A stretch of 64,000 bases of DNA from Thermodesulfobacteriota bacterium (GTDB lineage Bacteria > Desulfobacterota_D > UBA1144 > Nemesobacterales > UBA2774): positions 496,001-560,000 of the forward strand of contig JBFMCV010000001.1 of the NCBI GenBank assembly GCA_040754335.1. The letters are read 5' to 3'. The position numbers were made by a program, and so were the translations under genes. Below are positions 1-64,000 of this stretch, piece after piece. Within the stretch, counting starts at the first letter, position 1, and each line of letters starts with the position of its first letter. Below the pieces are notes generated by a model. It worked only from the letters and a program-made list of their open reading frames with translations, was not told the origin of the DNA and did not search any database.

Positions 1-374
1 ACAGGGACTATGGGGTTTATCTTGTCGGGGTTGCCTCCGAGCCTGTTGACTACAGTCCTCATGGCCGCGAGGTCTACGACGCACGGGACGCCCGTGAAGT
101 CCTGGAGTATCACGCGGGCAGGACAGTAGGGTATCTCGTCCGCGTTAAGTCCCTCGGGGCTCCATCCGGCGAGGGCCCGTACGTGGTTGTCGTTTATCAC
201 GCTCCCGTCGTAATTCCTGACGACGTTTTCAAGAAGAATCTTTATCGATACCGGCAGGCGGGAAATATCCTTCCCGAGTGACTTTTCTATGGATTTTAAA
301 GAATAATAATCGACTTCGCCCGCGCTCGTTTTAAGCGTAGAAAGGGCTTTCAGCTTATTGTTGATCTCGCTCAT
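1..374 (-). CDS. acnA: Aconitate hydratase (AcnA/IRP type), N-terminal part; gene runs off the left edge
   Basis: The first 124 codons are present. They read as the start of a monomeric iron-sulfur aconitase, which interconverts citrate and isocitrate in the TCA cycle. Near residues 93-110 is the family hallmark PARVILQDFTGVPCVVDLAA, preceded by LPVSIKILLENVVRNYDG (about 45-62), both typical of AcnA/IRP1 proteins rather than AcnB. The ATG at 374 has an AAGGAG ribosome site about seven bases upstream. The cluster-ligating cysteines lie outside the window. Citrate synthase, the preceding TCA enzyme, is also in this window but 47 kb away. Confidence 0.93.
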   Translation of the reverse strand, partial: MSEINNKLKALSTLKTSAGEVDYYSLKSIEKSLGKDISRLPVSIKILLENVVRNYDGSVINDNHVRALAGWSPEGLNADEIPYCPARVILQDFTGVPCVVDLAAMRTVVNRLGGNPDKINPIVP

Positions 375-419
375 TCTATTCTCCTTAGCTTGCTGGTTAA
401 GCGGAAGGTTTACCCTAAC

Positions 420-447
420 ATTCTACAGTTGAATCGGTACAAATCAA
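420..447 (-). promoter_or_regulatory. Candidate sigma70 promoter for aconitase
   Basis: Reading the minus strand, TTGATT (447-442) and TAGAAT (425-420) are separated by 16 bases and lie about 46 bases upstream of the aconitase start. Both hexamers are close to consensus. The gene is therefore probably transcribed separately from the fab operon that ends at 599. A short inverted repeat GAATCC-TCGC-GGATTC lies just upstream at about 464-479. The rest of 375-598 shows no gene. Confidence 0.5.
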
Positions 448-598
448 GCGTAAGCGGACCTTGAATCCTCGCGGATTCATGCGAAGCGGCGCTGCCGCCG
501 GCGCGGGGTTTTATTGAATGATGCCTATGGTGTTATAAACGGAGTCCGCGGGGAGAATATTCATCGACGGCGCAGTGTCCGGGGCGTTCGCTTAGGCG

Positions 599-1831
599 TC
601 AGCCGACCTTTCTGAATATGAGCGAGGCGTTTGTACCCCCGAAGCCGAACGAGTTGCTGAGCGCCGTTTTTATCTCGGCTTTCCTCGCCTCGTTGGGCAC
701 GTAGTCGAGGTCGCATTCGGGGTCGGGGAATTCGTAGTTTATCGTCGGCGGGAGTATGCCCTGATCGAGCGCGAGCACCGTGAAAGCGGCTTCGACCGCG
801 CCTGCCGCGCCCAGCAGGTGTCCCGTCATCGACTTGGTCGAGCTCACGGGAATCTTGTAAGCTCTCCGGCCGAAGACCTGCTTTATGGCGTTCGTTTCGT
901 TCGAGTCGTTGAGCGGAGTCGATGTCCCGTGCGCGTTTATGTACTCGATTTCGTCCGGGTTCACTCCACCGTCCTTGAGCGCCGCGAGCATGCACCTTTC
1001 GGGCCCGTCGAGCGACGGCGCAGTTATGTGGCTCGCGTCGCTGCTCATGCCGTAGCCGACTATCTCGGCGTAGATTTTTGCGCCCCTTTTCTTGGCGAAT
1101 TCCAGCTCCTCCAGTATCAGCATCCCCGAGCCTTCGCCGATTATGAAGCCGTCCCTCTCCTTGTCGAACGGCCGGGAGGCGCGCTCAGGCGCGTCGTTCC
1201 GCGTGGACAGCGCGCGCATTGCGTTAAACCCCGCGAACGTGAGCGGGATGCAGGGGGCTTCCGTGCCGCCCGCGAACATGACGTCCGCCTCGCCGTTCCT
1301 TATCGCCATGGCCGCGTAGCCTATCGCGTGGGCGCTCGCGGCGCATGCGGTCGTAGTGCAGCAGTTGGGGCCCTTGGCGTTGAAGAATATGGATACGTAC
1401 CCGGCGGCCATGTTGTTGATGATATTGGTGATGAAAAACGGGGAGAGGCGTCCCGGGCCTTTTTCGGCCATCGTGAGCACTGTGTTGACGTATGTCTCCA
1501 TTCCCCCGATCCCGGAGCCGATAATGGTGCCCGCGCGTGGAGAGAGCTCATCCGTGATCTCGAGCCCCGCGTCCTCGATCGCGAGCTTCGCGGACGCGAC
1601 GGCATACTGGATGAACGCGTCCGTCTTGCGCGCTTCTTTCGGGTTCATGAAGAGCTCCGGGTCGAACCCGTGTATCTCTGCCGCGATCTGCGTCTTGTGC
1701 TCGGACGGGTCGAATTTCGAAATCCTTCTTACGCCCGGCCGCCCGGCGCACACAGCGTCCCAGGTCTCCTTATTCCCGATTCCGAGAGGTGTTACGAGCC
1801 CTACGCCCGTAACCGCTACCCTTCTTTTCAT
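599..1831 (-). CDS. fabF: 3-oxoacyl-ACP synthase II (beta-ketoacyl-ACP synthase)
   Basis: 410 residues, the usual FabF length. It condenses malonyl-ACP with acyl-ACP in fatty-acid elongation in the cytoplasm. The active-site cysteine is C163 in TTACAASAHA; the two histidines are H301 (NAHGTST) and H338 (TGHLLGAAG) with K333, all at the spacing of E. coli FabF. The glycine-rich FGFGGTNASL C-terminal motif is intact. Its ATG overlaps the acpP stop by one base (TAATG), indicating translational coupling. It is the last gene of the yceD-rpmF-fabDG-acpP-fabF operon. Confidence 0.97.
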   Translation of the reverse strand: MKRRVAVTGVGLVTPLGIGNKETWDAVCAGRPGVRRISKFDPSEHKTQIAAEIHGFDPELFMNPKEARKTDAFIQYAVASAKLAIEDAGLEITDELSPRAGTIIGSGIGGMETYVNTVLTMAEKGPGRLSPFFITNIINNMAAGYVSIFFNAKGPNCCTTTACAASAHAIGYAAMAIRNGEADVMFAGGTEAPCIPLTFAGFNAMRALSTRNDAPERASRPFDKERDGFIIGEGSGMLILEELEFAKKRGAKIYAEIVGYGMSSDASHITAPSLDGPERCMLAALKDGGVNPDEIEYINAHGTSTPLNDSNETNAIKQVFGRRAYKIPVSSTKSMTGHLLGAAGAVEAAFTVLALDQGILPPTINYEFPDPECDLDYVPNEARKAEIKTALSNSFGFGGTNASLIFRKVG

Positions 1832-2076
1832 TACTTTTTACGCTCCAGTATGAAGTTTACCGCATCCTGAACCGTTATGATGGACTCCGCGTCCTCGTCG
1901 GATATCTCGAGACCGAACTCGTCTTCCATCGACATGATAAGCTCTACCAGATCGAGGGAGTCTGCTCCCAGGTCTTCGATGAACGAAGATTCGGGTGTGA
2001 TCTCGTCCTCGGTCTTACCCAGCTGACCCGCCACCATCTCCTTCACTTTCGCGAGTATTTCCTTGTCCTGAGCCAT
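1831..2076 (-). CDS. acpP: Acyl carrier protein
   Basis: 81-residue acidic protein carrying growing acyl chains on a 4'-phosphopantetheine arm. The attachment serine is S40 in the [11 protein letters not shown] motif. Helix-forming acidic residues surround it ([14 protein letters not shown]), as in type II fatty-acid ACPs. A very strong AAAGGAGG ribosome site sits about eight bases before the ATG, fitting the high demand for this protein. It lies 20 bases after fabG and overlaps fabF by one base. Confidence 0.97.
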
Positions 2077-2096
2077 TTTAAATACCTCCTTTGATA

Positions 2097-2843
2097 TTAA
2101 GTATAAATTCCGCCGTTTACCCTTATTACTTCACCTGTGATATAGGAAGCCTCTTCAGAAGCGAGGAACGCTACAACGCCGGCGATGTCTTCGGGCGATC
2201 CGTACCTGCCCATAGGTATCTTCTCTATGTACTGTTTCTTTATATCTTCCGGGAGATTGTTGTTGATGTCCGTCTCTATGAAACCGGGGCTTATGGCGTT
2301 TACCGTCACGGCCCGGGGCGCCATCTCCCTCGCGGCCGCCTTCGTAAAACCTATTATGCCCGCCTTCGAGGCTGCGTAGTTCGTCTGGCCGGCGTTCCCC
2401 ATCTCTCCCACGACCGATGTTAAATTTATTATCCTCCCCCACCTCTGCTTCATCATCGTGCGCGCGACGGCCTTGGTGCAGTTAAACACCCCGTCGAGGT
2501 TGATGGAGATCACCTTGTCCCAATCTTCTTTGTCCATCCTCACCAAAAGCGTGTCCTGGACGACACCCGCGTTATTTATGAGTATGTGTATCGCGCCATG
2601 CTCCTCGATAATTTCTTCGATCTTCTTCTGTACTGTATCGTAATCGGAAACGTCGAACCCCGATAGGGCGCCCTTCCCTCCCGCTTTCTCTATCTCGGCG
2701 ACCACGTCCTTAGCCGCTGGTTCGTTTTGAGCAAAATTAACGACCACGAACGCTCCTTCTGCCGCGAGCCTTATCGCCACGGCCCTTCCGATCCCTCTCG
2801 AACCCCCTGTCACGAGCGCTACCTTTTTACCTGATTCAGCCAT
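2097..2843 (-). CDS. fabG: 3-oxoacyl-ACP reductase
   Basis: 248-residue short-chain dehydrogenase that reduces 3-oxoacyl-ACP with NADPH. The cofactor loop TGGSRGIG is at 12-19, NNAG at 90-93, and the catalytic triad is S143, Y156 and K160 (YAASK). The C-terminus with GEVIRVNGG is typical of FabG. Its start overlaps the fabD stop region by eight bases, so the two are probably translationally coupled. It contrasts with the second SDR of the window (40453-41187), whose active site is altered. Confidence 0.96.
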
Positions 2844-3762
2844 TTTTGAGTGACTCCAGTTGTGACTTGTTTTCGAGATTGCCTACCTCGACATTGGGGA
2901 GCGTCCTCTTTATAAGGCCCGCGAGCACGTTCTTGGGGCCTATTTCGATGAACCTCCCGACCCCCGCTCTCCCGAGGGTCTCGACCGATTCGTACCATCT
3001 GACCGGACTCGTGACCTGCCGTACGAGCAATTCCCTCGTCCTCGACGAATCACTGTTTAAAGCTGCGTCGCAGTTAGTCACGATCGGCACGCTCATCTCC
3101 CCGAATTCGATCCCCTCCAATACCTCAGCAAGCCTCTCGGCCGCGGGCTTCATGAGTATGCAGTGGAAGGGAGCGCTCACGTCGAGCGGGACCACGCGCT
3201 TTGCTCCTTTCAGCTTCGCCTGCTCCGAGGCCTGAATGACCGCGTCCCTGCTCCCGGAGATCACTGTCTGGCCGGGCGCGTTCAGGTTAGCCGGGCTCGC
3301 GACCCGCGAATCGCCGGACACCATATTGCATATATCCTCGACGGCTCCGATCTCGAGTCCGAGGACGGCCGACATGGCGCCTTCGCCCACCGGTACAGCT
3401 TCCTGCATGAACTCCCCCCTTTTTCTTACCACAAAAACGGCATCTTTGAAAGCCATCGAGCCGTTCGCAACGAGCGCCGAATACTCCCCCAGGCTGTGGC
3501 CGGCCACGAAATCGGGCCTGAGACCTGACTCCGACTCCAGCACCCTGAGCGCCGCAGTAGAGGCGGTCAGGATCGCGGGCTGCGCGTTGGCCGTGAGAGA
3601 CAGCTCGCCCGCATCTCCTTCGAAGCAAAGCCCCGCCATGTCGAAGCCGAGCACGTCGCTCGCCTCTTCGAAGGCCTTTCTCGCCGCGCCGAACTCTTCA
3701 TAAAGCTCCTTGCACATCCCCACGTACTGGGAACCCTGGCCTGGGAACACGAAAGCAATCAT
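2836..3762 (-). CDS. fabD: Malonyl-CoA:ACP malonyltransferase
   Basis: 308 residues, normal for FabD. It moves malonyl groups from CoA to ACP. The nucleophile elbow GHSLGEYSA places the serine at S90; the partner histidine is H200 in SAPFH; the oxyanion GQGSQ motif is at 8-12 and the malonate-binding arginine region is VRKRGEFMQ (112-120). The gene is 31 bases downstream of rpmF. plsX and fabH, which often stand between rpmF and fabD, are absent here. Confidence 0.96.
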   Translation of the reverse strand: MIAFVFPGQGSQYVGMCKELYEEFGAARKAFEEASDVLGFDMAGLCFEGDAGELSLTANAQPAILTASTAALRVLESESGLRPDFVAGHSLGEYSALVANGSMAFKDAVFVVRKRGEFMQEAVPVGEGAMSAVLGLEIGAVEDICNMVSGDSRVASPANLNAPGQTVISGSRDAVIQASEQAKLKGAKRVVPLDVSAPFHCILMKPAAERLAEVLEGIEFGEMSVPIVTNCDAALNSDSSRTRELLVRQVTSPVRWYESVETLGRAGVGRFIEIGPKNVLAGLIKRTLPNVEVGNLENKSQLESLKNG

Positions 3763-3793
3763 CTGTTAGATCCTTAAGCGAACGGGGAAAGCC

Positions 3794-3985
3794 TTATGAA
3801 ACCTCTTCCTGCTTTTCCTTTATGTATGTCTTTCCCTTGTAGAACCCGCAGCCGGGGCACGCCCTGTGTGGGGGCTTGTGCTCCCCGCAGTTCTGGCAGA
3901 CGGAAAGTCCGGGATTCGCAACCTTATAGTGGGTTCTGTTTTTCCTGGACCTTGACCTGGAATGTTTTCTTTTCGGAAGTCCCAT
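3794..3985 (-). CDS. rpmF: 50S ribosomal protein L32
   Basis: 63-residue basic protein of the large ribosomal subunit. It has the family N-terminus (M-x-x-PKRKHSRSR) and a zinc ribbon with C30-x2-C33 and C43-x2-C46, so it is the zinc-binding (C+) form of L32. The ribosome site AAGGGAG precedes the ATG. It sits between yceD and fabD, linking ribosome and lipid synthesis in one transcript as in many bacteria. Confidence 0.96.
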   Translation of the reverse strand: MGLPKRKHSRSRSRKNRTHYKVANPGLSVCQNCGEHKPPHRACPGCGFYKGKTYIKEKQEEVS

Positions 3986-4015
3986 TTTTCATTCTCCCTT
4001 TGTCTTCTTCATAAT

Positions 4016-4528
4016 TTATATCTTCAGTTTTTTGAGCGCCGCGAACCTGGGGTCCTCCCAATCCTTTTCGCAATCGCACGTCTCTTTGTTCAGATTCGTC
4101 CCGCATCTAGGGCAGAGGCCCTTGCAGTCCTCGCTGCAAACCACCTTAACCGGCAGCGAAACGGCTATCAGCCCCCTCAGGTAATCGTCGAGGTCCACTT
4201 CGTCGCCCCTGTATGTCTCATGATCGACGTCATCGACGTCTATCACCTTGTCGGCGGGAGAGAGGAGGAGCCTTATATCGGGTCTTATTTCGAGCCTGAC
4301 CGTCTCCAGGCACCTCGAGCACGGGACCTCTATGGAAAAAGAGAGGTTTCCGAGCACGGTTACTTCCCTGAGCGCCTTCGTTACCACGAGGTCGACGTCA
4401 ATATCCGACGCGAGCCTCATTCCCTCTTCGCCCGACTTCAGCTCGGGTATGTTATCAAGCCATCCGGGACTCATGTGCGTGTGTATGTGGAGTCCCTCGT
4501 CCCTGATGTCCGATAAACTGATCTTCAT
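4016..4528 (-). CDS. yceD: YceD/DUF177 family protein
   Basis: 170 residues. DUF177 proteins sit immediately upstream of rpmF in most bacteria and have been linked to 23S rRNA accumulation in plants and E. coli; the molecular activity is not settled. Visible here are the conserved central acidic segment with a CSRCLE pair (94-99 region) and a C-terminal SEDCKGLCPRCGTNLN segment, suggesting metal binding. It is the first gene of the fab operon, with its own promoter at 4575-4602, and 30 bases separate it from rpmF. Confidence 0.9.
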   Translation of the reverse strand: MKISLSDIRDEGLHIHTHMSPGWLDNIPELKSGEEGMRLASDIDVDLVVTKALREVTVLGNLSFSIEVPCSRCLETVRLEIRPDIRLLLSPADKVIDVDDVDHETYRGDEVDLDDYLRGLIAVSLPVKVVCSEDCKGLCPRCGTNLNKETCDCEKDWEDPRFAALKKLKI

Positions 4529-4574
4529 CGCCCCGACTCTTTGTCAAATATCGATTATGAAATAACGGGTTTAA

Positions 4575-4602
4575 ATAATAATACAAGATGAGAGGTTTGC
4601 AA
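4575..4602 (-). promoter_or_regulatory. Candidate promoter of the yceD-rpmF-fab operon
   Basis: On the minus strand TTGCAA (4602-4597) is followed after 16 bases by TATTAT (4580-4575). The start codon of yceD is about 45 bases downstream of the -10 box. The region is markedly AT-rich compared with its surroundings and separates this operon from the end of dppF at 4627. No FapR- or FadR-like palindrome is evident next to it. Confidence 0.5.
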
Positions 4603-4626
4603 GTAAAAAGGAAATGCGGCGGTATC

Positions 4627-5595
4627 TCAGGCGAGGTGGCAGGAGACGAAGTGTCCCCCTCCGGCGTCCCTGAGCTCGGGGACTACCGTGCTGCACTTTT
4701 CGACAGCAATAGGGCAGCGGGGATGGAAACTGCAGCCTGACGGGGGGTTTATGGGGCTCGGCACGTCGCCCTTGAGCACTGTCATTTTTCTTTGCTTGTC
4801 TGGGTCGGGCACCGGGACCGATGAAATCAGTATGCGCGTATACGGGTGGAGGGGGTTCCGGTAGAGCTCTCCGCTCGGGGCGGACTCCACCACCTTCCCC
4901 AGGTACATTACGGCCACCCTGTCGCTTATGTGTCTCACGACGCGGAGGTCGTGGGATATGAAGAGGTAGGTGAGCCTGAATTTCTCCTGGAGCTCCATGA
5001 AGAGGTTTATTATCTGGGCCTGCACCGAGACGTCTAATGCCGATATAGGCTCGTCGCATACGACGAACTCGGGGTTTAGCGCAAGGGCCCTCGCTATGGC
5101 GATCCTCTGCCTCTGTCCCCCGCTGAATTCGTGGGGATACCGGGAGAGGGCGTCTTCCCGGAGTCCCACTGTCCGCAGCAGCTCGCGCACAATGCCCTTT
5201 CTCTCTGCCGGCGAGGAGATATCGTGTATCACGAGCCCTTCGGAGACTATGCTCTCGACCTTCATTCTCGGGTTGAGCGAGCCGTAGGGGTCCTGGAATA
5301 CGATCTGCATTTTTTTCCTGTACGGGCGCATCCGGGACGGGCCGAGCCCGGTCAGGTTTTTGTCCCTGAAGAATATTTCGCCGCCAGTAGGCTCGAGGAG
5401 CTTTATTATGGTCTTGCCGAGAGTCGTTTTCCCGCAGCCGCTCTCCCCGACGAGACCTACGGTCTCGCCTTCGGATATGGTCAGGTCGACGCCGTCTACG
5501 GCCTTTACGAAATTCGTGATCCTCGAGAGTATCCCTGTTCCTACCGGGAAATATTTTTTGAGACGTTCTATTCTGACGAGCTCTTTAAGCGGCAT
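4627..5595 (-). CDS. dppF: Oligo/dipeptide ABC transporter ATP-binding protein (DppF/OppF type)
   Basis: 322-residue cytoplasmic ATPase of a peptide importer. Walker A is GESGCGKTT (50-58), the ABC signature SGGQRQR is at 158-164 and Walker B FVVCDEP at 177-183. The C-terminal extension with [15 protein letters not shown] (three cysteines) is the oligopeptide/dipeptide transporter C-terminal domain, which in some homologues holds an iron-sulfur cluster. It is last of a five-gene set, seven bases after dppD. The specificity (peptide, nickel or opine) cannot be told from the ATPase. Confidence 0.94.
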
Positions 5596-5602
5596 ACGTG
5601 TC

Positions 5603-6580
5603 CTATATCCTCACATCGTCCGCCCGCCAGCACGCGGACCGGTGCCCGGACGCGTGCTCCGCGAGAGGGGGCTCATCTCTCCTGCATTTATCTATAACGA
5701 GCGGGCACCTGTCCTGGAACCTGCATCCGGGCGGGAAGCTCCCGGGGCTCGGCACGACGCCTGGTATGGCGTCGAGCTTCTCCTTGCTCTCTCTCATGTC
5801 GGGGATGGAGTTTAGGAGCCCGACCGTGTAGGGGTGCTTCGGGTTCTTGAAGAGCTCCCTCGTCACGGCGTGCTCTACCACCTTGCCCGCGTACATCACA
5901 TAAACGGTATCCGCTACCTCGGCGATTATGCCGAGGTCGTGCGTGATGAGCAGCACCGCCATGCCCATCTTTGCCCTGAGCTCGTTTATGAGCTCGAGTA
6001 TGCCCGCCTGTATCGTGACGTCGAGCGCAGTCGTGGGCTCGTCCGCTATCAGCACCTCCGGATTGCAGGCGAGAGCCATGGCTATCATCACCCTCTGCGA
6101 CATCCCGCCTGAAAGCTCGTGGGGGTAGTTCTTTATCCTCTTCTCCGGAGCCGGTATGCCTACCAGCCTGAGAAGCTCTATGACCCTTTCTTTCTCTTCC
6201 TTCTTCGAGATCCTTAGGTGCGTCCTCAGCGCTTCCCCTATCTGGTCGCCTACGGTGAAGACGGGGTTGAGCGAGCTTATGGGCTCCTGGAATATCATGG
6301 ATATCCTGTTCCCGCGGAGCGCCCGCATGTCCCGGTCGCTCGAGTGGAGTATGTCGGCCCCGTCGAAGATAATCTCGCCCCCTTCTATCCTGCCCGGGGG
6401 CTCCGGGATGAGGCGCATTACGGAGAGCGCGGTAACGGTCTTCCCGCACCCGCTCTCGCCTACGACCCCCACTATCTTGCCCTGGGGTATGGAAAGAGAA
6501 ACGCCGCTTACGACCTCTACCCTCCTCCCTTCGGACGAGAACGAAACAGTCAGGTCTTTTATCTCGAGCGCCGTTTCCAT
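5603..6580 (-). CDS. dppD: Oligo/dipeptide ABC transporter ATP-binding protein (DppD/OppD type)
   Basis: 325 residues. Walker A GESGCGKT is at 41-48, the signature LSGGMSQR at about 156-163 (the M variant is usual for OppD) and Walker B VLIADEP at 176-182. The C-terminal [15 protein letters not shown] motif again marks the peptide-transporter subfamily. It pairs with DppF to form the heterodimeric motor driving the DppB/DppC channel. It lies 34 bases after dppC and seven before dppF. Confidence 0.94.
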
Positions 6581-6614
6581 TATATATCCTCTCTCCTTCT
6601 CACGCGGCTCACGG

Positions 6615-7619
6615 TCATCCGCCCCCCGTGAACTTGGGGTCTATGGAGTTCCTGAACCCTTCGCCCAGGAGGTTGAACGCCGTCACAGTCAAAAATATAG
6701 CCGCGCCGGGGAATAGGACAAGCCACCAGGCGAAATCGACGTAACGCTGCGACTGCGAAAGCACGTCCCCCCAGCTCGGGTCGGGAGGAGGCACCCCGAA
6801 GCCGAGGAAGCTCAACCCCGACTCTACCAGTATCGCGCCTGCGATCCCGAAAGTCGAGTCGACGAGCACGGGGGCGAGACCGTTGGGGAGCATGTGCTTC
6901 ATCATGACCCTGAAGTCGTTGCCGCCTAACGCGACCGCGGCCTCGACGTATTCGAACTTCCGGAGCTTGAGGAACTCCCCCCTGATGAGGCGCGCGACGC
7001 CGGTCCAGCTCGTAGCGCCTATCACTATCATTATGTTATATATGCTCGGGTCCCTGAAGGCGAGTATCGTCAGTATGAGGAAGAAGACCGGGAACGTCAT
7101 CATCACCTCGAATAGGCGCGATACTATAAAATCTGTCGTCCCTCCGTAATACCCCGCTATGCCGCCGAGTATTATGCCTATCACCGCTGATATACCCACG
7201 GCGATGAACCCTATCGAGAGCGAGATCCTAGCCCCGTATATCATCCGCGCGAGCACGTCCCTGCCCCTGTCGTCCGTGCCGAAGAGGTGCTCGCCCGAGG
7301 GAGGGTTAAGTATCTCGAGCAGGTTGTTCTCGGTGGGGCTGTATCTCACGGGCGGGAATATAGCGAAGTCTCCCGGAGCGAGATTCTTGCCCAACTCCTT
7401 GAAATCGGTCCCGAAGAACTCGGGATAGCGGAAGAGGACAGGGAAATAGTAATTCCCCTCGTATTTGAGGACTATGGGCTTGTTGCCCGCGAGGAAGCTC
7501 TCGAATACCGCTACGAACAGGAGGAGAAGTATCACGACGAGGGCGGAGAAGGCCAGCCTGTCCTTTTTGAATTTCCTCCACACACTCCCCCAGTATCCGA
7601 CGCTCGTTTTCTCCGTCAC
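6615..7619 (-). CDS. dppC: Oligo/dipeptide ABC transporter permease (DppC/OppC type)
   Basis: 334-residue inner-membrane permease. An N-terminal membrane helix (about 22-44) is followed by a periplasmic loop of roughly 90 residues, longer than in E. coli DppC, ending at GTDDRGRDVL, a motif typical of OppC/DppC. The BPD_transp_1 core with five helices follows, and the EAA loop for ATPase contact is at EYVEAAVALGGNDFRVMMKH. The gene overlaps dppB by four bases. Confidence 0.92.
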   Translation of the reverse strand: MTEKTSVGYWGSVWRKFKKDRLAFSALVVILLLLFVAVFESFLAGNKPIVLKYEGNYYFPVLFRYPEFFGTDFKELGKNLAPGDFAIFPPVRYSPTENNLLEILNPPSGEHLFGTDDRGRDVLARMIYGARISLSIGFIAVGISAVIGIILGGIAGYYGGTTDFIVSRLFEVMMTFPVFFLILTILAFRDPSIYNIMIVIGATSWTGVARLIRGEFLKLRKFEYVEAAVALGGNDFRVMMKHMLPNGLAPVLVDSTFGIAGAILVESGLSFLGFGVPPPDPSWGDVLSQSQRYVDFAWWLVLFPGAAIFLTVTAFNLLGEGFRNSIDPKFTGGG

Positions 7620-8617
7620 CTTCTGCCCCCGAAGCTTATCCTGGGGTCTACGAGCACGTAGACTAGGTCCGATATCAGTATCCCTATGAGTGTGAGGAAC
7701 GCCGATATAGTAGCTATAGCCATTATCATCGGGTAATCGCGGGCGAGCACCGACTCGAACCCGAGCTGGCCTATCCCCGGTATTGAGAATATCGTCTCTA
7801 TGATGACGCTCCCGCCTATCATCGCGGGGAGTATTCCGGCGAGTATGGTTATTATAGGTATGAGCGCGTTTCTCAGCGCATGCTTGAGTATGACCTTATG
7901 CCTGGGAAGGCCCTTGGCCGAGGCCGTCCTCACGTAATCTTCCCTGAGCACCTCGAGGAGGCTCCCCTTCTGGAACCTCGAAAGGTAGGCGAGGCTCCCG
8001 TAAGTGAGGCAGAACACGGGAAGGACTATGTGCCAGAGGAAATTGACCGCCTTCTCGGGGAAGGGATAATTCTCCGCACCCGGCGAGAGTATCCCGTAAA
8101 CGGGGAAGACGTTCCAGTACTCCCCCCCGCCGAGAAAGAAAATAAGTATCATCGCCATCCAGAAGCTGGGTATGGAATAGAGGATGAAAAGAAGGAACGT
8201 GCTCGCCCTTTCGCCGGCCGTCCCGTGCCTGACGGCCGCGTAAACCCCTATGGGTATGGCAGTCAGATATATGAGGACTATCGATATAAAGTTGAGCGTG
8301 ATAGTGATGGGGAGACGCTCCGCTATTTTATCTATGACGGGGCGGTGGTCTTTATACGACCGTCCGAAGTCGAGAGTGGCTATCTGCTTTAACCATATCC
8401 AGTATCTTACGTATATGGGCTTGTCGAGTCCGTAGAGCCTCTTCGTCTCCTCGACTATCTCCTTCGTAATAGCCTCCGACTTTATGCCTTCTTCCAGCTG
8501 GAGCTTCCTCTCGACGGGGTTCCCGGGGGCGAGCTGGATAATGAAGAACGTGATTATCGTTATCCCGAGGAGCGTGGGTATGAGCAGTACGAGTCGCTTG
8601 ATTATATAGTCTCTCAT
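7616..8617 (-). CDS. dppB: Oligo/dipeptide ABC transporter permease (DppB/OppB type)
   Basis: 333-residue inner-membrane permease with an N-terminal helix (about 9-31, LVLLIPTLLGITIITFFIIQ), the conserved QLAPGNP motif and an EAA loop EDYVRTASAKGLPRHKVILK. It forms the channel with DppC. A 147-base spacer separates it from the binding-protein gene dppA; such spacers often attenuate transcription so that the binding protein is made in excess, but I see no clear terminator here. Confidence 0.93.
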   Translation of the reverse strand: MRDYIIKRLVLLIPTLLGITIITFFIIQLAPGNPVERKLQLEEGIKSEAITKEIVEETKRLYGLDKPIYVRYWIWLKQIATLDFGRSYKDHRPVIDKIAERLPITITLNFISIVLIYLTAIPIGVYAAVRHGTAGERASTFLLFILYSIPSFWMAMILIFFLGGGEYWNVFPVYGILSPGAENYPFPEKAVNFLWHIVLPVFCLTYGSLAYLSRFQKGSLLEVLREDYVRTASAKGLPRHKVILKHALRNALIPIITILAGILPAMIGGSVIIETIFSIPGIGQLGFESVLARDYPMIMAIATISAFLTLIGILISDLVYVLVDPRISFGGRR

Positions 8618-8764
8618 GTCCGGGCCAATCGGAATTATATGCGGTTATAGGGGAAATATTAAGCGCGGCTATAAAATGCCGTCCTCTATGCCCGCCCGGA
8701 TTAAAATTATACGGGTATACGTCGATAAGTCTCAAGCCGGATTCGCGCGCTGCCGTACTCGACG

Positions 8765-10414
8765 CTATTCTGCGTATCTATGGAGCTCCTGGGGCACGTA
8801 CCATTCTATGGGGTCGACGCCCAGGGGATAGACCGTGACGTTCTCGAAGCGCTTGGCGACGGCGACGGTGGCCTTCCTGCAGAAGAGGAACGTGTAGGGC
8901 TGCTGGTCGTTCACGATCTCCGAGAACTTCCGGTAAAGCTCTATCCTCTTTTGTCTGTCGAACTCCTGCCTGGCCTGCTCGATCAGCCTGTCGGCCTCGG
9001 CGTTCTTAAACCCGACGAAGTTCGAGCCGCTCTCGGCCTGGGTCGAGCTCCATATCTGATATGGGTCGGACTCGACGCCCATCGACCAGGCGAGAGTGAC
9101 CGCGTCGAATTTCCTTTCGTTGAGCCTGGTCGTAAATACCGCCCATTCGGTCTTCCGTATGTCCATTTTTATCCCCATCTTGTCGAGCTCTTCCTTGAGT
9201 ATGGTAGCTATCTTCTCACCCGTTTCGGAGCCGCCCGGTATAAGGAACTCGAACGCGAACTTCACCCCGTCCTTATCCCTTATACCGTCGCCGTCGTGGT
9301 CGGTCCAGCCTGCCTCTTCGAGGAGCGACTTGGCCCGCGCGGGGTCGTAAGGGATGGGCTTTATGTCCTTATCGTATTCGGGGCTGTTTATGTAAAAGGG
9401 GTTCGTGACCACGGCCCCGAGGTCGAACATAATTTTGTTCAATATAAGCTCCCGGTTCACGAGGTGAGTCATGGCCCTCCTGACGCGCTTGTCGGAGAAA
9501 AAAGGCCTCGCCGAGTTCCATCCTATGTAGCTGTAGTTGGGCGTGTAGTAGCTAAACTTGTCGAAGTTCTTTTCGAAATCGGGGGAGCCCGTCTGCATCT
9601 CCCACTGTATGGGGGTGAGGCTCGCGACGTCGAGCTCCTCCCTTTTAAGCACCTGGAGAGCGACGGAGGGGTCGGTGATAATCCTGAACACGATTTTATT
9701 GATGTGAGGTTTTTCCCCCCAGTAGTCGGGGTTCTTTTCGAGCACTATCTCTCTCCCGGTCGTCCACTTCACGAACCTGAACGGGCCCGTGCCTACGGGA
9801 GCCCTTCCCGCGGGGTTCGTGTTGAAGTCCCCCTTTTCGAAAATGTGCCTGGGCACTATGGGGATTCCGCCGCAGAACTCGAGCGCGAGGAAGTAGGGCC
9901 TCGCGTAAGTGAACTTCACCGTGTGCTCGTCTATCGCCTCCACGTCCTTTATCTCCTGGTAGTAGCTCCGGAGCTGCGGTGCGTCGACTTTCGGGTCCAT
10001 AATGGTCTTGTAGGAGTACACGATGTCATCGGCGGTGAACGGTACGCCGTCCTGCCACTTGATCCCCTCCCTTATTTTGAACGTGTACGTGAGCTTGTCG
10101 TCCGATATCGTCCAGGACTCGGCCAGGAGCGGTTTTAGTTCGAGTGTCGCGTTGTCCCGTTTGACGAGCGTTTCGTACACATTGCCCCCCGTTATTATCC
10201 CCTCGTAGGCGTCTGTCGCCGTGATGGGGTTGAGCGTCGCGGGCTCCGCACTAAGGTGGTAAATGAGCCAGTCGCCCTCGACGGGCCCGGTCGCGGTTTT
10301 GTCCGATGCGGATTCCGCCGGTGCGGTTTCATTTTTCTCTTCCCCGGATTTGCACGACAGGAGTCCGGATATTATGGCAATTCCCAGGAACGCTGATAGC
10401 AGTATTCTCTTCAC
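8765..10414 (-). CDS. dppA: Peptide ABC transporter substrate-binding lipoprotein (SBP family 5)
   Basis: 549 residues. A lipoprotein signal ends in the lipobox LLSC with the lipidated cysteine at C21, so it is anchored in the envelope. The family 5 solute-binding fold follows, with the TYTFKIREGIKWQDGVPFTA signature near residue 110 and the VRRAMTHLVNR hinge near 310. The start is GTG with AAGGAG seven bases upstream. It leads dppBCDF and lies only 39 bases after the slipin gene, so nfeD, slipin and the transporter may share a transcript. Confidence 0.92.
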   Translation of the reverse strand: MKRILLSAFLGIAIISGLLSCKSGEEKNETAPAESASDKTATGPVEGDWLIYHLSAEPATLNPITATDAYEGIITGGNVYETLVKRDNATLELKPLLAESWTISDDKLTYTFKIREGIKWQDGVPFTADDIVYSYKTIMDPKVDAPQLRSYYQEIKDVEAIDEHTVKFTYARPYFLALEFCGGIPIVPRHIFEKGDFNTNPAGRAPVGTGPFRFVKWTTGREIVLEKNPDYWGEKPHINKIVFRIITDPSVALQVLKREELDVASLTPIQWEMQTGSPDFEKNFDKFSYYTPNYSYIGWNSARPFFSDKRVRRAMTHLVNRELILNKIMFDLGAVVTNPFYINSPEYDKDIKPIPYDPARAKSLLEEAGWTDHDGDGIRDKDGVKFAFEFLIPGGSETGEKIATILKEELDKMGIKMDIRKTEWAVFTTRLNERKFDAVTLAWSMGVESDPYQIWSSTQAESGSNFVGFKNAEADRLIEQARQEFDRQKRIELYRKFSEIVNDQQPYTFLFCRKATVAVAKRFENVTVYPLGVDPIEWYVPQELHRYAE

Positions 10415-10453
10415 ATTAGTCTCCTTGAGTATGTCTGAATTGAGTTTGTCTGA

Positions 10454-11215
10454 TTAATCGCTGCCCGCTTTATCTATGGACTTGAGTATCGGTTTTATGA
10501 GGTCGATGGGGAGAGGGAATACTATAGTCGTGTTCTTTTCCGATGACATCTCGAGAAGCGTCTGGAGGTATCTCAACTGTAAGGACATCGGGTTACGGGA
10601 CAGGATATCGGATGCATCGGCGAGCTTGGTCGCAGCCTGGTACTCCCCTTCGGCGGAGATTACCTTAGCCCGCCTCTCTCTTTCGGCCTCCGCCTGGCGC
10701 GCCATGGCGCGCTGCATCTCCTGAGGCAGGTCGACGTACTTTACCTCGACCAGCGTGACTTTTATTCCCCAGGGGTCCGTGTGCTTGTCGAGGACCTCCT
10801 GGAGCTTGATGTTGAGGGTCTCCCTCTCGGCGAGGAGCTGGTCGAGCTCCACCTGTCCCAATATGCTCCTTAGAGTGGTCTGGGAGAGCTGTGAGGTCGC
10901 GTAGAGGTAATTCTCGACCTGTATTACCGCGTTTACGGGGTCGACGACGCGGAAATAGACGACTGCGTTCACTTTGACCGAGACGTTGTCCTTCGTGATT
11001 ATGTCCTGCGGCGGCACGTCCATCGTGATCACCCTCAAGCTTATCTTTACCATCTTATCCACGATGGGGATGATCCAGTTGAATCCCGGCCCTTTGGGGG
11101 CAACTATCCTGCCGAGCCTGAATACGACGCCCCTCTCGTATTCCTTCAGGATTTTCACGCCCGAAAGTATGAGGATAACTATGATTCCTATGAATATTAC
11201 AAGCGGTGAGAACAT
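10454..11215 (-). CDS. Slipin/stomatin-like SPFH protein
   Basis: 253-residue membrane protein of the prohibitin/stomatin (SPFH) family. An N-terminal hydrophobic hairpin (about 4-22) is followed by the [16 protein letters not shown] motif and the SPFH domain, then a charged coiled-coil stretch ([15 protein letters not shown]). Slipins form oligomeric rings in the inner membrane and are usually encoded next to an NfeD protease that can cleave their C-terminus. That partner is directly upstream with a 25-base gap. Function is probably membrane-domain organisation or quality control. Confidence 0.93.
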
Positions 11216-11240
11216 TTTTTGCCTCCTCGTCTATATGTGC

Positions 11241-12686
11241 TTATACCCTTTTTACCTTGAGCTTAAACCCCTTGAGCACTTCGACTACCTTTATCCTGTC
11301 CCCTTTCTGTATAGGCTGGTCGCTTTCGGCGTCCCAGTATTCCCCGTCGATATATATCTTACCCGCTGCCTGTATTTCGGATACGGCGATACCCTCCTTC
11401 CCTATGATACCTTCGAACCCCATACGGGGCGCAAGCTTCTGAGCCTTTATCAAATAGAATATTACGTAAGCGAAGAAGAGTCCGAAGGCGAGCGTCGAGG
11501 CGATGACGACGTCGAAGCCGACCCTCAGATCTGACTCCGGAGTGTCGAACAGAAGAAGCGCCCCGAGAGCGAAGCTTATGAGCCCGCCCAGGGCGAGCAC
11601 ACCGTGGCTCGTAACGTATATCTCCGCCACGAAGAGCGCAATGCCCAGGAGGAGAAGAGCTATGCCCGCGTAGTTGAAGGGCAGTATCTGGAACGAGACG
11701 AAACCCATGAGGAGGCACACAGCGCCCGCGACGCCCGGGAATACGAGGCCGGGGTTGTAGAATTCGAGCAGCAGCCCGAGCGAGCCCAGCGACAGGAGGA
11801 GGAACGCTATGTCAGGCGTGCTCACTATGTCGATGAACTTCTGCTTCGCGCTCATGGCGATCCTCGTTACCGCGGAGCCTTTCGTGCTGAGTATTCTTTC
11901 TCCGCCCGGGAGCTTCACCTTCCTGCCGTCTATCTCTTTGATAAGGCTCTCGAGGTCGGGCGCTATGAGGTCGATCACGTGTTTTCTGAGGGCCTCCGAC
12001 GCCGTGATCGAGGAGCTTTTCCTTACGGCCTCGACCGCCCACTCGACGTTCCTCCCCCTCTCCTCGGCAATGCTCTCCATGAAGGACGAGGCGTAGTTCT
12101 CGAGCTTCTCGCCCATTATGTCCCTTGCGGGCTCTGCGTCCTCACCCACGCTGTCTTTCTTTTTTGCCGTTTTGTCTTCTTTTCCGTTATCCTCGTCCGG
12201 TTGTTCCTTTCTGCCGGGTTCTTCATTCTGTTGAGGCGAAAGTGAGACCGGGTGGGCGGCTCCTATGCTCGTGCCGGGGGCCATGGCCGCGATGTTCGCC
12301 GAGAGCGTGATGAACACGCCTGCGGACGTCGCGGAAGCCCCCTTGGGCGAGACGTAAACGACAACGGGGACCGGGGAGTTGAGTATGAGCTTCACTATTT
12401 CCTTGGTCGAGGTGAGGAGGCCGCCGGGCGTGTCGATGAGAATTATAAGCGCCTCCGCCGAGATTCTCTCCGATTCCTCAAGACCCGTGCGTATGTAATC
12501 GAGCGTCGCTGGATTGATCGTTCCGTTTATCTCTATTACGACGACCCCGTGAGGGGACGCGTCTTCTCCTGAGACTGGCTGAGGAGGTGATTGAGCGTCG
12601 GCGGCCGAGCGGAAAATTCCCGCGTAGTCTCCCGTGAAGAGGCAAAAAGCGAGTGTTGATAATATAATGGGAATCAGTCTGACCAT
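11241..12686 (-). CDS. nfeD: NfeD-family membrane-bound serine protease (ClpP class)
   Basis: 481 residues: signal peptide (1-31), a ClpP-like protease domain (about 45-270), four or five membrane helices (about 285-410) and a C-terminal OB-like NfeD domain (about 420-481). By comparison with archaeal PH1510 the catalytic Ser-Lys dyad is S121 (GASATSAG) and K194 (MGEKLENY). A highly charged insert of roughly 40 residues (150-190, rich in E, D and K) lies between these residues. NfeD proteases are paired with slipins, as here. The gene begins the nfeD-slipin-dpp run. Confidence 0.91.
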   Translation of the reverse strand: MVRLIPIILSTLAFCLFTGDYAGIFRSAADAQSPPQPVSGEDASPHGVVVIEINGTINPATLDYIRTGLEESERISAEALIILIDTPGGLLTSTKEIVKLILNSPVPVVVYVSPKGASATSAGVFITLSANIAAMAPGTSIGAAHPVSLSPQQNEEPGRKEQPDEDNGKEDKTAKKKDSVGEDAEPARDIMGEKLENYASSFMESIAEERGRNVEWAVEAVRKSSSITASEALRKHVIDLIAPDLESLIKEIDGRKVKLPGGERILSTKGSAVTRIAMSAKQKFIDIVSTPDIAFLLLSLGSLGLLLEFYNPGLVFPGVAGAVCLLMGFVSFQILPFNYAGIALLLLGIALFVAEIYVTSHGVLALGGLISFALGALLLFDTPESDLRVGFDVVIASTLAFGLFFAYVIFYLIKAQKLAPRMGFEGIIGKEGIAVSEIQAAGKIYIDGEYWDAESDQPIQKGDRIKVVEVLKGFKLKVKRV

Positions 12687-12788
12687 GCCCGGACCCTAGT
12701 TTTAGTTTAGCCCCGGCGCGGGCAATCCGCAAGGAATAAGCCTTCACGCGCGGTGCGGCGGTGCACGGTCAGGGCTCCCGTATCGGCC

Positions 12789-12816
12789 TTGTAATTCCAA
12801 AGCCCCTGATTATAAT
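12789..12816 (+). promoter_or_regulatory. Candidate promoter giving a leaderless transcript
   Basis: TTGTAA (12789-12794) and a perfect TATAAT (12811-12816) are 16 bases apart. The ATG of the TPR gene starts at 12824, seven bases after the -10 box, so transcription should begin at or next to the start codon. No Shine-Dalgarno sequence exists between them. Similar arrangements occur at 44292 and 62842. Confidence 0.6.
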
Positions 12817-12823
12817 TCTCCCC

Positions 12824-13504
12824 ATGGCTACGAAAATTAAATACACGCAGAAAGAGCTGAAAGGGCCGGATAAATTCAGCAGCACCGTTATCGCGGGCTT
12901 CGAATATTTCTCCGACCATTCGAAAAAGATTGTTCTGATAGTGGTTGCGGTGATCGCCGTGCTCGTCGCGGCTTACATCCTGCAGGGGATGAGGGAGAAC
13001 GAGGACGACGAGGCGGCCAATATGTTCAATTCCGCCGTAGAGCAGTTCGACGCCGGGAACGAGCAGGAAGCGCTTAACGGGTTCCTCGCTGTGAGAAAAG
13101 AGTTCCCGGACAATAAAATAACGAAGATCGCTCTCTATTACGCGGGCGTCATAAATTTCAGGCTCGGGAATTACGACGAGTCCATAAACGACCTCAACGA
13201 ATTTCTGAATTCGGGCGTCGACGAAGACCTGCTCATACAGTCGGCGCTGCTCACGCAGGGGCTCGCGAGGTTCGAGCAGGGGAAGTGGCAGCAGGCGGTC
13301 GAGTTCCTTTCGCAGTTCGAGAAGATGCCCGAAGGGCCTATACGCGACCGCGCCAGGATCCATCTCGCCATGTCCTACGAGAAACTGGGGCAGCCGCAGA
13401 AGGCTGAAGCGATATATAAAGACCTTTATAAAAGACCCGCGGCCATGAACCCGGGCGTGTCTCCTGTGAACGTGAACCCTTCATCGGGGAAGGGAGATAA
13501 TTGA
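12824..13504 (+). CDS. TPR-repeat membrane protein, YfgM-like
   Basis: 226 residues. The MATKIKYTQKELKGPDKF start was chosen because a TATAAT box lies seven bases upstream, ruling out the in-frame ATG at 12761. A cytoplasmic N-terminus precedes one membrane helix (36-54), then a tetratricopeptide-type domain (about 75-210) facing the periplasm. Length and layout resemble YfgM, a chaperone-like partner of the SecYEG translocon, or other TPR_21 proteins. BamB and Der, its usual neighbours in gammaproteobacteria, are not here, so the assignment rests on architecture only. Confidence 0.75.
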   Translation: MATKIKYTQKELKGPDKFSSTVIAGFEYFSDHSKKIVLIVVAVIAVLVAAYILQGMRENEDDEAANMFNSAVEQFDAGNEQEALNGFLAVRKEFPDNKITKIALYYAGVINFRLGNYDESINDLNEFLNSGVDEDLLIQSALLTQGLARFEQGKWQQAVEFLSQFEKMPEGPIRDRARIHLAMSYEKLGQPQKAEAIYKDLYKRPAAMNPGVSPVNVNPSSGKGDN

Positions 13505-13544
13505 TTTCCCTCTGATTTAATTCCAGGCGGGTCCCGAAGAATAC

Positions 13545-14888
13545 TTAATTCGTCTCTCTAATGACCTTGGCGGATATCCAGCCTTCTTTTCCGTCGGGGG
13601 CCTGTATCTTGACCCACCTGCCCTGTTTTTCGCCGAGCCCCTTGAACACGTCGCCCTCTTTCACTACGGTAACGACGTCGTTCCCCATTCCGGGGCCGCT
13701 CCTCACGTTGGCGCCTACGCCTATGACCGTGTAATTTACGGAGGCTCCGGCCGTCGGCTCCGCGGGCCGGGTTTCGGGCTGATTTTCCGTCTTCAGCGGT
13801 AGTGAAGGCGGTTTAACCTCTGCCGCTTCTTCCGCCTTTTCGCCGTCGATGACGGCTTCAGGCTTGGCGATGGGTAATATATTATTGTTCTGCTTGACGG
13901 CGTCTGCGGCTTTCCCGGGCGCTTCCGGGGCTATGACCTCTTCTTTCGTGACGGCTGCGGGGGCTTGAGCCGCGGGTTCTTTCCGCGCTTCCGTAGCGGA
14001 ATAGGTCTTAACGCCCGAGACCGGGACCTCTTCCACTCCCCACATCCTCATGAGCATGTCGTAGAAAAGGACGCCCACTATTACGCCTAGAATCACGAGA
14101 CCCGCGCCGATGACGTACGAGTTCTTTATCTTCGTTTCTTTGTCGTCCTCGGCGGAAGCGGTCTTGGGAGTCGATTTGATCTCGGGCTTGGCCTTGGGTG
14201 TGGCTGCTGCCTGCGGCGGGGCTTTCCGAGGTGTTTCTTTTCTCGGCTCGTCAGGGCCTATATAGTCTATATTCCTCGCCCTGGGCGTTTCGGCCTCGGC
14301 GGGTTTTACGGTCTCGGGCTGCCGGAGAGAGGGCTTCACGTAGTCGATCCCTGTCACTTCTTCCGTCTTTCCTTTTTCGTCGATGCCCGAGCCGTTCGAT
14401 TCGGCGACGCGCGCTATCTCTTTCTGAAGCTCCCTGAGCTTGAGGTCGAGGTCGGTCTGGGAGGCCCCCAGCTGGAGGTTGTAGACGGAATAAATAGAAT
14501 CGAGCTTCTGCAGATACTCGTTCTTGTTCTTTTCGATATCGCCGCTTATCTCGTTAAGGTAATCCCTTATTTCGTAGACAATACCAGCGACCGAGGCGGG
14601 GGTAAGCGGGGATTCCCTGGGGGTGGCGAACAGATTTTCGGAGTCGGCGGCAGGGGCGGGCTCGCGCGACTTCCTTTCAAGATCCAAAAGCCTGATGGTG
14701 AAATCGCTTAACCTGAGCTTGTATTTGTCCGTGAGCGCCTGAATGAACGTAATCTGTCCTTTGTAGAGCTCCTTCGACTGGGAAATAAGATTGAGAGTCT
14801 TTATGAGACGGAGGAGCTCGAGCTCAAAGTTAGCAGATATCCGCTTCAGGTTCTCCTGAGCGAGATCTTTATCTATATCCCCTTTCAT
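13545..14888 (-). CDS. Membrane protein with C-terminal bacterial SH3 domain
   Basis: 447 residues without close named family. Residues 1-165 are helical and probably coiled coil, cytoplasmic. A proline/alanine/lysine-rich linker (180-250) leads to one membrane helix (257-279). A second low-complexity linker precedes an SH3_3 domain (about 383-447) with the ANVRSGPG and GWISA signatures, which would lie outside the inner membrane and may bind peptidoglycan. The ribosome site AGGTGGG precedes the ATG. A cell-wall sensing or tethering role is inference. Confidence 0.75.
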   Translation of the reverse strand: MKGDIDKDLAQENLKRISANFELELLRLIKTLNLISQSKELYKGQITFIQALTDKYKLRLSDFTIRLLDLERKSREPAPAADSENLFATPRESPLTPASVAGIVYEIRDYLNEISGDIEKNKNEYLQKLDSIYSVYNLQLGASQTDLDLKLRELQKEIARVAESNGSGIDEKGKTEEVTGIDYVKPSLRQPETVKPAEAETPRARNIDYIGPDEPRKETPRKAPPQAAATPKAKPEIKSTPKTASAEDDKETKIKNSYVIGAGLVILGVIVGVLFYDMLMRMWGVEEVPVSGVKTYSATEARKEPAAQAPAAVTKEEVIAPEAPGKAADAVKQNNNILPIAKPEAVIDGEKAEEAAEVKPPSLPLKTENQPETRPAEPTAGASVNYTVIGVGANVRSGPGMGNDVVTVVKEGDVFKGLGEKQGRWVKIQAPDGKEGWISAKVIRETN

Positions 14889-15028
14889 CTGGACCCACCT
14901 GTAAGTTCAAATATAGTATATATGCACAAAGATGGAAATAGTAAATTTTATTTGACGGCGGACCTGCCGCGGGTGGGCGGGTTTGGGCGGCAATAAATTC
15001 TTTAATACGGGATAATTAACGGGAGTGA

Positions 15029-15268
15029 TCAGCAGGGTTTTATCTTGGATTTAAGGAGGGTCTTGAGCCTTTCCCTGATCTCGGGGGTTACGAAGGGCCT
15101 GTCCTTAAGCTTCCCCGTGAGCTCGAGCATCCTTTTATACGTGTCCACGAACGCCCTGCACTCTGGACACTCGGACGCGTGCTTCTCCAGCTCCTCGAGA
15201 GTCTTCATGTCGAGCTCGTTGTCTATGTAACCCATTATATTGTCGACTAAATCCTTACACATGAACAT
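15029..15268 (-). CDS. Putative zinc-finger (zf-HC2) anti-sigma-like protein
   Basis: 79 residues. The motif KHASECPECRAF gives H-x3-C-x2-C with an upstream cysteine at C4, the pattern of zinc-binding anti-sigma domains (zf-HC2). It lacks the membrane helix of RsiW-type regulators and ends soon after, so it would be a soluble regulator like ChrR/RsrA-type factors. No sigma factor gene is adjacent, which is unusual for this family. It is divergent from the AAA/VWA operon. Confidence 0.75.
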   Translation of the reverse strand: MFMCKDLVDNIMGYIDNELDMKTLEELEKHASECPECRAFVDTYKRMLELTGKLKDRPFVTPEIRERLKTLLKSKIKPC

Positions 15269-15695
15269 ATCGTATTCTCTCCGGGGCGGGGAAGGCTATC
15301 GTACGTTGGCCGTTTCCGGGTCGCAGTTCCGGACGGGTATGCAGAATCCCTCCGCCTTTCGTATACGGCTGCGGCCGCTCCCTCCTTTAAATTTAGATGT
15401 AAAAACGTGGCGGATGACTCAGCGGCCCTATCTTCGCCTCCGCACGATGCTTCATTATATACCCTAAGCAACCTTGTTGAAAGCACGGCACGTATTTAAT
15501 GTTCCCTGTGCGGCTTCAAATAGGCGCGGATTACAATTATAATTTCATGTGTAAACTATAAATGAACGGCCGGGTTCCGTTTTTACGCTGCGGAAGGGGC
15601 GGCTCCTTTGAGAGGCTGCTCCCGACGGGAAATTCTTGATACCTGTCCCGAAAGAGGACGGCGATTACTACTTCAGGTTCCGGAGGGAAAATATA
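15269..15695 (+). promoter_or_regulatory. Intergenic region with promoter for the AAA/VWA operon
   Basis: This 427-base stretch shows no convincing gene on either strand. TTCAAA (15515-15520) and TATAAT (15538-15543) are 17 bases apart and give a likely sigma70 promoter on the plus strand. It leaves a leader of about 145 bases containing GC-rich inverted segments before the ribosome site GGAGGG at about 15681. The left half (15280-15470) probably carries the leader of the minus-strand zinc-finger gene. Confidence 0.5.
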
Positions 15696-17093
15696 ATGTT
15701 CGAGAAACCCGCTACGATCGGGCAGCTTAAGGCAAGCGAATACAGGGTGCTCTCGGTCAGGGAGGAGATGAGGAAGAACCTCATCGACAAGCTGAGAAGG
15801 GGCGAGACCCCGTTCCCCGGGGTGATAGGCTACGAAGACACGGTCATCCCTCAGGTCGAGACTGCGATACTCGCGGGCCACGACATTATATTCATAGGCG
15901 AGAGAGGGCAGGCGAAGTCCCGCCTCATCAGGTCACTCGTGAACCTCCTGGACGAAGAAATTCCCGTTATAAAAGGCGGCGAGCTAAACGACGACCCTTA
16001 CTCGCCCGTAACGAAATACTGCCGGGAACTCGTCGAAAGGTACGGGGACGATACCGAGATAGAGTGGATAGGGAGGGAAGCGAGGTACAGCGAGAAGCTG
16101 GCCACTCCCGACGTTTCGGTCGCGGACCTGATCGGCGAAGTAGACCCCATAAAGGTCGCCGAGGGCAGGTACCTGTCTGACGAGCTCACAATACATTTCG
16201 GGCTCATACCCAGGACCAACAGGGGCATCTTCGCCATAAACGAGCTGCCTGACCTGGTCGAAAAGGTACAGGTCGGGCTATTCAACGTCATGGAAGAGAA
16301 GGACATACAGATAAAGGGGTATAAGATCAGGCTCCCTCTCGACATATGCATTGTGGCGACGGCGAACCCTGAAGACTATACGAACAGGGGAAGGATAATC
16401 ACGCCTCTCAAGGACAGGTTCCAGTCCCAGATAAGCACTCATTACCCGAGGACGCGCGAGATAGAAATCGTCATAATGGAGCAGGAGGCGTATGTGCCCG
16501 GCGGAGAGGGTTTCTCTCTCAGGGTGCCGAGGTTCATAAAGGAGATCATCGCCGAGATCTCGTTTCAGGCGAGGAGCTCTGGCGATATAAACCAGCGCTC
16601 GGGAGTGAGCGTCAGGACCACCATAGCGAACTACGAGAGCATAATGGCTGCCGCGGAAAAGAGGGGCATCGTGCTCGGGGAGCGCGAGATCGCGCCCAGG
16701 ATTACGGACTTCCCTTCCATAGTGCCCTCCACGAGCGGCAAGATAGAGCTCGAATACCTCGGGGAAGATTCCACGGAAGGCGCCGTCGTGGAAAAGCTCA
16801 TAAAGCGCTCGATCAAGACGGTGTTCGATTCGTATTTCCCGACGCTCGACGTGTTAGCCGACGTGATAAAGAGCTTCGAGCACGGCTACGTCGAGGTCGC
16901 GGACATGATGCCGTCCGAGGACTACATAATGGGAGTGAGGGAGATAAAGGGGCTCCAGGGCTGCGTCGATTCCCTCGGGGTCTCGGGGTCGCCCGCCGAG
17001 ATCGCGGCCGCCGTCGAGTTCACGCTCGAAGGGCTTCATCTCAACAACAAGCTTAATAAGGAAAACGTCCGGGGAAAGATAATATACAAATGA
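15696..17093 (+). CDS. Mg-chelatase-like AAA+ ATPase (MoxR/BchI relative)
   Basis: 465 residues. The ATG at 15696 was chosen because GGAGGG lies eight bases upstream. The AAA+ core resembles the I subunit of magnesium chelatases. Walker A reads GERGQAKS (68-75), with alanine where glycine of GK[ST] is usual, and Walker B reads IFAINEL (178-184), with asparagine in place of the usual aspartate. The following gene encodes a VWA protein and overlaps by four bases, giving a MoxR-VWA type pair that probably acts as a chaperone or metal-insertion complex. The client is unknown. Confidence 0.85.
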   Translation: MFEKPATIGQLKASEYRVLSVREEMRKNLIDKLRRGETPFPGVIGYEDTVIPQVETAILAGHDIIFIGERGQAKSRLIRSLVNLLDEEIPVIKGGELNDDPYSPVTKYCRELVERYGDDTEIEWIGREARYSEKLATPDVSVADLIGEVDPIKVAEGRYLSDELTIHFGLIPRTNRGIFAINELPDLVEKVQVGLFNVMEEKDIQIKGYKIRLPLDICIVATANPEDYTNRGRIITPLKDRFQSQISTHYPRTREIEIVIMEQEAYVPGGEGFSLRVPRFIKEIIAEISFQARSSGDINQRSGVSVRTTIANYESIMAAAEKRGIVLGEREIAPRITDFPSIVPSTSGKIELEYLGEDSTEGAVVEKLIKRSIKTVFDSYFPTLDVLADVIKSFEHGYVEVADMMPSEDYIMGVREIKGLQGCVDSLGVSGSPAEIAAAVEFTLEGLHLNNKLNKENVRGKIIYK

Positions 17094-18694
17094 CCACCTT
17101 ATACAGGTACCTCAAGTGGGACGGGAGCCAGCCCGGGTTCGACCTCGGCGCGGAGGATTTTTTCAGCGAGCTCTCGGACTACCTGATGGAGGGCTGGACC
17201 CCTGACGAGGCCTGCGAGTGGATACTGAAGCAGGGCCTCAAAGGGCAGAGCGTGAAGGTCATGGGGATAGACGACCTGCGCTCGGAGCTGAACGCGTGGA
17301 GGCAAAACTCGTACGACAGGTTCAATCCCGCGAAAGCGCTCGACGAGATAAAGGACGAGCTCGGCGAGATAGTGAGCCGGGAGCTTGCGCATTTAAACGA
17401 ATCCCTTCCGTCAGGTTCGGACGAGCTTAGGGAGAGGCAAAAATTCCTGGGCGGCCTCGACCCGAGGCCGGGCCAGGCCATAGAAAGCCTGAGGGACTAC
17501 GATTTCCTCGACGACGAGGCGGCGGACAGATTCAGAGCCCTTCTAGAAAGGCTCGAGGACATAAGGAAGGTCGAAAGGTTCATAAAGCGGTTCGGCGAGA
17601 AGTTCACGGGCGGGTCCCATATCTCTTTCGACGACCTGCTCGAGCTCATAGACAGGCTCGAGGAGTCCGAAAGGATCGAAAGGAGCCTCATATCCGGGAA
17701 TTTTGACGACCTGGACGCGGGCCGCATGGACTGGCTCCTGAGCGGGGAAGGACAGAGGTCTCTACTCCTGCTCAAGAACTTCAAGTCGGCGCTCGAAAAA
17801 TCGGGGTTCGTCAGGACGAGGGGGGAGCGTACCGAGCTCACGCCGAAAGGAATCAGGAAGTTAGGCGAAGGGGCGCTCACGGACGTCTTCTCGTCGCTAA
17901 AGCGGAATAAGATAGCCGAGCACGAGACCGGGTTGAGAGGGTCGGGCTCGGCAAGGCCCGAGGAATCGAAGGATTACGAGTTCGGGGACCCGTTCAACCT
18001 CAACATAGTGCAGACGCTGAAGAAGTCTCTCGCGAGGGAATCGGGCGGAAAGGGGATTAAGGTCGATCCGGAGGACTTCGAGGTCTTTGAGACGGAATAC
18101 CAGACCCACGCCGCTACTGCGCTCCTCCTCGACCTCAGCTGGTCGATGAGCTTTCAGGGCAGGTTCCCGGCGGCGAAAAGGGTCGCGCTCGCGCTTGACC
18201 ACCTCATACGGACGAAATATCCCAAGGACGACCTCCACATCATAGGGTTCTCGACGAGCGCGAGGAAGCTCAAAACGAAGGAGCTGGCCGTGACGACCTG
18301 GGACTCAAACGACCCGTTCACGAACATACAGGAGGCCCTCTCGGTCGCGGCAAGGACTTTATCGGCGTCGAGGAACACGAACAAGCAGATAATACTCATC
18401 ACGGACGGCCAGCCGACGGCCTATTACCTGGACGGCTACCTCCAGGTGGAGCTGCCCATGTTCTTCGGCGGGCTCTCGCCGAGGGCTACGTTCGAGACGC
18501 TCAAGGAAGTGAAGCGCGTGACAGGGATGGGGATACGCATAAACACGTTCATGCTCGACGACAGCCCGTCGCTCAGGCGCTTCGTCGACGAGATGACGCG
18601 GATAAACAAGGGGCGCGCCTTCTTCACCACCCCCGAGCACCTGGGGAAGTACCTCTTCGTCGATTACTTGAAGCGGAAGAGGAAGGTGCTGTGA
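17090..18694 (+). CDS. VWA-domain protein partnered with the AAA+ ATPase
   Basis: 534 residues. The first 330 residues are helical and charged without a recognisable domain. The C-terminal von Willebrand A domain (about 343-520) has a complete MIDAS: D348-x-S350-x-S352 (DLSWS), a threonine region and LITDGQPT. It overlaps the ATPase gene by four bases (ATGA). AAA/VWA pairs such as BchI/BchD, CbbQ/CbbO and CoxD/CoxE mature metal cofactors or remodel enzymes; no candidate client gene is adjacent here. Confidence 0.85.
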   Translation: MTTLYRYLKWDGSQPGFDLGAEDFFSELSDYLMEGWTPDEACEWILKQGLKGQSVKVMGIDDLRSELNAWRQNSYDRFNPAKALDEIKDELGEIVSRELAHLNESLPSGSDELRERQKFLGGLDPRPGQAIESLRDYDFLDDEAADRFRALLERLEDIRKVERFIKRFGEKFTGGSHISFDDLLELIDRLEESERIERSLISGNFDDLDAGRMDWLLSGEGQRSLLLLKNFKSALEKSGFVRTRGERTELTPKGIRKLGEGALTDVFSSLKRNKIAEHETGLRGSGSARPEESKDYEFGDPFNLNIVQTLKKSLARESGGKGIKVDPEDFEVFETEYQTHAATALLLDLSWSMSFQGRFPAAKRVALALDHLIRTKYPKDDLHIIGFSTSARKLKTKELAVTTWDSNDPFTNIQEALSVAARTLSASRNTNKQIILITDGQPTAYYLDGYLQVELPMFFGGLSPRATFETLKEVKRVTGMGIRINTFMLDDSPSLRRFVDEMTRINKGRAFFTTPEHLGKYLFVDYLKRKRKVL

Positions 18695-18705
18695 TTTTTT
18701 AATTC

Positions 18706-18754
18706 TGTCATTGCGAGTGGAGATAACGCAGTTATCGAAGCGCGGCAATCTCTG
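18706..18754 (+). repeat. Left copy of a 49-bp structured repeat flanking the GIY-YIG gene
   Basis: The segment starts TGTCATTGCGAG and ends GCGGCAATCTCTG. It is an inverted counterpart of 19068-19116, matching at 40 of 49 positions. Its centre forms a hairpin GATAAC-GCA-GTTATC, and outer ATTGC/GCAAT segments can pair around it. It starts just 12 bases after the VWA gene stop. Confidence 0.8.
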
Positions 18755-18757
18755 TTT

Positions 18758-19048
18758 TTAAATTTCTTCATATAAGTCTTTCCAATCTTTATTCATTCTA
18801 TTAATTAGTTCGATCTTTTTCATCCTCGATCCGGCTTTTATCTGTTTTTCCCTGCTTATCGCTCCATAGATATCCTCACATACTTCGTAATATATGAGTT
18901 TCGATACATTGTATTTTTTGGTAAAGCCCTCGACGAGCTTCTCTTTGTGTTCATATACCCTTCTTGTCAGGTCGTTTGTAACTCCTGTATATAGAACTCT
19001 ATTGTTCTTATTCGTAAGAATATAGACGTAGTAGTATTTATTGTTCAT
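18758..19048 (-). CDS. GIY-YIG nuclease-superfamily protein
   Basis: 96 residues, a stand-alone GIY-YIG domain. The motif appears as YYVYILTNKNNRVLYTGVTN (6-25), with the conserved arginine (TRRVYEHK), glutamate (SREKQIK) and asparagine of the superfamily. Small proteins of this kind are common in environmental bacteria and their function is unknown. The gene is strikingly AT-rich against GC-rich neighbours, which points to recent transfer. It is bracketed by inverted copies of a structured repeat, leaving little other DNA in the unit, so gene plus repeats look like one mobile cassette. Confidence 0.9.
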   Translation of the reverse strand: MNNKYYYVYILTNKNNRVLYTGVTNDLTRRVYEHKEKLVEGFTKKYNVSKLIYYEVCEDIYGAISREKQIKAGSRMKKIELINRMNKDWKDLYEEI

Positions 19049-19067
19049 AAAGGTAATTATAAACTGA

Positions 19068-19116
19068 TAGAGATTGCCGCGCTTCGCTGACTACGTCAGC
19101 TGCGCTCGCAACGACA
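19068..19116 (-). repeat. Right copy of the 49-bp structured repeat flanking the GIY-YIG gene
   Basis: Read on the minus strand it starts TGTCGTTGCGAG and ends GCGGCAATCTCTA. The central hairpin is GCTGAC-GTA-GTCAGC. Compared with the left copy, both stem changes are paired (A:T to C:G and A:T to G:C), so the hairpin is kept while the sequence differs. A partial match to the GCGGCAATCTC end occurs near 27620-27634. Confidence 0.8.
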
Positions 19117-19125
19117 AAATAAAAA

Positions 19126-20037
19126 TCAATCGCACTCATACGGCTTCGAGAGCGTGATGACCTTATCGAGGCCGGGGGTGAAGAAGCGGCGCTCGTGGTT
19201 CCGCGACCGGACGAGCATCTTGTCCGAGCCGCAGGCGAAGGTCAACACCCTCGACTGGGGCTCCTTTATGCCGCCCAGGTCGGGGCGTATGGACGATATC
19301 TCGATAAAAACCGTGCCGTTCAGTTTTTTCTGCTTCACTATCATGCCGAAGAGCTCCTGCGGCATGTGGAGGTGCCCCGAGAACCAGAGATCGACCTTGT
19401 ATTCCCTGAGCACTTCCCTGAACCTTTTCGAGTCCGTTATCTGCCTCGCCTTAAGCCCCGAAAACGTAATGCCGCTCCCCTTGAGCGGCGCGTGAGTGAC
19501 CGTTACGATTATCTTGTCCTGGTTGTTTATGACGAGGTCCTTCCACCACTCGAACGTCTCGTCCGATATCACAGTTGCCTTGCCCCTGTCCTCGTTCGAC
19601 ATGAAGATAAACAGTATGTTCCCCTTCTCTACGGTGTAATGCGGTTTCTCCTTGAGCTTCGCCTGGAATATTTGCCCCTTGTCCGTCTTGTAGTCGTGGT
19701 TCCCTATTATCTCGTGCCATTCCCTGATATAGGACTTCTCCCTTGCCTCGATGTACAGGTCGTAGCTCACCTCTCTCGGAAAATGGACTACGTCTCCGGC
19801 GTTGAAAGCCATGTCTACGTCCGGGACGTTCTCGTTGATGTCCGCGACCGCATTTCTAAACGGCTTTGTGCTCCCCTCGTACTTGATATGCGTGTCTGAG
19901 AGCGCCCAGACCGTAAGCGTTTCGTCGGGGACGTACCAGTCTGCGGCGGCGAGCTCCTTGCCCGTCGATGGCCCTACCTGGCATGACGTGAGCGCGAATA
20001 TGAGAAGGAGAAGCAAGGGTATTAGACGTTTATTCAT
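19126..20037 (-). CDS. Calcineurin-like metallophosphoesterase, lipoprotein
   Basis: 303 residues with a lipoprotein signal ending in LTSC (lipidated C19), so it acts at the cell envelope. The two-metal phosphoesterase motifs are in order: SDTHIK (D-x-H), NAGDVVHF (GD), IGNHDY (GNHD), VTHAPL (H) and SGHLHMP (GHxH). The substrate is unknown; relatives hydrolyse nucleotides, lipids or cell-wall teichoic intermediates. It follows mtaB by 20 bases and may be co-transcribed with mnmA-mtaB. Confidence 0.88.
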   Translation of the reverse strand: MNKRLIPLLLLLIFALTSCQVGPSTGKELAAADWYVPDETLTVWALSDTHIKYEGSTKPFRNAVADINENVPDVDMAFNAGDVVHFPREVSYDLYIEAREKSYIREWHEIIGNHDYKTDKGQIFQAKLKEKPHYTVEKGNILFIFMSNEDRGKATVISDETFEWWKDLVINNQDKIIVTVTHAPLKGSGITFSGLKARQITDSKRFREVLREYKVDLWFSGHLHMPQELFGMIVKQKKLNGTVFIEISSIRPDLGGIKEPQSRVLTFACGSDKMLVRSRNHERRFFTPGLDKVITLSKPYECD

Positions 20038-20057
20038 TCCCGGTAGTAAATACGAGG

Positions 20058-21356
20058 TCAGGAGGCCGCCCGGATAGGAGATGCCAATGCCTCCCCGGCC
20101 GATATGCCGGTGATCACGGCTTCAATTTCTTCCCCCGGCTCGTGCTCACCGCCCGTAAGCCTTACGGGTATGTAGTTGGGAGTCGTGCCCTTCCCTCCCT
20201 TCTCTACGAGCACGGGGAGCGTGCGTCCTATGAAACGGCCGTAGAATTCGGCTTTCTTTCTGAGTCCGAGCTCCCGGAGCCGCGCGCTCCTTTCCTTTAT
20301 CGTCCCCGGCGGCACCTGTCCGGGCATGGACGCTGCGGGCGTGGACCTCCGTTTCGAATACGGGAATACATGGAAGTAAGTGAGCGCCGACTGCCCTGCG
20401 GTCTCGTACGTGTTCACGAATTCCTCTTCCGTCTCTCCGGGGAAACCGACCATTATGTCCGAGCCTATGGCCGCGTCGGGCATAGTCTCCCGGATGAGGT
20501 TCGTAATTGCGAGGAAGCTGTCGGGGGCGTAGCGCCTCCTCATCCTTTTCAATACACCGGCGTCCCCGCTCTGGAGCGCGATGTGGAATTGAGGGCATAT
20601 GGTCTCTGACCCGGCGATGAACTCGATGAGCGAAGGCTCCGTATCGGCCGGGTCGAGAGAGGTGAGCCTCACGCGCCTCACTATCTTCTCCCGCTCTATC
20701 GCCCGGACCAGCTCCCCGAAGCTCGAGCCTATGTCCCTCCCGTAGCTCGCTATGTGGACTCCGGTGAGGACTATCTCTTTATACCCGGCCTCTGCGAGCT
20801 TCTCCATCCTGCGGAGTATCTCGTCTATGGACAAGCTCCTCGACCTGCCCCTCGCCCGAGGTATTATGCAGAATGTGCATGCGTAGTTGCAGCCGTCCTG
20901 CACCTTTAAAAACGCCCTTGTCCTTCCGGGGAAAAACTCTATGCCCGGCGTCTCGAACCCCTTTTTCTTCTCCCTGAATATGTCGGAAATGTAGAGTTTC
21001 GGCTCGCTCTGGGTCTCCCCCTCCCTTATGACTCTCAGGAGCTCCGAGAACTTGTGCGAGTTGCCTATGACGTAATCGGCGTCGGTAATATCCTTTATCT
21101 CGTCAGCCGATACCTGTGCGTAGCAGCCCGTTACGACGACGACCCCTTCCGGGTTGGCCCTGCGCGCCCTGTGTATGTAATGCCTCGCCTCGGCGTCGGC
21201 CTTGTGCGTCACCGTGCACGTGTCTATCACGTAAACGTCCGCCTTTTCGGGGAAAGGGACCCTCACGTACTTGCTCTTGGGGAGCCTGTTTAGGATAGCG
21301 GCCGTATCGTACTGGTTCACCTTGCAGCCGAGGGTCACGACGGAGATGCTCTTCAC
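20058..21356 (-). CDS. mtaB: tRNA t6A37 methylthiotransferase (MtaB)
   Basis: 432 residues from a GTG start at 21356 that overlaps the mnmA stop (GTGA). It adds a methylthio group to t6A37 of ANN-decoding tRNAs. The UPF0004 domain supplies C11 (TLGCKVNQYD), C47 and C78 for one [4Fe-4S] cluster; the radical SAM motif DGCNYACTFC supplies C156, C160 and C163. A TRAM-like C-terminus follows. The short TLGCKVN N-terminus, lacking the longer leader of MiaB, fits MtaB rather than MiaB. A longer upstream reading in the same frame runs inside mnmA and was rejected. Confidence 0.93.
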   Translation of the reverse strand: MKSISVVTLGCKVNQYDTAAILNRLPKSKYVRVPFPEKADVYVIDTCTVTHKADAEARHYIHRARRANPEGVVVVTGCYAQVSADEIKDITDADYVIGNSHKFSELLRVIREGETQSEPKLYISDIFREKKKGFETPGIEFFPGRTRAFLKVQDGCNYACTFCIIPRARGRSRSLSIDEILRRMEKLAEAGYKEIVLTGVHIASYGRDIGSSFGELVRAIEREKIVRRVRLTSLDPADTEPSLIEFIAGSETICPQFHIALQSGDAGVLKRMRRRYAPDSFLAITNLIRETMPDAAIGSDIMVGFPGETEEEFVNTYETAGQSALTYFHVFPYSKRRSTPAASMPGQVPPGTIKERSARLRELGLRKKAEFYGRFIGRTLPVLVEKGGKGTTPNYIPVRLTGGEHEPGEEIEAVITGISAGEALASPIRAAS

Positions 21357-22441
21357 TGGGGGAGCACCTCTCTGATCCATCCGCCGCCGAGCACCCTGTC
21401 TCCGCTGTAGAACACGACCGCCTGGCCGGGGGTGATGGCCCTCTGGGGGTCTTTGAACTCGACCATGCCCCCGGACGGGCCCCACATCCTGAGTGTAGCA
21501 GCACTCTCGGGGTGCCTGTACCTGACCTTCGCCTTTACTTCAATTATACCGTCTAACATATTGTCGATATATGCATTATCTACCCATGTTATATTTTCGG
21601 CAACGAGTTTCATCCCGTAGAGCTCGTCTTTCTCCCCGACGTAGACCCGGTTTGCGCCGGGATCTATGCGGGTGACGTACATTGGCTTGCCGGCGGCTAT
21701 GCCGAGGCCCCTCCTCTGCCCGACCGTGAAGGAGAAGACGCCTTTATGCGTCCCGAGCACGTCGCCCCTGGAGTTCAATATATCGCCCTTCGCTTCGGTG
21801 AATGCGGACCTGGCAGTGAGATAATCCCTGTAATTCCCGTCAGGGACGAAGCAGACTCCCGTGCTGTCGGGCTTTTCCGCCTGCCTGAGCCCGAAGCCCT
21901 TGGCTATATCCCTGACCTCGTCCTTGGTCATGTCCCCGAGGGGAAACATCAGGCGGGAGAGCTCTTTTTGTGTAAGCGTGTAGAGGAAATAGGTCTGGTC
22001 CTTCGATTCGTCCGCTGCCTTCCTGAGCGAGAGCCGTCCTCCGGCGTCCCTTTCTATCTTCGCGTAATGCCCTGTCGCCAGGTAATCCGCCCCGAGGTCG
22101 AGAGCCTTCTGCAGAAGGAGGTCGAACTTTACGTGCTTGTTGCAGAGCACGCACGGGATGGGGGTCTTGCCCGACATGTACTTGTCCACGTAATCTGTGA
22201 GGACGTATCTATCGAACTCCTCCGTGAAGTTGACGACGTAATGGGGGAATCCGAGAGAGGAAGCCGCCCTCCTCGCGTCCACGACCTGGTCGAGGGAGCA
22301 GCACCCCCCTTCCGCTTCTCCATACTCCAGAAGCTGCATGGTAATGCCTATGACGTCGTGGCCTTCCTTTTTGAGAAGCGCCGCTGCAGTGGTGCTGTCT
22401 ACGCCGCCGCTCATGGCGACGACTATGCGCTTTCTGTCCAT
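21353..22441 (-). CDS. mnmA: tRNA-specific 2-thiouridylase
   Basis: 362 residues. It thiolates U34 of Lys, Glu and Gln tRNAs using ATP. The PP-loop SGGVDST is at 11-17; catalytic cysteines are C97 (in PCVLC) and C197 (TGVCFVP), the pair that forms the persulfide/disulfide. Length matches the family. Overlap by four bases with mtaB joins two wobble/anticodon-loop sulfur modifications in one unit. No strong ribosome site is seen; TTGTCT and TAATCT with a 17-base spacer end 13 bases before the ATG, so its leader may be very short. Confidence 0.95.
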   Translation of the reverse strand: MDRKRIVVAMSGGVDSTTAAALLKKEGHDVIGITMQLLEYGEAEGGCCSLDQVVDARRAASSLGFPHYVVNFTEEFDRYVLTDYVDKYMSGKTPIPCVLCNKHVKFDLLLQKALDLGADYLATGHYAKIERDAGGRLSLRKAADESKDQTYFLYTLTQKELSRLMFPLGDMTKDEVRDIAKGFGLRQAEKPDSTGVCFVPDGNYRDYLTARSAFTEAKGDILNSRGDVLGTHKGVFSFTVGQRRGLGIAAGKPMYVTRIDPGANRVYVGEKDELYGMKLVAENITWVDNAYIDNMLDGIIEVKAKVRYRHPESAATLRMWGPSGGMVEFKDPQRAITPGQAVVFYSGDRVLGGGWIREVLPQ

Positions 22442-22765
22442 AATAGTGTCAGAAAGATTACCCTAGGCGCGAAAATGAGACAAATCCTTGTGGATACAGG
22501 CGTGCTGTCCTGCCCGGACGGGATTCCTACCCGAATTGTAGGAGCGGCTTCCAGCCGCGACACACGTAGTGTGGTTTATGAAAAGACGAGATTCCCGATT
22601 TGTTAATGAGATTTTTTAATTCCCTCCTTTCGTAAAGGAGGGTTAGGGTGGATTTTTCTTATAAATCCCCCATAATCCCCCTTTTTCTAAGGGGGAAAAT
22701 AAATGGCATTCTCAGGACGAACGGATTTGGTTTCGTTGTTGATGGTGGATGAGGTAAGCGATTTC
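22442..22765. repeat. Repeat-filled intergenic region
   Basis: No gene is visible. It contains a REP-like element TGTAGGAGCGG...CCGCGA (22537-22560), and two CCCTCCTTT/AAAGGAGGG type palindromes: 22621-22655, followed by GGTTAGGGTGGATTT, and a second CCCC/GGGG palindrome at about 22665-22697. The same families recur at 27.6, 30.0, 33.1, 35.8, 36.8, 40.1 and 46.2 kb. Confidence 0.75.
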
Positions 22766-24004
22766 TCAGACCACGCCCTCTTCGACGCCGACTATGGAGT
22801 AGTAGTGATCGTTCCCGAGCTTGAGCTCCCGGGCCTCGACGAAATCTTTCACAAGCGCGTATATGTCGGCCGACACGATGACTCTCCACACTGGCGCTAC
22901 CGTGCATATCCTCCTCGCCATGTCCGTAACCTCCTTCACGCCGTGGGGCATGCCGGAGTCATCATATACGGGGACGGACTTCATGCCTATGCCTATCTTC
23001 CCGCTTATCGCGGCCTTGCCCTCTATCTTCCGCTCCCTCGTTATGCTGGCCAGGAGCTGGAGCACCTCGACGGCCGAGCACACGGCTTTTAACTCCGCGT
23101 TCACCTGCTCTTCGGGGGCGTTGAAGAACGCCACTATCTCGTCCTTGAGAAGCGCCTCGATGACGCCTCCGTAGTTGGATATTATGGCTGAGGCTGCTTT
23201 CCTGTAATCGGCCAGGAACGCGTTGAACTCCGCCGGCTTGAGCGTGTTCGAGAGCTCATTGAAGTCGGCTATCTTCGCTACGACGACCGTGACGTTCCGG
23301 GGCCTCGCGTGGATTTCCTCTTCCTCGTCTTCTTCGTCGCGGGCGGATATGAGAGTCGGCTGGAACGGCGGCAGCTCTTCCTCGACGTCCTCCCTCCGCT
23401 TCATGCGGTCTACCATCTGGTTGAAGGTCTCATACGCCCTTATCGTTGCCACGTCGTCTGACGATTCGGGGTCGAGTCTGGCTCCTGCCAGGTCTCCGCG
23501 CGCGACACTCTTCATCGCCGCGATGAGCTTCTCCATCGCTTCGTTCCTTCCACCCGAGAAGAGAGACAATATGAATATGATCACTACAGCGACCGCTATG
23601 CCTATGAGCGCGCTCCACATGAGGGACGACAGTATGAGGCTCTTCCAGTCCTTCCCCGCGACGCCGAGCACGATAGTGTTGTTCTCGGGCGTGCTTATCG
23701 GTATGATCTCCAGGCCTTCCGACTCTTCGCCGCCGAAGCTTTCGAGGAGTATCCCTTCCGCGTTGAGCAGTTTTATATAGACTATGTCGCTTCTCGAATT
23801 GAGTATGTCCTTCGAGGTGTCGGCGAAGCTCTTGCCCGTGCCCTCGAAGAGCCTTGCCAGCTCCTGTCCCCTTTCTTCCGTGATAGTGGTGGTGAAATAG
23901 TAAGAGTTAAAGAGAGAGATCAATACCGATATCAGGATGAAGATGAAAGCGAGAACGAGCGCGTTTCCCGAATACAGATTCCCTATCCTGGACTTTAATC
24001 CCAT
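22766..24004 (-). CDS. Membrane sensor with HAMP-like and degenerate class III cyclase-type domain
   Basis: 412 residues. Membrane helices at about 15-35 and 125-147 enclose a small periplasmic sensor segment. A HAMP-like linker with a conserved ARGDL motif follows, then an acidic spacer (EEDEEEE) and a nucleotidyl-cyclase-homology domain (about 240-410). The domain keeps the first metal aspartate (KIADFNELS) but the second GD is replaced by KDE, and the C-terminal half lacks the usual catalytic asparagine/arginine pattern. It may therefore be a binding or regulatory pseudo-cyclase. A GAGGT ribosome site precedes the ATG. Confidence 0.75.
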   Translation of the reverse strand: MGLKSRIGNLYSGNALVLAFIFILISVLISLFNSYYFTTTITEERGQELARLFEGTGKSFADTSKDILNSRSDIVYIKLLNAEGILLESFGGEESEGLEIIPISTPENNTIVLGVAGKDWKSLILSSLMWSALIGIAVAVVIIFILSLFSGGRNEAMEKLIAAMKSVARGDLAGARLDPESSDDVATIRAYETFNQMVDRMKRREDVEEELPPFQPTLISARDEEDEEEEIHARPRNVTVVVAKIADFNELSNTLKPAEFNAFLADYRKAASAIISNYGGVIEALLKDEIVAFFNAPEEQVNAELKAVCSAVEVLQLLASITRERKIEGKAAISGKIGIGMKSVPVYDDSGMPHGVKEVTDMARRICTVAPVWRVIVSADIYALVKDFVEARELKLGNDHYYSIVGVEEGVV

Positions 24005-24301
24005 TTACCTCGTTTCTCCGGCTGTCTGATCGGACGCGCCGCGCAAGCGGGGATGGCATCCGTCTCTGGTGTATATCTGAAAAGAAAAAGCTACCTTCAT
24101 AATACTGGCAAAAATTTACCTAGTAAAGATAAATTTTAACAGAGTGTTAAGAAAATTCCCGGCGTCTTATTCGCGCCTGAGGCGCGCGCGAAACCGTCAT
24201 GCAGGTGGGGATTGATTCTGGGGGATGCCGGGCCTGATTCTCCCGATGGTGTGCCGGACGGCTGCCGGTCTCGAAGTTTGTCCGGTTTCCTGGGACCGTG
24301 C

Positions 24302-24562
24302 CTAAGCCTCTTTGGGCTGTATATTGATTCTGGTCTTGGTTTTTTCGAACGTCTGAAACTCGACGACCCCGTCCTTGAGCGCGAAGAGGGTGTGGTCGCG
24401 TCCTATTCCGACGTGGAGCCCGGGGTGGAACTTCGTGCCGCGCTGCCTCACGAGTATGTTCCCCGCCCTGACCGACTCGCCGCCGAACTTCTTGAGGCCG
24501 AGCCTCCTGCCTATCGAGTCTCTACCGTTTTTAGAACTTCCGCCGCCTTTTTTTGTTGCCAT
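24302..24562 (-). CDS. rpmA: 50S ribosomal protein L27
   Basis: 86 residues; its N-terminus ([16 protein letters not shown]) reaches the peptidyl-transferase centre and needs no cleavage, unlike the Firmicutes form. The [15 protein letters not shown] motif is canonical. It follows rplU by 19 bases. In many bacteria obg follows rpmA; here the next gene, about 300 bases on, is the cyclase-like sensor, and the intervening 24005-24301 holds only a CGCGCCT/AGGCGCG palindrome near 24170 and no gene I can recognise. Confidence 0.96.
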
Positions 24563-24581
24563 GTTAAGTTATCTCCCCGCT

Positions 24582-24893
24582 TTACTTTGAAATATCCGTG
24601 ATCTCGACCGATGTGAACTTCTGGCGGTGCCCCGTCTTTTTCCTGAAGTCCTTCCTTCTCCTGAACTTGAATACTACGAGCTTCTCGCCCTTCTTCGTGC
24701 CGAGTATCTTCGCCTTGACTACCGCGCTGTCGACGACGGGCGAGCCTACTGTCGTGCCGCCTTCGTCCGCAACCAGCAGTACTTCCTTGAATTCCACCTC
24801 GTCGCCGGGGTTTCCGTCCAGCAATTCTACGTCGATCACGTCGCCCTTGTTCACGCTGTACTGTTTTCCGCCGGTCTTTATTACCGCCTGCAT
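24582..24893 (-). CDS. rplU: 50S ribosomal protein L21
   Basis: 103 residues, standard length. It binds 23S rRNA in the large subunit. The start MQAVIKTGGKQYSV and the basic FKFRRRKDFRKKTGHRQ segment near the C-terminus identify it. GGGAGGAG stands just upstream of the ATG. Its promoter is at 24926-24953 and an array of three palindromes lies further upstream at 25085-25145. Confidence 0.96.
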   Translation of the reverse strand: MQAVIKTGGKQYSVNKGDVIDVELLDGNPGDEVEFKEVLLVADEGGTTVGSPVVDSAVVKAKILGTKKGEKLVVFKFRRRKDFRKKTGHRQKFTSVEITDISK

Positions 24894-24925
24894 GATATAC
24901 TCCTCCCGCTTGTGTGAAAGGGAAA

Positions 24926-24953
24926 ATTATTCATATTAATGGCGAGTTGTCAA
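24926..24953 (-). promoter_or_regulatory. Candidate rplU-rpmA promoter
   Basis: On the minus strand a perfect TTGACA (24953-24948) is followed after 16 bases by AATAAT (24931-24926). The transcript would start about 25 bases before rplU. Immediately upstream, at 24982-25001, GAAGAAGC and GCTTCTTC form a perfect eight-base hairpin. Confidence 0.6.
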
Positions 24954-25084
24954 ATTTTTTAAAGCACGTGATACGGAAGACGAAGAAGCTCGCGCTTCTT
25001 CATGAGCGCGTTTTTGTTTTTTGCGCGCTTCTTTTATTACTGTGTATTCCTTCCCTGTGCTTCCTTCAACTGTGTATTCCTTAG

Positions 25085-25145
25085 TGTTCATATTTTGAAC
25101 ACCCGGGTGTTCATATTCTGAATAGGGGTGTTCATATTCTGAACA
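25085..25145. promoter_or_regulatory. Array of three TGTTCA-N5-TGAACA palindromes
   Basis: Three 17-base inverted repeats lie at 25085-25101, 25108-25124 (one half is TGAATA) and 25129-25145, 23 and 21 bases apart, about two helical turns. The five central bases are TATTT or TATTC. Just to the left the 13-base word CTGTGTATTCCTT occurs twice (about 25040 and 25070). The array lies between the end of the flavoprotein gene and the rplU promoter. Its spacing suggests cooperative dimers of a transcription factor on one face of the helix. Confidence 0.7.
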
Positions 25146-25242
25146 GGTGGGTGACGTTTTGTTCACCCTCCCCGGCTCGTGTGACGCGCCGCTCGCGGGA
25201 CTTCCGGTTTAAGGAAACCACGCTTAAAAGCGGCCGCTTGAA

Positions 25243-26376
25243 TCACAGGCCGAACCAGCGGGCGCGCCGGCTGGAACCGAAATGCTCTTTCTCTGACCGC
25301 AAGGCGACTGAAGGCTCGTGGTAGGTGCCCGTAGGCGAAGGCCCCGAGAAGAAATCCACGTCCACACGCCCTATCCGTCCGCCGCCGAACTCGATGTAGC
25401 ATGAGCCCGCGCCGTTGTAACCGCCGGGCTGCACGCCTCCCCTTATGTGCGCGGTCAGCGAAGCCGCGACGGCGCGTGCCGCCCCCTCCGCGAAAACGCC
25501 TGCCTTGGGCGTCCCGGTATTAGCAATGTCGCCAATCGCGTAGACCCCGGCGAACCGTGTTTCGAGCGTCCTCGGGTTTACAGGGACCCAGCCGTTCTCG
25601 GCCATGCCGCTCGACTCGACGACCTCAGGCGCGCGGTGCCTGGGCACGCCCAGGTACAGTTCGTAGGGCAGCTCGCTGCCGTCGTCAAGCACCGCGGACC
25701 TTCGTCCGGGGTCGAGCGACGCGACGCGGCGTCCTGGGACGAACCTGATGCCGCGCTCCGCAAAGGCTGCGACGAGGGCCCTGGAAGTATCCGGCGACGG
25801 CGGCACCGGGCTCCCGAACGGGAGCACCAGCGTGATTTCGCATTTGCCGCGGACTCCCCTTTCCGTAAGATAATCGTGCAGAAGAAGCGCGCATTCGCTG
25901 GGGGCTGGCGGGCACTTGAACGGCGCTGCGGAAACGCCGATGATTGCGCTGCCCTTCGAGAAATTTTGAAGCGCACGCCGCAGCCGCTCCGACCCGGCCA
26001 CGGAGTAAAACTCGCTCCCCTCCTCGGCCAGTCCCGGTGTGGCGTCGAGGTCATAGTCTGCTCCGAGCGCAACGATCAGGAAATCGGACTCATAGCTGCC
26101 GGCGTCTGTCGTGACGCGCCGCGCGTCCGGATCGATCGACGTAATCGTCTGCTGGAGAAAGCGTACGCCGGGTTTTACGAATCTGCTGTAAGGCAGGCGG
26201 ACCGCATCAGGCTCCTTCAGTCCGAACATCACGTCGAGCTTCGAATAGCCGAAAATAAAGTGGCCGCTCTTGTCGATGAGGGTCACATCGACCTCATCTC
26301 CGAACGTCTCCGACAGCAGAGTGGCGAGCTCGAGGCCTCCGAAACCCGCTCCAAGAATCAGGACGCGCGTCTTCAT
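25243..26376 (-). CDS. FAD/NAD(P)-dependent oxidoreductase, sulfide:quinone reductase-like
   Basis: 377 residues from the ATG at 26376, which has GGGGGA upstream; a longer in-frame reading was rejected. Two Rossmann folds bind FAD and a nucleotide: LGAGFGGLE at the N-terminus and YAIGDIAN (279-286). The segment FKCPPAPSEC holds C155 and C162 and another cysteine is at C326. C155 and C326 match the two redox cysteines of SQR-like enzymes, while a third one of classical SQR is not evident. Sulfide or polysulfide oxidation is possible; a type of NADH dehydrogenase is the alternative. Confidence 0.8.
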   Translation of the reverse strand: MKTRVLILGAGFGGLELATLLSETFGDEVDVTLIDKSGHFIFGYSKLDVMFGLKEPDAVRLPYSRFVKPGVRFLQQTITSIDPDARRVTTDAGSYESDFLIVALGADYDLDATPGLAEEGSEFYSVAGSERLRRALQNFSKGSAIIGVSAAPFKCPPAPSECALLLHDYLTERGVRGKCEITLVLPFGSPVPPSPDTSRALVAAFAERGIRFVPGRRVASLDPGRRSAVLDDGSELPYELYLGVPRHRAPEVVESSGMAENGWVPVNPRTLETRFAGVYAIGDIANTGTPKAGVFAEGAARAVAASLTAHIRGGVQPGGYNGAGSCYIEFGGGRIGRVDVDFFSGPSPTGTYHEPSVALRSEKEHFGSSRRARWFGL

Positions 26377-26431
26377 AGAAATATCCCCCTGGAAATAATA
26401 ATGACGGATGAGTCCGGCAGCGCCCGGATCC

Positions 26432-27457
26432 CTACTTATACGCAATAGCCGCGCTGCAGGGGCCAAGCAGGTGCAGCACCTCGAATTCCCTGAACCCGGC
26501 CTCCCCGCACCACTCCCTGAAATCGGCCCCGGTGAAGTCGAACGCGTCCCCGAACTCTATGAGCATGTTGAGGGACATGAGGAGCCCGAAAGTGTTCTCG
26601 CGCCGGGCATCGTCTATGATGTTCTCGACCGCGATGAACGCGCCTTTCGGGGGCAGCGCTTCGTAGGCAGACCTTATCAGGTGTTTCTTCTTCTCGAGGT
26701 TCCAGTCGTGGAGTATCATCCCCATCGTTATAACGTCTGCCTTCGGCAGCGGGTCCTTGAAGAAGTCGCCGGACGCGGTCTTGATGCGGTCCGACATCCC
26801 CGCCCGCTCTATCGACTTCTTAGCGATGGGCTCGACCACAGGGAGGTCGAAGGATGTGCACGCGAGGTTCCTGTGCCTTTCCGCGACCGCGATGGATAAG
26901 ACGCCCGCAGCGCCGCCCACGTCGCAGAGGGTCCTGTACCGGGAGAAGTCGAACTTCTGGGCGAGCGCTGTGAAATTCTGCCGCGAGAGCCCGGTCATCG
27001 CCCCCATGAACTGCTCCAGGCGCGGGATGTCCGCGTAAAGCTCCTCGAACAAGGGCTTCTGGCTGTGCTTTATCTCGTTCTGCGGCTGCCCGGTCCTGAG
27101 AGCTTCCGGCAGGTCGTCCCAGTATTTGAACAGGCGTGCGTTCAGCATCTCGAGGATGCCGCCCACGTACGTATCGCCGTTCCTGTCGAGATAGTGCCGC
27201 GAGGTCTCGTTGTTTTTATAGAGCCCGCCCGGGCCGTCCCCGTCCCTGTCGAGGAACCCCATCGATACGAGCGCGTCCAGGAAATCGTACGTCCCCCTCG
27301 GGTGGAGGGAGAGTTTTTTCTCGATTTCCTTTGCGGTCATTGAGCCCGTGCCCAGCAGCGTGAAGAGGTCCATCTCGACTGCCGTGAGCAGCACCTTGGA
27401 TTCCCAGAACCCGAAGGCTGTGCGCATTATGGGAAAATGGTCTTTCATGGGAATCAT
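26432..27457 (-). CDS. SAM-dependent O-methyltransferase (COMT/HIOMT family)
   Basis: 341 residues. An N-terminal winged-helix dimerisation domain (about 15-110, with the VEMDLFTLLG motif) precedes the methyltransferase fold. SAM-binding DVGGAAGVLS is followed by the acidic loop SFDLPVV, GDFFKDPLP and the catalytic-region histidine in ILHDW. These enzymes methylate small aromatic hydroxyls or, in tetracenomycin-like relatives, polyketides. The start is uncertain: ATG at 27457 (AGGT nearby) is preferred over 27448. It precedes the flavoprotein by 55 bases on the same strand. Confidence 0.85.
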   Translation of the reverse strand: MIPMKDHFPIMRTAFGFWESKVLLTAVEMDLFTLLGTGSMTAKEIEKKLSLHPRGTYDFLDALVSMGFLDRDGDGPGGLYKNNETSRHYLDRNGDTYVGGILEMLNARLFKYWDDLPEALRTGQPQNEIKHSQKPLFEELYADIPRLEQFMGAMTGLSRQNFTALAQKFDFSRYRTLCDVGGAAGVLSIAVAERHRNLACTSFDLPVVEPIAKKSIERAGMSDRIKTASGDFFKDPLPKADVITMGMILHDWNLEKKKHLIRSAYEALPPKGAFIAVENIIDDARRENTFGLLMSLNMLIEFGDAFDFTGADFREWCGEAGFREFEVLHLLGPCSAAIAYK

Positions 27458-27989
27458 AATACCTGTAAATTTGGCGGTTTTGTGTGAATCTGGGAAAAGA
27501 AAAGCAAAAGGGGCGGACAATGTCCGCTATTTATTGTCATGCTGAACCCTGAATTGATCCCGTATCAAGTACGGGACATGGTTCAGAGCGGGTTTGTTTC
27601 AACATCTCGCTTTATTCGTGAGATTGCCGCGCGAATTTTTCATTCCCTCCTTTGGAAAAGGAGGACGATTGCAAGCGAGCGTGCAATCGGACGCCATGCG
27701 CTGATTGCTATTGGGTTGTATAGCTCGGTACAAGCGTAAGATAAGCCAAATCAGGGAGGATTTTTCTTTTTTATTTTTAAATTCCCCTTAATTTAGATTT
27801 AATAGCTGCGTAACTCCAATTAAGATAGTTCTGTGCCGTATATCAGCACCGACCAATTCCTCCGATTTGTCGGAATTGTTCCCCTTTTTCTAAGGGGGAA
27901 AAACATAGCAAGCTCAGCGTGAACGGTTTTGGCTTGTAAGTGGTGAGGCAAAGGGGTTTCAGGAGAATCATAAAACACACGTATGTGTG
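27458..27989. repeat. Repeat-rich gene desert
   Basis: No gene is supported in these 532 bases. A 45-base element at 27542-27586, beginning CTGAACCCTGAATTGATC and containing the palindrome GATCCCGTATCAAG...GTACGGGAC, is found inverted and identical at 40285-40329. A GAGATTGCCGCGC piece (27620-27632) resembles the end of the GIY-YIG flanking repeat. CCCTCCTTTGG/AAAAGGAGG (27643-27664) and CCCC/GGGG palindromes (27883-27900) belong to the family seen at 22.6 kb. The DNA is AT-rich between 27760 and 27850. Confidence 0.75.
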
Positions 27990-29864
27990 TCACCCTTCCA
28001 GCACCAGGTTGAACACTGAGGAATCGATGTGCACCTTGTCGCGGAGTTTCTCGTTCACGGCGACGTAGATCCTGTCCCCGTATCGGGAGAGCCGCTCGAA
28101 GAGCCTGTGTAGGTGGTGGCGCTCCGCCTCGTGCAGCTCCTCGATCTTGAGCGTTACCGACGAGGGCGAATTCTGGAGTATATTTTCAATGTGCGTCCCG
28201 ATGTGGTCGAAGAAATCGACGTCGAGCATCCCCTTTATCGAGATCGACAGGTTGTGCGCTGCGTTCCTCATTTTACCCAGCGACACCTCAAGCACGCCCT
28301 TGTTGAGGTAGCGCTCGAACGTCTCTTCGAACGTGGCGAGGTGGTTCCTGGCGAGGCTCCCTTCTTCGTCCGTGACCCTTATGAAATGGCGGTCTACGTA
28401 GTTCCTCATCGATATCCCTATGGTCCAGTCCTGTATGACGAGAGGGACCATTGAGGGGTTAGTGAAAGGGAAAGTCCTCAGGAAGTGATAGGCCCTCGGG
28501 AGGCCGCCCGGTACTATGCCGTTCATAATGAACCTCATGAGCGAGCGTAACTGTTCGGCTATGCCGTAGGTGCTCCTGAATAGCGGGTTCTTCATGTGCA
28601 TTGTCTTGTTGTTGATCCTGTCCGCGATGGTGCGGTCGTCGAGGAGCCTGAAGTACAGGTCGCGGTAGCCGTTCACCATCTCCTCGTAGGACATCTGCTT
28701 CGGTATGAGGTTCGTGCCGAGCTTGGTGTTGTCTGTCCCGCTCGCGTCTTTAATCAGACGCCCGTCTTTCTCGAGCCTCTCGTAAAGAGGCGTCTTGGGC
28801 ACTGCGGTGAGGAGGCCGATCATCGCGGCCTGTATGCCGGAGCTCTGTATGAAGTTGTATTGCAGGTCGAACGTGCGGAGCGTGTCGTTGTCGAATCCTA
28901 TTATGAAGCCCGCCAGCACCTCTATGCCGTATGAGTATATGTGCCTGATGGAGCCGAGTATGTCGGACCTCGTGTTCTGGAACTTGAGGGTCTCTTTGAG
29001 GCTCCCCTCGTCCGGGGACTCTATGCCTATGAACACCCAGCCGAAGTTGGCCTGCGTGAAGAGGTCGAGGAGCTCGTCGTCCTGGGCGATGTTGAGTGAC
29101 GCCTCCGTGCCGAAGAGGAATTTGTAATTGTGCTCCATCTGATAGTCCCTCAGATATGACATGAGCTTTTTCGCGACGGGCTTGTTGCCTATCAGGTTGT
29201 CGTCGACGAAAAAGACGTTTGTGACTCCAAGTTTCCGGAGCTCGTCGAGCTCCCTCCCCACCTGCTCGAACGACTTCACCCTGGGTTTCCTTCCGAACAT
29301 GACTATGATGTCGCAGAACTCGCAGCGGTACGGGCACCCCCTCGAGAACTGGAGGCTCACCGCCTGGTATTTGTCGAGCTTGAGGAGGTCGAAGCGTGGC
29401 GTGGGAGAGTCTTCGAGCGATACCTCTCCGCATTCCTTGTATAGCTTCCCCGGCGCGCCTTTCTCGAAGTCGGCGCAGAACCTTTTCCATATGTATTCCG
29501 CCTCTCCCGCGATTACAGTGTCGGCGAGGGTCTCGAAGTATTCGGGGCAGAGCGAGGCGTAGCTACCGCCCGCTACGACGTAATAGCCCCTGTTCCTGTA
29601 AAACCGGAGGAGCTCCTTCTGCCTCGGGAACTGCACCCCCATCCCGCATATGCCAATAATGTCCGCAGTGGGGTTAAGCGGAATTGTTTCTATGTTTTCG
29701 TCTACGATCTCGATTTCCCAGCCTGGCGGGCAGAGCGAGGCGAGCGTGGCGAGCCCGAGGGGCGGGTTTATGGTCCTGATGCTCCCGGGCATTATGTTGT
29801 CGACGGCCCATTTGAAGCTCCAGAAGCTTTCAGGGAATCTCGGATTAATGAGTAAAAGTTTCAT
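27990..29864 (-). CDS. B12-binding radical SAM protein with DUF4070-like C-terminus
   Basis: 624 residues from ATG 29864, which has GGAGGAG directly upstream. Residues 1-130 form a cobalamin-binding Rossmann fold, although the usual DxHxxG histidine motif is not visible (DENIETIPL at that place). The radical SAM motif is GCPYRCEFC with C177, C181 and C184. A DUF4070-like region (about 350-490) and a C-terminal extension of about 130 residues unlike the core follow. Relatives include methylases of hopanoids and other natural products. The substrate is unknown and no biosynthetic cluster surrounds it. Confidence 0.85.
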   Translation of the reverse strand: MKLLLINPRFPESFWSFKWAVDNIMPGSIRTINPPLGLATLASLCPPGWEIEIVDENIETIPLNPTADIIGICGMGVQFPRQKELLRFYRNRGYYVVAGGSYASLCPEYFETLADTVIAGEAEYIWKRFCADFEKGAPGKLYKECGEVSLEDSPTPRFDLLKLDKYQAVSLQFSRGCPYRCEFCDIIVMFGRKPRVKSFEQVGRELDELRKLGVTNVFFVDDNLIGNKPVAKKLMSYLRDYQMEHNYKFLFGTEASLNIAQDDELLDLFTQANFGWVFIGIESPDEGSLKETLKFQNTRSDILGSIRHIYSYGIEVLAGFIIGFDNDTLRTFDLQYNFIQSSGIQAAMIGLLTAVPKTPLYERLEKDGRLIKDASGTDNTKLGTNLIPKQMSYEEMVNGYRDLYFRLLDDRTIADRINNKTMHMKNPLFRSTYGIAEQLRSLMRFIMNGIVPGGLPRAYHFLRTFPFTNPSMVPLVIQDWTIGISMRNYVDRHFIRVTDEEGSLARNHLATFEETFERYLNKGVLEVSLGKMRNAAHNLSISIKGMLDVDFFDHIGTHIENILQNSPSSVTLKIEELHEAERHHLHRLFERLSRYGDRIYVAVNEKLRDKVHIDSSVFNLVLEG

Positions 29865-29980
29865 CGCTCCTCCGCTCATATAGGAACCGGGTGGTCGTAT
29901 AATGACCCCCCTCCATTTTAGATTATCTTCTTATTATTAGCAATAGATTTTTGAGGGAAGGAGAGCGGCTTCGCTTAAAT

Positions 29981-30091
29981 TCGCGCCAGGCCTGTCCCGG
30001 CCTGTCCTGAACTTGATTCAGGAACTTGACCCGGGAACTCGCTCCTACAAAAATACAACCTAACTCTTGTAGGAGCGGCTTCCAGCCGCGA
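29981..30091. repeat. Two REP-like elements, one compound
   Basis: A standard element TGTAGGAGCGG...CCGCGA lies at 30068-30091 on the plus strand. To its left, on the minus strand, an enlarged version (30049-29981) starts TGTAGGAGCGAGTTCCCGGG, carries an inner AAGTTC/GAACTT-type palindrome and ends with GGCGCGA. The same inserted type occurs at 40154-40199. The two face each other. Confidence 0.75.
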
Positions 30092-30124
30092 TGTTTGTTC
30101 TTTCCTTCCTAAGGAAGAGGGAGA

Positions 30125-30616
30125 TCACCCGCGCGGCATTATTAAAAGCTCGGCGGAGACTATGATCCCCGTGCTGTCTGCGTAGACGTACTCGCCGGGG
30201 CTGAAGGTAACGCCCGCGAAGGTTACGGGTATGTTAAGCTCGCCCGCGCCCTTCCTCTCGGTCTTGAGCGGGATCGAGGCGAGCGCCTTGACGCCGAGGC
30301 CGAGCGCGGCAATGGCGTCCACGTCCCGTACGGCGCCGTATATAATCAGCCCCTCCCACCCGTTCTTCTGTGCGGTCTCCGCAATGAGGTCCCCGAGAAG
30401 CGCCTTCCTGACAGACCCGCCGCCGTCGACAACCATGACCTTTCCGTGTCCGGGCTTGCCGGCGTTGTCCTTGACGAGGGAGTTGTCCTCGAAGCACCTG
30501 ATGGTGACGATCTCGCCGCCGAAGGAGCGCCTGCCGCCGAAGTCCCTGAAGACGGGCTCGGCGACCCGGACGAGCGAGGGGTAGAGGTCTGTGAGGTCTG
30601 GGGTCGAGTATTCCAT
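30125..30616 (-). CDS. RraA-like protein (4-hydroxy-4-methyl-2-oxoglutarate aldolase fold)
   Basis: 163 residues, the usual RraA length. Motifs: TPDLTDLYP at the start, [18 protein letters not shown] in the centre and [16 protein letters not shown] (the GxxRD residues that bind metal and substrate in HMG/CHA aldolases). E. coli RraA inhibits RNase E; bacterial paralogues are aldolases. The retained R and D residues allow either role. It is 49 bases downstream of the SixA-like gene on the same strand. Confidence 0.88.
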
Positions 30617-30665
30617 GCCGGTTAATCCTGATTAAGGGGAATTTATACAGCCGCCCGGGGAAATA

Positions 30666-31178
30666 TCAAGCCTTGCCCCAGAGCTTTTTCGGGTAGTCGA
30701 ATTCGAGGAGCCTGCCGCCGCCTTTCCCTACGTCTTTCCATTTAGCTGCGTCGAACTCGAGCAGCACCACGCCGCAGGTGGGGATGTTGTCTATGCCGGC
30801 GTTAGACAGCTCGTTCGCGAAGGAGGTGATAGCGGGGTTGTGGCCGACCATCATCACGGACCTGTACTTGTCGTCGAACCCCCTCACGACGTCCATGAGA
30901 CTGCCGCCGCCGAAGGTATAGATGCCCTCGTCCGCGACCACGTCCGATTTCTTGAAGCCGAGCTCCTTCGCTATCTTCTCCGCTGTCTTGAGGGCGCGCA
31001 CGGCCGGGCTCGACGTTATCATGTCGGGCTTGATGTCGTAGCCCGCCAGGTGCTTCCCCATCCTGGGAGCTTCTTCCTTGCCCCTCTCGTTAAGCGGCCT
31101 CTCCCTGTCGTCGAGCGATATGTCGTCCCAGCTCGATTTCGCGTGGCGGACCAGGAAGAGTCTTCTTGATTTCGCCAT
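30666..31178 (-). CDS. sixA: SixA-like phosphohistidine phosphatase
   Basis: 170 residues from the ATG at 31178 with AAGGTG upstream. It is a histidine-phosphatase-superfamily protein with the catalytic LVRHAKSSW motif near the N-terminus and a second histidine in MMVGHNP; the acidic residue and arginines in ASSPAVRALKTAEK complete the site. The short form without extra domains matches SixA, which dephosphorylates phosphohistidine in phosphorelays or the PTS-Ntr branch. The window also carries ptsP (EI-Ntr), a possible functional link. Confidence 0.87.
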   Translation of the reverse strand: MAKSRRLFLVRHAKSSWDDISLDDRERPLNERGKEEAPRMGKHLAGYDIKPDMITSSPAVRALKTAEKIAKELGFKKSDVVADEGIYTFGGGSLMDVVRGFDDKYRSVMMVGHNPAITSFANELSNAGIDNIPTCGVVLLEFDAAKWKDVGKGGGRLLEFDYPKKLWGKA

Positions 31179-31306
31179 TGATAGCACCTTATTTTAAATG
31201 CTAACATCCGGGTGAAGGATGGCAAGGCGGTCGTTACGTTACTGTATTGCTTAATCCTCTTTACTCTTTTATAATTGAGCCAATTTATCATTTAAAGGAG
31301 GAATCT

Positions 31307-31837
31307 ATGAATTCTTATTTACGTAAGGCCATACCGTTTTATGTTCTTATCTTGTCTGTCGCGGTTCTGCTGCTGATACCGTCGTTCAGCGACACCGCCC
31401 ACGCGCAGTGCGCCGTGAGCATCTGCAAGAGCGCTCCCCAGCTTCCGGTTCCTCAATCGCCGGAAGATTTTGTTATCTTTCCCTTCACTGTTTCTCAAGG
31501 AGGTGATAGTGATTCAGGTGGAATAGTTGCAAACTTCGAATGTGAAGGGCTTGCTTTCAGCGGAGACGATCTTGAAATCGTCGAGGACTCATTTCCGGGA
31601 TGGGAGCTCGAGAGCGTAGAGTGCAGCGATTCGGCGCTTATCGACGTAACATTTATCGAGAACGGTGTAAGCCTCGATTGTCTCGGCGGAACCGAGATAA
31701 CGTGCACGTTCACGAACGTGAGAGGTGCGAGCCCAATACCCACGCTTTCCGAGTGGGGGATGATAGCGGCGGCGGCGGGGTTGATTTTGATAGGCGTGTT
31801 CTTCGCGGTGAGGCGTAAGAAAGCGCTAAGCATTTGA
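31307..31837 (+). CDS. Secreted IPTL-CTERM protein, copy 1
   Basis: 176 residues with AAAGGAGG before the ATG. Signal peptide (1-33, ending AHAQ), then a mature domain of about 110 residues with C-x5-CK and a CTFTN motif, reminiscent of prealbumin-like or SpaA-like beta domains. The C-terminus is the IPTLSEWG sorting motif, a hydrophobic helix and an RRKK tail, the substrate signature of exosortase H (XrtH). It is therefore expected to be processed and anchored or released at the outer surface. No exosortase is in the window. Confidence 0.85.
   Translation: MNSYLRKAIPFYVLILSVAVLLLIPSFSDTAHAQCAVSICKSAPQLPVPQSPEDFVIFPFTVSQGGDSDSGGIVANFECEGLAFSGDDLEIVEDSFPGWELESVECSDSALIDVTFIENGVSLDCLGGTEITCTFTNVRGASPIPTLSEWGMIAAAAGLILIGVFFAVRRKKALSI
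31619..31731 (+). repeat. 113-bp segment identical to 32168-32280
   Basis: The DNA encoding the central core (ECSDSALIDVTFIEN through CTFTNVRGA) of the first IPTL-CTERM gene is identical, base for base, to that of the second. Sequence on both sides has diverged strongly, including synonymous sites. This is the mark of recent gene conversion or strong purifying selection at nucleotide level. Confidence 0.85.
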
Positions 31838-31855
31838 ATCAAAGGAGGGATGTCC

Positions 31856-32386
31856 ATGAATTATATTTCGCGAATTATGATGCCGGTTTTCATATTTACG
31901 CTTTTCGTAGCTGGTTTGCTGTTGGCACCTGCTCTTAACGACAGCGCGCACGCGCAGTGCGCGTTGACCCTATGTAAAGAATCACCGGACCTTCCGATTC
32001 CGGAGTCTGAAGAAGATGCGTTCTTCTTTTTCTACAGTATCGAGCAAGGCGGTCAGGGCACTGTATTAAGCCTGCCCGCCAACGGCCCCTGCTTCGGCGA
32101 CGCATTCGGCGGGAATGATCTCGAGATAGTTGAAAGTGTTCCAGAAGGATGGACACTCGAAAATGTCGAGTGCAGCGATTCGGCGCTTATCGACGTAACA
32201 TTTATCGAGAACGGTGTAAGCCTCGATTGTCTCGGCGGAACCGAGATAACGTGCACGTTCACGAACGTGAGAGGTGCGAGACCGATACCCACTCTCTCCG
32301 AATGGGGCATGATCGCCGCGGCTGGGGGGCTTGCGCTGATAGGGGTGTTCTTCGCAATGAGACGGAGGAAGGCTCAAGCTGCGTGA
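31856..32386 (+). CDS. Secreted IPTL-CTERM protein, copy 2
   Basis: 176 residues; the ATG at 31856 was chosen over 31850 because of its better distance from AGGAGG. Same plan as copy 1: signal peptide ending AHAQ, cysteine pattern QCALTLCK, GW-x-LENVEC, the CTFTN core, then IPTLSEWGM, a hydrophobic helix and RRRK. It lies 18 bases after copy 1 and is probably in the same transcript, which a strong terminator ends at 32466-32502. Confidence 0.85.
   Translation: MNYISRIMMPVFIFTLFVAGLLLAPALNDSAHAQCALTLCKESPDLPIPESEEDAFFFFYSIEQGGQGTVLSLPANGPCFGDAFGGNDLEIVESVPEGWTLENVECSDSALIDVTFIENGVSLDCLGGTEITCTFTNVRGARPIPTLSEWGMIAAAGGLALIGVFFAMRRRKAQAA
32168..32280 (+). repeat. 113-bp segment identical to 31619-31731
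   Basis: Second copy of the identical core shared by the first two IPTL-CTERM genes. The third gene (32600-33136) encodes the same fold but differs at many bases in this part, so it escaped the homogenisation. Confidence 0.85.
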
Positions 32387-32465
32387 TGCAGGATATGTCC
32401 TTGACCCGTTCGTCCTGAGCATGTCGAAGGATGAGCGGGTTGATGAAAGAAGATTGGAATGCATG

Positions 32466-32502
32466 AAGCCTCTTTCTCCGTTACGGAGAAAGAGGCTTTT
32501 TT
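32466..32502 (+). terminator. Strong intrinsic terminator after the IPTL-CTERM pair
   Basis: A perfect 15-base stem AAGCCTCTTTCTCCG / CGGAGAAAGAGGCTT (32466-32480 and 32484-32498) with a three-base TTA loop runs into six T residues (32497-32502). It separates copies 1-2 from copy 3. A GTCCTGAGC...GTCGAAGG repeat (32410-32430) lies just before it. Confidence 0.92.
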
Positions 32503-32599
32503 ATCCGGGTATGTATATGCATTCCCGATAATTCCGATTGCTAAGAAGCACGATTTGTTTTAAAATCTGTTTATAGAGAGCTTGAAGGAGGATGGGTAT

Positions 32600-33136
32600 A
32601 TGAATAGGTATCAGAATAAAACACTGCCTGTTTACATGTTTTTTTTGTTTGCATTAGGACTGTTAGTGATCCTTTCGTTCTCCGATACCGCTACCGCGCA
32701 GCCGGCCTGCGGTGTGACGATCTGTAAAAGCGCACCCCAGCTGCCGCCCGCTGAATCCGAGGTCGACGCGGTCTTCTTTCCGTTCACCGATATAAGCGGA
32801 CAAACGGTGACCGAATTTACACTGGCCGCCAACGGACGTTGTACGGGGCGCGGCCTCGAACCCGGTCAGAGCGCTGAGATTATTGAGGATCCCTTCGAAG
32901 GATGGCAGCTCGTGGATATCGAATGTGACACTGCTCCAGGCGTAAGTACTACGTTCAGTGAGAACGGCGTGAGCGTAGAGTGTTTGTCCGAGGGTTTCAT
33001 AACGTGCACGTTCATTAATCTGAGGGTACCGGCTATCCCTACCCTCTCCGAGTGGGGTATGCTCGCGGCTGCGGCTGGGTTGGCTTTGATTGCTGTGTTC
33101 TTCGCTATTAAGCGCAGAAAGGCGCAGGCTGTGTAA
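32600..33136 (+). CDS. Secreted IPTL-CTERM protein, copy 3
   Basis: 178 residues from the ATG at 32600, with AAGGAGG eight bases upstream. Signal peptide to about residue 34 (ATAQPACG), mature cysteine motif GVTICKSAPQLP nearly identical to copy 1, GWQLVDIEC and CTFINLR, then IPTLSEWGM, a hydrophobic helix and KRRK. It is the most diverged of the three paralogues. A terminator before it and a promoter region at 32503-32599 suggest its own transcription. Confidence 0.85.
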   Translation: MNRYQNKTLPVYMFFLFALGLLVILSFSDTATAQPACGVTICKSAPQLPPAESEVDAVFFPFTDISGQTVTEFTLAANGRCTGRGLEPGQSAEIIEDPFEGWQLVDIECDTAPGVSTTFSENGVSVECLSEGFITCTFINLRVPAIPTLSEWGMLAAAAGLALIAVFFAIKRRKAQAV

Positions 33137-33435
33137 AAATTTGTAGGAGCGGCTTCCAGCCGCGATAGGATTCAATTGAAAAGATGTGATTCCCGCTTTC
33201 GCGGGAATGACAAATCATTAACAAACCCGTTCGTACTGAGGTGCAGAATCTGCGCACATGTATGTTTGCTCCGTCACTCCTCAGCATTCGCCAAATAAGG
33301 GAGCAAGGACAATGCTGATCTGCGAGCCTGTCCTGAGCGAAGTCGAAGGGTCGAAGTATGAACGGGTTTGCTTCAATGTTGATGTGAGCAAAGGAAATAC
33401 GTATGGATTGTTTTCGAGCGGATGGTCTGCGCTTC
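33137..33435. repeat. Repeat-filled intergenic region
   Basis: A REP-like TGTAGGAGCGG...CCGCGA element (33142-33165), a TTCCCGC-TTTC-GCGGGAA hairpin (33190-33207) and a GTCCTGAGCGAAGTCGAAGGG element (33331-33350) lie between the third IPTL-CTERM gene and the GNAT gene. No gene is supported. Confidence 0.75.
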
Positions 33436-33924
33436 TTACGACCACGGCTCCCTGTAGTAGTAAACGAAGTTGGCGACGGACGGCCTCTCGGTCCACCCGA
33501 GCTTCTTGTAGAATCCGGTCTTGTATGAGAGCTTCTCCTTGCCGTTAGTCAGCATAAGCCTCATGCAGCCCCTTTGCTTACCCTCCTCGATGACGCGCTC
33601 GACGAGCGCCTTTCCCACTCCCATGCCGCCCGCTGAAGGGCTCACGAATACGTCGGATACGTATCCCTCCAGGCTGCCGAGCATGATGAACGGGACCCAG
33701 TGGACGTTGAGGAACCCGGTCACGGTGTCGTCTTTGTCGACGGCGACGATAATAGTGTGTCCTCCCCTGTCGCGGCGGCAGTGCGCTATCAGCTTTTCGA
33801 TGGGCTCTGCCACTTCTTTGAGCGGGAGCGCGTTCCTCCTCTCGGACCAGCCGATCTCCCTCAGTATCTCGGCCATACGGACCGCGTCACCGGTCTTCGC
33901 TTCACGGATATTTATCTCGGGCAT
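33436..33924 (-). CDS. GNAT-family N-acetyltransferase
   Basis: 162 residues. GCN5-related fold with the acetyl-CoA pyrophosphate-binding motif A in VFVSPSAGGMGVGKALVE (about 92-109), preceded by beta strands and followed by motif B (SYKTGFYKKLGW). GGGAG precedes the ATG. The substrate cannot be predicted; relatives acetylate amines, antibiotics or protein N-termini. It stands alone between repeat regions. Confidence 0.85.
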   Translation of the reverse strand: MPEINIREAKTGDAVRMAEILREIGWSERRNALPLKEVAEPIEKLIAHCRRDRGGHTIIVAVDKDDTVTGFLNVHWVPFIMLGSLEGYVSDVFVSPSAGGMGVGKALVERVIEEGKQRGCMRLMLTNGKEKLSYKTGFYKKLGWTERPSVANFVYYYREPWS

Positions 33925-34129
33925 TGGAATCTCCCTATTGCGGGAATTAAGATGAATATAAAAAATATATAGTCAAATTGGCATATTCGATACAGGCGGC
34001 TCCGTGCGGCGCGTGATTGCCCAATGATATGTACGGAATTGTTGCGAGTTGACGTTTCTGTTAAAATTAAGTTCGTAATTGATTACTTTACCGTGATATT
34101 TAAGCCTTTTCCGCAAGGAGGATGAAAGT

Positions 34130-34963
34130 ATGTTCCGTGAAGGATTCAATTGCTCTCTATACCCATATCCGAAGTACATTGTCATCATCTTGTTGTTTAA
34201 CTCCGTCTTTTGTCTGTTATCGAGCGAGACCGCGCTTAGCCAGCTGATGGAGGATATCGATACGCCGCCCGCGGTGTCGGTGCCGCCCGATGTTTTATGG
34301 GACCAGACGGCGGGCATAGCTTCTACCGACATTTCGTCCCAGGATTTTACGGACGGCGGAGGGGTGCTCGACCATTTCGATACGCGCGCTGCTGACGATT
34401 TCCAGGTGCGCGGCGGTTTCTTCTGGATCATACAAACCGTTTACGCGTTCGGCGCTTTCGACGACACCACGCCCGACATCATCGATTCGCTGAACGTGTA
34501 CTTCTTCACCGACAAGGACGGCCTGCCCGATACTCTGCATTCGCCGTGCGTATACGAGGACATACTGCCCGAAGACATCACCGTGCCCAATTTCGTGGTC
34601 GATCTCCCCTCCCCGTGCAAGCTCGAGCCCGGCATATACTGGGTATCGGTCCAGGCTAACATAGGCTTCATTCAGAACGGTCAGTGGTTCTGGCATGAAA
34701 ATTCGGTACAGAGGCTTAGCCCGTTCGTCTGGGAGAACCCCGGCGACGGCTTCGGCTCAGGATGCGTGCAGTTCACCCCCGCTCAGGCCGACTGCGGCGC
34801 CGATTCCCCCGACCTGTCGTTTCAGCTCGCCGGACTTGAGATACCGGCAGTAAGGCCGATCCCGACGCTGGGCGAGTGGGGGATGATTTTGACCTCGGTC
34901 ATACTGGGGATGATCGGAATTGGCGCTTACATTGTTATGAGGAAGAAGGCGGCTAAAGCCTGA
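34130..34963 (+). CDS. Larger secreted IPTL-CTERM protein
   Basis: 277 residues with AAGGAGG upstream. Signal peptide to about residue 35, then a beta-rich domain with the motif RAADDFQVRGGFFWIIQTV and paired cysteines (SPCVYEDI, SPCKLEP), similar in style to domains found in other surface proteins with this sorting signal. The C-terminus is RPIPTLGEWGM, a hydrophobic helix and RKK. It extends the local set of predicted exosortase H substrates to four. The DNA between it and the GNAT gene (33925-34129) is AT-rich promoter DNA. Confidence 0.82.
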   Translation: MFREGFNCSLYPYPKYIVIILLFNSVFCLLSSETALSQLMEDIDTPPAVSVPPDVLWDQTAGIASTDISSQDFTDGGGVLDHFDTRAADDFQVRGGFFWIIQTVYAFGAFDDTTPDIIDSLNVYFFTDKDGLPDTLHSPCVYEDILPEDITVPNFVVDLPSPCKLEPGIYWVSVQANIGFIQNGQWFWHENSVQRLSPFVWENPGDGFGSGCVQFTPAQADCGADSPDLSFQLAGLEIPAVRPIPTLGEWGMILTSVILGMIGIGAYIVMRKKAAKA

Positions 34964-35166
34964 CCCGCCTCCATCCGCTATCGGAAATACGACTGCGCGA
35001 AACGGCCGGAAGAGCTGAATGTTCCTTCCGCACGGCCGCGATCGTTGCATAATTTGTAGATACGCCCGGAAAGCGTGGTATTTGTCTGAATCCCTGAAAC
35101 TTTCCGCTCATCTAAAGGTTTAATTATGCTGTATGCGTATAAACTCTTAAACAGGAGGAATTAAAC

Positions 35167-35781
35167 ATGAAATTCGCAAAAGGTATTGTGGCTGTGCTTG
35201 TAGCTGTAGTCTCCCTTGTTCTCGCTGACATGAGCGAATCGCGGGCCGAGGCCGAGGCATACGCGATCGACCCCGACCACTCCCAGGTCATTTTCAAGGT
35301 TAAGCACATGGGAATAAGCACCGTCACGGGCAGGTTCGACCTGGTCGAAGGGTCGTACACGTTCGACGACAAGGACATAAGCAACTCGAGCGTGGAGACG
35401 ACCATCACCACCGCAAGCATTAATACGAACAAGCAGAAGAGGGACGACCATCTGAAATCCCCCGATTTCCTGAACGTTGAGAAATACCCGACTATAACCT
35501 TCAAGAGCAAGGAAGTAAAGAAAGGGGACGGTGAGGATTTCACCATCGTCGGCGACCTCACTATAAACGGCGTTACGAAGCATGTCGAGCTCGACGCCGA
35601 GTACGGCGGCAAGGCTACCGACCCGATGGGGAACGAGCGCACCGCGTTCACGGCCGAGACCGAGATCGACAGGAAGGACTACGGGATCACCTGGAACAAG
35701 ACGCTCGACTCGGGCGGTCTCGTCGTAGGGGACGAAGTGAAGATAGAGCTCGAGGTGGAAGGGATAAAGAAGAAGGGGTAG
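35167..35781 (+). CDS. YceI-family periplasmic protein
   Basis: 204 residues with signal peptide (1-31, ending SRAEAEA) and a strong AGGAGG ribosome site. The lipocalin-like YceI domain starts YAIDPDHSQVIFKVKHMGIS and contains TGRFDLVEGS and TFKSKEV. YceI proteins bind polyisoprenoid chains in a hydrophobic cavity; some are induced by base or osmotic stress. No isoprenoid or cytochrome gene is adjacent, so its ligand is open. Confidence 0.92.
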   Translation: MKFAKGIVAVLVAVVSLVLADMSESRAEAEAYAIDPDHSQVIFKVKHMGISTVTGRFDLVEGSYTFDDKDISNSSVETTITTASINTNKQKRDDHLKSPDFLNVEKYPTITFKSKEVKKGDGEDFTIVGDLTINGVTKHVELDAEYGGKATDPMGNERTAFTAETEIDRKDYGITWNKTLDSGGLVVGDEVKIELEVEGIKKKG

Positions 35782-35816
35782 TCGGAAAATTTAACTTGTA
35801 TGAGTTTCTAAATATC

Positions 35817-35940
35817 TGTAGGAGCGGCTTCCAGCCGCGATTATTTACGTGAGAAGCGGAAAAACTAAATCCCCCTTTTTCGAAGGGGAAAATGCTTTTA
35901 ATTCCCTCCTTTGTAAAGGAGGGTTAGGGGGGGATTTGAT
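35817..35940. repeat. REP-like element and CCCTCCTTT palindromes
   Basis: TGTAGGAGCGG...CCGCGA at 35817-35840 is followed by CCCCCTTTTT-CG-AAGGGG (35870-35889) and CCCTCCTTTG-TAAAGGAGGG (35904-35923) running into TTAGGGGGGGATTT. These are the same families as at 22.5 kb, in the same order. Confidence 0.75.
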
Positions 35941-36027
35941 TTTGGGGTATTGAAATACGCCCGTTTTGGTTTGAAAGGAAGCGGTGAGTAATTCTCATTA
36001 TCATATATGAGAGCACACCTTGTGCGC

Positions 36028-36756
36028 CTACTCGACCTTTATTTCCCCGCCGGGTTTCTCCTGAATAGCGGTTTCGGTGATGACAGCGCCGCCCGTGCCG
36101 CATATGTCCGCGGGCTCGGGGACGTTTCGTTTGACATCGACAGCCGTTTCCTTGACGGACAGTTTCTCGAGCACGAGCGAGGACTCGACCCTGACGAGGT
36201 CTCCTGTGAGGCAAGTCCTTGCACCCTCCCCTATATCCCATTCCCTGCACTTTTCCCCGCCGACCGTCTTTTCGACTCCGGGCTTGGCGCCTGTGTTCGC
36301 CATGAATTCCTTTGTGAACTCGGCAGGGTCCTTGCCCTTTATGCGCTTATATATCTCCGGGAACATCGGGTTCTTTACCTTCGTCCCAGTGTTTTTGTCG
36401 AGGTCTATCTTGATAATCCACTGCTCCCCGCCCGTGATCCTGGTTATCACCTTCTCGTTAATCCTGAAGGGATCGCCGTCCGGTATTTTCACCTCCGTCG
36501 TTTCGGTCCAGCACAGCGTCCTCCCCCACTCGCCCGAATACTCGGTCTTTTCCCCGGTGCTGTTCCCCTCGACCTTGTATTTGACCATATAGCTCTCGAG
36601 AGGGTGGTATTTCTGCTCCTGTGCATGTGAGTGGTGGGTTCCCAGAAGTATGGATACCGGGGCCAGCATGGGGAGTAGATATTTGAAGTATTGATTTAGG
36701 ATTGTTATATATCTATCAATAAATATGGAAAATATATATGTACTGAGCAGTTTCAT
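36028..36756 (-). CDS. Exported protein of unknown function
   Basis: 242 residues as read from 36756; the true start may be later (for example the ATG at 36669) because no ribosome site is clear. A hydrophobic segment ends GTHHSHAQEQK, a plausible signal-peptidase site, so the mature part starts near residue 46. The rest is a soluble domain with two cysteines (CREW, CLTG) and repeated beta-type segments resembling DUF4412-like proteins, but I cannot assign it firmly. Confidence 0.6.
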   Translation of the reverse strand: MKLLSTYIFSIFIDRYITILNQYFKYLLPMLAPVSILLGTHHSHAQEQKYHPLESYMVKYKVEGNSTGEKTEYSGEWGRTLCWTETTEVKIPDGDPFRINEKVITRITGGEQWIIKIDLDKNTGTKVKNPMFPEIYKRIKGKDPAEFTKEFMANTGAKPGVEKTVGGEKCREWDIGEGARTCLTGDLVRVESSLVLEKLSVKETAVDVKRNVPEPADICGTGGAVITETAIQEKPGGEIKVE

Positions 36757-36775
36757 GACGGGTTTCAGTATCTTG

Positions 36776-36820
36776 CTTCCTTCCCTCCTTTTGTAAAGGA
36801 GGGTCAGGGAGGATTTCCAT
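36776..36820. repeat. CCCTCCTTTT palindrome element
   Basis: CCCTCCTTTTG-TAAAGGAGGG followed by TCAGGGAGGATTT, another member of the intergenic family at 22.6 and 35.9 kb. It separates the unknown exported protein from the metallophosphoesterase. Confidence 0.7.
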
Positions 36821-36841
36821 TTATTTAATAGAATTTTCTGT

Positions 36842-37495
36842 TCAAAACTTCCTTATCTCGAGCTCGTTTATTCCGTCGGTAACGTCGAGAAAGGCGTAGG
36901 AGCGCGTGCCGAGGGGGCCCGGGTTGACTATCTTCGTCACGCCTATTACATCTATCCCGGGCGCCTCGTGGATGTGCCCTGTGAAGCAGACGAGCGGTTT
37001 ACGGCGCTCTATGTATTTCCTCACGGCCCTGCTTCCCACGTGTGTCCCGTTCGTAAGCCTGTCATTCAGCGTGCCGTACGGGGGCTGGTGGGAGACCAGT
37101 ATCTCCGGCCCTGCATCCTCGTCAGCTTCAGTCCCTTCGAATAACTCTTCGTACTCCTCCTCCGTATAGACGTTTGGCGTCGGGCTCGGACATGGGAGAG
37201 AACCTCCCGCCCCGGTGAAAGAGACCCCGTCGACGCTGACGGTTTTCCCGTGGAGGTTTATTTTCAACGAGGAGAGGTATATGTCGACCGCCTTCGTGTC
37301 GCAATTCCCGGTTACGGCGAGTATTTTCCCGTTATATTTCCCGACCGCTTCCAGCACGTCCCGCGCGTCTTTCTCGCCGCCGAATTGCGTCAGGTCGCCC
37401 GAGATTATGACGAGGTCCGCCGAGGAAAGCGCGCCTCCGATCGCGTCTACAGGTTTGATGTTCCCGTGTATGTCAGCGATGTTGATTATTTTCAT
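36842..37495 (-). CDS. Calcineurin-like metallophosphoesterase, partner of the diadenylate cyclase
   Basis: 217-residue cytoplasmic protein without signal peptide. Motifs in order: ADIHGN (D-x-H), ISGDLTQFG (GD), VTGNCDT (GNxD), VSHQPPYG (H) and TGHIHEAPG (GHxH). This is the YfcE/MPP class that hydrolyses phosphodiesters. It is 11 bases downstream of the diadenylate cyclase gene, so the two are made together. A role in degrading c-di-AMP or pApA is an inference from this pairing. Confidence 0.87.
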   Translation of the reverse strand: MKIINIADIHGNIKPVDAIGGALSSADLVIISGDLTQFGGEKDARDVLEAVGKYNGKILAVTGNCDTKAVDIYLSSLKINLHGKTVSVDGVSFTGAGGSLPCPSPTPNVYTEEEYEELFEGTEADEDAGPEILVSHQPPYGTLNDRLTNGTHVGSRAVRKYIERRKPLVCFTGHIHEAPGIDVIGVTKIVNPGPLGTRSYAFLDVTDGINELEIRKF

Positions 37496-37506
37496 ACCGC
37501 AAGCCG

Positions 37507-38112
37507 TCAGTTCCTTGTGATGACCCCTTCTTCCGTGACGGTATCGGTTACGAGCTCGTCGTTGAACTGGGCGCCGTACTGCCTCAGCATCCAGAGCTCG
37601 GGGATGATCTCCCCGACGATGGCACCGTTGTCGAATACGCGCACCATAGAGCTCTCCGAGACGACGATCGCCACGGCGTTGGTCGTCCTGGTTATCGAGG
37701 CGGCAGCCATGTGCCTGCTCCCGAGCCCGAGCGGCAGGTCGAGCCCTTCCGAAGTGGCGTCAATGTAGCGGCACGCCGAGAGCACGATACCTTCATCCGA
37801 TACTATGAACGCCCCGTCGAGCTGGGCGAGCTCCTTTACTGTATTGCGCATGCCGGGATCTCCGATGTGTCTCAGAGATTCGGGATGGCCGTAAAGAGGG
37901 TCGAGTATCATGGGGCGGGAGCGGAGGAGCGTTGAATCGGTGTCCGATATCACGAACATGGTCCCTATCTTTCTCCCTTCCCTCCCTTCCCTGGCAATCT
38001 CCATGGCGAGGTTGAGCACGCTTTTCAGGTTTTCGGGATCTACCTTGCGCTCGGGGCAGCATATGCCCGAAACGAGCCTTCTGTGAGCCTCTATCTTCTT
38101 CGCTATATCCAT
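37507..38112 (-). CDS. Diadenylate cyclase (DAC/DisA_N domain)
   Basis: 201 residues, essentially a stand-alone DAC domain with a helical N-terminus (about 1-45). DAC domains join two ATP into c-di-AMP. The DGA motif is at 99-101 (LDGAFIV) and the second motif is GSRHMAA (131-137), where RHM stands in place of the common RHR. There is no membrane segment and no DNA-binding part, so it is neither CdaA nor DisA; the layout resembles the single-domain DacZ type. Adjacent metallophosphoesterase may supply turnover. Confidence 0.87.
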   Translation of the reverse strand: MDIAKKIEAHRRLVSGICCPERKVDPENLKSVLNLAMEIAREGREGRKIGTMFVISDTDSTLLRSRPMILDPLYGHPESLRHIGDPGMRNTVKELAQLDGAFIVSDEGIVLSACRYIDATSEGLDLPLGLGSRHMAAASITRTTNAVAIVVSESSMVRVFDNGAIVGEIIPELWMLRQYGAQFNDELVTDTVTEEGVITRN

Positions 38113-38360
38113 ATAAGCACCCCTCGATCGATGTAGATTAATATAACTGATAAAGGATTCTTACGCCCGTGCGGAAAACGGCCGCTGATAATAGATTCGC
38201 TCGAACATGCTCCGCTCAAACCGGTGCTCGCGGTGATTTCGCATTTCCGCGGCGACTCGCCGTTTTTGGTGATATGTTTAGTGTTGTAATTCCAGGCCGG
38301 GAACACGGCCATGCTCCGGTTTTGCAGACTCGGAGACCATATACATAGGAGATAGAGAAT

Positions 38361-40055
38361 ATGAGCGCGGACACTCAGGTTACAGTAGGGTCGTACATCG
38401 CATCGAGGCTCGCGGAAGCGGGCGTAAGGCATTACTTCGCAGTGCCGGGCGACTATAACCTGATACTTCTTGACGAGTTTTTGAAGAACGGGGACCTCAA
38501 AATGATAAGCTGCTGCAACGAGCTCAACGCCGGATACGCAGCCGACGGGTACGCGAGAGCGAACGGCGTCGCGGCACAGGTCGTCACTTTCTCGGTCGGA
38601 GGTTTGAGCGCGCTTAACGCTATAGCCGGGGCATATGCCGAGGACCTGTCCGTGCTGATAATATCCGGCGGACCGAACACGAATTCAGAGATGGAAAACC
38701 AGGTGCTCCATCACACCTGCGGTGAGGTGCGCTACAGTTATCAGAGGGACATATTCTCCCATGCGACGGCCATGTCGGTGATCGTGAGACACCTGGAGGA
38801 CGCTCCCTATCTCATAGACAAGGCGATAGAAAAGTGTGTCTTCAGGAAGAAGCCCGTGTACCTCGAGATTCCGTGCAACCTGGCGGGGCTCAAGGTGCCA
38901 CCTCCGAAGAGGAAATATTTCCGCAAGGAACCCGTGAGCCACCCCGATGCGCTCGAAGAGGCCGTCGAGAAGGCGTCAGCGTTCCTTTCCTCGGCGGCGA
39001 AAGCCGTGCTCGTGGCGGGCGCGAAGCTCCGTCCGTTCGGCGCGGCGGAGGCTTTCAGAAAACTGGTGGACGCATCGCAATACGCCGTCGCGTCCATGCC
39101 TGAGGCTAAGGGAATCATCCCTGAAAACCATCCGGGTTATATCGGCACCTACTGGGGGCCGGTGAGCAGCCCCGGTACGGCTGAGATAGTTGAATCGGCG
39201 AACGCGTACCTCTTTGCGGGGCCCGTGTTCACGGACTACACGACGTGCGGCTTCTCGGCACTGATAAAGCCGGAAAAGCTCATCCACGCGGGGCCCGATT
39301 TCGTGAAGCTCCCCGGCGTGACGTACAGCGACATAGCGCTCTCGGACTTCCTCGAAGCGCTCGCCGGGAAGGTAAAGCCCAACGGGGCTTCCCTCTCCGC
39401 ATACAACAGGATTCGAGTCGAGCTCGCGCCCGAGCCTCCGGTGAAGAAGGACGCGCCTATAACGACGAGGAGGCTCTTTGCGCGCGTCGGGGAAATGCTC
39501 ACGTCGGGAAACACGGTTATCGCGGAAACAGGCGACTCGTGGTTCAACGCGATAAAGCTGAGGCTCCCCGAAGGGTGCGGGTTCGAGATACAGATGCAGT
39601 ACGGCTCGATCGGATGGTCGGTCGGAGCGACGCTCGGCTATACGCTCGGGAGCGCGGAAGGAAAGCGCGTCGTCACGTTCGTCGGCGACGGCTCGTTCCA
39701 GTTGACGGCGCAGGAGCTCTCTACGATGATACGCTACGGGCTCAATCCGATAATATTCCTCATCAACAACGGCGGCTATACGATTGAGGTCGAGATACAC
39801 GACGGCCCCTACAACAACATCAAGAACTGGGACTACGCGGGGCTCGTCGACGTTTTCAACGCCGGCGAGGGGAACGGGTTCGGCGTGAGGGTAAGGACGG
39901 AAGGTGAGCTCGACGAGGCTGTAAAGAAGGCCCTCTCCAATGATGGTTTGAGTTTGATCGAGGTGATGATAGACAGGGACGACTGCAGCAAGGAGCTCCT
40001 CGAATGGGGTAGCCGCGTGTCCGCCAACAACGGCCGTCCTCCCATGTGCGGGTGA
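38361..40055 (+). CDS. pdc: Pyruvate/2-oxoacid decarboxylase (TPP-dependent, PDC type)
   Basis: 564 residues. The catalytic residues of the Zymomonas/plant/fungal pyruvate decarboxylase group are present: D31 (VPGDYN), E54 ([16 protein letters not shown]) and the twin H117-H118 (LHH). The TPP motif [11 protein letters not shown] leads to [17 protein letters not shown] with the catalytic glutamate in IEV. It would convert pyruvate to acetaldehyde. Indolepyruvate or phenylpyruvate decarboxylase is the alternative. AGGAGA lies nine bases before the ATG. No alcohol dehydrogenase is adjacent. Confidence 0.88.
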
Positions 40056-40452
40056 TGGGAAAAATTCAGACTAATTATTTTTTTCCTCGCGCCACGCCCG
40101 TCCTGAGCGTAGTCGAAGGGATGGCGCTCCTGCAAAAGTTAAAATCTCGGGTCTTGTAGGAGCGAGTTCCCGAATCAAGTTCGGGACAGGCCAGCCGCGA
40201 GTAATTTTTAATCCACCCTGCCGCTCCACCTTTTCCCTATGAGGAAATAAAAATGAAAAGGTGAGATGCTGAAACAAGCCTGCCCTGAACCATGTCCCGT
40301 ACTTGATACGGGATCAATTCAGGGTTCAGCGTGACTATATAGAGACGTCTGGAGACAAGGGTGGAGAGACGCACTATGTGTGAGTCGGAATGGTAATAAA
40401 GACAGCAATGCACTATTATTTTATTGATTCAAGCATCGGGAGGAGTGCAGAA
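40056..40452. repeat. Repeat-filled intergenic region
   Basis: Contains a GTCCTGAGCGTAGTCGAAGGG element (40100-40120), a compound REP-like element 40154-40199 whose centre is an extra palindrome (TCCCGAATC...TTCGGGA), and the 45-base element 40285-40329, an exact inverted copy of 27542-27586 with weaker similarity continuing on both sides. No gene is supported until the SDR start at 40453. Confidence 0.78.
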
Positions 40453-41187
40453 ATGCCTGAGAGAGTAGCTCTTGTAACAGGCGGGGCCAGGGGGATCGGC
40501 AGGGAGATAGCGCTTGCGCTCGCGGAGAGGGGGTGGTCAGTCGCAATATGCTACAGGAAGAGCAAGAAAGAAGCCGCCGAAACCGTAAAGGATATAGAAT
40601 CCAGCGGGGCCAGGGGAGTCCACTATAAGTCGGACGTGTCGAACCCCACGTCGGCGGTAGACCTGGTTAGAAAGGTCGAAGGCGAATGGGGTAGGATAGA
40701 CGCGCTCATAAACTGCGCGGGGCCCTATCACAGGGTAAACCTGCTCAAGGAGTCGGTCGAAGGCTGGCACGAGATGTTCGACAACAACCTCCACCCCGTT
40801 TTCTATCTCTCGCGCACAGTCGCCGAAGGCATGAAATCGCGCGGCTGGGGGAGGATAATCAATTTCGGCATGGCTAACGCGGATAAACTTAGCGCGCAGA
40901 CGGAGATAACGGCCCACTACATCGCCAAGGCGGGCGTGCTCATCCTCACGCGCTCGCTCGCGAGGCTCCTGGCCCCTCACGGCATAACTGTGAACGCCAT
41001 ATCTCCCGGTTTTATCTACTCCGGAAGCGCACCGATGGAGGAGCTCGAAAGCATGGTCAAGACGATACCCGCGGGATACATAGGGAGCACGAAGGACGCG
41101 GTGGACACGGCTTTGTTTCTCTTATCCGATGAGGCGCGGTACGTGAACGGGACTAATATACATCTAAGCGGCGGTTGGGGGCTTTAG
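40453..41187 (+). CDS. Short-chain dehydrogenase/reductase with altered active site
   Basis: 244 residues from the ATG at 40453, which has GGGAGGAG upstream. The cofactor motif TGGARGIG (9-16) and NCAG (87-90) are classical. At the active site, where FabG has serine the sequence reads INFGMAN, and the tyrosine region reads AHYIAK: Y156 and K159 are one residue closer than the usual YxxxK. The fold is intact, with the PG and SGGW C-terminal motifs. It may be a pteridine-reductase-like or otherwise diverged SDR; classical FabG activity looks doubtful. Confidence 0.85.
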   Translation: MPERVALVTGGARGIGREIALALAERGWSVAICYRKSKKEAAETVKDIESSGARGVHYKSDVSNPTSAVDLVRKVEGEWGRIDALINCAGPYHRVNLLKESVEGWHEMFDNNLHPVFYLSRTVAEGMKSRGWGRIINFGMANADKLSAQTEITAHYIAKAGVLILTRSLARLLAPHGITVNAISPGFIYSGSAPMEELESMVKTIPAGYIGSTKDAVDTALFLLSDEARYVNGTNIHLSGGWGL

Positions 41188-41194
41188 CAGTGAT

Positions 41195-41220
41195 AAAAAA
41201 GGGGGAACATATTGTCCCCC
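41195..41220 (-). terminator. Intrinsic terminator between convergent genes
   Basis: Read on the minus strand, GGGGGACA-ATA-TGTTCCCCC (41220-41201, one bulge) is followed by six T residues (41200-41195). It ends the phytase-like gene, whose stop is 31 bases upstream; on the plus strand it may also stop SDR transcripts. Confidence 0.8.
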
Positions 41221-41250
41221 CTCTTCTACTCGTCGTCTACTCAATTCTTC

Positions 41251-44115
41251 TTACTCGTCTATTTCATATACCGTGGTCGTACCGCTTATTTCGTTTCCAA
41301 CGACGAGGAGCGCCTTTCCGTTCGGGCTTTCGCTCGAAGGGACGAAGAACAATCCTTCCGGCCCGAGGTCGCCGGCAAGCGGGTTCGAGCTGTCGTCCGG
41401 GTTCTGTGCATCTACGGCAAAGTTGCGGTTGTTCATGTATTCGACGAATTTGGGCGAAGTCGGCTTCGTGATGTCGTACACCATTATTCCGCTTATCCTC
41501 TCGAGCCCTATGAACGCGTACGTCTTCTGCCCGATCTTGCCTACGACCACTCCCTCGGGCTCGGGCCCTTTGTCGTCGCTCCTTGAGTCGAACGAATCGT
41601 TGTCGGTATTATCCGAGTTGAACTGCGCTGGGAAGGCGTCCGCCGTTATGAACTCGAAATCGTCGCTTGAGTCGTAAACGAGGTTTCCGAAGGAGTCCCA
41701 TATCGAGAAAGACCTTGCGCCGAAGCTGAATATCCTGTCGTTATCGCCGTCTCCGTCGATGTCCCCTATGATATTGGTCGTCTTGAGCCTGCCGAGGTTC
41801 TCGTCGTCGCCAAGCGTGGAAGCGTCCGGGAATTCGTCCGGGTCGAGGTCCAGGTCCTTCACCCTCTCTTCCTCCGAGAAGAATTCGAAATCCCTGGTGT
41901 CGCCTTCGTTTGCGGTAACGTAATAGGTTGCGCCCTTATAGCTGTACTTGTCTATGCCGTCCGACTGGTACATGCCCAGCACCGGCCAGTTCTGGATATT
42001 GATCGCGGAGTCATCGTCGGATGCGTCGAGCATGTTGCCTTCGGAGAATTTGATGAGGCCGAGGACCGGCTTGAACCCTGCGGAGGCTTCTATGCCGAAA
42101 TCGTTGTCGTTCATCACGGCGATACGTCCGTCCGGCAGGATCGTTATGCCCTCCGCCTTATCGCTCGGGAGATAACCGAGCGACGGGAGGTTGAGCACCT
42201 TCCGTTTGAAGACGGGTATGATCCCGAGATCAACGAGCGCGTCGGGCGAATGCTTTTCTAGCGTCATGCCGGCCGCGAGGTCCGCGAGAGGCAGGTTCCT
42301 GATATTCGTGGCCCCTTTCAGGTCTATTTCGAATACGAACTTTTTGGCGGTCGATACGAGCGCACTGTCCCTCTCTATGACCAGGAACTTGTCTTCGCCT
42401 ATGAAGACCGCGTCGCCTATCTTGTCCACGTCGTCGGGCGTGTGCGCGGGCCTCTCGAGGAGATAGACGTACTCCGCGACGGGGTTCAGGTAATCAGGAG
42501 AGCTTTCGTCCACGTCCACAGCCAGTATTCTGAGAACGCGCGAGCTCCTGGCCGAGCTGTCGGGGTTATCGAGCGGGGACTGTACGAACGCATAGAGGAT
42601 CCTCTTGTCGGGGTCGAGCGCCGTGCCCTCGAACCCGCGGTTCACCCTCCGCTTGCTGTAGACCTCCGGGAGCGTCTCCATTCCGTAGAATCCCGGGCTG
42701 TTCGCGTTAGGGCCGAACTGCGCAATCTTTAAAGCCGAATCCCCGAGGAGGTGCGTGTTTTCCGGGACGAGCCTGACTATCAACTTGCCCTTGTCCGTGA
42801 AGTGATATATCGCAGGCCTGTATTCGTCCACCATCCAGAAAGAGTTATCTATGGGGTCCCTGACTATCCCTTCGAGGTCTGCTCCGAAGCGGTCGTATTT
42901 GACCGGATTCCCTTTCGCGTCAACCGGTATCTCGTCGAAGCCCGGTATGTTGGGCAGGCCCGTGATAGGCGTCTTCCCGTCCGCGCGGGTTAAAAGTATG
43001 GTTTTCGTTATTTCGGCTTCTTCACCATCATGGCCGCCGAAATCGTTATGTCTCCCGTGCCCGCCGCCGTTCTTCTCTGTTTCGAACGCTATTATCCTCG
43101 CCTGATATTTGGGGAGGTTGAACGTACGCGAGCCGTTTACGACGTCCGCGCCGTTCGGTCCCCTGTCGGAAACGGTGAGGAATTTGAGCACTCCTTTCTT
43201 TCCCGAACCGTCGTAATGGAGGCCCGAGAATCCGCCCAGTTTTATCTTGAGCTTGTTCGCGTCTATGCCTATGAGCGGGAGCTCGTCGAATTTAAAGAGG
43301 TCGAGGCCGGGCTGCCCCGTGCTGTGGTCTTTCCACCCTGCGGGGAGTATGTCGACTATTTTGGGCGTCGCGATATCGACCACTGCGAACGCGTTTGCCT
43401 CCTGCAGGGTGACGAAGGCCTGCTTTCCGTCGGGGGATATCGCAGGGAATTCGGGCTCTAGCTCGAGCGACATCGGAACCCCCTCCTGGAGCCTCAGTCC
43501 CTTGTTCGTGAATTCGGCTTCCCTGCCGTCGAACGCGCCGAATCCGAGCGTCGTTACGGTTGCCGAGGGAACGCCTGACGGGATTTTTACTACGCTTATT
43601 GACCCCGGCGGGTTTGCTATCAGGTTGCCGCCGCCGTCCTCGACGGGCTCGCCTTCGTTAGCGACGACGAGTGTTCTGCCGTCAGGCGAAAACTTTACCG
43701 CGTCGGGGAGCACGCCCACGTTAACGAACCCGAGGAATGCGCCCGCTGTATCGTAGAACACAAGGTAGCCGTTCATGGTCGGGTCCGCATTCTCAGTTGC
43801 GACTGCGACTATGCCGTTTTTCACGTCGACGCTGTTCACTCCGCCGACTGAGAGACCCAGATCCACCGCCACGTCTATTGAGAACAAGAGGGTCGGCGCG
43901 GTCGGGTCCGAAATACTGATCGCTTCTACGACCGACTGGTCAGCATTTATGACGAATACGGTCTCGGTCCCAGGGTCGTAGGCGACTATCTCGGCAGCGC
44001 CGTCTTCGAATACCCCCGTTTCGTATGTCCCTATCGGTGTGAGATTTATGCCTGCCATGGATGATGCCGGCAGTGCCGATAGAATGATTAAAGCGATATA
44101 TAGGAATCTCGACAT
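41251..44115 (-). CDS. Secreted choice-of-anchor I protein with inserted phytase-like esterase domain
   Basis: 954 residues from the ATG at 44115, eight bases after AAGGAGG. Signal peptide 1-21. The N-terminal part (about 25-240) and the C-terminal part (about 660-954, ending LLVVGNEISGTTTVYEIDE) together make a choice-of-anchor I beta-propeller-like domain. Between them (about 250-640) lies an esterase-like phytase domain with DGIVRDP-type motifs (LEGIVRDPIDNSFWMVDEY) and many acidic calcium-binding-type loops. It probably hydrolyses phosphate esters outside the inner membrane. No C-terminal anchor was found. PhoP/PhoB-like repeats precede the promoter. Confidence 0.85.
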   Translation of the reverse strand: MSRFLYIALIILSALPASSMAGINLTPIGTYETGVFEDGAAEIVAYDPGTETVFVINADQSVVEAISISDPTAPTLLFSIDVAVDLGLSVGGVNSVDVKNGIVAVATENADPTMNGYLVFYDTAGAFLGFVNVGVLPDAVKFSPDGRTLVVANEGEPVEDGGGNLIANPPGSISVVKIPSGVPSATVTTLGFGAFDGREAEFTNKGLRLQEGVPMSLELEPEFPAISPDGKQAFVTLQEANAFAVVDIATPKIVDILPAGWKDHSTGQPGLDLFKFDELPLIGIDANKLKIKLGGFSGLHYDGSGKKGVLKFLTVSDRGPNGADVVNGSRTFNLPKYQARIIAFETEKNGGGHGRHNDFGGHDGEEAEITKTILLTRADGKTPITGLPNIPGFDEIPVDAKGNPVKYDRFGADLEGIVRDPIDNSFWMVDEYRPAIYHFTDKGKLIVRLVPENTHLLGDSALKIAQFGPNANSPGFYGMETLPEVYSKRRVNRGFEGTALDPDKRILYAFVQSPLDNPDSSARSSRVLRILAVDVDESSPDYLNPVAEYVYLLERPAHTPDDVDKIGDAVFIGEDKFLVIERDSALVSTAKKFVFEIDLKGATNIRNLPLADLAAGMTLEKHSPDALVDLGIIPVFKRKVLNLPSLGYLPSDKAEGITILPDGRIAVMNDNDFGIEASAGFKPVLGLIKFSEGNMLDASDDDSAINIQNWPVLGMYQSDGIDKYSYKGATYYVTANEGDTRDFEFFSEEERVKDLDLDPDEFPDASTLGDDENLGRLKTTNIIGDIDGDGDNDRIFSFGARSFSIWDSFGNLVYDSSDDFEFITADAFPAQFNSDNTDNDSFDSRSDDKGPEPEGVVVGKIGQKTYAFIGLERISGIMVYDITKPTSPKFVEYMNNRNFAVDAQNPDDSSNPLAGDLGPEGLFFVPSSESPNGKALLVVGNEISGTTTVYEIDE

Positions 44116-44177
44116 TCTCACTTCCTCCTTTGTTTGATTGTTAATTGATTCGAGAAGCAGAGAGAGTTTCGGCGATT

Positions 44178-44218
44178 TTTATAAAGCCATGGTTAACTGC
44201 CGGTTAACCGGGAGTTAA
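44178..44218 (-). promoter_or_regulatory. Candidate Pho-box promoter of the phytase-like gene
   Basis: On the minus strand three TTAAC words (44218-44214 region, 44207-44203 and 44196-44192) recur exactly every 11 bases, the spacing of PhoB/PhoP direct repeats. Eight bases after the last word comes TATAAA (44183-44178), a -10-like box. The repeats therefore stand where an activator replaces the -35 box. The phytase-like start codon is about 63 bases further on. Confidence 0.6.
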
Positions 44219-44291
44219 GAAGGCGATGATAAACGCGACGCGGCCGTTATCGGTTACAAAACCGGAAACTGGAATTCTTTCCTTGCTTTGT

Positions 44292-44297
44292 TATAAT
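44292..44297 (+). promoter_or_regulatory. TATAAT box 10 bases before the M42 peptidase start
   Basis: A perfect TATAAT (44292-44297) ends ten bases before the ATG at 44308 and no Shine-Dalgarno sequence is present. Transcription would begin about four bases before the start codon. The -35 region (TGGAAT near 44270) is weak. Confidence 0.5.
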
Positions 44298-44307
44298 CAT
44301 CTCTCCA

Positions 44308-45345
44308 ATGGACCTGGGTTTACTCAAGAAACTATGCGAAGCGCCGGGCCTCCCCGGCCACGAAGGGCCTGTAAAGGAGATCATAAGAGAGGCGTTCTCC
44401 GAATTCACGCAAGATATCGGAGAGGACGCCCTCGGCAATATCATAGCCCGCGTCCCCGGAAAGGGGCCCAAGCTCGTCATCGACGCCCATACGGATGAGG
44501 TGGGGTTCATGGTGAGCCATATCGACGCCAAAGGGTTCCTCCACGTCATCCCTTTAGGCGGCATGGACCCGAGGGTCTTTTACGCGCAGAGGATAACAGT
44601 GTGGGGGAGAAAACCCGTCACCGGGACAGTAGCCGCCATACCTCCCCATGTGAGCCGGAACTCGAACAACAAGGAAGTGCCCGAGGTCGAGGACTGCGTC
44701 GTCGATCTGGGGCTTTCGGCGGACAAGGTCAGGGAGCTCGTCAGGGTCGGGGACGTTGCGTCATTCAACTACCCGTTCGAAGAGACTGAGGACGCGCTTA
44801 TCTCCAAAGCAATCGACGACAGGGTCGGGTTATTCGTAATGATCGAAGCGCTTAAAAGAAAGCCTAAGCTCTCCTGCGACCTCTATCTAACCGCTACCGT
44901 CCAGGAGGAGGTGGGGCTCAGGGGCGCGAACGTGATAGTGCCCGCGATAGAGCCCGATTTCGCAATTGCGATAGAGGGCACGGTCGCCATGGACGTGCCG
45001 GGCATATCGGAGCACAAGACGCTCGCAAATACGGGCAAGGGCCCTGAAGTGAGGCTCTCCGACAGGTTCCTCGTCGCACACAGGCCGTTCAGCGACTTTA
45101 TAATGAAAACGGCTGAGCTGAAAAAAATCCCCTACCAGATCACCGTGAAGAAGGCGGGCTCGACCAACGCGACGGCCATGCAGGTCACTGGAAAGGGCAC
45201 GCGGGCGGCTTCGGTATCGGTCCCGGTGCGCTACCTCCACAGCCCCAGCTGCCTCGCCTATAAATCCGACATAGGGCACACGATAGACCTGATACACGCG
45301 GTCATTGAAAGCGTAGGAGACTTTGGGAAAGACCCTTCGCGCTGA
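44308..45345 (+). CDS. M42-family aminopeptidase/glucanase-like metallopeptidase
   Basis: 345 residues. The metal ligands of the M42 (TET, FrvX, endoglucanase-annotated) family are visible: H61 and D63 (DAHTDEVGF), D170 (SKAIDDRVG), E200-E201 (VQEEVGLRG), an acidic residue in AIEGTVAMD and a histidine in RYLHSPS. These proteins form dodecameric aminopeptidases that finish peptide degradation in the cytoplasm. The gene is divergent from the phytase-like gene and has a near-leaderless promoter. Confidence 0.92.
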   Translation: MDLGLLKKLCEAPGLPGHEGPVKEIIREAFSEFTQDIGEDALGNIIARVPGKGPKLVIDAHTDEVGFMVSHIDAKGFLHVIPLGGMDPRVFYAQRITVWGRKPVTGTVAAIPPHVSRNSNNKEVPEVEDCVVDLGLSADKVRELVRVGDVASFNYPFEETEDALISKAIDDRVGLFVMIEALKRKPKLSCDLYLTATVQEEVGLRGANVIVPAIEPDFAIAIEGTVAMDVPGISEHKTLANTGKGPEVRLSDRFLVAHRPFSDFIMKTAELKKIPYQITVKKAGSTNATAMQVTGKGTRAASVSVPVRYLHSPSCLAYKSDIGHTIDLIHAVIESVGDFGKDPSR

Positions 45346-45362
45346 TATACTTATTACGCATA

Positions 45363-46196
45363 ATGCGGAATAAGTACTTTTTGGCCGCGATACTATCTCT
45401 GTTATCTCTCATCCAAACGTTCCGGGCGTGGAGCGCGGACTCCGTGAGCGCTTCTGTAAGCGCGCGTAATACGCCTGCCGGTTACGACCCTGCGCCTGCT
45501 CTCGAGAACGCGTGGGAGGTATTCGGCGCATACCACGAGGATACGGGGAACATAGACGAGGCCGTTTCAATCACGGAGGAGATATTGAGGCGGGACCCGT
45601 CAAACGTCCCCGCGCTCGTTTTCCTCTCTCGCGTGTGGCTCACCTACGGATACGTGAAGGCACGGACGAAGGACGAGCTCATACGCGTCTTCGAGAACGG
45701 GAAGGACGCCGCGGAAAAGGCGATAGAGATCGATTCCGGTAACGCCGACGCCCATTTCTTCTACGTCGCCAACCTGGCGTCCCTGGGCGATACGAAAGGT
45801 CTCTTCAACTCACTCTTCATGCTCCCCGAGGTGAGGCGGGAGCTCGAGACCGTGCTCGAGATAGACCCCAACCACGTGAACGGGCTCGCCATGACCGGGG
45901 CGCTTTATCTCTATCTGCCGTCCATGCTCGGCGGGGACCTCCACATATCGGAGGTATATCTCAAGAGATCTATATCGCTCGACCCGCACGTTTCGTCGGC
46001 GGGACTGTATCTTGCGCTCAACCTAAAGAAGCAGAAGAGGTACGACGAGGCGCTTGAGGTGCTGAGAGGCATAATAAACGACAGGAACCCTTCCTTCTAT
46101 CCCGACTGGTTCGAGAACAGGAAGTACGCGTACCTGATGATGAGAGCGATCAAGAAAGAAATGCGCGGGGAGACGGCAAGGAGAGAGAGTGAGTAG
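45363..46196 (+). CDS. Exported TPR-repeat protein
   Basis: 277 residues. A signal peptide (1-24, ending RAWSAD) is followed by tetratricopeptide-type helices (about 50-250), with ILRRDPSNVPALVFLSRV and LEIDPNHVNGLAMTGALY as the clearest repeats. Such proteins act as periplasmic scaffolds; this layout resembles TRAP transporter TatT-like proteins, but no TRAP genes are near. It follows the M42 gene by 17 bases and may share its transcript. Confidence 0.78.
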   Translation: MRNKYFLAAILSLLSLIQTFRAWSADSVSASVSARNTPAGYDPAPALENAWEVFGAYHEDTGNIDEAVSITEEILRRDPSNVPALVFLSRVWLTYGYVKARTKDELIRVFENGKDAAEKAIEIDSGNADAHFFYVANLASLGDTKGLFNSLFMLPEVRRELETVLEIDPNHVNGLAMTGALYLYLPSMLGGDLHISEVYLKRSISLDPHVSSAGLYLALNLKKQKRYDEALEVLRGIINDRNPSFYPDWFENRKYAYLMMRAIKKEMRGETARRESE

Positions 46197-46514
46197 CACT
46201 GTGTAGTAAATACGTAAATCTGTAGGAGCGGCATCTTGCCGCGATTCCCCTTATCCCTTCCACCTTGGGGGACGATTGCGATAGTTAAGAGCAATCGGTC
46301 ACTCTCTCAACGAAGACGGCAAATTAACTTGATTCAGCTCGTCCTTGCCTGAGCCAAAATAAGGTGAAGGATGGGGGTGAACAGCCGGAATTCCCTAAAT
46401 TTTTTTATGGAGTCCACGCATAATTCAGATCATACTGAGCCTGTTCAGAGTGGAATCAAAGACGACTGGACCAACAATTGCCCCAATTTAATATTGAGTT
46501 ATATTAGGATAGTG
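46197..46514. repeat. Intergenic region with REP-like and GTCGAAGG-type repeats
   Basis: A REP-like variant TGTAGGAGCGGCATCTTGCC with GCGA (46221-46244) lies just after the TPR gene, followed by AT-rich DNA and a diverged CGTCCTTGCCTGAGC...GTGAAGGATG element (46340-46372). The remainder (46380-46514) is open in frame with the next gene but shows no coding character, so I treat it as leader DNA. Confidence 0.65.
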
Positions 46515-46844
46515 ATGTACGTAGAAGAACTGCTTCGAGTCTTCGACACTGCTGCGGCGGACTTCCCCGCGCTCGGGACTGAGCGCGCGAGGGAGGAGCT
46601 AAGGCGCGCGATCGAGGGGAGAAAATACGACCTCCAGGACGAGGCGCTGATCGAGGTTATCGTCAGGCAGGACAGCCGCGACCTCGTCGAATCCTTTACC
46701 GAAGCCTACGGCGCTCTTTCGGGCGGGCTTGAAGACGGGGACGAGGCTGTAAAAGAAGCGATACGCGTTTATATCGCCTCCCTCGAGCATCTAATCAATT
46801 ATTATCACACGAGCCTGATTGGAAAGCACTTCTCGAGCACCTGA
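46515..46844 (+). CDS. Small protein of unknown function
   Basis: 109 residues from the ATG at 46515 (AGGATAGTG just upstream); an earlier in-frame ATG at 46371 would add 48 residues of unlikely composition. The protein is all-helical, acidic and soluble, with no cysteine, signal peptide or recognised motif. It lies between repeat regions and upstream of the convergent citrate synthase gene. Confidence 0.55.
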   Translation: MYVEELLRVFDTAAADFPALGTERAREELRRAIEGRKYDLQDEALIEVIVRQDSRDLVESFTEAYGALSGGLEDGDEAVKEAIRVYIASLEHLINYYHTSLIGKHFSST

Positions 46845-47040
46845 CACACACTCACATGTGTGAGATTTTATGATTTTCGCGTGCTCCCGAGAAGTGGCCG
46901 GCTAACTTGGCAGGGATCTTCAATCATTGCAAACGATATCGTTTAACCCCCATCCTGTCCTTCCCCCTGTCAGGGGGAAGGTATCTCGTCACGGATGGAG
47001 TTAATCGGTTATTCGTTTTGTAAATTCGGTTGTGTACTGA
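46845..47040. repeat. Short intergenic region with CCCC/GGGG palindrome
   Basis: ACACACTCACATGTGTGAG (46848-46866) is a palindrome around CACATGTG, and TTCCCCCTGTCAGGGGGAA (46960-46978) is another perfect hairpin. They lie between the convergent small unknown gene and gltA and may act as terminators in both directions. Confidence 0.55.
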
Positions 47041-48345
47041 TTACGCCTTCTTCTTTTTGCCCCTTTCGGACATCGGAACGTACTTGCGGTTCCTTTCGCC
47101 TAGGTAAACCTGCCTCGGACGGGCGATCCTCCTCTCGGGGTCTTCGAGGAGCTCAATCCACTGGGCGAGCCATCCGGGCGTACGCCCGATCGCGAAGAGC
47201 ACGGTGAACATATCCATCGGTATACCCATGCTCTGGTAGATGAGGCCCGAGTAGAAGTCCACATTCGGATAGAGTTTCCGCTTGACGAAGTAGTCGTCCT
47301 CGAGCGCTATCTTCTCGAGCTCGAGCGCTATGTCGAGGAGCGGGTTCTTTCCCGTGACCTCGAAGACGTCGTATGCGATCTCCTTTATTATCTTGGCCCT
47401 CGGGTCGTAGGACTTGTAGACGCGGTGTCCGAACCCCATGAGCCTGAACTCGCCCGACTTCGCCTTCTTTATGTATTCGGGGATGTTCTTGACCGAGCCT
47501 ATCTCCTTGAGCATCTGGAGCACGCCCTCGTTGGCCCCGCCGTGGAGCGGGCCGTAGAGCGCGGCTATGGCCGCGGCGGTCGCCGAATAGGGGTCAGGCA
47601 GCGAGCTCCCGACGTTACGCATCGCGCTCGCGCTGCAGTTCTGCTCGTGGTCGGCGTGCAGTATGAAGAGTATGTCTATCGCCCTTTCGATAGCGGGGTT
47701 CGGCTTGTACTTGAGCTCCGTCATCTTGAAGAGCATGTTGAGGAAGTTGCCGGCGTAGGAGAGGTCGTTGTCCGGGTATACGTAGGGCATCCCCATGGAA
47801 TGGCGGTAAGCGAACGCCGCCATTGTCGGCATCTTCGCTATGAGCCTGTGCACCTGGATGTCGCGTATCTCCTTGTTGAATATGTCCTTTGCCTCGGGGT
47901 AGAACGTCGATAGCGCGCCTACGGTCCCGAGGAGCATGCCCATGGGGTGAGCGTCGTAGCGGAAGCCGTCCATGAACCGCTTGATGTTCTCGTGCACTAT
48001 CGTGTGATGGATAATGTCGTATACCCACTGCTCGTATTCCGATTTCGACGGCAGCTCGCCGTGGAGGAGCAGGTACGACACCTCGAGGAAGTTGCTTTTC
48101 TCGGCGAGCTCGGCTATGGGGTAGCCCCTGTACTCGAGTATGCCGTTGTCGCCGTCAATGTACGTAACCTTGCTTATGCATGCCGCCGTGTTCCCGAAAG
48201 CGGGGTCATAGCTCATCATGCCGAAGTCGTCGTCCTTGACCTTTATCTGCTTGAGGTCCGCTGCCCTTATAGTGTCGTTCTCGATGGGTATCTCGTAACT
48301 CTTACCCGTCCTGTTGTCTGTGATGGATAACGTGTCTTTCGCCAC
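47041..48345 (-). CDS. gltA: Citrate synthase, type II (hexameric)
   Basis: 434 residues. It condenses acetyl-CoA and oxaloacetate at the entry of the TCA cycle. The catalytic residues are H268 (LHGGANE), H307 (GFGHRVYK) and D363 (NVDFYSG), at nearly the E. coli positions 264, 305 and 362. The N-terminal domain (about 1-50) typical of the long NADH-regulated type II form is present. The ribosome site AAGGAGG precedes the ATG. It is transcribed away from ptsP and M50 genes after a 235-base spacer. Confidence 0.97.
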   Translation of the reverse strand: MAKDTLSITDNRTGKSYEIPIENDTIRAADLKQIKVKDDDFGMMSYDPAFGNTAACISKVTYIDGDNGILEYRGYPIAELAEKSNFLEVSYLLLHGELPSKSEYEQWVYDIIHHTIVHENIKRFMDGFRYDAHPMGMLLGTVGALSTFYPEAKDIFNKEIRDIQVHRLIAKMPTMAAFAYRHSMGMPYVYPDNDLSYAGNFLNMLFKMTELKYKPNPAIERAIDILFILHADHEQNCSASAMRNVGSSLPDPYSATAAAIAALYGPLHGGANEGVLQMLKEIGSVKNIPEYIKKAKSGEFRLMGFGHRVYKSYDPRAKIIKEIAYDVFEVTGKNPLLDIALELEKIALEDDYFVKRKLYPNVDFYSGLIYQSMGIPMDMFTVLFAIGRTPGWLAQWIELLEDPERRIARPRQVYLGERNRKYVPMSERGKKKKA

Positions 48346-48468
48346 GGCAATTCCTCCTTGTACGTTTTGTTTCCTGCAAGGTTTTTATTGTTGTTTCAGT
48401 GCCAGTTCAATTGTTAAGGATTATTTGTCCTAAATACGAGTGCCTGCGGACTACTAAACTTACCCTAA

Positions 48469-48506
48469 CTCCCGAAATTATCAATATTTATAAAAAATTT
48501 CGGGAG
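48469..48506. other. Eleven-base inverted repeat in the gltA upstream region
   Basis: CTCCCGAAATT (48469-48479) and AATTTCGGGAG (48496-48506) form a perfect stem around a 16-base AT-rich loop. It lacks a T tail, so it is not a classical terminator. It lies 124 bases upstream of gltA and 75 bases after the M50 stop. The loop itself contains TTATAAA, so it could be an operator around a promoter. Confidence 0.5.
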
Positions 48507-48580
48507 GGTGAATTTTTGCCCTGTTAATGAGCCCTTACGGACGAGTATCGACGCTATGTCCGGACGCGCGGCGGCGGGCC

Positions 48581-49486
48581 CTAGGCTAGCTTTATGGGCA
48601 CCGGGGTAATGCACCCGATAAAGATCAAAAGAGCAATGAATCCGAGGAGTTTCCTCCCGGTGTCGAGCTCCCCCTCGTCGTGTATCGTGGGTGGGTGCTT
48701 CGTGCCGATGAGCGTGAGCAGCACGGCCCACAGTATCCAGCCGGGCCAGCCCTCGAATTCCGGTAGACGGCTGAGGACATCGCCGACGCCTGCCCCGGCG
48801 AACCTCTGGTAAAGGAGAAACAGCGGCTCGGTCCCTATGCCGAAAATTATAAGGAGCGCTATCATGACGACGGACACTGTCTTGTGCGTCTTCTTCGAGA
48901 AAAGGGAATACACGATATGCCCCCCGTCGAGCTGTCCGGAGGGGATGAGGTTGAGCGCCGTAACGAATAACCCCACCCATCCCGCGAAAGCCACCGGATG
49001 GAGGAAGAGGTCTTTCCCTTCGGGTATCTTGCCGAAGAATATCCCCGAGAAGAAGGTGAATATGAGTGGCGAGCCGAGAACGAGCCCCTGCCCCGCCTCC
49101 CCTTCCGGGACGTCCACTATCGTCGAGAGCCTGATCCCTATGAGCAGGACCGGGACGCTCGCTATGATCCCCGCAAGCGGGCCCGCAATCCCTATATCGA
49201 ACAGGGCTTTACGCGTCGAGATAGGGGACTTTATCTTTATGAACGCTCCGAACGTGCCAATCGGCGATATAAAGGGCGGCGCAGGGATGAAGTAAGGGGG
49301 CGTTATGTCGACACCGTATTTCTTTCCGTAGAAGTAATGCCCCATCTCGTGAGAGCCGAGTATGAACAGGAGCGCCCCGGAGAAGGCGAGCGCGCTCAGC
49401 ACCGTCCCCCCGAACGAGAGGCCCGTCGCGAAGGTGGTGAGGACCGTGAGGATAAAGAGGATAATATGTATCTTTCCGACTTTCAT
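48581..49486 (-). CDS. Site-2-protease-like membrane metallopeptidase (M50)
   Basis: 301 residues with about seven membrane helices. The zinc motif is H46-E47-x2-H50 (GSHEMGHYF), and the third ligand is D187 in LIPSGQLDGGH, the family's NPDG-like site. Proteins of this layout without PDZ domain cleave membrane-spanning anti-sigma factors or leftover signal segments. It follows ptsP by 62 bases on the same strand. Its substrate is unknown. Confidence 0.88.
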   Translation of the reverse strand: MKVGKIHIILFILTVLTTFATGLSFGGTVLSALAFSGALLFILGSHEMGHYFYGKKYGVDITPPYFIPAPPFISPIGTFGAFIKIKSPISTRKALFDIGIAGPLAGIIASVPVLLIGIRLSTIVDVPEGEAGQGLVLGSPLIFTFFSGIFFGKIPEGKDLFLHPVAFAGWVGLFVTALNLIPSGQLDGGHIVYSLFSKKTHKTVSVVMIALLIIFGIGTEPLFLLYQRFAGAGVGDVLSRLPEFEGWPGWILWAVLLTLIGTKHPPTIHDEGELDTGRKLLGFIALLIFIGCITPVPIKLA

Positions 49487-49548
49487 CTGCAGGGTGTAAA
49501 AAATACCTCAGTAATCGGAAATTGGAAGCTGGAGTCCGGTCATCCCCG

Positions 49549-51852
49549 TTATTCGATCTCTATGAGCGCCGGGTCCACTGTCTCGAGGGCTTCGACCAGG
49601 TATCTCTCTATATCCGAGTTTTTCTGTATGTTCAGGATGTCACGCCTCACCGTTCCGAGCATGTATTTGTCGAGCTTCTTGCACAGGTACCTGATATAGG
49701 GGACGTGCGATGGAGAGACGCTCAGCTGCCTGTAGCCGAGGGCTATGAGGCTTAATGCGCCTGACGGAGTGCCCGCGAGCTCGCCGCAGACGGATACCTC
49801 CATGCCCGAGTGCCTGGTCTTGTAGTATATATCGTCGAGCACGCGCAGCACCGCGGGATGGAAGCCCGAGTACAGGTGCCCTACGACGTTAGAGTTCCTG
49901 TCGACCGCGAGCACGTACTGAATGAGGTCGTTCGTGCCCACGGAAATGAAATCGATCATGTCCTTGTAGTCGTCCAGCTGGTAGAGAATCGCGGGCACCT
50001 CGAGCATTATGCCCAGGGGCGGTATGTCGTTCGTGGACAGCCCCGCCTCCGCGGCCACCTGCTCTATGATCTCCCTCGCCGTCTCCACCTCCCAGAGGTT
50101 CGTTATCATCGGGAGGAGTATCCTGAAACGGTACCCCTTCTTGAGCGTAAGAAGTATCGCCCGTATCTGGTTCTTGAAGAGGTCGAGGTACTCCATCGAG
50201 AACCTTATGGCGCGGAGCCCGAGCAGCGGGTTGTCCTCCTTAGGGAACTCGAAATAGGGAAGGAGCTTGTCGGCACCTATGTCGAGCGTGCGGACGGTGA
50301 CGTATCCCTCGAATTCCTTGGCGATGTCGTTGTATATCCTTACCTGCTCCTTTATCCCTGGCCACTTGGCGTACTGGCTGAACGCGAACTCCGTGCGGAA
50401 CAGGCCCACGTCTTTTATGCCGTAGTGCTTGGCGAGCTGCACGTCTATCGGGAAGCCGATATTGGCCGTTATCCTGACGCCCAGGCCGTTATGGTCGGTG
50501 TTCTCCTTGCCCGCTTCTTCTATTACCTCCCTCACCTTCATTAGCTTGCTGTAGGTGTTCTGGTACTCGGCGATGAGGCTTTCGTCCGGGTTCGAGAATA
50601 TAAATCCGGTCTTGCCGTCGACTATCACCTTCTCGCCCGATTTAAGCAGTGTGCATATGTTGTCTATGCCGACTACCGCCGGGATGCCGAGCGACTTCGC
50701 TATTATGACCGCGTGCGAGGTCTCGCCGCCCCTCTCTATCACGACCGCCGACACCTTGTTCTTGAACAGCATCGAGATGAAGGAAGGCCCTATGTCGTAT
50801 GCGGCGAGAACCGAGCCTTCGCGGGGCTCGGCCGCGACGCTCCGCCCCTTCTTTAGCTTGACTAGATCCTGGAGCACCCTCTCGCCGATGTCCCGGAAGT
50901 CCTGGGCCTTCTCCCGGAGGTATTTATCGCTCAGCTCCTCGAACTGCTGCGCGATCGATTCTATGCCCTCTATCACCGCAAGCTCGGCTGGGATGTTCTT
51001 TTCCTTGAGCTTCTGCAATATTGTGGCCCTGAGCGTAGAGCCCTGGAGTATCATGAGGTGTGCCCTGAATATGTCTATCTCGGCCTTGGAGAGGAGCGCC
51101 TCCTTATCGAGCGTCTTTATGAGGTCGCGGAGGTCTTCCTCTACCTCCTTGAGCGCCTTCTTGAGCCTCTCTTTCTCGATCTTGGGGCTTGACGGCGTGA
51201 GCTTGTCGGCGCTTATCTGCTGATAGAGCCCCCTGAATATGAAGACGTTTCCTATCGCAACGCCGGTCGAGACCCCCTTCCCCTGGTACGTCCTCGTCTC
51301 GTGCTTGACTATCGAAGGCGTTTTCAGGCGCTCGAGCCTGTCGGCTACCTCGAGCAGCCCCGCAAGCCTGGAGGCGATTATCTGAAACAGCGTCTCCTCG
51401 GCCGGGTTGATGAGCCTCTTGTCCTTTGTCTGGCCGACCAGTACGCCGATGCACTTGTTCTGGAGGATTATGGGGACGCCTATGTAGCTCTCGTATTCCT
51501 CCTCCCCTATCTCCGGGAAATACCTGTACCTGGGGTGCTCGGAAGCAGGCATCACGGTGATCGGCCGGGAGGACTCGAACACGAGCCCCGTAAGACCTTC
51601 ATCGGGGCTCAGCGTGATAGGGTGCCTCAAGGGGTCCACGTGGAGCCCCTTCGTCGAGCGGAGCCTGAGCACGTTCTTTTCCCTGTCCCAAAGGTATACC
51701 GAGACCACGTCGAAGCGGAGCGAGCCCGCTATCTTGTTCACCACTTTTTTCAGAATGGTGTTGAGGCCCGTCGATTTATTGACGAGGTCGCTGATCTCCT
51801 GGACTATCTTCAGGTGGAAGTCCGCTCTGTCTACTGTTTTCTTGGTAAGCAT
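49549..51852 (-). CDS. ptsP: Phosphoenolpyruvate-protein phosphotransferase with GAF domain (EI-Ntr)
   Basis: 767 residues. An N-terminal GAF domain (about 15-170) is fused to enzyme I: PEP-utilising N domain (about 190-310), swivel domain with the phosphorylated H380 (GGETSHAVI), and the catalytic PEP-binding TIM barrel with GLFRTEF and the cysteine in VSVCGELAG. It phosphorylates NPr, passing phosphate to EIIA-Ntr to regulate nitrogen, potassium and envelope functions. Neither ptsO nor ptsN is in the window. Confidence 0.94.
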   Translation of the reverse strand: MLTKKTVDRADFHLKIVQEISDLVNKSTGLNTILKKVVNKIAGSLRFDVVSVYLWDREKNVLRLRSTKGLHVDPLRHPITLSPDEGLTGLVFESSRPITVMPASEHPRYRYFPEIGEEEYESYIGVPIILQNKCIGVLVGQTKDKRLINPAEETLFQIIASRLAGLLEVADRLERLKTPSIVKHETRTYQGKGVSTGVAIGNVFIFRGLYQQISADKLTPSSPKIEKERLKKALKEVEEDLRDLIKTLDKEALLSKAEIDIFRAHLMILQGSTLRATILQKLKEKNIPAELAVIEGIESIAQQFEELSDKYLREKAQDFRDIGERVLQDLVKLKKGRSVAAEPREGSVLAAYDIGPSFISMLFKNKVSAVVIERGGETSHAVIIAKSLGIPAVVGIDNICTLLKSGEKVIVDGKTGFIFSNPDESLIAEYQNTYSKLMKVREVIEEAGKENTDHNGLGVRITANIGFPIDVQLAKHYGIKDVGLFRTEFAFSQYAKWPGIKEQVRIYNDIAKEFEGYVTVRTLDIGADKLLPYFEFPKEDNPLLGLRAIRFSMEYLDLFKNQIRAILLTLKKGYRFRILLPMITNLWEVETAREIIEQVAAEAGLSTNDIPPLGIMLEVPAILYQLDDYKDMIDFISVGTNDLIQYVLAVDRNSNVVGHLYSGFHPAVLRVLDDIYYKTRHSGMEVSVCGELAGTPSGALSLIALGYRQLSVSPSHVPYIRYLCKKLDKYMLGTVRRDILNIQKNSDIERYLVEALETVDPALIEIE

Positions 51853-52009
51853 GAATTATTCCCGGCCCGGATTTCCGCATGCGCTGGAGACATTACGCTC
51901 CGCGGCGCAGAGTCCATTCCGTAATATTATCAATACAGGCGGCGTCCGACGCTAGCAGATCTCCTTCCGACGCCCGATTTTTCGGAATAAATACACCTGG
52001 CGGGATTTT

Positions 52010-52037
52010 TTGGTATATTTATCGCCTGAATTATAAT
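52010..52037 (+). promoter_or_regulatory. Candidate promoter of the ferredoxin-NADP reductase gene
   Basis: TTGGTA (52010-52015) and TATAAT (52032-52037) are 16 bases apart and give a leader of about 120 bases. The rest of the 310-base divergent region (51853-52162) shows no gene; it is AT-rich between 51960 and 52090. Confidence 0.5.
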
Positions 52038-52162
52038 ACTCGTTAAAAACCCGGATGCATAATTCCCGAGTAAAAATATAATTCCTATAACGAGCGGGTC
52101 AATAAGAGGCCGGGCTGCGGCGGGAGCTCGAATACATATATCGGGACGAAGGGAAGCTGATC

Positions 52163-53596
52163 ATGGAGAGCAGCATAGATAAAAAGAGGGTAATTAGGGC
52201 GGCGATAATCGGGTCGGGACCCGCGGGGTTCTATACTGCAGAGCACCTTCTCAAGCAGAAGGGCGCCGGGTTCGAGGTGGACATGTTCGACAGGCTGCCT
52301 ACGCCCCACGGCCTAGTGAGATCGGGGGTGGCTCCCGATCACCAGAAAATAAAGTCCGTCACAAAGGTGTACGACAAGATTGCGTCCGACCCGAGGTTCA
52401 GGTTCTTCGGGCTCGTCGAATTCGGAAAACACGTAACGCTCGAGGACTTGAAGGAGCATTACCACGTGGTCGTATTCGCCACGGGGGCGCAGACGGACAG
52501 GAAGCTCGGGATACCCGGCGAAGACCTGAAGGGGAACCATACGGCGACGGAGTTCGTCGCATGGTACAACGGACACCCCGATTACAGGCGCCTTACGTTC
52601 GACCTCTCCCGGGAGACGGCCGCGATCATAGGCGTGGGGAACGTCGCTATCGACGTAGCGAGGATACTCTGCCGCACGGTCGAGGAGCTCAAGGAAACCG
52701 ACATCGCCGACTACGCGCTTGAAGCCCTCGGCAAGAGCCGCATACGGGACGTGTATCTCCTCGGCCGGAGGGGCCCTCTCCAGGCCGCGTTCACGAACCC
52801 CGAGGTGAGAGAGCTCGGGAAGCTCGCGGGCGCTCACCCGGTGACGCTCCCGCACGAAGTCGAGCACGACGAATTTACGGTCGAGGCGATAGAAACGAAT
52901 AAGGACCAGACGGCGATCAACAAGATAGAGATACTGAGGTCGTACTCAGACCCGAGGCACCACACGAAGGATAAAAGGCTCCATATCAGGTTCCTCGTCT
53001 CCCCGGTCGAGATCATAGGGGATGCCGAGGGCCGCGTACGCGCATTGAAGCTCGCCAAAAACGAGCTCTACAGGGCGGAGGACGGAAGCGTGCGATCCCG
53101 CCCCACGGGGGAGTACGAGGAGCTCGAGACGGGTCTCGTATTCAGGTCTATCGGTTACCAGGGCGTGCCGCTTCCGGGCGTCCCTTTCCACGAGAAATGG
53201 GGGGTGATTGAGAACGTGAAAGGACGCGTGACCGACCCGGCTACGGGAGGGCACGTAACCGGCCTCTACGCCGTGGGCTGGATAAAGAGAGGGCCTACGG
53301 GCGTCATAGGCACCAACAAGCAGGACGCGGGGGAGACTGTCGAGTGCATCATGGAGGACGTCGTGAAGAGCGCCGTGAACGAGCCCGGAGCCCCGGATGC
53401 GGGAAGCGTCCTCGAGCTTGTCGCACGCAGGCAGCCCGATTACGTGACCTACGAGGACTGGCTCAGGATAGACAGCATCGAGGTCGAGAGGGGGAAGGCT
53501 CACGGGAAGCCCAGGGTGAAGTTCACGAGCGTGGAAGAGATGCTCGAGGCGTTGAAATCAGGGAAAAAGGCACGGAAAGGCACGGATAGCACTTAA
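52163..53596 (+). CDS. fprA: Ferredoxin/adrenodoxin-NADP(+) reductase (FprA-like)
   Basis: 477 residues, close to FprA/adrenodoxin reductase. FAD-binding IIGSGPAGFYTAEHLL starts at residue 15; PTPHGLVRSGVAPDHQ is a hallmark stretch of this group; the NADPH fold GVGNVAIDVARIL follows, and YAVGWIKRGPTGVIG closes the FAD site. It moves electrons between NADPH and ferredoxin. AAGGGA lies about nine bases before the ATG. A tail of about 60 residues after the core (LELVARRQPDYVTYEDW) is common in bacterial members. Confidence 0.93.
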   Translation: MESSIDKKRVIRAAIIGSGPAGFYTAEHLLKQKGAGFEVDMFDRLPTPHGLVRSGVAPDHQKIKSVTKVYDKIASDPRFRFFGLVEFGKHVTLEDLKEHYHVVVFATGAQTDRKLGIPGEDLKGNHTATEFVAWYNGHPDYRRLTFDLSRETAAIIGVGNVAIDVARILCRTVEELKETDIADYALEALGKSRIRDVYLLGRRGPLQAAFTNPEVRELGKLAGAHPVTLPHEVEHDEFTVEAIETNKDQTAINKIEILRSYSDPRHHTKDKRLHIRFLVSPVEIIGDAEGRVRALKLAKNELYRAEDGSVRSRPTGEYEELETGLVFRSIGYQGVPLPGVPFHEKWGVIENVKGRVTDPATGGHVTGLYAVGWIKRGPTGVIGTNKQDAGETVECIMEDVVKSAVNEPGAPDAGSVLELVARRQPDYVTYEDWLRIDSIEVERGKAHGKPRVKFTSVEEMLEALKSGKKARKGTDST

Positions 53597-53633
53597 TACC
53601 CGAGATAATGTAAAGCATTATATATATATTCTA

Positions 53634-55643
53634 TCAAGCTGTAGTTAAAGACAATATTTTTCTGAGTGGGTCGACTTTCCTGATCCGGAGCTTCACTCTT
53701 TCACCCTCCGCAGGGACTTTATCCGAGCCGAGAGCCACCGGGGTTTCGAGGAGATAATCGGGCAGGTATGCGCTCGCTCTAGTGTCCGTGACGGAGCTTA
53801 CGATGCCCTCGATCTCCTTCCCTTCGAGGGTCCTCAGGTGTTTGTAAAGCCAGTACCTCTCCCTCTGCCTCTCTATGGTCTTCTTGTCCCGTATCCCGAC
53901 CTCGATGCGGGGATAGATGTTTTCGATCTCCTCCTCCGAATAAGCCGTCTCCCCGTAGAGGAGCTCCGACACTATCTGTCTCTGCATTATGATGTCAGGA
54001 TATCTCCTTATGGGAGAAGTAACCTGCGTATATACGTCTATGCCGAGAGACATGTGGGGCTCGGGGCTGAGCCCGACCCTCGGGGCCCTCAGGAACCTCA
54101 CGACGCGCACGGGGTAGAGGGGGTCCGATTCGTCGAGCGCCCTCACGTCGTCGGGCACGGGCTCCGGCTGCGAGCGGTATATGCCGGGTATCCTGTTATC
54201 CCTCAGGAACCTCCCAGCCATCCTGTTCATCAGTATCATCATCTCGGCGACGACGACGTGGGCTATGGAGTTCATCAGGTTCTTTTCGATCTTGATCCGC
54301 CCCTCGCCGTTTATCCTGATCTTGAGCTGCGGTAGTTGGACTATGAGGGCTCCCGCCGCGAGCCTTCTCCTTCTCAACTCGAGCGCCGTCTCTCTCATCC
54401 TCACGCCGAGCGGGTCGTTCAGGAAGAACCCGCTTCCCTCCGTGTAGCTCATGTTCTTCCTCACGCGTATTACCGAGTTCGTGAACCTCTGGCTTTTTAT
54501 GTTGCTCTCTTCGTCGAACGTCACGAGGAGAGAGAGGGACAGGCGCTCGGTCTTCTCAATAAGACTCAGCCTTTCGCTGACGAGCCTGAGCGGGAACATG
54601 TGTATGCGTTTTTCAGGCAGGTATATAGTCTCCCCCCGCCTCCCGGCCTCTTCGTCGGCCTCGCTCCATTTGGGTACGAGCGCGGCGACGTTCGATATGT
54701 GTATGCCGACCTCGATGCCTTCAGGCGTTTCCCTTACCGAAAGGGCGTCGTCTATGTCTTCCGTGTTCTCGTCGTCGATCGAGAATATATCGAGTCCGGT
54801 GAGGTCCTCGAAGCCTTCTCCGGGGAGGCTCTCGCTTATTATCCTGTCGCTCTCTATCTCGACCCCTTCCGGGAAATCGTCCCTGATCGAGAACCTTTTT
54901 AATATCGGATCTTCGTCCTCCTGCCACGCCCCCGCCTTGATGAGGAACTCGAGAGCGCCTTCGGGGTCCTTTATGCCGATCTCCGAAAGGAACGATTTGG
55001 CTTCAGGAGACCGGCCGAATTTATCCAGATAAGTCACGTACCCGCGTAGGAGCTCCGCGTACTCCGAAACCTCGCCGAGCGCGCCTTTCGCCTGGGCGCT
55101 CCCCATAAGCACGCCCTTCGCCCAGTAAAGGGCCTTTTCCCGCTCCTCTTTCTTTTTCTCTTCGGTCTCCTTCTTTCTGATTATCTCCCCGGCTTCTTCC
55201 CGCGTCCTCGGCGAGTAGCCTCCCTCTCCCCTCCTGAAATATATATCGTCCTTGTCGACGGCCCAGAAGAGTGCGAGCCTTTCCTCTACCGAGGCCCCTT
55301 TTTCCCCGAAATAGAGCGCCGCGAGCTCGTCGAAGGTCACCTCTTCTTCTCCGCCTTCATAGCACTCCCATATCGTCACGAGGTCTATGCCCGGTTTCTT
55401 TTCGTCGAGGTCTCTTCTCAGGTCCCTCAGTTTGTGTTTCTTTTCCGAGGCTGTAAATTCGCCTTCGATCCTGAGGCCGCTTGCGAATGCGATCTTGTCG
55501 GGGTGTATGTCCACCTCCCTCCCCTCTTCCGAGAAAAGCGTGTACTCGTCCCCGAGCGCCCGGACGAATATGCCGAGCGAGGGCTCCTTCCGTTTCCTGA
55601 ACAGCACGACTTCGCATTGCGACGGGAATGTTGGCCGGGTCAT
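53634..55643 (-). CDS. RNB-domain exoribonuclease (RNase II/R family)
   Basis: 669 residues. A cold-shock-like start and a helical lysine/glutamate-rich region (about 150-175) lead to the RNB nuclease domain (about 275-585). Acidic catalytic residues are in FSIDDENTEDIDDALS (D290, D291, D296, D298, D299). A C-terminal S1-like RNA-binding segment (about 610-669) ends the protein. It degrades RNA 3' to 5'. It lacks the two N-terminal cold-shock domains typical of E. coli RNase R, so an RNase II-like member is likely. It is last of the rph-to-rnb run. Confidence 0.87.
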   Translation of the reverse strand: MTRPTFPSQCEVVLFRKRKEPSLGIFVRALGDEYTLFSEEGREVDIHPDKIAFASGLRIEGEFTASEKKHKLRDLRRDLDEKKPGIDLVTIWECYEGGEEEVTFDELAALYFGEKGASVEERLALFWAVDKDDIYFRRGEGGYSPRTREEAGEIIRKKETEEKKKEEREKALYWAKGVLMGSAQAKGALGEVSEYAELLRGYVTYLDKFGRSPEAKSFLSEIGIKDPEGALEFLIKAGAWQEDEDPILKRFSIRDDFPEGVEIESDRIISESLPGEGFEDLTGLDIFSIDDENTEDIDDALSVRETPEGIEVGIHISNVAALVPKWSEADEEAGRRGETIYLPEKRIHMFPLRLVSERLSLIEKTERLSLSLLVTFDEESNIKSQRFTNSVIRVRKNMSYTEGSGFFLNDPLGVRMRETALELRRRRLAAGALIVQLPQLKIRINGEGRIKIEKNLMNSIAHVVVAEMMILMNRMAGRFLRDNRIPGIYRSQPEPVPDDVRALDESDPLYPVRVVRFLRAPRVGLSPEPHMSLGIDVYTQVTSPIRRYPDIIMQRQIVSELLYGETAYSEEEIENIYPRIEVGIRDKKTIERQRERYWLYKHLRTLEGKEIEGIVSSVTDTRASAYLPDYLLETPVALGSDKVPAEGERVKLRIRKVDPLRKILSLTTA

Positions 55644-55747
55644 GGAGGTAGTATTCTAATTGAGCGTGCGGGTTTTACAAAAATTTGGGGAAAATTCAGT
55701 AACGGCAGCCGGTTTTACGGATTAAGGGCGCCGGTAGGTAGGAAATT

Positions 55748-56146
55748 TCAGCGGCTTTCCCTGTATTTCCCGAGCTCCCTGAGGAGCCAGTCGCCGGTCC
55801 TCTCGGGTTCCCTGCCCGGGCATACGATGAAGTAGTATTTGCCGCTGATCAAGCTCTTCGTGGCCGCGTATTCGATGAACCCTTCGGTCGACGTTATATC
55901 TTCCCGGAAGTGCTCGTATTTCTTCTTGATATGCCCGTAAGCCTGCCCGCCGTCATACATCTTGCCGTTCCTTTCGAAGCCGCAGGGGGAGGTCTTCACC
56001 AGATTTAGAAGGTATTCGACTTCGGGCTTCTCTGACGCCGGTACGTCCGCGCCCGCAGTATTCGGGAGCGTTATGAATAGACTGAACATCAATAACAGCA
56101 GCTGATTCGGTGTCTTCGCTTTTATACCGCATAACATCTGATGCAT
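55748..56146 (-). CDS. DUF5329-like exported protein
   Basis: 132 residues. A signal peptide (about 1-33, ending NTAGADV) is followed by a domain with the features of DUF5329: EVEYLLNLVKTSPCGFERNG, HIKKKYEHF, FIEYAATKSLISGKYY and a late VCPG cysteine, so one disulfide is likely. The function is unknown. It is 12 bases after the glycosyltransferase gene and may be part of that unit. Start position M1 or M4 is uncertain. Confidence 0.72.
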   Translation of the reverse strand: MHQMLCGIKAKTPNQLLLLMFSLFITLPNTAGADVPASEKPEVEYLLNLVKTSPCGFERNGKMYDGGQAYGHIKKKYEHFREDITSTEGFIEYAATKSLISGKYYFIVCPGREPERTGDWLLRELGKYRESR

Positions 56147-56158
56147 CCTCGGAAAAGC

Positions 56159-57793
56159 TCACTCCGGTTCTCGCGGCGCGTCGGTATTCTTTTTAGGCTC
56201 CCTGAGGTCGTATATGATGTAATCGGGGCTCTCCCCGCCCGGGACCCTCGGTATAACATACCTTACGTCTTCACAGTCGAGCGGTGCGTGCTCTCTTCCG
56301 GGAGTTATCGACTCCGCAAGGACGGGATATTCGCTGTCGAGCGTCTTCTTCAAATCTTCCTGACCTTCGAACAGCGGGACGTTGGTGACGATGAAATATT
56401 CGGGCGAGTATTCTGATATGATTTCATCCAGGAGCACTTTCATGTCGGATTGTTTCAATCTTACGGTGGGATCCCCGATTTGATGTACGGTTGGCCAGAG
56501 AACACCGTAAATTCTTCCGTAGTACATAACCCTGTCGCCGTCATGGTAGTCGAACAGGACCGTTTTCGTGCTGTGGCCTACTTTTTCCCCTATTTCTTTG
56601 TAGGATCTCACCTGGGCTTCGAAACCCGAATCGCTGAGCAGGCCGACCGAGTTCTTTATGCACAACGAGACCGCGACTATGAAAAGCAGCCAGACGCCGA
56701 GCCGCCATAAGCCTCTGTTCGATGACATTGCCCCTAATAAGTATGACGCTACGATCCCGATGGACAGGGCCACGATCGGGATCAGTATCAGGTGGTAGTA
56801 AAGGTGGTTTTGAATATGATAGGGGAAAGCCAGACAGAATAGGACGTATCCCGCCCAGAGGCCCAGAAGGAAATGCCTCGTATTTCCCGAACGCACAAGC
56901 AGGAGACCGAGAAGTGCGATAAAAACAGAATACCGTCCGATCGCGCCCGACACCATATAATACCATCCCTTCCAATAAAACGTCTTCGTTAGGAGAGCGG
57001 GGACGAAGCTGGAATCGGCCTGGCTTTTCAGATAGCCCGCGATGAATATACCGTAGCCGTAATATATGAAAGACGGCAGCAGGCTCGCCGCCAGGAATAT
57101 AACGAGGTCGCGCCCGAAGAGAATGTTCCGGATATTTTTTGAAGGTATCCTCATGGCGATGAAGACGCTCAGTATAGGAAAAATGCAGGTCGGCTTGACC
57201 AATATCGCGAGCGCCGAGAAGAGACACGCGGCTGCGAGACCATAACCCGAGGGCGACCTGTAATACCTGAATATCGAGTAGACGGTCGCCATGAAAAACA
57301 TGATCATCAGCGGGTCGGGCTGAAAGCTCCTGCTCCCGACCACGCCCAGAGGCAAAAACAGGAAGAACGCTGTGGAAACTATCCCCGCGTCGGGGGAAAT
57401 CATTTCGGATGCGAGGCGGTAGAGGAGGAGAGCGGCTATCATCCAGAACATGATCGACATGAGGCGGGGGATTATAAGGTGCTCGCCGCCGACCGCGCGG
57501 TAAATCAGGGACGCCGTTGTTTCCGTTATCGGGGGCTCGAGAGGCTTCGGCTTCGCCGCGAGCGCTTCCTTTCTGACCTTCTCGCTTACAGACTGAGGCG
57601 ACGACTCGTAGTAGAAGGCCCTCGCGAGCATGGCGGCCCTGTACTGGCGTACCGGGTAAAAGTCGAGCGGCGGGGCGCCTGCGTTATACAGGCGCACGCC
57701 CAAAGCCGCGGCGAAAATAGCAATCAACAGGAGCCACCTGTAGATCCCGCGCTCCGGAAAGAACGATGCTCCGGTTTCTTCCTGCCGATTCAT
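56159..57793 (-). CDS. ArnT-like membrane glycosyltransferase (PMT/GT-C family), copy 1
   Basis: 544 residues with about 11-13 hydrophobic segments and a C-terminal soluble domain (about 430-544). The first periplasmic loop carries PPLDFYPVRQYRAAM, whose D and R match the catalytic aspartate region of GT-C enzymes such as ArnT. These enzymes transfer sugars from undecaprenyl-phosphate carriers to lipid A or proteins. It is a tandem paralogue of 57959-59500, separated by 165 bases. The acceptor is unknown. Confidence 0.85.
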   Translation of the reverse strand: MNRQEETGASFFPERGIYRWLLLIAIFAAALGVRLYNAGAPPLDFYPVRQYRAAMLARAFYYESSPQSVSEKVRKEALAAKPKPLEPPITETTASLIYRAVGGEHLIIPRLMSIMFWMIAALLLYRLASEMISPDAGIVSTAFFLFLPLGVVGSRSFQPDPLMIMFFMATVYSIFRYYRSPSGYGLAAACLFSALAILVKPTCIFPILSVFIAMRIPSKNIRNILFGRDLVIFLAASLLPSFIYYGYGIFIAGYLKSQADSSFVPALLTKTFYWKGWYYMVSGAIGRYSVFIALLGLLLVRSGNTRHFLLGLWAGYVLFCLAFPYHIQNHLYYHLILIPIVALSIGIVASYLLGAMSSNRGLWRLGVWLLFIVAVSLCIKNSVGLLSDSGFEAQVRSYKEIGEKVGHSTKTVLFDYHDGDRVMYYGRIYGVLWPTVHQIGDPTVRLKQSDMKVLLDEIISEYSPEYFIVTNVPLFEGQEDLKKTLDSEYPVLAESITPGREHAPLDCEDVRYVIPRVPGGESPDYIIYDLREPKKNTDAPREPE

Positions 57794-57958
57794 GGTATCC
57801 TCAGCTGCTTCCTGATGCCCGGCCGGCGGTAGTAACTTTGCCGGGTATCAAAAAATATCACGTGATATTAACAGTAAACAATTATACGCGCAAATGGGAG
57901 GGCGGGACTTAACGCCATTAGTCGGTAATACTCCGAAGGCGTATGCGGGCGGACCGGG

Positions 57959-59500
57959 CTACTCCGCGCCCGGAGAGGAGGATTTACTCTTCAGGTCGTA
58001 GATTATATAGTCCTGGGTTTCGGCGACCACGGCGTACCCGGTGTCGAGCGCTTCCTTCAGCTCATCCTGCCCTTCGAGCTGGCTGAGGTCGCTGATTATA
58101 AAATACTCGGGGGACCTTTCCGTTATTAACTGCGCCAACAGCTCTTTGCCCCTATCGTGAGGCTTTCCCCTCATCCTCCAGCTTTCGAAATCATTACGCG
58201 TAGGCCAATTTTTACCTGCTAGCTTTCCGTGATACTTGAGCCTGTTGCCGTAATATCCATCGAGAATTATCGTATTGTCGCTGTGGCTTACAAGCTCGCC
58301 GATTTCCTTGTCCAGCTCGATCCGCGCCTCGAACCCCGAATCGTTCAAGAGCGGCGCCGATGTACGGAGAGAAAGGATTATCGCAGATGTAAATAATATC
58401 CAGGCCCCCAGGCGCAAGATACCTTGACACGGTGCGAGTCGTTCCAGGAGCACAGCCGCCGCTCCGCCCAGTGAGAGCGCAACGATCGGGATTAGCATAA
58501 GATGGTAATAATCGTGCGTGGATATATGCATAGTGAAAACCAGACCGAATACGACGTAGCCTATCCACAATCCCAGGAGGAATGCTCTCTCCGCGCCTGA
58601 CCGTACGAGTAATATACCCGCCAGAGAGAGTATTAAAGGCCATTTCCCTATTATGATCGAGACCAGGCGGAGCCAGCCGAGCCAGTAGGAATTCTGCATA
58701 TACAACCCCGGCACGAATCTCCCCTCCACTTGATCCTTGAGGAAGCCTGCAAAGAAATATGCGTATACAGAATACAGGATAATCGGCGTGACGCTTACGG
58801 CCGCAAAGATAACCATATCCCTGCCTGAAACGATCTTCCGTAAGTCCCCCGTCGAAATCCTGCTTGCGATGAACGCTCCGAATAACGGGAAAAGACTCAC
58901 GGGTTTTACGAAAGCGGCGATCGCGCTGAGTACGGATGCTGCGCCGAGGTTCTTGGGCGACGGCTGCCGATAATATTTAAAGACCGAATACAAAGCGGCC
59001 AGCAAAAACATGACCATAAGAGGGTCAGGCTGAAAGCTCCTGCTGGCCCACACTCCGTACGGCAGGAAGAGGAAGAAGGATAAGGCGATTACCGCCGCGT
59101 CAGGCGATATGAGGTCCCTCGCGAGCAGGTACAGGAACACGGCGGAAGCGAGCCAGAATATAATGCTCATCAGCCGCGGGATTACCATGGACTCTCCACC
59201 GAATATACGGTAAAGAACGGAGGCCGCGTATTCGATTATGAACGGCTCGAGTAGAGGGGGCCTCGCAGCCAGCGCTGTTTTTTTCTCCGCCTCGGGCGCC
59301 GAGTCCTGTGACGAGTAGTAGAACGACCTGGCTATCAGGAACGAATGGTACTGGCGCACTTCGTGGAAATCGAGCGGAGGAGATTCGACGTTGTAAAGCC
59401 TGACCGCTAAAGCACCTGAAAACATGACCATGAGGAGGACATAGAGGTATACACCCTTATCCGGAAAAAACGACTTCGCTCCGATTCGGTCATGAGACAT
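57959..59500 (-). CDS. ArnT-like membrane glycosyltransferase (PMT/GT-C family), copy 2
   Basis: 513 residues, recognisably paralogous to copy 1 along its whole length: PPLDFHEVRQYHS matches PPLDFYPVRQYRA, and both contain ASRSFQPDPLMV or GSRSFQPDPLMI, CxFPI/SLFPLF segments and an ERSPEYFI or EYSPEYFI tail. The pair arose by tandem duplication and has since diverged clearly, so different acceptors or donors are likely. It is 51 bases after pyrG on the same strand. Confidence 0.85.
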   Translation of the reverse strand: MSHDRIGAKSFFPDKGVYLYVLLMVMFSGALAVRLYNVESPPLDFHEVRQYHSFLIARSFYYSSQDSAPEAEKKTALAARPPLLEPFIIEYAASVLYRIFGGESMVIPRLMSIIFWLASAVFLYLLARDLISPDAAVIALSFFLFLPYGVWASRSFQPDPLMVMFLLAALYSVFKYYRQPSPKNLGAASVLSAIAAFVKPVSLFPLFGAFIASRISTGDLRKIVSGRDMVIFAAVSVTPIILYSVYAYFFAGFLKDQVEGRFVPGLYMQNSYWLGWLRLVSIIIGKWPLILSLAGILLVRSGAERAFLLGLWIGYVVFGLVFTMHISTHDYYHLMLIPIVALSLGGAAAVLLERLAPCQGILRLGAWILFTSAIILSLRTSAPLLNDSGFEARIELDKEIGELVSHSDNTIILDGYYGNRLKYHGKLAGKNWPTRNDFESWRMRGKPHDRGKELLAQLITERSPEYFIISDLSQLEGQDELKEALDTGYAVVAETQDYIIYDLKSKSSSPGAE

Positions 59501-59551
59501 TGAGCCGGACCTTCCTTCTGTATTAGCAGTCGGATTAATAGTAAATATATA

Positions 59552-61165
59552 CTATCCGGCCGAGAGAGAGGACTTGTACTCCATCGCTACCTTTATGAAG
59601 TCCCTGAATAATGGGTGGGGTTTCCGGGGGGTGGATTTGAACTCCGGGTGGAACTGGCAGCCGACGAACCAGGGGTGGCTACCGAGCTCTATCATCTCGA
59701 CTAGGTTCCCGTCGGGGGAGAGACCGCTCAGCACGAGACCGTTTTCGTTCAATCTATTTCGGTACAGGTTGTTGACTTCGTACCTGTGCCTGTGCCTCTC
59801 GGATATTTCCTGGGATTTGTACGCGGCGAAGGCGAGTGTGTCTTTCCTGAGCATGCAGGGGTAAGCGCCAAGCCTCATGGTGCCGCCGAGGTCGCTCACG
59901 CCCCTTTGCTCTTCCATGAGGTCTATGACGGGGTCGGCCACGTCATCCCCGCACTCGCGCGAGTTGGCCTTTTCGATGCCGCACACGTTCCTCGCGAACT
60001 CGACGACGGCCATCTGCATGCCGAGGCAGATGCCGAAGAAGGGGACCTTCCTCTCCCTCGCGTATTTCACGGCCTGTATCTTCCCCTCGAAGCCCCGTTT
60101 GCCGAAGCCGCCCGGCACGAGCACGCCGTGCACGTCGCGGAGCAGCGAATCGACCCCTTCTGACTCGATGTCCTCGGAATCGACGTACTTTATCTCCACG
60201 TGGGAGTCGTTGGCCATGCCCCCGTGCGAGAGGGCTTCGTGCAAGCTCTTGTACGAGTCCTTGAGGCTTATGTATTTCCCGACGACGCCGATCCTGACCT
60301 CGTGCTTCGGGTTCGCGAACCTGTACGCTATGTCCTCCCACTCGGATATGTCGGGCTTCCGTGTCCACATCTTCAGGTAATCGACTATGATCTGGTCGAG
60401 CTTTTCCTGGTGGAATATGAGAGGCACTTCGTATATCGAGCCCACATCCTTGGCCGTTATCACGGCCTCTATCTTTATATTGCAGAAGAGGGCGATCTTT
60501 TCCTTTATGTCCCGCGGGAGGAACCTGTCCGTCCTGCACAGCAGTATGTCGGGCTGTATACCTATCTGGAGGAGGTCTTTCACGCTGTGCTGCGTGGGCT
60601 TCGACTTGAGCTCGCCCGCGGCAGCGAGATACGGCACGTACGTCAAGTGTATGAAGAGAGTGTTCTCCCTCCCGAGGTCGGTCCGGAGCTGCCTCACGGC
60701 TTCGAGGAACGGGAGGCTCTCGATGTCCCCAACAGTGCCGCCGACCTCGACGATCACGACGTCGTTGTCCCCCGCTACGTCCAGAATGCGGGATTTTATC
60801 TCGTCCGTTATATGGGGGATCACCTGCACGGTCTTGCCCAGGTATTTCCCTTCCCTCTCCTTGGTTATTACGGAGTAGTAGACCTTGCCGGTCGTGAAGT
60901 TATTTTTCTTGGAAAGGTTGCAGTTCGTGAATCGCTGATAGTGTCCGAGGTCGAGGTCGGTCTCGGCCCCGTCGTCGGTCACGTAGACCTCCCCGTGCTG
61001 GAAGGGGTTCATAGTCCCGGGGTCGACGTTGATATAGGGGTCGAGCTTCTGGAGAGAGACCTGGAGCCCTCTCGATTCGAGGAGCGCACCTATCGACGCG
61101 GCGGCGAGTCCTTTCCCGAGGGACGACATAACACCACCTGTCACGAATATGAATTTTGTCTTCAA
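59552..61165 (-). CDS. pyrG: CTP synthase
   Basis: 537 residues, full length. It aminates UTP to CTP using glutamine. The synthetase domain has [10 protein letters not shown] (10-19) and the signature [20 protein letters not shown]; the glutaminase domain has the nucleophile C380 (GICLGMQM) and the HPEF histidine-glutamate pair near the C-terminus. The start codon is TTG (61165), with GAGGT about ten bases upstream, which is a weak start for an essential gene. Confidence 0.97.
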
Positions 61166-61325
61166 CTGATAATGACCTCAGAGAGCGATAATGATTTTAT
61201 GGCGGGACCGTCTTGGTCTTTACTAATATATTCAATACCGATTAATCTTGCAAGACCGGGGGTTGTAAAATTTTTCCTGCGTGCGGCGGGCCGGAATAAT
61301 CGGCCTTCATCCGCCTGCCGGGAGC

Positions 61326-61913
61326 TCATCCTTCTTTTAACAGCTTGATCAGGGCTTCCGAGGCGCGGGCCCTGTGGCTTATTTTATTTTTCAATTCGGG
61401 CGATATCTCCGCCATCGTTTTTCCGTACTCCGGCAAAAAGAACACGGGGTCGTATCCGAACCCGCCCTTCCCCCTTGGCTCGTCGATAATGATCCCCTCG
61501 CAGCTGCCCTCGGCGACGGTCTCTTTCCCGTCAGGCGTGACCAGGGCGAGGACGCAGACGAACCTCGCCTTCCTGTCTTCTGCGCCCCGGAGCTCGGTGA
61601 GCAGTTTTCTGATGTTGTCCCTGTCCGTAGCCCCTTCCCCTGCGTACCTTGCGGAATAAACTCCCGGCCTTCCGCCGAGTGCGTCCACCGCGAGTCCCGA
61701 ATCGTCGGCGAGCGCGGGTAAGCCTGAATAAGCGGCGATCGCGCGGGCTTTTTTTATTGCGTTCTCACTGAACGTCATGCCGTCTTCCGCTACATCGGGC
61801 GGGGATTCGAGATCGTTCAAGGATATTATTCTCCCGAAGACGCCTTCGAGGAGCCCCGCAAACTCCCTTATCTTCCCTTTATTGGACGTGGCCAGGACTA
61901 TTTCGTTTATCAT
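61326..61913 (-). CDS. rdgB: Non-canonical purine NTP pyrophosphatase (XTP/dITP)
   Basis: 195 residues, HAM1/RdgB length. It removes ITP, dITP and XTP from the nucleotide pool. Signature ATSNKGKIREF starts the protein; ADDSGLAVDALGGRPGVYSARYAGE is the purine-binding metal site, and GGFGYDPVF with KNKISHRARA complete it. It lies ten bases after rph, a pairing seen in many bacteria. Confidence 0.95.
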   Translation of the reverse strand: MINEIVLATSNKGKIREFAGLLEGVFGRIISLNDLESPPDVAEDGMTFSENAIKKARAIAAYSGLPALADDSGLAVDALGGRPGVYSARYAGEGATDRDNIRKLLTELRGAEDRKARFVCVLALVTPDGKETVAEGSCEGIIIDEPRGKGGFGYDPVFFLPEYGKTMAEISPELKNKISHRARASEALIKLLKEG

Positions 61914-61922
61914 TTCGGAAGA

Positions 61923-62639
61923 TCATTCGGCGAGGATTTCCTTTTGCTTCGCTATGAGCTCGGATATGCCCTTTTCGGCAAGCTTGACGAGGGCGTTCAG
62001 GTTTCTTTTCGAGAACGGCTTCCCTTCGGCTGTCCCCTGCACCTCGACGAAGAGCCCGGAGCCGGTCATGGCCACATTCATGTCGACCTCCGCCTTCGAG
62101 TCCTCCTCGTAGCTGAGGTCGAGCGCGGACTTGCCGCCTATAATGCCCACGCTTACGGCGGCGATGAAATCGACGATGGGGTTCTCCTCTATCATGCCCG
62201 CCCTTATTAGGCTGAGCGCCGCGTCCGATAGCGCGACGAACGCCCCTGTGATCGAAGCCGTCCTCGTCCCGCCATCCGCCTGGAGCACGTCGCAGTCAAT
62301 CGTTATAGACCTCTCGCCGAGCTTGTCGAGGTCTATCACCGATCTCAGCGCCCTGCCTATTATCCTCTGAATCTCGTGGGACCTCCCGCCTATCCTCCCC
62401 CTCACGCTGTCCCTCGTTATCCTCTCCTTCGTCGAGCGAGGGAGCATGGAGTACTCGGCCGTGACCCAGCCCCTGCCCGTGTCCTTGAGGAACGGCGGGA
62501 CCCTGTCCTCGACGGTCGCCGTGCAGAGGACCTTCGTCTCCCCCGTTTCTATCAGGGCTGAGCCCTCGGCGTACTTCATTATCCCTCTCGTCATCTTTAC
62601 GGGACGGAGCTCGTCCCACTCTCTTCCGTCAGGGCGCAT
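61923..62639 (-). CDS. rph: Ribonuclease PH
   Basis: 238 residues from the ATG at 62639, which fits the family length and has GAGGT upstream; the in-frame GTG 15 bases earlier is less likely. It trims tRNA 3' ends phosphorolytically. [13 protein letters not shown] starts the protein; [32 protein letters not shown] is interrupted in the usual pattern with the phosphate-binding arginines, and [18 protein letters not shown] is the catalytic core. It heads the rph-rdgB-pyrG run. Confidence 0.95.
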
Positions 62640-62806
62640 GTTCGTTGACCTCACCGTTAGTTAGTCGGAAATGATAACATATCGGGGGAATTGAGTCTGG
62701 TTAGGAGAGAAAAGTTATCATTTCGAACACATTAGCCGTCGGAATGACACCTCCATCTTGACCTGCCCCCGGGTTGGTAACGATAACGGCCGCAGGTTTG
62801 TCAAAT

Positions 62807-62863
62807 AATACTTAGGCATTGACATAAGTATTCATGCCCGGTATAGTTAGGTATATGCCTAAC
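62807..62863 (+). promoter_or_regulatory. ArsR promoter with two operator-like inverted repeats
   Basis: Consensus TTGACA (62819-62824) and TATAGT (62842-62847) are 17 bases apart. AATACTTA (62807-62814) and TAAGTATT (62825-62832) flank the -35 box as an inverted repeat with a ten-base gap. GTTAGG (62846-62851) and CCTAAC (62858-62863) form a second one over the start site and the ATG at 62855. Transcription should begin at the start codon. This is the layout expected for self-repression by the ArsR-family product. Confidence 0.7.
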
Positions 62864-63190
62864 ATTCATGCGGAGCTCGACCGCGTTTTTCATGCCTTGT
62901 CCGACCCGACCCGGCGCGCCGTATTGGCACGGCTGAGCGAGGGCCCTGCTCCCGTGAGCGAGCTTGCGCGGCCGTTCAGCATGTCGCTGCCCTCTTTCAC
63001 GCAGCACCTGGGCGTGCTCGAAGAGTGCGGGCTCGTACGCTCGCAGAAAAAAGGCCGGGTACGCACCTACCGGCTGATGCCGGAGCCTCTTAAAGAGGCG
63101 GAACGCTGGATAGAGAAGCGGCGCGTGCTATGGGAGCACCGCCTCGATCAACTGGACAATTACCTCGAAACATTAAAGGAGAAAGAATAA
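62855..63190 (+). CDS. ArsR-family transcriptional regulator
   Basis: 111 residues from the ATG at 62855; the earlier ATG at 62834 lies upstream of the -10 box. The winged-helix domain has [26 protein letters not shown] and the recognition helix [16 protein letters not shown], followed by the wing [10 protein letters not shown]. The metal-binding cysteines of ArsR/SmtB are absent, so it belongs to the group that pairs with SRPBCC proteins and senses other cues. The partner follows with a TAATG overlap. Confidence 0.9.
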
Positions 63191-63687
63191 TGGCAAATGA
63201 GAAATATAATCATAACCCCAAGCTCGATCTGGTATTGGAGCGTATCGTCGACGTGCCGAGAGAGCTCGTCTGGAAAGCCTGGACGACGCCCGAGTATCTC
63301 ATGAAGTGGTTTACCCCCGCCCCCTGGCAGACGGTCGAATGCGAGATAGACCTCCGTCCGGGAGGCATCTTTTACACGGTCATGCGCTCGCCCGAGGGGA
63401 CCGACCACCCGAATAACGGCTGTTACCTCGAAGTCGTCGAGAACGAGAAGCTCGTCTGGACGGACGCGCTCGAGAAGGGTTATCGCCCGTCCACGACCCC
63501 TAACGACTGTATCGACAGCTTCTTCACGGCCATCATCATGCTCGAGCCCCGCGGGAGCGGGACGAAATATACGGTCATCGCGCTCCACCCCGACGAAGAA
63601 AGCCGCAAGAGGCACGAGGAGAGGGGATTCCATGACGGATGGGGCGCCGCGCTCGACCAGCTGGTCGCCTTCGTGAAGACGTTATAG
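63190..63687 (+). CDS. SRPBCC/AHSA1-domain protein
   Basis: 165 residues from the ATG at 63190, which shares one base with the ArsR stop codon. The START/AHA1-like ligand-binding domain begins [19 protein letters not shown] and has the [20 protein letters not shown] signature of this family. Such ArsR-SRPBCC pairs are common in bacteria and the SRPBCC protein may bind a hydrophobic small molecule. The ligand is unknown. Both genes are co-transcribed from 62842. Confidence 0.9.
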
Positions 63688-63869
63688 GTGACTCAGGCTG
63701 CTGATGTTGAGCGCAGGCGGCCTTCTGCTGAATATTTACGAAGGAGTAAATACGAAATCAGGCAAGTTATGAGATTGGTCCCCTGTACCGTCCACTAAAC
63801 GTCGAGTCAAGCCGGGTCGCGCGATGCAAAGCCGGCTGTTTTGATGACATGTCCAGACTTTCAGCGGTA

Positions 63870-63899
63870 TTGACATCGCTTTACGTGCTCCAGTAGAGT
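63870..63899 (+). promoter_or_regulatory. Candidate promoter for the exported protein at the right edge
   Basis: TTGACA (63870-63875) and TAGAGT (63894-63899) are 18 bases apart; the next gene starts at 63936. The remaining part of 63688-63935 shows no convincing gene. Confidence 0.4.
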
Positions 63900-63935
63900 T
63901 ATTTGCAGGTGCAGTTTCAGCTAACAGGGGGGAAT

Positions 63936-64000
63936 ATGAGATATATTCTGATTTCATCGGTATATCTTTTTATTTTTTCAGTATGCGTTTCATTTATCGG
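63936..64000 (+). CDS. Start of an exported protein; gene runs off the right edge
   Basis: Only 21 codons are present. The ATG at 63936 follows AGGGGGGAA, a good ribosome site. The residues MRYILISSVYLFIFSVCVSF form a typical signal-peptide start: a short charged end and a hydrophobic core. Nothing can be said about the mature protein. Confidence 0.6.
   Translation, partial: MRYILISSVYLFIFSVCVSFI

Follow-up and report, generated by a model that had tools for sequence, protein, structure and literature searches.

A Pho box of three TTAAC units before a phytase-like/choice-of-anchor-I gene and its conservation across a bacterial order

The window, by which we mean the whole 64-kb stretch of DNA analysed here, holds, within the region 40390-45345, a phytase-like gene situated between an SDR gene and an M42 gene. 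The phytase-like gene, which encodes a choice-of-anchor-I protein, is read on the minus strand and faces the divergent M42 peptidase gene across a gap of 192 bases, in which the repeat described here is found. The features of the locus are as follows.

44308..45345, plus strand: M42 aminopeptidase gene, the divergent neighbour, which shares the gap and is not a conserved target of the box
44218-44214, 44207-44203 and 44196-44192, minus strand: three TTAAC words at steps of exactly 11 bases
44192..44218, minus strand: Pho box of three TTAAC units with an 11-base period, assigned from sequence and from its association with pst/pho genes throughout the genome and the order
44181..44185, minus strand: TTTAT, a possible degenerate fourth unit, weak, in register with the others
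44178..44183, minus strand: TATAAA, candidate -10 element, 8 bases past the last TTAAC
44124..44128, minus strand: GGAGG ribosome-binding site, recognised from sequence, 8 bases 5' of the ATG at 44115
41251..44115, minus strand: the gene predicted to be controlled, encoding a 954-aa exported choice-of-anchor I protein with an inserted Phytase-like domain

Positions 44219-44173 read CTTAACTCCCGGTTAACCGGCAGTTAACCATGGCTTTATAAAAATCG 5' to 3' on the minus strand, and the box can be divided into units of 8 bases joined by linkers of 3 bases, CTTAACTC-ccg-GTTAACCG-gca-GTTAACCA. The initial annotation had described three minus-strand TTAAC words at 11-base steps, ending eight bases before a TATAAA, and this description is exact. 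The core of the box is palindromic, the plus strand reading TTAAC-N6-TTAAC-N6-TTAAG with one mismatch; the orientation is therefore assigned from the match without mismatch on the minus strand, from the TATAAA and from the relatives, and is less certain for this box than for the other sites.

The TTAAC triple, read on both strands (GTTAAC being palindromic), is the sole exact 5-mer triple at 11-base steps in the window. From the frequency of the word itself, ∼1e-5 exact TTAAC triples are expected per window and 5e-4 per 3.26 Mb, and the genome contains two. Allowing up to three mismatches, the window yields eight overlapping matches, where shuffled sequences predict 0.37; apart from a weak A+T-rich cluster at 27776-27814, they come from the site at 44192-44218. 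This cluster is a three-mismatch TTAA-rich repeat, also with an 11-base period, in an A+T-rich intergenic gap; its flanking genes have no evident link to phosphate and it was set aside as probably due to chance.

Since a single 5-mer triple of some kind per 64-kb window is only mildly unusual when the word is not chosen beforehand (∼0.06, estimated as 4^-10 x 64 kb), we place the weight on a genome-wide test. We scanned all 20 contigs of the genome (3.26 Mb) for TTAAC-N6-TTAAC-N6-TTAAC, allowing two mismatches at most, with the reversed pattern and the N5 and N7 spacings as controls. The N6 triple gives 28 matches, a figure that includes overlapping and opposite-strand readings and corresponds to ∼17 distinct places, versus three for the reversed pattern. 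The N5 spacing (10-base steps) gives no match and the N7 spacing (12-base steps) three, so the enrichment is specific to the 11-base period. Some of the weaker matches, among them one upstream of a helicase gene, probably arose by chance, about three being expected from the controls.

Phosphate genes are found behind these boxes. Two box clusters precede pstS (TIGR02136 above cut-off) and the downstream pst genes, the box standing before pstSCAB (pstB being TIGR00972 above cut-off), and another lies in the divergent promoter region between a Porin_O_P gene and phoB-phoR. Boxes are also found before a Metallophos_2 (metallophosphoesterase) gene, before a gene whose protein has a 5'-nucleotidase C-terminal domain (here with four units), before an SLC13/CitMHS-type symporter gene and before a gene row of glycosyltransferase, PAP2 and glycosyltransferase. 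The initial annotation had left it to such a scan whether the triple precedes pst, pho and phosphatase genes or is missing from their promoters or scattered at random; it precedes pstS, the metallophosphoesterase and 5'-nucleotidase genes and the phoB/phoR-porin region, and its matches in the whole genome far outnumber those of all three controls.

Further boxes lie before exported or small proteins without known function, and three of these proteins keep their box in related genomes. A 196-aa protein (METDNLDRS; L032, G000:C3, ∼8213-8805, plus strand) has the box TTAACACAATCTTCACACNGTCTTAAC, near letter-identical in G001, G002 and G003, and gave no match in searches of Pfam and NCBIfam. An exported protein of 883 aa, whose C-terminal part apparently contains membrane segments (L031, G000:C2, 5693-8344, plus strand), has an exact three-unit box directly upstream of its gene and an 85% identical, box-bearing copy in G001; neither a Pfam or NCBIfam match nor a solved relative was found for it. 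The third, a 233-aa exported protein (TEGFNVKTP; L029, G000:C1, 4576-5277, minus strand) without a Pfam match, is kept together with its box in G001, G002, G004 and G011. A sulfotransferase-family gene with an upstream box occurs in two genera (L031:13071-14515 and L139 of G011) and is possibly part of the replacement of phosphate groups under starvation.

Across the order, the box (up to two mismatches) is present in 29 of 29 pstS upstream regions, each comprising 300 bases from a relative, with a shuffled expectation of 0.00. For the control gene M42, at the same threshold and on the M42 strand, it is present upstream in two of 30 genomes, namely the window genome and G011, both of which have a divergent choice-of-anchor-I neighbour. 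In a search of 148 genomes with up to one mismatch, genomes of the organism's own family show several matches each and almost none with the reversed control, and the signal weakens outside the class. Another 20 regions taken from relatives have all their sites of up to one mismatch outside open reading frames, mostly before genes for porins, metallophosphoesterases, PAP2/glycosyltransferase proteins, sulfotransferases, proteins of unknown function and a DnaD-like HTH protein. Before the DnaD/HTH_36-type gene, an exact three-unit box followed by TATAAT lies 176-196 bases upstream in L132, L138 and L142 (G004, G011 and G015, respectively). Another region, L097 (G005), has a one-mismatch box at 1391-1417 upstream of an M42 gene, on the opposite strand and without an evident divergent gene behind it.

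The promoter layout provides a separate line of evidence, because the 75 sites compared, drawn from this genome and its relatives, were collected by the box alone. A hexamer matching TATAAT in at least five of six positions starts exactly 10 bases past the last unit in 28 of them, where ∼1.1 would be expected per position, although the sites come from related genomes and the 28 are not independent events. This mode fits the E. coli arrangement, with an activator in the place of the -35 element. In the window the TATAAA lies at 8 bases, off the mode of the lineage, and the hexamer at the modal distance is TAAAAA (44181-44176); either the 8-base spacing is tolerated or the TAAAAA at 10 bases is used. 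At both distances the box stands just before a candidate -10 element and in place of a -35 element, the arrangement typical of a Pho box. No sigma-70 type -35/-10 pair was found in the 192-base gap, as expected for an activator-dependent promoter.

The 954-aa product has a Phytase-like domain (PF13449) at residues 292-673, between the two halves of a choice-of-anchor I domain (PF22494; Pfam). PF13449 scores 173.5 bits against a curated threshold of 27.6, PF22494 scores 389.3 against 32 and NF038117 scores 525.8 against 300, placing the protein in these families. Choice-of-anchor I is named for sorting signals only. Relatives of the gene in G034, G011, G029 and G021, which are all four with an intact upstream region, carry three to five box units within ∼120 bases upstream of the start. 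The G034 relative is 68% identical over its full length and has the same Phytase-like insert; the other three have the choice-of-anchor-I domain without the insert, and the box is still present. Two genomes of the window organism's genus, G002 and G003, lack the gene; there the flanking genes are adjacent and no box was found. The presence of the box in the relatives and its absence from these two genomes indicate that it goes with the gene and not with the place. In G026 the gene is broken, being interrupted by a stop codon and having a 5' part that is not recognised, and there is no box; a Phytase-like paralogue in the window genome itself (G000:C3) also has none. SDR and M42 genes are direct neighbours in the same-genus genomes, and the phytase-like gene was either gained in this genome or lost in those.

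These comparisons bear on whether the main target of the box is instead the divergent M42 peptidase gene, or whether it acts on both genes. The box does lie between the two, its plus strand also reads as a box, with one mismatch and a GATAAA that follows the last unit after 8 bases, and in G005 an M42 gene has an upstream one-mismatch box, on the opposite strand, with no phytase-like gene. Service to M42 is nevertheless improbable, as 28 of the 30 M42 upstream regions lack the box on the M42 strand, the remaining two are those with a choice-of-anchor-I neighbour, and in G034, G029 and G021 the box stands before a choice-of-anchor-I gene that has other genes as neighbours.

The initial annotation had called the product a secreted phytase-like esterase. 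The protein is exported and has the PF13449 domain, but "phytase-like esterase" is taken from the name of this Pfam domain, which here interrupts a choice-of-anchor-I protein and is missing from three boxed relatives. A structure model of the 954-aa protein (mean pLDDT 57.7) is too poor to judge activity, and the sole solved relative by sequence, a surface-layer protein matching residues 122-260, does not settle it. Phytase-family proteins of Crocosphaera share the Phytase-like domain (∼42% identical over residues 270-675), but consist of that domain alone, whereas here it is an insertion. The named cyanobacterial matches to the window protein are only distant relatives, and no convincing box was found at the Crocosphaera genes with the TTAAC pattern used. 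In Nodularia, P limitation strongly induces the gene of a protein annotated as "esterase-like activity of phytase family / atypical alkaline phosphatase" (PMC9846622), which supports, without proving, a phosphatase role for the insert, and we infer such an activity for the 954-aa product. The box being kept with or without the insert, a more tentative reading is that choice-of-anchor-I proteins may themselves be phosphate-scavenging enzymes, with the scaffold as the Pho-controlled activity.

The PhoP box of Bacillus subtilis consists of TTAACA-like repeats, a near-identical word with the same 11-base period. The SphR (PhoB-type) box of cyanobacteria, for example at Synechocystis sphX, phoA and pstS2, comprises three CTTAACCT units, or at least three tandem 8-base units like it, with 3-base linkers, and likewise precedes genes for Pst components and phosphatases (PMC1906773). 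The present box differs in belonging to another lineage, in its variable outer bases and in often having a fourth unit. The Pho box of E. coli is similar in having 11-base direct repeats ∼10 bases before the -10 element (PMC1906773, PMC4415409), but its word is CTGTCAT and its minimum is two units, against TTAAC and three to four units here; the Streptomyces word differs from TTAAC as well (PMC4415409). With 11-base direct repeats, the same motif before pst/pho genes of the same genome, and both word and 8+3 layout matching, the assignment of the window site as a real Pho box of the cyanobacterial SphR type is well supported on sequence grounds.

The genome encodes a PhoB/PhoR pair (G000:C5), the regulator at L034:7267-7956 and the kinase at L034:7964-9733. 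The kinase is NCBIfam PnpS above cut-off; the best match of the regulator is PhoB, at 242.7 bits versus an equivalog cut-off of 296.2, so it is named from best match and context only. This shortfall, and the fact that tandem-repeat binding is common to OmpR-family proteins, would be compatible with the TTAAC repeats being bound by some other OmpR-family regulator with an 11-base repeat site. We regard this as very unlikely, given that the boxes stand before phosphate genes, among them pstS in all 29 of 29 genomes and the locus of the regulator itself, and that the word is that of the cyanobacterial Pho box. A chance repeat, for which only the mild rarity of a 5-mer triple in 64 kb speaks, is scarcely credible beside the spacing-specific enrichment, the pst/pho association and the conservation before relatives.

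We thus conclude with high confidence that the repeat serves as operator in a promoter of the Pho regulon before the phytase-like gene. Phosphate-starvation control had been suggested for this gene initially, and the boxes at pstS and the phoB/phoR-porin region, at every pstS examined in the order and before all intact relatives of the gene lend support to that view. Under low phosphate, we predict that the PhoR/PnpS-like kinase phosphorylates the PhoB-like regulator (L034:7267-7956), whose winged-helix domains would each occupy one 11-base unit, arranged head to tail along the same face of the DNA. The bound regulator would replace the -35 element and RNA polymerase would be recruited to the -10 element just downstream. 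The exported phytase-like/choice-of-anchor-I protein would then be made and, outside the cytoplasm, may draw on organic esters as a source of phosphate.

Pho boxes are a familiar type of control site; the new elements here are the assignment of the operator in this order and the regulon members that have no known function. A literature search for the Pho regulon of this lineage found no description, which is a weak negative. Controlled sequence comparisons alone thus suffice to fix the Pho operator of a bacterial order, from which a set of genes predicted to respond to phosphate starvation can be listed. This list includes the 196-aa, 233-aa and 883-aa proteins as predicted regulon members, and ties the choice-of-anchor-I family to phosphate supply.
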